Virus record (IMG/VR): IMGVR_UViG_3300044302_001819
Span: 1-23,477 of that record
Reading direction: 5' to 3' (one strand)
From: a virus
DNA: 23,477 bases
A model generated the notes under the pieces. The model had not been told where the DNA came from. It saw only the letters and a list, made by a program, of their open reading frames with translations, and did not search any database. Both the position numbers and the translations under genes were made by a program. Positions 1 to 23,477 of the stretch are shown one piece after another. How positions within the stretch are numbered: position 1 is the first letter of the stretch; each line of letters begins with the position of its first letter.

Positions 1-42
1 AAAAAAACGTTATAAAAAATTTTTAAAAAAATTAAATCGTTT

Positions 43-681
43 ATGGCTTTTTTAGTTGCGAACTTACCACCTATAAAGGTGTTTGTAAAAAAACAATATT
101 TATATGATCACAAAAAAGGACAAGGAGAATTTGTAGAAGGTGTTTGGGTTAGCTGTAAATCTATCCAAGGTCGAGCACTTTACTTTGAAACGTATCTGCC
201 GGAATATGGTGCTTTATACGATAAGCTCCCTATTAGTGCTTTTGTCACTGCCCCTACTGATCAAGATCTTCCTTTAGAAGAACTAGAACTGTGGGATGCG
301 TTTAGCTATCACTTTACTATTGTAGAAAAAGCTTCGCTTTCCGGCGTTAGATGTAAATTCCTTGCGCCCTCAAAAAAATGGTACTATGGTGAATACTTGT
401 TTACGATTGACAACTGCCATGCGGACAGTAACACCTTAAACACATCTTATTCTGAGGTCCCAGAGGAGCATAAATCGTTTAACATACTAGAATTGGACAA
501 TGGTCATTACGCAGCACAGCCAAATAACCGTGTTATATTCTACGATAAGTCATTAACGCCGTCAGAAACGACGCAGCCTGATTTTAAAGTGTCAACAGAG
601 TATTATTCTGTTGAAAATAAGTCAAAATGGACTGCTGGCGACGATGAAAACTATTTTTATGACTTAAAAGAGCAAAAATGA
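43..681 (+). CDS. Hypothetical phage protein upstream of terminase
   Basis: This 212-residue reading frame ends with its stop codon overlapping the terminase start (ATGA), so the two genes are probably translationally coupled. The protein is soluble-looking, with no signal peptide or membrane segment, and is rich in aromatic residues (for example WYYGEYLF near residue 112 and a Tyr-rich C-terminus). I recognise no catalytic motif. Its place directly before the large terminase could suggest a packaging or virion role, such as a small terminase, but it lacks an obvious helix-turn-helix and I do not assign one. The start has no clear Shine-Dalgarno sequence and lies 42 bases from the window edge, so the true start is uncertain. 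Confidence 0.75.
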   Translation: MAFLVANLPPIKVFVKKQYLYDHKKGQGEFVEGVWVSCKSIQGRALYFETYLPEYGALYDKLPISAFVTAPTDQDLPLEELELWDAFSYHFTIVEKASLSGVRCKFLAPSKKWYYGEYLFTIDNCHADSNTLNTSYSEVPEEHKSFNILELDNGHYAAQPNNRVIFYDKSLTPSETTQPDFKVSTEYYSVENKSKWTAGDDENYFYDLKEQK

Positions 682-2129
682 GCAATTTAGAGACGCTTGA
701 TACCCAAACTTTAAAGTATATTCTTAAAAATGCGCTGTTAGACAAGCAAGAAAAGTCACAAAATGATTTTTTATCGTTTGTCAAGACTGTTTGGCCTGAT
801 TTTATAGAAGGAAAACACCATCGCATCTACGCAGAGAAGCTAAATCGTATTGCAAAAGGCGAATTAAAGCGCCTTATTGTCAATATGCCACCCCGACATA
901 CAAAATCGGAGTTCGCATCTAACCTTTTTCCTGCATTTTACATGGGCAACCATCCAAAGGCCAAGCTTATCCAAACAACACACACAGGCGAACTGGCAAT
1001 TAGGTTCGGTCGGAAGGCCAAGAACGTTATAGAGTCGCCAGAGTACGAAACAGTTTTCCCTACAGTCAGATTAGCAGCTGATTCAAAGGCCGCCGGCCGT
1101 TGGGAGTCAAACCATGGCGGTGAATACTTCGCTGCAGGTGTGGGTGGTGCGATTACAGGACGTGGTGCAGACTTACTTATCATTGATGACCCTCATTCCG
1201 AGCAAGATGCACTTTCGCCGGCCGTTCTAGACTCACATTACGAATGGTATACATCCGGTCCGCGTCAACGTCTACAACCTGGCGGTTCAATCGTTGTCGT
1301 TATGACAAGATGGTCAATAAAAGATCTCACTGGACGGCTGCTCGAGGCCCAGGGTAAGGCAGAAGATTCTGATCAATGGGAAGTTGTCGAATTCCCTGCA
1401 ATTATAAATGACAAACCCATGTGGGGTAATTTTTGGACCATGAAAGGTCTACAAGGTGTCAAGGCATCTATTCCAGAGTCAAAATGGCAAGCACAGTGGA
1501 TGCAACAGCCTACATCCGAGGAAGGTGCACTTATAAAACGTGAATGGTGGCAAACATGGGAAGAAGATACAATTCCGCACCTAAAATACATTATACAAAG
1601 CTATGATACAGCGTTTAGTGCAAAAGAGACAGCCGATTACTCGGCAATAACAACATGGGGCGTATTTGAGCCTGAAGAAGGTGGTCCGCAAGCATTAATT
1701 CTACTGGACGCGAAAAAAGGACGTTGGAACTTTCCTGAACTAAAACAAATAGCACAAGAAGAATATAAATACTGGGAACCGGAGACAATTTTGATAGAAG
1801 CAAAGGCATCTGGCATGCCACTCACTCATGAGTTGCAAAAAGCAGGAATACCTGTTATAAATTATACACCCTCACGAGGAAATGATAAACACTCGAGGGT
1901 AAACAGCGTGGCTCCACTATTTGAGTCAGGAGCTATATGGGCGCCCAATAAAAAGTTCGCCGAGGAAGTGATAGAAGAATGCGCAGCGTTTCCTTTCGGT
2001 GATCACGATGACTACGTGGATTCTACCACGCAAGCTTTAATGAAATATAGACAAGGCTACTATGTTGGGTTAAAAGATGATTACGAAGATGAGAAAACGA
2101 CACAAGTCGGAGGGAGGGAGTACTATTAA
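678..2129 (+). CDS. terL: Terminase large subunit (packaging ATPase and nuclease)
   Basis: This is the motor that pumps DNA into the procapsid through the portal and cuts concatemers. Two domains are visible in 483 residues. The ATPase has a Walker A-like MPPRHTKS at 70-77, a Walker B LLIIDD at 166-171 and a coupling motif VMTRW at 208-212. The RNase H-fold nuclease shows the expected acidic positions: D310 in QSYDTAF, E374 in ILIEAK, and D444/D445 in GDHDDYVD. Length and motif order fit a full-length enzyme. The gene starts inside the stop of the preceding gene and its own stop overlaps the next start (TAATG). It is noticeably more G/C-rich than the genes that follow, for example about 58% over 1081-1140. 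Confidence 0.97.
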   Translation: MSNLETLDTQTLKYILKNALLDKQEKSQNDFLSFVKTVWPDFIEGKHHRIYAEKLNRIAKGELKRLIVNMPPRHTKSEFASNLFPAFYMGNHPKAKLIQTTHTGELAIRFGRKAKNVIESPEYETVFPTVRLAADSKAAGRWESNHGGEYFAAGVGGAITGRGADLLIIDDPHSEQDALSPAVLDSHYEWYTSGPRQRLQPGGSIVVVMTRWSIKDLTGRLLEAQGKAEDSDQWEVVEFPAIINDKPMWGNFWTMKGLQGVKASIPESKWQAQWMQQPTSEEGALIKREWWQTWEEDTIPHLKYIIQSYDTAFSAKETADYSAITTWGVFEPEEGGPQALILLDAKKGRWNFPELKQIAQEEYKYWEPETILIEAKASGMPLTHELQKAGIPVINYTPSRGNDKHSRVNSVAPLFESGAIWAPNKKFAEEVIEECAAFPFGDHDDYVDSTTQALMKYRQGYYVGLKDDYEDEKTTQVGGREYY

Positions 2130-3121
2130 TGTTTGGCACAGGAATAATGGCGTTAGCCGATTATCTGGATTTACCAGAGATCTATCAATCGTACGGCGAT
2201 ACTAACGTAGACAGATTAACAAACCCAGATTTATATGCAGACACACTTGTTAGAGCACCAGGAAATGCTTTACTTGATGCAGCAACTTTTATAGGTGATC
2301 TTGCAGGTGATATTCCAGGCGCTGTAGTTGATCAATTTGCAAGCGCAGATTATTACAACCCATTTACACAAGAGGGCATGGAAAGAAATACATTAATACC
2401 AGGAATTGATTTTCAAAATATTATAACCGACAGAGGAAAAGATACAGTTTCCGCTTTAATAAATGAATTTACAGGACTACCAAGTTTAACTATTGAAAAC
2501 CCTATGATGGATGAATCATTAAGTAAAAATTTAATGTTAGACACCCAAGCTACTATAGATTCTAAATACGAACCAGAATTTCAAAACATAGCAGACGATG
2601 CTTACAATTATGTTGATAGTGTAATGCCTTCATTTTCAACTTTTGCTGTTAACAATCCTAATAAAACAATAGCAGATTATAAAGCAATGGAAGACGAAAT
2701 GTTTACTGCAAAATTTGATGAATTGTATGATAGCAATTTATCTTCACAATATATGCAAGATCTAAATAATTTAGCATCACAAAGTTCAATAAATAAATTT
2801 GGTTATAATATTTTTGATTCAAATGTTGCTGTTGATGATTTAGTTGGTCCAGGATTAAGAAAATTTGATTTAGGTAATATTAAAGTTCCAGGATTACCAA
2901 ACTTACCATTAAAGTATGCAGCAGAAGGCGAATATGTTCTTCCGTTCATGGAGTATGAAGGACCAGAAAAAGAAAGATTGCAAGACTTAAGTTTTGCCAT
3001 GGAACTTGGTGGTGGTTTTGGTATTCCATTAGCAAAAAGATTTCTTAGAAAAGGAATGAAAAAACAAGATAGAATAAGCCCTGACTTACAAGACGCAGTT
3101 AATGAATACATGAGGGACTAA
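2129..3121 (+). CDS. Hypothetical protein, candidate internal virion protein
   Basis: This 330-residue protein overlaps the terminase stop by one base and its own stop overlaps the next start by one base, so it sits in a tightly coupled string with the giant protein. I do not recognise the family. It is acidic and helix-rich in prediction by eye, has a glycine-rich patch (ELGGGFGIP near 292-300) followed by a basic stretch (KRFLRKGMKKQ), and no convincing membrane segment. A G-rich Shine-Dalgarno run lies just before the first ATG. The seventh codon (ATG at 2147) is an alternative start, with AGGA in front. Its location between terminase and the ejection-type protein suggests a packaged accessory protein; this is inference. 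Confidence 0.8.
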   Translation: MFGTGIMALADYLDLPEIYQSYGDTNVDRLTNPDLYADTLVRAPGNALLDAATFIGDLAGDIPGAVVDQFASADYYNPFTQEGMERNTLIPGIDFQNIITDRGKDTVSALINEFTGLPSLTIENPMMDESLSKNLMLDTQATIDSKYEPEFQNIADDAYNYVDSVMPSFSTFAVNNPNKTIADYKAMEDEMFTAKFDELYDSNLSSQYMQDLNNLASQSSINKFGYNIFDSNVAVDDLVGPGLRKFDLGNIKVPGLPNLPLKYAAEGEYVLPFMEYEGPEKERLQDLSFAMELGGGFGIPLAKRFLRKGMKKQDRISPDLQDAVNEYMRD

Positions 3122-6100
3122 TGTCTAAAGCAAAATTTGCAAAAATTGTTTTTAAAAAAATAAAAGAAGGAATCCCTGGAGGACCTAGAAAAGGTCAAAA
3201 GGTAGCATCACACGGCATATATGACGGCAGGCGGTATGAACTTGATGAACTTACTCCTTTAAAGGCAAGGGGAGAAAAGGGAAACTTTAGTTTTCATCGA
3301 GACAAATTTATACCACGTGTAGTACTCGCAGATAAACCAATTGTTAATAAAAAACTTAAAACTAGCCTTACTGACGAGGCTATAGATAAGAATAAATACA
3401 TTATGGATACTCTTGAAAGTATGCCCGATAAGCAATTATTTCGACTTACAACAAAAGAAATGGATAAAATGTTTGGCCGTAATGTAAGTTCCCAAAGAAA
3501 ACGTGTGCTTGCTAAAAGAATAGATCCTGCAACAGGAAAAAATTACAAACCTTTTGAAATGGGGCTTTCGGCATTTGGAAGACATTTTAAAAAGTACGAT
3601 GAATTTGATAATCCAATTGCTATTGATAGAAAATTAAAATCAGATCTTGGTCTCAAAGAAAAAAATTATAAAAAAATAATAAATTTATTTAATGATATAG
3701 ATTCATTAGCAGAAAGTAAAACTATGAGTGGTATTAATGCAAGAAGTTCTTTGTTTTTACAAGTCAATAGAGCTATCCAAGGTGGCAAAGCAGCAAAAAT
3801 ACCAGAAGATAAAGTAGTACAGAATGTTATAAAACAAGTAGATAATTCTGCTTGGGGAAAAATGTTAAAAGAAAGAAATGTAAGAGCTGCTGATATAAAA
3901 AGAGGTGAAAAAATTGGAATACTTACAAAAGATGATAGACCAGAAATAAGTCACGTTATTCCTGTACAAAACGATTTGTCAAAAGCTTTGGATATACAAA
4001 ATGTTTTTTATGAACCTAGAGGAATAAACAGAGCAAGACCTAGAGGAGAAATTGCTCAAAGAAGAGATGACTATTTACAAGAACTAGATAGTAGGATTAT
4101 TAATTATGATTTAATGGACAAATATAGTTTATCAAAAGGTGGTCTAATTAAAAAAGGATTACAAAAAATTATTGACAGTGCAAAGTTTGATCCGTCACGT
4201 AGAAAATTTATGAAACAAACTGGTGCCACAGCTGCTGCTGCAGCAATGCCTGTGGGTAAATTAACGCCGCTAGCGGCCCAGGCTGCAACAAAAACAATAA
4301 CAAGAAGTGCACCACCATGGATTAAATCAATGGTAGGTGTATTAGATCAATTAAGTGGACCAAATACTATGGGAAGAACTTTAGCAAATGGCACTAGGAT
4401 TAGAAATTATGGTAGCAAGGGAAATACACAATCATATGAAATTACAAACTCGGATGGTTACAAAGTTCCTGTTAACATGACAAAAGAAAAAAACGGTGAC
4501 CTACACATAGAGTTTGATATTCGCGATGACTTTGCTAATAACCAACACATCTACATAGATAAGAAAACAGGACAAGTAGAAATAGTTGATGAGAATTATT
4601 ACATGACGTCACCAGAAGATTATGCAAAAGATGATCCAATTACTTGGGATGTAACTACACCATCACAGATGCAAGCGTTCGAAAGAAAGATGGGCATTAT
4701 GCGTGGTGACGGTAGTGAAAAGATGAAAGACTTTGCTTCCCTGCCTGAGGACGGTGACTATACAGACTTATTCGAAAGTTTTATTGATTCCTTTTCCCCA
4801 TCTGGTAACATATTCAACACAAAAGCAAAAGCTAAACAAATAGCTAAAGAACAAAAAAGATTAAAAAATTTAAGAGACGAAGAAATGGAAATGGATTTTG
4901 AATCACAATTTAGAGGTGGCAACATACACGGTTTTAATAAAGGTGGTATTCAAGTAAAAAGAAAAGACAAACCACCTAATCCTCGTGATGCATCTCGTGA
5001 TGCATACAGAGAATACGGAATATCCAGAAGACAAGGTGAAAGATTTAAAGCTATAAAAAACATGTCTGATCAGGAAGCAATGGCACGTATGATGATGGCA
5101 GAGGATGATAAAAATCCGCAAGGAGGATATGGTGTAGGTCATGTAATTTATAATAGATCTCAAAATCCTAGTATATACATGCCTAATAGAGCAGAAGGCA
5201 TTAGCCCTATAATTAGTGTTCTTTCTTCCTCAACAGGATTTTCTCCTTACACTCAATCTAAAACAAATTTTTTTAAAGATTACACAGGCAATAAAACATA
5301 TGATGATTATTACAATTATGCCGGTGAAATATTAGCAGGTAACAAACAAGATTTTACAGGTGGGGCAGATTTTTTTGCGTTGCCAGGAACTGAAGGTAAT
5401 TTTGGTTTATCACAAGCACCTCAATATATAGATCAATATGGTGCACACAAATTTTATAAATCATATAACCAAGGTGGCATGGCTAAAGAGTTTACAGTTA
5501 GTGATGCAGTAAAAGAAATAAAAGCTAATCCACAAAATTTTGTCGGCGGTGGACTGGTAAAGAAACTAGCACCAAAAGTAATAGGCAAGTTAAGAGAATA
5601 CTCTCCTAAAATAACAGGGCCTAAAAAGCAAGGACCAATGCGCCCGGATAAACCGTTTACAGTTTTTGATGAAGCTGGTTTGCCAATAAAAGATTTTGAT
5701 ACAGAAAAAGCAGCTAGAAATTTTTTAAGAGATGATGCACGAGCTGGTGGTTCAGCTGATATGTATACCATAGGTACAAGTTATTCAAAAAAAGCTAAAT
5801 TCCCGGAAGATGACACAGCTGGTGCAATGTTTTGGTCATCACGTGAGAAACTTATAGATGCACCAATGGAGTCTGCAAAAGGATCAGAATGGCTAGCATA
5901 TTTAAAACGACCATTTGCAAAACACAATCCTATTAAGGACATGGAATTAAATGATACACAATTATCGACACACTTATCTAGAAACGGAAATAAGACATTA
6001 TCAAAAGCACAGATAATAGAAGAGTTTGATACAAAGCTTGCACCTGAAATAGATGTAATATCATTAGGCTCACCTAAGGTAAAAGAATCAAAAGCACTTA

Positions 6101-7317
6101 CTAGACTTTACCGAAAAACAGATTTACAAGCATATAGACCTGGACCATTAAAAAATGTTTTAAGTGGTATGAAAATGAGAATACCTTCATTAGAAGAAGC
6201 AGTAAATAATAATAACAAAGATGCAATACTAAAAGAAATTGCAACTATAGAAGATCTAGTGCAAAAAAACTTTGGTGTTGCTAATTCTATTACAGAAGGA
6301 TTTCCACAAAAGTTTCCGTACGAATTAAAACAACCATTACAAGAAATTGCATCAACAACTGGTGTAAGACTTGGAGGATTTAAAGAGTATGCGAGAGAAG
6401 CTAGTTATCGTGGACAACAAACAATGGGTGGTGGATCAAACTACCGTGAGTTTTTATTTAAGTACAATCACAAACCAGGATCACTGCGTAATACAGAACC
6501 ATCATACACATACGCGCATGATTTTAATTTAACAACTTCACAACGAAATAATGGTTTTGTACACATGCGTACGTCTGATAGAACAGATGAATTTGGCAGA
6601 AGAATATTACACATAGAAGAAATACAATCTGATATGCACCAACCAGTAAATGCTGCAGGCAGAAGAGTTAAAAAAGCACAGGCAGCAGGACAAACAAACC
6701 AACGTGCATACCGCGATGATCTAAGACAATCAAAATATGCAGAGCGTGGTGATTTGGTAAGAGAGACAGATAATGCAAACGAGCAACAAATGATGTTAAT
6801 ACAATCCAAGATAGAAGATTTATTATCAATGCCACAAACAAAACAAACACAAGTGCGACTAGCAAGATTAAACAGAGAGCGTGCAAAGATAAGAAAAATT
6901 ATTGCAGATAAAAGAGCAGCAGCTGGTTCTGGTGATAATAGTGGTATACCTCAAGGACCATACTCTAAAACAGAAGATTATAACGAGTTTGTTATGAAGT
7001 ATGCACTTAAAACAGCACAAGAAGGTGGGTATGATGGCATATCCATATCAACACCAGCAATAAAAAATAGAAGCACATCAGTGGGCAGTAGAGATTACAT
7101 AGGTAACATAACTGCTTACGGTCCAATAGCAGAAGGGGCAATGAAAAAAGTGTCTAAAAAAAGTGGTGCAAAATTTATGAAATCTGTTATAGTTGATGAC
7201 AACAATAGGGCTTATGAAGTTCCAATGTTGCTTATAAAGGATAATCCACAAGCAATAGATAGAATTTCTAAAGGATTGGGCGCATACAAACGAGGGGGAA
7301 TAGCTGTAAATGGCTGA
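3121..7317 (+). CDS. Giant multidomain virion protein: Tat-like segment, SleB-type hydrolase, polyvalent-protein region
   Basis: This 1398-residue protein is best read as a packaged protein delivered at infection. In order: a basic N-terminal module (1-338) with a weak HNH-like SHVIPV...NR segment near 277; a twin-arginine-like SRRKFMK at 359-365 followed by an Ala-rich stretch and an AQA site near 386-388; an unassigned module to about 600; a SleB/Hydrolase_2-type peptidoglycan hydrolase at about 648-780 (EAMARMMMAE at 652-661, GVGHVIYNR at 671-679, FTGGADFF at 745-752); and a C-terminal region with motifs I associate with phage polyvalent proteins (EWLAYLK at 923-929, HIEEIQSDMHQ at 1164-1174, GYDGIS at 1303-1308). 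GG(I/L/M) motifs separate the modules. It overlaps the portal start by 8 bases. Domain names come from recalled motifs, not a search. Confidence 0.85.
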   Translation: MSKAKFAKIVFKKIKEGIPGGPRKGQKVASHGIYDGRRYELDELTPLKARGEKGNFSFHRDKFIPRVVLADKPIVNKKLKTSLTDEAIDKNKYIMDTLESMPDKQLFRLTTKEMDKMFGRNVSSQRKRVLAKRIDPATGKNYKPFEMGLSAFGRHFKKYDEFDNPIAIDRKLKSDLGLKEKNYKKIINLFNDIDSLAESKTMSGINARSSLFLQVNRAIQGGKAAKIPEDKVVQNVIKQVDNSAWGKMLKERNVRAADIKRGEKIGILTKDDRPEISHVIPVQNDLSKALDIQNVFYEPRGINRARPRGEIAQRRDDYLQELDSRIINYDLMDKYSLSKGGLIKKGLQKIIDSAKFDPSRRKFMKQTGATAAAAAMPVGKLTPLAAQAATKTITRSAPPWIKSMVGVLDQLSGPNTMGRTLANGTRIRNYGSKGNTQSYEITNSDGYKVPVNMTKEKNGDLHIEFDIRDDFANNQHIYIDKKTGQVEIVDENYYMTSPEDYAKDDPITWDVTTPSQMQAFERKMGIMRGDGSEKMKDFASLPEDGDYTDLFESFIDSFSPSGNIFNTKAKAKQIAKEQKRLKNLRDEEMEMDFESQFRGGNIHGFNKGGIQVKRKDKPPNPRDASRDAYREYGISRRQGERFKAIKNMSDQEAMARMMMAEDDKNPQGGYGVGHVIYNRSQNPSIYMPNRAEGISPIISVLSSSTGFSPYTQSKTNFFKDYTGNKTYDDYYNYAGEILAGNKQDFTGGADFFALPGTEGNFGLSQAPQYIDQYGAHKFYKSYNQGGMAKEFTVSDAVKEIKANPQNFVGGGLVKKLAPKVIGKLREYSPKITGPKKQGPMRPDKPFTVFDEAGLPIKDFDTEKAARNFLRDDARAGGSADMYTIGTSYSKKAKFPEDDTAGAMFWSSREKLIDAPMESAKGSEWLAYLKRPFAKHNPIKDMELNDTQLSTHLSRNGNKTLSKAQIIEEFDTKLAPEIDVISLGSPKVKESKALTRLYRKTDLQAYRPGPLKNVLSGMKMRIPSLEEAVNNNNKDAILKEIATIEDLVQKNFGVANSITEGFPQKFPYELKQPLQEIASTTGVRLGGFKEYAREASYRGQQTMGGGSNYREFLFKYNHKPGSLRNTEPSYTYAHDFNLTTSQRNNGFVHMRTSDRTDEFGRRILHIEEIQSDMHQPVNAAGRRVKKAQAAGQTNQRAYRDDLRQSKYAERGDLVRETDNANEQQMMLIQSKIEDLLSMPQTKQTQVRLARLNRERAKIRKIIADKRAAAGSGDNSGIPQGPYSKTEDYNEFVMKYALKTAQEGGYDGISISTPAIKNRSTSVGSRDYIGNITAYGPIAEGAMKKVSKKSGAKFMKSVIVDDNNRAYEVPMLLIKDNPQAIDRISKGLGAYKRGGIAVNG
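4982..5005 (+). repeat. Perfect 12-base tandem repeat inside the giant gene
   Basis: CTCGTGATGCAT occurs twice in direct succession and encodes part of PRDASRDA. It lies just after the KGG motif (607-609) and just before the hydrolase domain, so it falls at a module boundary. The repeat keeps the reading frame because 12 is a multiple of three. It could be a recent slippage product or a recombination seam. Confidence 0.8.
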
Positions 7318-9829
7318 TAATAATAAAAACAATATAGATAAAGCATTAGAAGCACTTACAGGTGCACTAGAAATAGAACCTACTGGTGAGGAAATAGAAA
7401 TTAATCCTGAGAAAGGTGTTGACTTTGAATCTGACGTAGAACTACTAGAAGATGGTAGTGCAGAAATTAATTTAGATCCAAACGCACCAATAGATTTGTC
7501 GCAAGTACCACATGATGCTAATTTAGCAGAATATATAGAAGATAATGAATTAAGTAGATTTGCAAGTGATCTACTAGCTGAATTCGAATCGGATCGTGAT
7601 TCAAGGAAAGATTGGGAAGATACCTATATCAAAGGCCTTGATATGCTAGGCTTCAAATATGAAGACCGCACACAACCATTCGAAGGAGCGTCCGGGGTCG
7701 TACATCCCTTACTCGCTGAATCTGTTACACAGTTTCAAGCCCAAGCGTATAAGGAACTTCTCCCCCCAAGCGGCCCCGTACGAACTCAAGTTGTAGGTGT
7801 AGAAACACCTGAAACAAACGAACAAGCACAGCGTGTGCAAGAATTTATGAATTACCAAATAACAGAGGTAATGCAAGAATACGATCCAGACATGGACCAG
7901 TTATTGTTTTATTTACCGTTGTGTGGTTCTGCATTTAAAAAAGTTTACTATGATGGTTTGATGAAACGTGCCTGTGCAAAATTTGTTGCAGGTGAAGATC
8001 TTGTTATAAACTACATGGCAACTGATTTAGAATCAGCTGATAGAATTACACACATTATAAAAACAAGTGGCAACGATATACGTAAACAACAATTACAAGG
8101 TTTTTACCGTGACATAGAATTACCAACTGGACAAATTGATTCTGATGACGTTGCAGATAAAATAGACGAATTAGATGGAGCAGAAAAAAATTATGGCTCT
8201 AGCGATGAAGAACATACAATATTGGAAATGCATATAAATGCAGACGTACCAGGATTTGAAGATACGTCTGGGGTTAAATTACCTTACATAGTTTCTATTG
8301 ATCAATACTCACAAGAGATATTGTCAATAAAAAGAAATTACAAAGAAGGTGATCTAAACTTTATGAAGAACCATTATTTTGTACACTATAAGTTCCTCCC
8401 TGGATTAGGCTTTTATGGATTTGGTCTTATCCACATGCTTGGTGGGTTATCAAGAACTGCAACAAGTGCTTTGCGACAATTAATTGATGCAGGTACTCTT
8501 GCTAACTTACCAGCAGGTTTTAAGGCACGTGGCATGCGTATACGTGATCACGATGAACCTTTACAACCGGGTGAGTTTAGAGATGTAGATGTAACAGGAC
8601 AATCAATAAAAGAATCATTAATGATGCTTCCATACAAGGAACCGTCAGCTGTATTATTTCAATTATTAGGTTTCGCTGTTGATGCAGGTAAATCATTTGC
8701 TGCAATAGCAGACATGAAAATGGGTGAAGGCAACGAACAAAATCCTGTAGGCACAACACTAGCATTAATAGAGCGTGGCACAAAAGTTATGAGTGCAATA
8801 CACAAACGATTACACTATGCACAAAAAATAGAATTTAAACTATTGGCAAAAGTATTCTCTATTTATTTACCACCACAATATCCTTACATGGTTGTTGGTG
8901 GAAACCAAATGATTAAACAACAAGATTTTGATGACAGAGTAGATATACTACCTGTATCTGACCCTAACATATTTTCTATGGCACAACGTGTTACATTAGC
9001 ACAACAACAATTACAACTTGCTAATGCTGCACCACAATTACACAATTTACGTGAAGCATATAGAAGAATGTATGCGGCGATGGGTGTTGATAATGTAGAA
9101 TCGTTATTACTACCAGATCCAGGCAATCCACAACCTATGTCACCTGCAATGGAAAACGCTGGTGCAATGCGTGGCAAAGAACCAAAACCGTTTCCTATGC
9201 AAGATCATATGTCACATATATCTGCACATGCAGAATTTATGTTTACAAGAATGGTACAAATTAATCCGCAGTTATATGCAATGTTACAAGCTCATGTATC
9301 AGAACACATATCATTAATGGCGAGTGAACAAATGCAAGAAAAATACGGACCACAGTTTCAAGAGTTACAACAAGCAATGCAACAGGCACAACAAAACCCC
9401 CAAGCAGTACAACAATTACAACAGCAGATGGATCAATTAATAAATCAACAAGCAGCAGAACAAGCAAAAATTGAAGCAGAAATGACAAAACAATTAGCGT
9501 CTGATGAAGAAGCTAGAATAAGCAAAGAAGCTCAAGATCCACTTGTTAAATTAAAACAACAAGAAATTGACTTAAAAGCTATGGAAACTCAAATGCAGAT
9601 GCAAAAAGACATGGTATTTGATGCAGAAAAAATTGATATTGAAAGAGATAAATTAGAAGCAGACACAACTATTAACTTGATGAAAGTTGCAGCCGATGTT
9701 AATAAAGAGGACTCTACAGAGGCGATGGCATTACTAAAAGAGAACATGGCAAACACTAGGGAGGCTATGAAACAAAAGGCAAGTAATAATGGAAACAGAA
9801 CAAACAAAAAAACTACTAACCAAGCTTAG
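7310..9829 (+). CDS. Portal protein
   Basis: This 839-residue protein matches phage portal proteins of the large, P22/T7-like type used by marine podoviruses. The portal forms the dodecameric ring at one capsid vertex through which DNA enters and leaves. The N-terminal 90 residues are acidic. The characteristic core begins near residue 95 (RKDWEDTYIKGLDMLGF, then a PFEGASGVVHPLLAE segment). The C-terminal 180 residues are strongly Gln-rich and predicted coiled coil by eye (repeated QQ, QM and QA runs), fitting the portal crown or barrel. The start overlaps the giant gene by 8 bases (ATGGCTGATAA). A local G/C-rich patch at 7681-7800 sits in this otherwise A/T-rich gene. An internal virion role would be the alternative but is less likely. 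Confidence 0.92.
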   Translation: MADNNKNNIDKALEALTGALEIEPTGEEIEINPEKGVDFESDVELLEDGSAEINLDPNAPIDLSQVPHDANLAEYIEDNELSRFASDLLAEFESDRDSRKDWEDTYIKGLDMLGFKYEDRTQPFEGASGVVHPLLAESVTQFQAQAYKELLPPSGPVRTQVVGVETPETNEQAQRVQEFMNYQITEVMQEYDPDMDQLLFYLPLCGSAFKKVYYDGLMKRACAKFVAGEDLVINYMATDLESADRITHIIKTSGNDIRKQQLQGFYRDIELPTGQIDSDDVADKIDELDGAEKNYGSSDEEHTILEMHINADVPGFEDTSGVKLPYIVSIDQYSQEILSIKRNYKEGDLNFMKNHYFVHYKFLPGLGFYGFGLIHMLGGLSRTATSALRQLIDAGTLANLPAGFKARGMRIRDHDEPLQPGEFRDVDVTGQSIKESLMMLPYKEPSAVLFQLLGFAVDAGKSFAAIADMKMGEGNEQNPVGTTLALIERGTKVMSAIHKRLHYAQKIEFKLLAKVFSIYLPPQYPYMVVGGNQMIKQQDFDDRVDILPVSDPNIFSMAQRVTLAQQQLQLANAAPQLHNLREAYRRMYAAMGVDNVESLLLPDPGNPQPMSPAMENAGAMRGKEPKPFPMQDHMSHISAHAEFMFTRMVQINPQLYAMLQAHVSEHISLMASEQMQEKYGPQFQELQQAMQQAQQNPQAVQQLQQQMDQLINQQAAEQAKIEAEMTKQLASDEEARISKEAQDPLVKLKQQEIDLKAMETQMQMQKDMVFDAEKIDIERDKLEADTTINLMKVAADVNKEDSTEAMALLKENMANTREAMKQKASNNGNRTNKKTTNQA

Positions 9830-10055
9830 GGACGCAATGCTGAAAATAGAAGAAGCTGCAGAAAGCGAAATAAAATGTAGTGAAGATTATTTACAGGTTT
9901 GTGGAGCTTTGATGGCTGTAACAAGAAACATGTATGAAAAAGCTTTAGGAACAGAACAGACAAAAGAAATGTTTGTGGCTGTTGCTGAAAGTTTTGATTA
10001 CCAACAAGAAGTTTTGCATTTCTTTAAGGATATGCCAAAACCAACAATACATTAG
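9789..10055 (+). CDS. Small helical hypothetical protein
   Basis: This 88-residue protein is probably helical throughout, with charged repeats (KLRDAMLKIEEAAESEIK) and two cysteines. I do not recognise its family. The first ATG lies 41 bases inside the end of the portal gene without a clear Shine-Dalgarno sequence. A second ATG at 9837, preceded by TTAGGGAC, would avoid the overlap and give a 72-residue product. Its TAG stop is built into the strong ribosome binding site of the next micro-gene. Confidence 0.7.
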   Translation: METEQTKKLLTKLRDAMLKIEEAAESEIKCSEDYLQVCGALMAVTRNMYEKALGTEQTKEMFVAVAESFDYQQEVLHFFKDMPKPTIH

Positions 10056-10066
10056 GAGGTAATATG
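10053..10066 (+). promoter_or_regulatory. Shared stop/ribosome-binding-site/start cassette, copy 1
   Basis: The sequence TAGGAGGTAATATG combines the TAG stop of the upstream gene, a near-perfect Shine-Dalgarno AGGAGGT and the ATG of the downstream micro-gene. The identical 14 bases recur at 10217 and 19144. It fixes the start of the 51-residue gene. Confidence 0.9.
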
Positions 10067-10219
10067 CCAAAAGTAGGTAGTAGATCATTTCCCTATACTT
10101 CTGCTGGTGCGCAGCAAGCAACAAAGCATGCACGTGCAACAGGTCAAAGAATGACAATGAAGAAAGGTGGAAAGGTTAAAAAAGGTTACCGTAAGGGTGG
10201 CCTTAAAAAAGGCAAATAG
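10064..10219 (+). CDS. Lys/Gly-rich micro-protein with KGG motifs
   Basis: The 51-residue product begins MPKVGSRSFPYTSAG and becomes very basic at the C-terminus (MKKGGKVKKGYRKGGLKKGK). The start is set by a strong AGGAGGT six bases upstream. The family appears to be the short basic proteins often found in marine phage structural regions (recall, not searched). Strong positive charge suggests nucleic acid binding or packaging in the capsid, but no fold is evident. It carries two copies of the KGG motif also seen in the giant virion protein and other neighbours. Confidence 0.85.
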   Translation: MPKVGSRSFPYTSAGAQQATKHARATGQRMTMKKGGKVKKGYRKGGLKKGK

Positions 10220-10230
10220 GAGGTAATATG
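10217..10230 (+). promoter_or_regulatory. Shared stop/ribosome-binding-site/start cassette, copy 2
   Basis: This is the same 14 bases, TAGGAGGTAATATG, merging the stop of the 51-residue gene with the Shine-Dalgarno and start of the membrane micro-gene. Confidence 0.9.
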
Positions 10231-10347
10231 AAGTTACTAAAAGATTTATGGGCTCATTTGAAAGAGTGGAGTGACTGGAAACTTAAGGACTGGATTAAGG
10301 CGGCTATCGTCGCATTAGTTGTCATAGTAATAATTGGAGCTATTTAG
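10228..10347 (+). CDS. Trp-rich single-pass membrane micro-protein
   Basis: The 39-residue product has an amphipathic N-terminal half with four tryptophans (LWAHLKEWSDWKLKDWIK) and a hydrophobic C-terminal half (AAIVALVVIVIIGAI) long enough to cross a membrane. It has a perfect Shine-Dalgarno and ends with its stop overlapping the next GTG start by one base. It resembles small tail-anchored phage membrane proteins such as holin-like or spanin-like accessory peptides. No family can be named. A role in lysis, or in membrane contact during assembly or entry, is plausible. Confidence 0.8.
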   Translation: MKLLKDLWAHLKEWSDWKLKDWIKAAIVALVVIVIIGAI

Positions 10348-11387
10348 TGATAGACAAAAGGTCAGAATATTTAAAACGTAAAAACACTCCGACCCCTTTT
10401 AATCAGGGGCCGGAGATGCAGAATTACAATCGTATGATGAACTTGCAATCGCAAGCACCTAACTTTGCAAAAAACGATCCACGCCTAGACGAACTTAAAG
10501 ATGTAAGAAGACAATACAATCGTTTTGATAAATACAAAATAGGTGAACGTCAAGGTATGGCACCTTTGGACGTACAACGACAATTTTCTAATCAAAGTAA
10601 TATGCTTAGAAACGCTGCACCCAATGCTTACGCAACAATGTACCCTATTCAAGATTTTGCCATGAAATATGGTGAGGCTGGAGGGTTACTTGGCATGGCG
10701 GCAAAAGAAATGTTTAATAAAGTTTCTGACTTTGGAAAAGATATGTCTAATAAAGTAGGTATAACAGGAGCTGCTGATGCAGACGAAGCAGAGATGCAAG
10801 ACTATGCAGCACAGACTTTTGGTATGGGTGCACCTATGGATAGACATCCTGGTTCAACACCAGTTATCGAAGGTCCAGGAAAATCTACAGTATTACCTAA
10901 TATTCACACGGGAGAAATTTATTATGACAGAGGGGAAGGGTTAGATTTTGATACAGACCCAGATCAACCTTATATGCCAGAAGATAATTATGTAGAAGAT
11001 GACTTTGGTGCTTTTTATGAAAAAGATAGAGATGGTAATATAGTTTTAGCATCAAAAAGACCAATGCCGTTTGATGACTCTAACAGAGAAGCAGGCATTA
11101 TGAGTCAATACTCAACTAATTTTATTGGACCAAGAGACGATCCTAATCGTAGACCGACAATGGCAGACGTAGCAGGACCTTTATATCCTGGTTTAATACC
11201 ATACCCTGAATATGGTCCTGAAATTGTATACCAAGAAGGTAGAGGTAGAGGAGATTTACCAAGATACGGATATGATTATGATGCTGAAAGAAAAGGCAGA
11301 AGAGATTCACTTAAACTTCAACAATTATTAGATTTTATTAACAATCAAAAAATACAACAAGAACCAAGTAGGATAAATTTAAGATAA
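10347..11387 (+). CDS. Hypothetical acidic Pro/Tyr-rich protein (GTG start)
   Basis: This 346-residue protein uses a GTG start overlapping the preceding stop (TAGTG), with GGAG eight bases upstream supporting that choice. The N-terminal third is polar and Gln/Asn-rich. The middle has a short Gly/Ala/Met-rich helix (GGLLGMAAKEMFNKV near 113-127). The C-terminal half is rich in Asp, Pro and Tyr and looks largely disordered. There is no signal peptide or recognised domain. Its stop overlaps the next ATG (TAATG). The setting among portal and capsid genes suggests a virion component; I cannot assign more. Confidence 0.75.
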   Translation: MIDKRSEYLKRKNTPTPFNQGPEMQNYNRMMNLQSQAPNFAKNDPRLDELKDVRRQYNRFDKYKIGERQGMAPLDVQRQFSNQSNMLRNAAPNAYATMYPIQDFAMKYGEAGGLLGMAAKEMFNKVSDFGKDMSNKVGITGAADADEAEMQDYAAQTFGMGAPMDRHPGSTPVIEGPGKSTVLPNIHTGEIYYDRGEGLDFDTDPDQPYMPEDNYVEDDFGAFYEKDRDGNIVLASKRPMPFDDSNREAGIMSQYSTNFIGPRDDPNRRPTMADVAGPLYPGLIPYPEYGPEIVYQEGRGRGDLPRYGYDYDAERKGRRDSLKLQQLLDFINNQKIQQEPSRINLR

Positions 11388-12052
11388 TGCCAGGCGGAGG
11401 AAAAGATTTTGGTAAGTACATGGAGGCCACTTCAGGTGGTACTAATACTCAAGCATCTTCTAATTATGGAACACCTGCACCTCAAAGCAATCCATATGGT
11501 GGAGGCAGTTACGGTGGTGGTGAACAAGAAGCTTATGTTCCTTACAACGAACCTGCTTACGGTGGATATAGTAATCCGCAAGAACAATACGCTGCATCTT
11601 TAAAAGATTACAATCAACAGTATGGAGTAGCAGGAGGAGGTGTAGGACTTGGATCTAGTGGTGCAATGTTTTATACTAATGTTCCTGATGTTTACTACAG
11701 CACTTACCTTCCAGGCACGCAAGGTTATTCTCCTACAGGTTTTCAATATATAGCAGGACCAGGAGCTTTATATGAAAATGGTCAGTTAGTAGAAGGCTTC
11801 GTGGATCGTGGTATTTATGACCCTTACAGCGGTTTTGGTAGAGGCGGCGGTGGTGGTTATGGATATCGTTACGGTGGTGGCGGCGGTGGCCAAGGTGGTG
11901 GAGGTTTTTCCTACAACATGGGACCACAAGGACAAGTTCGTCAAAGAGCAAGAATAGGGCCAGGAAGTTTACAAGAACAAGTTAACCAAGCATTTTTGTC
12001 AGGTGGAAAACCATTTGCCAAAGGTGGTATAGTTAGTTTAGTGGAGAATTAA
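11387..12052 (+). CDS. Gly/Tyr-rich low-complexity protein with C-terminal KGG tail
   Basis: The 221-residue protein is dominated by Gly, Tyr, Ser, Pro and Gln, with runs such as YGGGSYGGG near 40 and a long Gly run near 150-172. It ends in FAKGGIVSLVEN, which carries the same GG-hydrophobic motif found at module ends in the giant protein. The start overlaps the previous stop, so translation is probably coupled. The composition suggests a disordered, flexible or phase-separating chain, possibly a virion linker or internal protein. I know no function for it. Confidence 0.75.
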   Translation: MPGGGKDFGKYMEATSGGTNTQASSNYGTPAPQSNPYGGGSYGGGEQEAYVPYNEPAYGGYSNPQEQYAASLKDYNQQYGVAGGGVGLGSSGAMFYTNVPDVYYSTYLPGTQGYSPTGFQYIAGPGALYENGQLVEGFVDRGIYDPYSGFGRGGGGGYGYRYGGGGGGQGGGGFSYNMGPQGQVRQRARIGPGSLQEQVNQAFLSGGKPFAKGGIVSLVEN

Positions 12053-12053
12053 T

Positions 12054-12488
12054 ATGTTTGGATTACCAGTAGAAATGATTACAATGCTTGGATCTAGTGT
12101 ACTAGGTGGTTTTATGACTATCTGGGGACAAAGTATTAAAGCAAAACAAGATGAACAAAAGATGTTATTAGCAAGAGCTAATAACCAAATGAAACACATT
12201 AGTGAAGCTCGCACATACGAGAATAAAGGTTTTCAATTTACAAGAAGAATTATTGCACTTACTGCAGTTTTCTTTATAATAGTGTGGCCAAAAATAGTAC
12301 CAGTGTTTTTTGACACGGCAGTATTTTTGACATGGACAGAGTTTAGTAGAGGTTTTCTGTTTTTAATTGAACAGAAAGAAATGCTTGTGGACAGACAGTA
12401 CGCAGGTGTTGTGATAACACCAATGGATACGCATTTAATGGCGTCAATTATTGGACTATATTTCGGAGGAAGCTTAGTTAAAAAATGA
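12054..12488 (+). CDS. Three-pass membrane protein, holin candidate
   Basis: The 144-residue protein has hydrophobic segments near 5-24, 66-86 and 118-141, separated by a charged, probably helical stretch (AKQDEQKMLLARANNQMK) and a short loop. The C-terminus is basic (LVKK). Size and topology fit a phage holin or a similar small inner-membrane protein. No endolysin gene is next to it and no holin family motif is certain, so the role is inferred from shape alone. The stop overlaps the next ATG (ATGATG context). Confidence 0.65.
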   Translation: MFGLPVEMITMLGSSVLGGFMTIWGQSIKAKQDEQKMLLARANNQMKHISEARTYENKGFQFTRRIIALTAVFFIIVWPKIVPVFFDTAVFLTWTEFSRGFLFLIEQKEMLVDRQYAGVVITPMDTHLMASIIGLYFGGSLVKK

Positions 12489-12817
12489 TGAAAAAAACAA
12501 TGAAAAAGAAAAACGGAAAAAAATCTAGTTTTGGAATGCTTTCTGTAAAAGCAGGTATTGACAATAACCCTAAGCCTACAGCAGCAGACAGAATTGCTGG
12601 TGCAACAAAAGGTAAAAAGAAAATGGCCAAAGGTGGATCTGCTAAAAAAGATACACACGTAACAAAAGACGGTCGTACTGTTAAAAAAGGTTTATATTAT
12701 TACATGAACCGCGCTAAAAAAAGAGGTACGAGCAGACCTGGTAAAGGCACTGTTACAGATAAAGCGTTAAAGCAATCTGCTAAAACAGCAAAAAAACCAG
12801 CTAAAAAACGTGGCTAA
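12485..12817 (+). CDS. Lys-rich basic protein of marine-phage type
   Basis: This 110-residue protein is extremely rich in lysine. A conserved-looking core (GRTVKKGLYYYMNRAKKRGT followed by SRPGKGTVTDKAL) resembles small proteins I recall from marine phages and cyanophages. It also carries AKGGSAKK. There is no membrane segment. The charge suggests DNA binding or a packaged basic protein. It starts four bases before the end of the membrane protein gene and overlaps the next GTG-started gene by eight bases. Confidence 0.8.
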   Translation: MMKKTMKKKNGKKSSFGMLSVKAGIDNNPKPTAADRIAGATKGKKKMAKGGSAKKDTHVTKDGRTVKKGLYYYMNRAKKRGTSRPGKGTVTDKALKQSAKTAKKPAKKRG

Positions 12818-12932
12818 AAAGAAATCAATATCACAACAAAGAAAAGCCAAATCAGATAAAAATCCAAAAGGCATAGCAAAAGGTTGTGGAATGGTTTTAG
12901 AAAATAAAAGGAAAAAAACTAAGTATGCCTAA
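12810..12932 (+). CDS. Micro-protein with KGCGMVLENKRKKTKY motif (GTG start)
   Basis: The 40-residue frame uses GTG, lies between two other basic genes and overlaps each by eight bases. The product begins MAKKKSISQQ if GTG is read as Met and ends in KGCGMVLENKRKKTKYA. That tail resembles a very widespread marine-phage micro-protein ending (recalled form: GCG-V-x-N-R-R-K-x-T), which is the main reason to accept it despite lacking a Shine-Dalgarno. It is strongly basic with one cysteine. Function is unknown; nucleic acid binding is a guess. Confidence 0.75.
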   Translation: MAKKKSISQQRKAKSDKNPKGIAKGCGMVLENKRKKTKYA

Positions 12933-13167
12933 AACAGCAGCATGGCAACGTAAAGCAGGGAAAAGCCCGTCAGGTGGTTTAAATAAAAAAGGACGTGCTA
13001 GCTATAAAGGTGGCACGTTAAAAGCGCCTACTAAATCTAAAACAAGTGGTAGACGTAAATCTTTTTGTGCACGTATGGGTGGCATGAAGAAAAAATTAAC
13101 AGGGGCAAAAACAAAGAGAGATCCTAACTCTAGGATAAATAAAGCCTTGCGTAAATGGGATTGTTAA
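12925..13167 (+). CDS. DUF6321-like basic phage protein
   Basis: The 80-residue protein contains SGRRKSFCARMGGMKKKLTG followed by KRDPNSRINKALRKWDC, a signature I recall from DUF6321 proteins of T4-like cyanophages and other marine phages. The N-terminal part has SGGLNKKGRASYKGG. Two cysteines sit in conserved-looking positions (C48 and the terminal C80). The function is unknown; in phages it sits in structural regions and it is not a known enzyme. The start overlaps the preceding gene. Confidence 0.85.
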   Translation: MPKTAAWQRKAGKSPSGGLNKKGRASYKGGTLKAPTKSKTSGRRKSFCARMGGMKKKLTGAKTKRDPNSRINKALRKWDC

Positions 13168-13183
13168 TATATAGACTTTTTTA

Positions 13184-13375
13184 ATGAGAGATGAAACCGC
13201 GATTTATCTCGTCTTGAAAAAGATTAGATCGCGCAAAGAAGAACTAAAAGAAGTGATAGCAACGGGTTTACCGAGCTTTGATGAATACATGAAAGCTGTT
13301 GGTGAACACAAAGCTTACACTATAATTGAACAGGAAGTACAAGACCTGCAGAAAGATGAGGAAGAAAATGACTGA
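13184..13375 (+). CDS. Small acidic helical hypothetical protein
   Basis: This 63-residue protein looks like a helical hairpin or coiled coil (LKKIRSRKEELKEVIATG, then a Glu/Asp-rich tail EVQDLQKDEEEND). The ribosome binding site is poor, with only an A/T-rich leader in front. Its stop overlaps the start of the GroES-like gene by eight bases and the Glu codons GAGGAAGA provide that gene's Shine-Dalgarno. I do not recognise a family. Confidence 0.75.
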   Translation: MRDETAIYLVLKKIRSRKEELKEVIATGLPSFDEYMKAVGEHKAYTIIEQEVQDLQKDEEEND

Positions 13376-13871
13376 AAAAGAGTTGCCTAAAAGACGATTT
13401 GCTTTAGAAGAAAAAGATTTAGCTGTAGAAGCTGATGAAAACAATCAGAAAGCTGAAGAAAAAGAAAACAGGTTTCTTAAAAAAATACAAGAAGACGCTA
13501 CAAAAGATATAAAGCATTTACCTACAGATAAAGTATTAGAACGTTTACCAGATCCAACTGGATGGAGAATATTAGTTCTTCCGTACAAAGGACAAGGTAA
13601 AACTAAAGGTGGTGTAATATTAGCAGATGAAACAATTGAAGAGAGAGGTTACACGACAGTAACAGGTTTAGTTTTAAAAGTTGGACCTGATGCTTATAAA
13701 GATGAAACGAGATATCCAAACGGACCTTGGTGTAAAAAAAATGACTGGATTATATTTGGTCGTTATGCCGGATCACGTTTTGGTATAGAAGGTGGTGAAG
13801 TGAGAATATTAAACGAGGACGAGATAATTGCTGTGGTAAAAGACCCAGAGGATATCTTGCAATATAAATAA
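13368..13871 (+). CDS. GroES-like co-chaperonin
   Basis: The 167-residue protein has a GroES/Cpn10-type domain from about residue 60 to the end: PTGWRILVLPY, a mobile-loop-like segment (GQGKTKGGVILADETIEERG), VTGLVLKVGPDAY, WIIFGRYAGSRFGIEGGEVRI and DEIIAVV. A charged N-terminal extension of about 60 residues precedes it. I chose the ATG at 13368 rather than the more upstream in-frame ATG at 13326, because GAGGAAGA lies directly before it and the upstream start would lie deep in the previous gene. By analogy with T4 gp31 it may work with host GroEL to fold capsid proteins, which fits its place just before the scaffold and capsid genes. Confidence 0.9.
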   Translation: MTEKELPKRRFALEEKDLAVEADENNQKAEEKENRFLKKIQEDATKDIKHLPTDKVLERLPDPTGWRILVLPYKGQGKTKGGVILADETIEERGYTTVTGLVLKVGPDAYKDETRYPNGPWCKKNDWIIFGRYAGSRFGIEGGEVRILNEDEIIAVVKDPEDILQYK

Positions 13872-13884
13872 ACAGGAGTAAATT

Positions 13885-14826
13885 ATGCCTGCAGAAACTA
13901 AAATACAGACACAAGCTGAAGTAGAAGAAAAGATGGTAGACTTACCTGATTCTGGTTCACCTGTTGAAGTAGAAATCTCAGACACTAAAAAGACTATAAA
14001 TCCTGATGAGGATACCCCAGTTGTTGAGACAGAAGTCAAGACTGCATCCTCAGAAGAAATGGATGACTACGGTAATAAGGTTCAATCAAGAATCGACAAA
14101 TTAACAAAAAGATTAAGAGAAGCTGAAAGACGTGAACAAGCAGCTGTGCAATATGCACAAGGTGTACAAAAAGAAGCACAGACACAAGCACAACGTGCTA
14201 ATCAATTAGATTCTGGTTATGTTACAGAATTTGGAGATCGTGTAGCAGCACAAATAACTGAAACTAAAAACGAGCTTAAACAAGCTATGGATTTAGGTGA
14301 TGTGGATAAACAAGTAGAAGCACAAGCTAAACTTAGTAGATTATCCATAGAAGAAGAACGTGCAGCATCACATAAAGCACAAAGAGAAAGACTACAACAG
14401 GAGATGCAAGCTCAAGGGGTTGATCCAAATCAACCGCAAATGCCTCAGCAACCAATGCCTAGGCAACCTGCACCACCTCGTCAACCTGACCCAAAAGCAA
14501 CAGAATGGGCTGAAAAGAACACTTGGTTTGGTTCAGATGAACCAATGACCTTGACATCTTTCTCAATTCATCGTAAACTAATGGAAGAAGGATTTGACCC
14601 ACAGTCAGATTCATACTATAGTGAAGTAGACAAAAGAATGAGGGATACTTTTCCTCATAAATTTGAACAACAAGTTTCGCCTTCGCAAACAGTTGCATCC
14701 GCTAATAGAGGTGCAGCACCAGCAAAGGAGCGTAAAGGTTCTGTAAGACTCACACCCTCACAGGTAGCCATAGCAAAAAAATTAGGTGTGCCACTAAGCG
14801 AATATGCGAAGTACGTGAAGGAGTAG
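13885..14826 (+). CDS. Capsid scaffolding protein (candidate)
   Basis: The 313-residue protein is acidic at the N-terminus, has a long charged coiled-coil centre (about 60-180, with many Glu, Gln, Ala and Arg), a Pro/Gln-rich linker near 183-203 and a basic C-terminus (VRLTPSQVAIAKKLG then VPLSEYAKYVKE). This layout, and the position between portal and major capsid gene, is typical of phage scaffolding proteins, whose basic C-terminus binds the capsid protein. No protease motif is present. The start has AGGAG seven bases upstream. Confidence 0.85.
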   Translation: MPAETKIQTQAEVEEKMVDLPDSGSPVEVEISDTKKTINPDEDTPVVETEVKTASSEEMDDYGNKVQSRIDKLTKRLREAERREQAAVQYAQGVQKEAQTQAQRANQLDSGYVTEFGDRVAAQITETKNELKQAMDLGDVDKQVEAQAKLSRLSIEEERAASHKAQRERLQQEMQAQGVDPNQPQMPQQPMPRQPAPPRQPDPKATEWAEKNTWFGSDEPMTLTSFSIHRKLMEEGFDPQSDSYYSEVDKRMRDTFPHKFEQQVSPSQTVASANRGAAPAKERKGSVRLTPSQVAIAKKLGVPLSEYAKYVKE

Positions 14827-14830
14827 GCAT

Positions 14831-15304
14831 ATGAATACAAATAAAAATAATAAACTACCATCACGCGAGTCTGAAACCCGAGTTAAAACCGAACGAAGGA
14901 AAGAATGGGCTCCACCATCACAGTTAGATGCACCACCTGCACCTAACGGTTTTAAACACCGTTGGATAAGGGCCGAAACGATAGGACAGATGGATTCAAA
15001 AAATGTATCCGCTAGAATGCGTGAAGGATGGGAATTTGTCAGAGCTGATGAATACCCAGACACTGAATGGCCACAAATGGAATCAGGTAAATACGAAGGT
15101 GTTATAGCTGTCGGAGGTTTGATGCTAGCAAGAATTCCTGAGGAAATTGTTGAGCAGCGAAGAAAGTATTTTGCACAAGTTGCGCAAGATAAAGACGATG
15201 CTGTTGCAAACGATCCACTCAAGGACCAACATCCTAGCATGCCTGTACATAATGAAAGCAGGCGTTCTCGCGTAACCTTTGGTGGCGGTAAAAAAGACAA
15301 CTAG
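14831..15304 (+). CDS. Hypothetical protein between scaffold and capsid genes
   Basis: The 157-residue protein has a basic, charged N-terminus, a core with FKHRWIRAETIGQMDSKNVS and GWEFVRADEYPDTEWP, and a helical segment (IPEEIVEQRRKYFAQVAQDK). It ends in a basic Gly-rich tail. It resembles small conserved proteins found between scaffold and capsid genes in marine podoviruses (recall only). It could be a capsid assembly or accessory protein. AAGGAG lies seven bases before the start. Confidence 0.8.
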   Translation: MNTNKNNKLPSRESETRVKTERRKEWAPPSQLDAPPAPNGFKHRWIRAETIGQMDSKNVSARMREGWEFVRADEYPDTEWPQMESGKYEGVIAVGGLMLARIPEEIVEQRRKYFAQVAQDKDDAVANDPLKDQHPSMPVHNESRRSRVTFGGGKKDN

Positions 15305-15379
15305 TTTTTTTCCCCTTAAGTTACAAACATAGCACATTCATGGTGAGTGTGTTGTAACAATTACTATGAGGATAAAATC
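15305..15379. promoter_or_regulatory. Capsid-block leader with inverted repeat
   Basis: This 75-base gap is the second longest in the window. A T-run and C-run (TTTTTTTCCCC) follow the upstream stop codon. Then GTTACAA (15320-15326) pairs perfectly with TTGTAAC (15352-15358), with further imperfect pairing inside (CAC/GTG) around a loop. The Shine-Dalgarno ATGAGGA precedes the next start. It could be a processing site, a weak terminator or an operator; no promoter consensus is clear. Confidence 0.5.
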
Positions 15380-15979
15380 ATGGCTAATATTGACGCGGCC
15401 TTTGGGTACAGACCTATTGGGAAAGTTGGTAGTGGCGTTCAAAACATGGGTACGACTATGTACACCATCGAAGACAATTACAGTACATCTATTTTTAAAG
15501 GTGATCACGTAATGCAGTCTGGTGGGTATGTAATTGCTGGAACAGCTTCCGGCGCTACGAACCTAGGTGTTTTTAACGGTTGCTTCTACATTGATCCAGT
15601 AAGTAAAAAACCTACATGGTCAAATTACTACAGTCAGACTAATGTAACCAGTGCTGGTTCCATATCTGGCTCAACTAATATAGACGCGTATATCTATGAT
15701 GATCCGTACATGCTTTTCGAAGCTCAATGTGATGGCACTATTGCTAAAACTGATATTGGTAAAAATACTGATTCAGTATTAACAACTGGTAGTACTGTAA
15801 CTGGACAATCAAAAAATGAAATTGATGATGGTACAGAAGCAACTACTGCTGGACTACAGGTCAAAATTATTGGGATTACAAAAGATCCAGAGAACGATGA
15901 TGCTTCAAGTGCAAATGCTAACTGGTACATTATGTTTAATGAACACGTTAAATTGGGCACTGGTATCACCGGTACATAA
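15380..15979 (+). CDS. Capsid decoration-type structural protein
   Basis: The 199-residue protein is rich in Thr, Ser, Gly and Asp and predicted mostly beta by eye. It begins MANIDAAFGYRPIGKVG, a pattern I recall from head or decoration proteins located immediately before the major capsid gene in marine phages. I placed the start at 15380 because ATGAGGATAAA lies directly in front; an in-frame ATG at 15347 would lie inside the inverted repeat and add CCNNYYED-type residues unlike the rest. No enzyme motif is present. Confidence 0.8.
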   Translation: MANIDAAFGYRPIGKVGSGVQNMGTTMYTIEDNYSTSIFKGDHVMQSGGYVIAGTASGATNLGVFNGCFYIDPVSKKPTWSNYYSQTNVTSAGSISGSTNIDAYIYDDPYMLFEAQCDGTIAKTDIGKNTDSVLTTGSTVTGQSKNEIDDGTEATTAGLQVKIIGITKDPENDDASSANANWYIMFNEHVKLGTGITGT

Positions 15980-15997
15980 TAGTTAGAGGAGAGATAA

Positions 15998-16903
15998 ATG
16001 GCAATTTCAAGAATGCAATTGGTCAAAGAGCTCGAGCCTGGCTTGAATGCTCTGTTCGGATTAGAATACGACCGATACGAAAACCAGCACACAGAAATCT
16101 TTGATTCAGAGAATTCTGATCGTGCATTTGAAGAAGAAGTAATGCTAGGTGGGTTTGGCAATGCAGAGGTAAAACCAGAAGGTTCTGGTGTTGTGTATGA
16201 AGCAGCACAAGAAACTTTCACTGCACGCTATACTCACGAAACCATTGCTTTGGCTTTCTCATTAACTGAAGAAGCCGTAGAGGATAACCTTTACGACAAA
16301 ATCAGCACTAGATACACAAAAGCATTGGCACGTTCAATGGCTAACACTAAACAGATTAAAGCTGCTAACGTTCTTAACAGAGCGTTCAACAGTTCTTTTC
16401 TTGGTGGCGATGATAAGGAGCTTTGTGCTACTGATCACCCTACACTTAGTGGAGACCAAAAGAACGAGCTATCAACTTCAGCTGACTTAAACGAAACTTC
16501 GCTTGAGCAGATGTTAATTGATATTGCTGGTATGAAGGATGAAAGAGGAATGAAAATTGCTCTTAGAGGTATGAAAATGATCATTCCTGTAAACCTTCAA
16601 TTTACTGCTGAAAGGTTAATGAAATCTGCAGGTAGAGTAGGAACTGCTGATAATGACTTAAACGCTATCAAATCAATGGGAATGGTGCCACAAGGATATG
16701 TGGTTAACAACTTCCTAACTGATACTGATGCGTTCTTTATCAAAACAGATGCTCCTAATGGACTTAAGATGTTCACTAGAGCTCCTATTAGAACTGCGAT
16801 GGAAGGTGACTTCGATACTGGTAACGTTAGATACAAAGCTAGAGAGAGATACTCGTTTGGGTTCTCTGACTGGAGAGGTATCTTCGGATCACCAGGAGCG
16901 TAA
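15998..16903 (+). CDS. Major capsid protein (HK97-like fold)
   Basis: The 301-residue protein matches phage major capsid proteins: an N-terminal helical region (MQLVKELEPGLNALFGLEYD), an E-loop-like stretch, helical spine SLTEEAVEDNLYDKISTRY with ALARSMANTKQIKAANVL, a Mu gpT-like GGDDKELCATDHPTLSG motif at about 139-155, and a C-terminal beta segment ending ERYSFGFSDWRGIFGSPGA. It is preceded by a strong Shine-Dalgarno (AGAGGAGAGAT) and followed by a G/C-rich hairpin, as expected for the most abundant virion protein. No maturation protease is visible in the window. Confidence 0.95.
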   Translation: MAISRMQLVKELEPGLNALFGLEYDRYENQHTEIFDSENSDRAFEEEVMLGGFGNAEVKPEGSGVVYEAAQETFTARYTHETIALAFSLTEEAVEDNLYDKISTRYTKALARSMANTKQIKAANVLNRAFNSSFLGGDDKELCATDHPTLSGDQKNELSTSADLNETSLEQMLIDIAGMKDERGMKIALRGMKMIIPVNLQFTAERLMKSAGRVGTADNDLNAIKSMGMVPQGYVVNNFLTDTDAFFIKTDAPNGLKMFTRAPIRTAMEGDFDTGNVRYKARERYSFGFSDWRGIFGSPGA

Positions 16904-16910
16904 ATCTTTT

Positions 16911-16935
16911 AGTGGGGCGCATTATGTGCCCCACT
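16911..16935 (+). terminator. Hairpin after the major capsid gene
   Basis: AGTGGGGCGCA and TGTGCCCCACT form an 11-pair stem with one G-U pair around a TTA loop, eight bases past the capsid stop. No T-run follows, so it may act as a weak terminator or as an RNA stabiliser for the capsid message. The stem core GTGGGGC recurs in the hairpin at 17929. Confidence 0.7.
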
Positions 16936-17023
16936 ATACCTAGTATAACAAGTTATACAGACTGACTAGGCAGACGATATAGAGACTGTATGACGATTGG
17001 TCTATATGACCGAGGAGAATATT
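16936..17023 (+). promoter_or_regulatory. Structured leader of the decoration/fibre gene
   Basis: The leader holds a near-palindrome GTATAAC-AA-GTTATAC (16943-16958) and ATATAGA (16977-16983), which can pair with TCTATAT (17001-17007). That right arm overlaps a second hairpin GGTC-TATAT-GACC (16999-17011), so the two foldings compete. The Shine-Dalgarno GAGGAG lies at 17012-17017. An operator, promoter or RNA switch are all possible; none is proven. Confidence 0.45.
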
Positions 17024-17917
17024 ATGGCTAATACTAGCTTTGTGGGTCCGGTAAGATCCAAAAATAACTATAAATTATATAGTACTACTGCTTCAACAGG
17101 TGTTGAACATGATAGAACTATAAGTGATCCAGCAATGGACGCTAGAAGATTTTATTTAGAAGAATGGTTTTTACAAAGACCAGGTCTAAATGCAAACATT
17201 GACCAAGTATCAACAGTTGAAGTTCAAAGAGCTTTGAATAGAAACTGGGAAGCACTTGGAACTAACGTAACTACTGCACTAGTTACATTTGCTTCAACTT
17301 CAGCAGGAATTTTAGCAACAACAGCAGGTGCAGACCAAGACCAAGCAATCATTACACCTCACTTAGATACTGCAGCGACAGCGTGGGCAGGTTGTCAATG
17401 GGGAACAGAAAATTCAGTTCATTTTGAAACATCAATTATGTTACCTGCACTTGATAACCAAAAGGTTTGGGCAGGATTAAAATTAACTAATGATCAATTA
17501 ATTGCAACTGATGATGATCAAGCATATTTTAAATATCAAACTGATGCTACTAACTCAGAAGCATTTAGTGATTTTTCTGTTTGGCATTTTGTTCACAGTA
17601 TTGGTGGCACTGATTATATCACTGCGTTACCAGTGACTGTTGCAGCAAATACACCATATCATTTAAAAATTGAAATAGATAGCGACAGAAAAGCTACTAT
17701 TTTTATAAATGGTGTACAGTACAATGTTGCTAATACAGCAGGATCAACTGGTGGTACAGCTGCTACAGCAGTACAACCAGGTGTTGCAGCTACTAAAACT
17801 GCAGCTTTAACTAACGATGTGGATTTCATTCCATATGTTGGTATTGAAGCTGGTGCGGCTGCTGCAGAAGCAGTAAACGTACATCATGTTTGCATGAGCA
17901 GAAACGTATACGAATAA
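17024..17917 (+). CDS. Virion protein with concanavalin-like fold, decoration or fibre
   Basis: The 297-residue protein has a short N-terminal segment (MANTSFVGPVRSKNNYKLYS) and a central jelly-roll-like region with VHFETSIMLPALDNQKVWAG, then TPYHLKIEIDSDRKATIFING. The last resembles LamG/concanavalin-type sugar-binding or decoration domains. The end has an Ala/Thr/Gly-rich loop then VDFIPYVGIE. I chose 17024 because GAGGAG lies six bases before it; the in-frame ATG at 16997 would start inside the leader. It sits alone between two hairpins directly after the capsid gene, so it is probably abundant on the particle. Confidence 0.8.
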   Translation: MANTSFVGPVRSKNNYKLYSTTASTGVEHDRTISDPAMDARRFYLEEWFLQRPGLNANIDQVSTVEVQRALNRNWEALGTNVTTALVTFASTSAGILATTAGADQDQAIITPHLDTAATAWAGCQWGTENSVHFETSIMLPALDNQKVWAGLKLTNDQLIATDDDQAYFKYQTDATNSEAFSDFSVWHFVHSIGGTDYITALPVTVAANTPYHLKIEIDSDRKATIFINGVQYNVANTAGSTGGTAATAVQPGVAATKTAALTNDVDFIPYVGIEAGAAAAEAVNVHHVCMSRNVYE

Positions 17918-17928
17918 TAAATAAACAA

Positions 17929-17946
17929 GTGGGGCTTCGGCCCCAC
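17929..17946 (+). terminator. UUCG-loop hairpin after the decoration gene
   Basis: GTGGGGC (17929-17935) and GCCCCAC (17940-17946) pair perfectly over seven bases around TTCG, an exceptionally stable tetraloop closed by C-G. Only a weak TTCTT-containing stretch follows. It may be a terminator or processing-resistant hairpin. The stem equals the core of the hairpin at 16911. Confidence 0.75.
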
Positions 17947-17968
17947 AGTTCTTGATTAAGGAGGGAAC

Positions 17969-18388
17969 ATGGCAGATACAGTAACAGGACCGACTATCCT
18001 ACAACAAAATGACGCTCGCGTTACAATCAAAATAGTCAATCAATCAGACGGAACAGGAGCAACAACAGTTTTTGGTGATGTGTCAGCATTAGATGCAAGA
18101 GCAGACGGAACTGCTGTGGCACACTTAGGATTACTTAGAGTTTGGTTTTCTTGCCAAGGAGGCGATGGAGGCGACTCTTATGCGCGTCTAGATGAAGAAG
18201 ATTCAGATGGAGATATTCCTATAATAGGACTGACAGGAACAGGATATTGGGATTTTAGAGAATTTGGTGGCATACCAGCAGATAAATCTAGCAACAGTAA
18301 TCAAAGTGATGTTAATCTTGTTGTACCTGGTGCTGCTGATAGTGGTAACATGTACACAGTTGTAGCTGAATTTCAAAAGATTTATTAA
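17969..18388 (+). CDS. Hypothetical beta-rich structural protein
   Basis: The 139-residue protein is acidic and probably all-beta (ARVTIKIVNQSDGTGATTVF, then LGLLRVWFSC). It has an Asp/Gly-rich stretch (GGDGGDSYARLDEEDSDGD) that could bind metal. I recognise no family. A very strong Shine-Dalgarno (AAGGAGGGAAC) and its position just after the decoration gene and hairpin suggest a well-expressed virion protein, possibly a head decoration or head-completion component. Confidence 0.75.
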   Translation: MADTVTGPTILQQNDARVTIKIVNQSDGTGATTVFGDVSALDARADGTAVAHLGLLRVWFSCQGGDGGDSYARLDEEDSDGDIPIIGLTGTGYWDFREFGGIPADKSSNSNQSDVNLVVPGAADSGNMYTVVAEFQKIY

Positions 18389-18396
18389 AGGTTTAA

Positions 18397-19146
18397 ATGG
18401 CTTATTCAGGCACACAAACCTTTAATCTTTCGATTGAGGAAATAATAGAAGAGGCATACGAAAGGTGTCAATTAGAGACTCGTAGTGGTTATGATTTAAA
18501 AACTGCTAGAAGATCTATGAACTTAATGTTAGCAGAGTGGGCAAACCGTGGTTTAAATTTATGGACCATAACATATGCAACACAAACATTAACTGCTGGT
18601 ACAAATTATTATTCTATTGATCAAAAAGTAGTAGACATAGTAGATGCTGTTGTAACAACTACAACAGGCGCAACTTCTAATTTAGAAGGTGATAGTAATA
18701 CTACAGATGTTGCTATGAATAGAATTTCTAGAACTGAATATATAAATTTAAGCAAAAAAGAAAATTCATCTTCGGGTGATGCAAGACCTACACAATTTGC
18801 TTTAGTTCCAGGCACAGTTACAACTGGAAGTTCTTCTAGTAGTGGCAGACCAGAAAATGATATGACATTGTTTTTGTATCCTAGCCCAGATAAAGCTTAC
18901 ATATTTAAGTATTTTTATATCGCAAGAATAGAAGACGCAGGTAGTTATACAAACAATGCTGATGTACCTTTTTATTTTCTTCCTTGTTTGACGGCTGGAT
19001 TAGCTTACTATATAAGTTTAAAAAGAGCACCGATGTTAAGTGCAAACTTAAAAGCGGTGTATGACGAAGAATTTAAACGTGCTTCTGAAAACGATAGGGA
19101 AAGAGTTTCTTTTAGAGTTGAACCAGCACGGGCGTACACACCATAG
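18397..19146 (+). CDS. Head-tail connector / neck protein, P22 gp4-like
   Basis: The 249-residue protein starts with SIEEIIEEAYERCQLETRSG, then LKTARRSMNLMLAEWANRGLNLW, a helical pattern recalled from P22 gp4-like adaptors that stack on the portal ring. A beta-rich middle (ATQTLTAGTNYYSID) and a helical C-terminus (LPCLTAGLAYYISLKRAP) follow. It probably docks on the portal and helps to seal packaged DNA. Its TAG stop forms part of the shared ribosome-binding cassette of the Cys-rich micro-gene. Confidence 0.85.
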   Translation: MAYSGTQTFNLSIEEIIEEAYERCQLETRSGYDLKTARRSMNLMLAEWANRGLNLWTITYATQTLTAGTNYYSIDQKVVDIVDAVVTTTTGATSNLEGDSNTTDVAMNRISRTEYINLSKKENSSSGDARPTQFALVPGTVTTGSSSSSGRPENDMTLFLYPSPDKAYIFKYFYIARIEDAGSYTNNADVPFYFLPCLTAGLAYYISLKRAPMLSANLKAVYDEEFKRASENDRERVSFRVEPARAYTP

Positions 19147-19157
19147 GAGGTAATATG
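19144..19157 (+). promoter_or_regulatory. Shared stop/ribosome-binding-site/start cassette, copy 3
   Basis: TAGGAGGTAATATG is identical to the copies at 10053 and 10217 and again uses the upstream TAG stop as its first codon. It sets the start of the Cys-rich peptide and predicts strong translation. Confidence 0.9.
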
Positions 19158-19265
19158 CCAATATGTAAACATTGTGATCATGAATGTCATTGTAGTAATG
19201 GCGGTTCATGTTGCGGAGGACAGTGCCAATGTGGTAACTGTGAATGTAAAAAGGAGGAAGAATGA
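19155..19265 (+). CDS. Metallothionein-like Cys-rich micro-protein
   Basis: The 36-residue product contains ten cysteines and three histidines in the spacing C-x2-C-x3-C-x-C-x5-CC-x3-C-x-C-x2-C-x-C (C4 to C31), followed by an acidic/basic KKEEE tail. It has almost no hydrophobic residues that could form a core. This density of Cys in CxC and CxxC pairs is typical of metallothioneins, which bind several Zn or Cu ions through thiolate clusters. It is too dense for a single zinc finger. A perfect AGGAGGT precedes it and its stop overlaps the next ATG by four bases (ATGA), so both support a real, well-translated gene. Metal binding is predicted, not shown; a structural zinc-knuckle peptide is the alternative. 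Confidence 0.85.
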   Translation: MPICKHCDHECHCSNGGSCCGGQCQCGNCECKKEEE

Positions 19266-19495
19266 GTAATAAAAACTGGAATAACCAAACTGCTAACGCT
19301 AGTGGATCTACTGGTGGAGTAAAAAGTAATTGGAGTCATAGAGGTACTAATTCTATACCTACTGCTAAACCAAAAGAAAAAGAAAAAACTATTTCTATAG
19401 CAGAAGGTGAGATACACGGTACAGTTCAAGGTATGGGTGCAGCTACTAAAGGTGGTAAGTATCATTGGTCTAGTAAGAATAAAAGTAATTGGTAA
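19262..19495 (+). CDS. Small Asn/Trp/Lys-rich hypothetical protein
   Basis: The 77-residue protein has recurring Trp-containing short motifs (NKNWNNQ, KSNWSHRG, KYHWSSK, KSNW at the end) and a Lys/Glu-rich centre (AKPKEKEKTISIAEGEI). KGG appears near 64-66. It looks disordered and is coupled to the Cys-rich gene by a four-base overlap. I recognise no family; co-occurrence with the metallothionein-like gene could mean shared function, but this is inference only. Confidence 0.75.
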   Translation: MSNKNWNNQTANASGSTGGVKSNWSHRGTNSIPTAKPKEKEKTISIAEGEIHGTVQGMGAATKGGKYHWSSKNKSNW

Positions 19496-19500
19496 ACTAA

Positions 19501-19995
19501 ATGGCTTATGCAATAGGTAAACATGCTAAATTTATTTCTGACCGTAGTGGTATGGAATACCCATACACAGAAATGGTTGTGGAATGGAATGGTGCACGTG
19601 TTCACAAAAGTGAATTTGAACCTAAAACACCACAGGATAGACCTAACAAGCATTCGCCAGATGCAGAAGCTTTGCAATTTCCAAGACCAGCAAGAACAGA
19701 AAATGAAACAGAAAGATTGTTGCCTTTAAATCCGTTTAGATTTACAGCTTCTAGTACAACAGTAACAGTATTTGAACCTGCACATAAAAGATCTAGTAGT
19801 GATACAGTTAGATTTAGAACTGTGTCTGGTAATTTATTTGGTGCATCTAAATCAGAAATAGAAGCAGAAGCTGGTTTTAGTATAACAAAAACAGATGATG
19901 ACTTTTATACCTTTACTGTGTCAACAGCACCATCTATTACAGGAAATGGTGGAGGAGGACAAACGTCTTCTGGTCCAGCAACATTGAGTAACTAA
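19501..19995 (+). CDS. Structural protein with a cysteine-less zinc-ribbon-like N-terminus
   Basis: The 164-residue protein begins GKHAKFISDRSGMEYPYTEM, with VVEWNGARVHKSEFEPKTPQ next. In related phage proteins as I recall them, the same frame reads as a CxxC...CxxC zinc ribbon, of the form CDRCG...EWNG...C-x2-C-EPKHPQ. Here the four positions are S, S, H and E, so the metal site appears lost. The C-terminal half is beta-rich with Thr/Ser (FRFTASSTTVTVFEPAHKR). It lies between the two neck proteins and is probably a neck or tail component. Its stop overlaps the next start (TAATG). Confidence 0.75.
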   Translation: MAYAIGKHAKFISDRSGMEYPYTEMVVEWNGARVHKSEFEPKTPQDRPNKHSPDAEALQFPRPARTENETERLLPLNPFRFTASSTTVTVFEPAHKRSSSDTVRFRTVSGNLFGASKSEIEAEAGFSITKTDDDFYTFTVSTAPSITGNGGGGQTSSGPATLSN

Positions 19996-20693
19996 TGACT
20001 ACATACGCACAATTAACACAACAAATATTAGACTATACAGAAACAAGCACTGATGTATTAACGTCTACTATTACAAATGATTTTATAGAGCACACAGAAA
20101 ATAGAATATTAAAAGAAGCTGACTTGGATGCTTTTAAATCACATCAATCAGCTACTTTAACAACTAGTAATCCTTTTGTATCTTTACCTGGAGGTACATC
20201 ACCAGATCCAACATCACTAGCTACGATACGAACAATTCACATATGGCCTGCTTCAGGCACACCAACAAGAGATTTTTTAGAACATCGTGATCTTAGTTAC
20301 ATGAATGAATATTGGCCTGACAGAACTGCTACAGGCACACCAAGATATTGGTCATGGTGGGATCAAAACACAATTTATCTTGCTCCTACGCCGGATTCAG
20401 CGTATAACGTAGAATTAGGAATTACTAGATTACCTACAAGACTGTCTAGTAGTAATACAACCTCATGGTTGGGAGACAATGCCCCAATGGCGTTGCTTTA
20501 TGGATGTCTTGCAGAAGCCTTTAAGTTCTTAAAGGGACCAGCTGAAATGCTGCAATTATACGAACAATCTTATCAACGTGCTATGCAAGAGCTTATAGTT
20601 GAGCAAACTGGAAGGCACAGACGAGATGAATATTTGCATGGAGAGTTAAAATTCCCTATGCAATCTACAAAAACAAAAACTATAGGAGAATAA
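19995..20693 (+). CDS. Neck / tail adaptor protein
   Basis: The 232-residue protein opens with a helical domain (YAQLTQQILDYTETSTDVLT, ENRILKEADLD), then a beta region (FVSLPGGT, TIRTIHIWP), PRYWSWWDQNTIYLAPTPDS, and a helical C-terminus (AFKFLKGPAEMLQLYEQSY). This matches phage head-tail adaptor/neck proteins found beside P22 gp4-like connectors in marine podoviruses (recalled family, no search). It would form a ring under the connector. Start coupled to the previous stop. Confidence 0.85.
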   Translation: MTTYAQLTQQILDYTETSTDVLTSTITNDFIEHTENRILKEADLDAFKSHQSATLTTSNPFVSLPGGTSPDPTSLATIRTIHIWPASGTPTRDFLEHRDLSYMNEYWPDRTATGTPRYWSWWDQNTIYLAPTPDSAYNVELGITRLPTRLSSSNTTSWLGDNAPMALLYGCLAEAFKFLKGPAEMLQLYEQSYQRAMQELIVEQTGRHRRDEYLHGELKFPMQSTKTKTIGE

Positions 20694-20696
20694 AAC

Positions 20697-21125
20697 ATGG
20701 CTATAACTCAAGCTGTCTGTACCAGTTTTAAACAAGAAATTCTTGTTGAAGGACATAATTTTACTAATGGACAAGACACTTTTAAAATTGCATTGTATAC
20801 AAGTTCTGCTTCTTTAGATGCCTCAACTACTGCTTATTCCAGTTCAAACGAAGTTTCTGATTCAGGGTCTTACTCTGCTGGAGGTGGATCACTTACAAGT
20901 GTAACACCAACAACTAGTGGTACGACTGCAATCTGTGATTTTGCTGATATATCTTTTACATCAGCTACTATTACAGCGCGTGGAGCTTTGATTTATAACA
21001 GTACTAATTCAAACAAAGCAGTGTGCGTATTAGATTTTGGTGGGGATAAAACATCTACAAGTGGGACGTTTACAATTCAATTTCCAACTGCAGATGCAAG
21101 TAACGCTATACTAAGATTAGCGTAG
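20697..21125 (+). CDS. Beta-rich virion protein, tail or neck type
   Basis: The 142-residue protein begins MAITQAVCTSFKQEILVEGH and contains DTFKIALYTSSASLDAST, a frame I recall as very common in marine phage structural regions. It is Ser/Thr/Gly-rich and beta-type, ending FTIQFPTADASNAILRLA. It is most likely a tail or neck accessory protein. GGAG lies eight bases before the start. Confidence 0.8.
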   Translation: MAITQAVCTSFKQEILVEGHNFTNGQDTFKIALYTSSASLDASTTAYSSSNEVSDSGSYSAGGGSLTSVTPTTSGTTAICDFADISFTSATITARGALIYNSTNSNKAVCVLDFGGDKTSTSGTFTIQFPTADASNAILRLA

Positions 21126-21133
21126 GAGTATAA

Positions 21134-22906
21134 ATGGCATTAGTAATTAATGACAGAGTAAAAGAAACTTCTACTACTACAGGAACAGGGACACTTAACT
21201 TAAGTGGAGCTGTAAGTGGTTTTGAAACTTTTGTAGCAGGTGTTGGTAATGGTAACACAACGTATTATGCTATTGTTAATCGTGACGCAGATGAATGGGA
21301 AGTAGGATTAGGAACAGTCACTGATGCATCTACTGACACGTTAGCAAGAACTACTGTTATTACAAGTTCTAATAGTGATTCAGCAACTGATTTTAGTGCT
21401 GGAACTAAAGATGTATTTGTAACTTTACCAGCAAGTAAAGTAACATTTGAAGATGCTAGTAATGATGTCACTTTAGCAAACGATCTTATTTTAGGATCAG
21501 ATTCAGCTGTGTTAAAATTTGGAGCTGACTCTGACACAACTTTAACACATACCGACGGCACAGGTTTAACTTTAAACAGTACAAATAAATTATTATTTAG
21601 AGATACTGGATTATATATTAATTCATCTACTGATGGACAATTAGACATTGTTGCAGATACAGAAGTACAAATAGCAGCTACAACAATAGACATTAATGGA
21701 ATACTTGCTGTTGATGGTACAACTATTTCATTAGACGCAACAACATCATTAAATATAGATAACTCTAATACATCCAATGGTATTACCATAGGAACTGCAA
21801 CATCTGGCGTGCCTATTTCAATTGGACACACAACTTCTGAAGTAACAATTAATGATAATCTTACAGTTACAGGAACATTAACTCTTGGTTCAAACGCGGA
21901 ATTAACAGAAGCGGAATTAGAATTTCTTGATGGAATTACAGCAGGTACGGCAGCAGCAAGTAAAGCAATGGTTGCTGATTCTAACATAGACATTACTGGT
22001 GGTAGAAATATTACCATTAGTGGAGAATTAGACGCGGCAACTTTAGATATTAGTGGTAATGCAGATATTGATGGAACTTTAGAAGCAGATGCAATCACTG
22101 TTGATGGAACAGCTTTAGCAACATTTATAAGAGATACTGTTGGAACAAACATGGTCTCTAGTAATACTGAAACTGGTATTTCTGTTACATATGACACAAC
22201 AAATGATAATTTAGATTTTGCAATAGCCGCAGCTCAAACAACAATTACATCATTGCTCGCAACCGACATTAAAATTGGTGAGGATGATGAGACTAAAATA
22301 GATTTTGAAACAGCGGATGAAATACATTTTTATGCAGCAAACGTAGAACAAGTTTACCTTGGTGATAATATTTTTGGACCACAGTCAGACAGTGATGTTG
22401 ACTTAGGTTCTACAGGGGTAAGATGGAAAGACGCTTATGTGGATACAATTACAACAACTGGTAATGCTACCGTAGGTGGTGATCTAACAGTTACTGGTGA
22501 TGATATTACCATGGGCACTAACACTGATACTGCTATTTTAGTAGCAGACGGAACAAATTATAATCCAGTAGTTCCAAGTGGTGATGTTGGATTGACTAAC
22601 GCTGGTGTATTTAGTATAGCATCTGGTGTAATAGTTAATGCCGATGTTAACGCTTCAGCAGCAATTGCAGATTCTAAATTAGCTACAATTTCTACAGCAA
22701 ATAAAGTAGACATTGGAGCTCTAGATATTGATGGTGCTACTGATATTGGAGAAGCTTTGGCAGATGCAGATTTATTTATTGTAGATAACGGAGCAGGAGG
22801 CACTGAAAGAAAAATGGCTGCCTCAAGAATAATAACATACGTTGACGCAAATTCAAGTGCGGCTTCAGTAGGAAAGGCAATAGCAATGGCTATTGTTTTT
22901 GGATAA
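21134..22906 (+). CDS. Tail fibre-like protein
   Basis: The 590-residue protein is rich in Thr, Asp, Ser, Gly and Ala and has the repetitive beta-strand/turn pattern of a trimeric fibre shaft. The N-terminal 100 residues (MALVINDRVKETSTTTGTG, later WEVGLGTVTDASTDTLARTT) form a domain recalled from marine phage fibres. The middle has many TT/DIT/VDGT-type turns. Near 378-435 lies the DIKIGEDDETKIDFETADEI segment with SDVDLGSTGVRWKDAYVDTI, known from marine phage structural fibres. The C-terminus (LFIVDNGAGGTERKMAASRI) ends the chain. It probably binds the host surface. Confidence 0.85.
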   Translation: MALVINDRVKETSTTTGTGTLNLSGAVSGFETFVAGVGNGNTTYYAIVNRDADEWEVGLGTVTDASTDTLARTTVITSSNSDSATDFSAGTKDVFVTLPASKVTFEDASNDVTLANDLILGSDSAVLKFGADSDTTLTHTDGTGLTLNSTNKLLFRDTGLYINSSTDGQLDIVADTEVQIAATTIDINGILAVDGTTISLDATTSLNIDNSNTSNGITIGTATSGVPISIGHTTSEVTINDNLTVTGTLTLGSNAELTEAELEFLDGITAGTAAASKAMVADSNIDITGGRNITISGELDAATLDISGNADIDGTLEADAITVDGTALATFIRDTVGTNMVSSNTETGISVTYDTTNDNLDFAIAAAQTTITSLLATDIKIGEDDETKIDFETADEIHFYAANVEQVYLGDNIFGPQSDSDVDLGSTGVRWKDAYVDTITTTGNATVGGDLTVTGDDITMGTNTDTAILVADGTNYNPVVPSGDVGLTNAGVFSIASGVIVNADVNASAAIADSKLATISTANKVDIGALDIDGATDIGEALADADLFIVDNGAGGTERKMAASRIITYVDANSSAASVGKAIAMAIVFG

Positions 22907-22925
22907 TTAATTAAGGAGGTAAATA

Positions 22926-23288
22926 ATGGCAACACCGAATATTGTAAATGTAGCTACGATTAATGCCAAAAACGCTACGGCGCTTTTGACTGGAACTAGC
23001 CGCACAGAAGCGATAGATGTTCCTGCAGATAAGGTAGCCAAAATTAATACTATACTTGTTGCTAACGTTGATGGCACAAATGCTGCTGATATTACAGTAG
23101 AAGTAAGTATTGATAATGGTTCTAATTTTGTGGCAATAGCAAGCACTATTTCAGTTCCTGCCGATGCAACGTTAAGTCTTTTAGAAAATCCAATTTATTT
23201 GGATGAAACAGATTTATTATATTTCACAGCATCCGCAGCAAATGATTTAACTTATTTCGTGTCTTACGAAGAATTAGACGACGCGTAA
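22926..23288 (+). CDS. Small Ig-like structural protein of the fibre cluster
   Basis: The 120-residue protein is all-beta by eye and resembles an immunoglobulin-like phage virion domain (KINTILVANVDGTNAADITV, EVSIDNGSNFVAIAS). The strong AAGGAGG lies nine bases before the start. Located between two fibre genes, it may cap, decorate or connect fibres. The family is recalled from marine phage structural proteins but not confirmed. Confidence 0.8.
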   Translation: MATPNIVNVATINAKNATALLTGTSRTEAIDVPADKVAKINTILVANVDGTNAADITVEVSIDNGSNFVAIASTISVPADATLSLLENPIYLDETDLLYFTASAANDLTYFVSYEELDDA

Positions 23289-23298
23289 GGAGTAATTG

Positions 23299-23477
23299 AT
23301 GGCTAATGGTGGTATCATAGGTCCAGAAAATAAAGCAGGAACCAGTTTATCGCAAAAATCAAAAGTTACTACTTTTACATCTAGTGGCACGTTCACATCA
23401 CAACCTTTAAGTTCTTCAATAACATATGTTATTGTAGCAGGAGGCGGTGCTGGTGGCGGAGAAATTGCAGGCGGCGG
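23299..23477 (+). CDS. Partial Gly-rich tail fibre protein, runs off the window
   Basis: Only the first 59 codons are present; no stop occurs before the window end. The product begins MANGGIIGPENKAGTSLSQK, then has VTTFTSSGTFTS and a Gly-rich run (VAGGGAGGGEIAGG). Such an N-terminus followed by Gly-rich stretches is typical of phage adhesins or fibre tips. GGAG lies about seven bases before the start. Confidence 0.75.
   Translation, partial: MANGGIIGPENKAGTSLSQKSKVTTFTSSGTFTSQPLSSSITYVIVAGGGAGGGEIAGG

Follow-up and report, generated by a model that had tools for sequence, protein, structure and literature searches.

A conserved metallothionein-like micro-gene in the virion gene region of marine phages

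Metallothioneins, small proteins in which about 20% or more of the residues are Cys, are known from cells. Bacterial members have about 50 to 80 residues; SmtA carries nine Cys and two His, and peptides of the SmtA/BmtA kind, in which a zinc-finger fold holds the cluster, fold only with metal. In the Neurospora crassa protein, seven Cys bind about six Cu(I). SmtA has been reported to bind up to four Zn (PMC10612145). Our search of an open-access full-text library returned no phage metallothionein. A 2022 survey of HTVC023P-type phages reported 41 new auxiliary genes (PMC9599517), and the words metallothionein and cysteine are absent from its main text, as they are from the main text of the paper on the isolation of phage Eyrgjafa (PMC8163748).

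We analyzed a 23.5-kb virus record from IMG/VR, here called the window, which comes from an uncultured ocean phage. Its terminase is 58 to 68% and its capsid protein 73 to 76% identical to those of HTVC023P, HTVC027P, phage 023Pt_psg01, and DSL-LC04. The window phage is accordingly related to the HTVC023P-type pelagiphages, and its host may plausibly be SAR11-like. The region of interest contains the following features.

18397..19146, + strand: upstream neck adaptor of the SU10_adaptor family (Pfam PF24175, E = 4e-8; phrog_12985), the anchor of our census
19145..19150, + strand: Shine-Dalgarno sequence AGGAGG of the micro-gene, overlapping the adaptor TAG stop (19144-19146) and lying 4 nt before the ATG
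19155..19265, + strand: metallothionein-like Cys-rich micro-gene, long form, 36 residues with 10 Cys and 3 His, read as an ORF and kept by relatives selected through the adaptor
19251..19257, + strand: Shine-Dalgarno sequence AAGGAGG of the next gene, gA, within the codons of the KKEE tail of the micro-gene
19262..19495, + strand: gA, a 77-residue Asn/Trp-rich gene of unknown function, its start overlapping the micro-gene stop
19501..19995, + strand: gB, conserved (phrog_28581, function unknown), directly after the adaptor in most relatives without the micro-gene
19995..20693, + strand: second SU10-type adaptor or virion structural protein (Pfam PF24175, E = 9e-24; phrog_2941 and phrog_10775)

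The micro-gene product, MPICKHCDHECHCSNGGSCCGGQCQCGNCECKKEEE, has Cys at positions 4, 7, 11, 13, 19, 20, 24, 26, 29, and 31 and His at positions 6, 9, and 12. The preliminary description, which counted ten Cys and three His in 36 residues, arranged in CxC and CxxC pairs, is borne out by this reading, as are the perfect Shine-Dalgarno sequence and the coupling to the next gene, an ATGA overlap at 19262-19265. Cys makes up 28% of the peptide, and Phe, Trp, and Tyr are lacking. The other 25 window proteins have 26 Cys in 7,432 residues (0.35%), so that 10 of the 36 Cys in the window belong to this one peptide. Ten Cys in 28 residues was reached in none of 60 dinucleotide shuffles read in six frames; one shuffle gave nine, and Cys density alone is therefore rare, not impossible. 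Of 281 loci, a count that includes redundant contigs, 210 have GGAGG ahead of the start, and among 120 distinct homologues of the gene, 102 have AAGGAGG in the tail. Since the AAGGAGG of gA encodes the KKEE tail, these residues need not carry functional meaning. Most neck-type relatives have gA immediately after the micro-gene; it lies 140 to 330 nt off in some (loci L101, L104, L116, L120, and L178).

Two freshwater relatives (L082 and L086) have a CxxC motif at the N-terminus of gB (LCDYCGQRYPY and ICDRCGLTVPY). The gB of the window and its marine relatives reads ISDRSG there, with both Cys replaced by Ser, and a zinc site was possibly lost in the marine clade. In L046 and L302, an extra segment of about 0.2 kb, encoding a 62-residue protein in L046, separates the adaptor from the micro-gene; the adaptor-gB gap thus resembles a site where small genes insert. 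Elsewhere in the window, a GroES-like co-chaperonin domain occupies residues 77 to 172 of a 181-residue ORF (13326-13871) beside the capsid genes, and a GC-rich hairpin (GTGGGGCTTCGGCCCCAC) lies at 17929-17946 between two genes of the virion region that precede the adaptor.

Census loci were selected by similarity of the upstream adaptor alone, not of the peptide, and the following ORF was then inspected; the prevalence counts exclude loci found by a Cys pattern, since these had been selected for Cys. A Cys-rich micro-ORF followed the adaptor in 76 of 76, 75 of 75, and 28 of 32 loci with enough sequence in three adaptor-selected sets, the first two of which share some contigs. Counted as distinct adaptor proteins, all 91 in the first two sets precede an intact Cys-rich micro-ORF (55 long and 36 short forms, defined below), and 17 of 20 in the third set precede a micro-ORF. 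The peptides related to that of the window have 25 to 38 residues and 7 to 11 Cys. Unconserved Cys positions or a frame broken in relatives, outcomes that the preliminary description had named as telling against it, were looked for: the Cys are conserved and the frames are intact, with a GTG start in a few. The micro-gene is missing at the adaptor locus in L294 to L297 and in all eight named relatives fetched, where gB mostly follows the adaptor directly; seven of these eight, searched as whole genomes, have no copy anywhere, and cultured HTVC023P-type phages do without the gene.

Cys codons vary only between TGT and TGC in all three forms, except at an optional long-form Cys that is Thr in some members. 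Values of dN/dS came to 0.145 for the long form, 0.177 for the short form, and 0.047 for the third, as crude pairwise means at high pS for classes whose patterns themselves demand most of the Cys; the non-Cys residues are also conserved. Between pairs of phages, pS of the micro-gene is at least that of the adaptor except in the closest pairs, and pN is far below pS. As pS is not reduced and pN is so much lower, the constraint acts on the protein. An RNA element as its cause was rejected, given the unreduced pS and the lack of any Rfam match in the window; a scan of the window for promoters and terminators stayed at the level of shuffled sequence and was uninformative. Conservation in the adaptor-selected relatives settles the status of 19155-19265, which by these sequence comparisons is a real, conserved protein gene under selection. 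That it might be a chance open frame finds some room in its mere 36 codons and in the one shuffle of 60 that came within one Cys of it; we give this idea practically no credence, as it is refuted by an ORF that keeps both its position and its open frame in every adaptor-selected relative of the clade and is under purifying selection.

The long form is described by CxxCxHxCHCx5C[C/T]x3CxCxxCxC, with 9 to 11 Cys, and the short form by CxxCx3CxCx3CxCxxCxC and close variants, with 7 to 9 Cys and with Cys, Arg, Pro, Ser, or Asn at the site of the long-form His9. A third form, KCxxCxCFCDxCECTxxxGCxKCxC, with 9 to 10 Cys, is found in a sister clade. The long and short forms almost always lack aromatic residues (102 of 106 distinct cases); the third form has two. 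Throughout the family the Cys stand in conserved CxC, CxxC, or CC motifs, as is characteristic of the metallothionein class. On a FastTree phylogeny built from 129 adaptors, at least eight changes on starred branches (13 by parsimony) are required for each of the two labels, long and short; the tree takes in some pattern-selected loci, which affects prevalence and not swapping. Two loci, L045 and L046, have identical adaptors and different forms. The form of the peptide is exchanged, yet some Cys-rich peptide is almost invariably retained. Such swapping, with one form or another always kept in the clade, is more in line with bulk thiolate capacity than with a single fixed fold. The differences in spacing and Cys number among the forms led us to reject a single zinc finger or ferredoxin.

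The family profile, searched against all PDB sequences, retrieved seven chains with E-values up to 10. Every one of them is a metallothionein; the best has E = 0.13, and none is individually significant. Metallothioneins are thus the sole PDB relatives even at weak E-values, which agrees with the metallothionein-like character first proposed for the peptide. The only Pfam models matched by short members are PF00131 (E 0.003 to 0.007), PF02068, and PF12749, each with scores under its cut-off. No relative passes a metallothionein family cut-off in Pfam or NCBIfam. The window peptide has no match in either, bacterial metallothionein models included, and none in PHROG, where relatives give weak matches.

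The fungal and animal metallothioneins of PF00131, such as N. crassa MT (1m0j) and the mammalian beta domain, are also very short, Cys-rich, and CxC-based. Alignments give them the run CxCx3CxCx2C(xC) in common with the short phage form, whose core, CxCx3CxCx2CxC, is spaced like the mammalian beta domain; the short members score 16.9 to 17.9 bits against PF00131, whose curated cut-off is 23 bits. The long phage form differs from them in its conserved His and CC pair, and the likeness is one of sequence that does not imply descent. Bacterial metallothioneins (SmtA/BmtA and those of Pseudomonas; PDB 6gv6 and 6gv7) have a prokaryotic setting, Cys and His ligands, and a similar number of Cys, and the Pseudomonas chains match the family profile at E 3 to 5. 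The phage peptides are shorter than these, and their gene sits in a virion operon, with no SmtB-type regulator seen beside it. Wheat Ec-1 and the plant PEC metallothioneins (PF02068) have CxCGxxCxC runs in common with the phage peptide, which is a single short domain; with two short phage members at E 0.04 to 0.065, below cut-off, and Ec-1 at E = 1.5 against the family profile, this is a likeness only. The pattern CxCxxCxCKKE recurs in CDCPPGTCTCKNCNCKKE, the C-terminal tail of a repressor-like Wohlfahrtiimonas protein that we take to be CopY-type, but there it is the tail of a larger regulator-like protein unrelated to the phage peptide. An AlphaFold model of the window peptide (pLDDT 68, pTM 0.38) had no secondary structure elements and is uninformative for a metal-folded peptide. 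Composition, Cys spacing, and conservation give good support to calling the window peptide metallothionein-like. In all the sequence features examined it resembles a metallothionein, yet it stands outside every catalogued metallothionein family, and convergence is no less likely than descent.

Viral contigs were searched more widely with a DNA pattern covering the C-terminal half, so that the matches are selected for Cys. At least 120 stretches were found, with 76 distinct peptides in the loci examined. Most lie at the neck locus and ten in other contexts: before a phrog_10775 tail/adaptor gene in L090 and L196 (in L196 as the tail of a 99-residue ORF), by the portal gene in L128, by the terminase gene in L175, and next to small membrane-protein-like genes in L108, L150, and L195. 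L175 has two separate Cys-rich micro-ORFs about 1 kb or less upstream of the terminase gene. In the remaining three, the myovirus-like contigs L096, L163, and L201, the match is a Cys-rich tail, CGCGNCDCKKE, at the end of a different 60-residue protein with CxxC pairs. The core DNA pattern gave seven matches in 84,980 prokaryote genomes, all of them six-frame noise or a repressor-like tail; a host origin was rejected on this ground, the narrow pattern leaving room for a diverged cellular source.

A DNA search of named phages led to three cultured SAR11 phages. Eyrgjafa (gp29) and Gjalp (gp42) encode a 54-residue Cys-rich peptide between the scaffold and capsid genes, and Mosig (00110) has a similar 45-residue peptide near baseplate genes, all annotated as hypothetical. 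HTVC041P has an intact 56-residue homologue of the Eyrgjafa gene at the same scaffold/capsid place (L338:1183-1353) that is absent from the deposited annotation, a case of the oversight by gene callers that had been predicted for so short a gene. The wider profile matched 5 of 15 whole records, namely these four and, more weakly, HTVC008M; the other 10, including T7, HTVC010P, HTVC011P, HTVC019P, and HTVC025P, gave no match. The Eyrgjafa, Gjalp, Mosig, and HTVC041P peptides begin with CxxCxHxCHC like the window peptide and are encoded among virion genes, and the three podoviruses among these phages have its CxCxxCxCK end as well. Their E-values run from 6e-14 to 3e-9, with Eyrgjafa and Mosig in the profile by construction; the HTVC041P peptide, which is outside it, scores E = 3e-9, though its close relative Eyrgjafa is inside. 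They differ from the window peptide in length (45 to 56 residues), in a longer spacer or C-terminal extension, and in belonging to other phage families and loci. Because peptides so short and Cys-rich are being compared, the likeness may be convergent. A null tblastn result for the peptide against named phages was discarded, as the low-complexity filter probably hides it. In the uncultured Fussvirus S30-C28 (L339:1145-1264), a shortened version with four Cys and the same C-terminal end, KEFWKIMSKRFNK, is perhaps a decaying copy. The first description of the micro-gene was correct and understated; its neck-operon setting holds for the window, with an SU10-type adaptor upstream and the Asn/Trp-rich gene downstream, but not everywhere, the gene standing elsewhere by scaffold/capsid, portal/terminase, or baseplate genes.

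We consider it probable that the micro-gene encodes a phage metallothionein-like metal-thiolate peptide that is produced from among the virion genes and buffers or salvages Zn or Cu in the infected cell. Conservation of the micro-ORF, low dN/dS, form swapping, the metallothionein matches in PDB and Pfam, the scarcity of aromatic residues, and the SAR11-phage peptides argue for this reading; the below-cut-off scores and the HTVC023P-type phages that lack the gene count against it. We infer that metal is bound, which metal this is, when the peptide is made, and how it is of benefit. The ten Cys, with His 6, 9, and 12, would form a metal-thiolate cluster with about three to four divalent ions (Zn or Cd) or with several Cu(I), and the short forms, with 7 to 9 Cys, would hold fewer. 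Its own strong ribosome site in a virion gene operon would allow the peptide to be made in quantity, presumably late, during virion assembly, as host proteins, metalloproteins among them, and ribosomes are dismantled, and it could then buffer, detoxify, or salvage Zn and Cu. One report describes pelagiphage-infected SAR11 cells as ribosome-deprived (PMC11066056); by our own reasoning, such ribosome loss could free Zn.

The main rival is a zinc-binding structural or packaged virion peptide, sited in the neck or head or inside the capsid, that stabilizes an interface or brings metal to the host infected next. It would explain why the gene stands amid virion genes, by adaptors here, by scaffold and capsid genes in Eyrgjafa, and near baseplate genes in Mosig, and why the L196 copy adjoins a phrog_10775 tail/adaptor gene. 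A fitted structural part, however, would hardly vary so in length, Cys number, and spacing or swap forms between near-identical adaptors, and relatives with the same neck genes lack the micro-gene, while its neighbors differ among phage families; we regard this explanation as unlikely, if still worth weighing. Much less probable is a thiol-redox or radical-scavenging peptide whose Cys serve as a reductant pool and bind metal incidentally. Metallothioneins can scavenge oxidants, and the Cys density here is high; one report also links PmtA of Pseudomonas aeruginosa to oxidative stress (PMC11237414). A plain thiol pool, though, needs neither regular CxC/CxxC pairs nor the conserved His of the long form. 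The ATGA coupling and the downstream Shine-Dalgarno sequence inside the last codons could also mark a leader ORF, whose translation mainly serves to adjust the next gene, through coupling or as a sensor of Cys or metal, while the peptide itself does little. Conserved non-Cys residues, low dN/dS, retention of the peptide where gA lies farther off, and the window's blank Rfam result make this very improbable.

The metallothionein-like reading bears on SAR11, the ocean's most abundant bacteria. A metal-handling peptide carried by nearly the whole of an ocean phage clade, and also by cultured SAR11 phages, would, if true, bring trace metals into infection biology, and the cultured phages with related genes make viral metal handling testable now. 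The micro-gene also exemplifies a class of conserved genes overlooked by gene callers and family databases. On the broadest view, which we hold to be a rather long shot, several unrelated families of SAR11 and ocean phages would carry a dedicated metallothionein that salvages Zn and Cu from the dismantled host and loads phage enzymes or virions, and phages would be carriers of trace metals between ocean cells.
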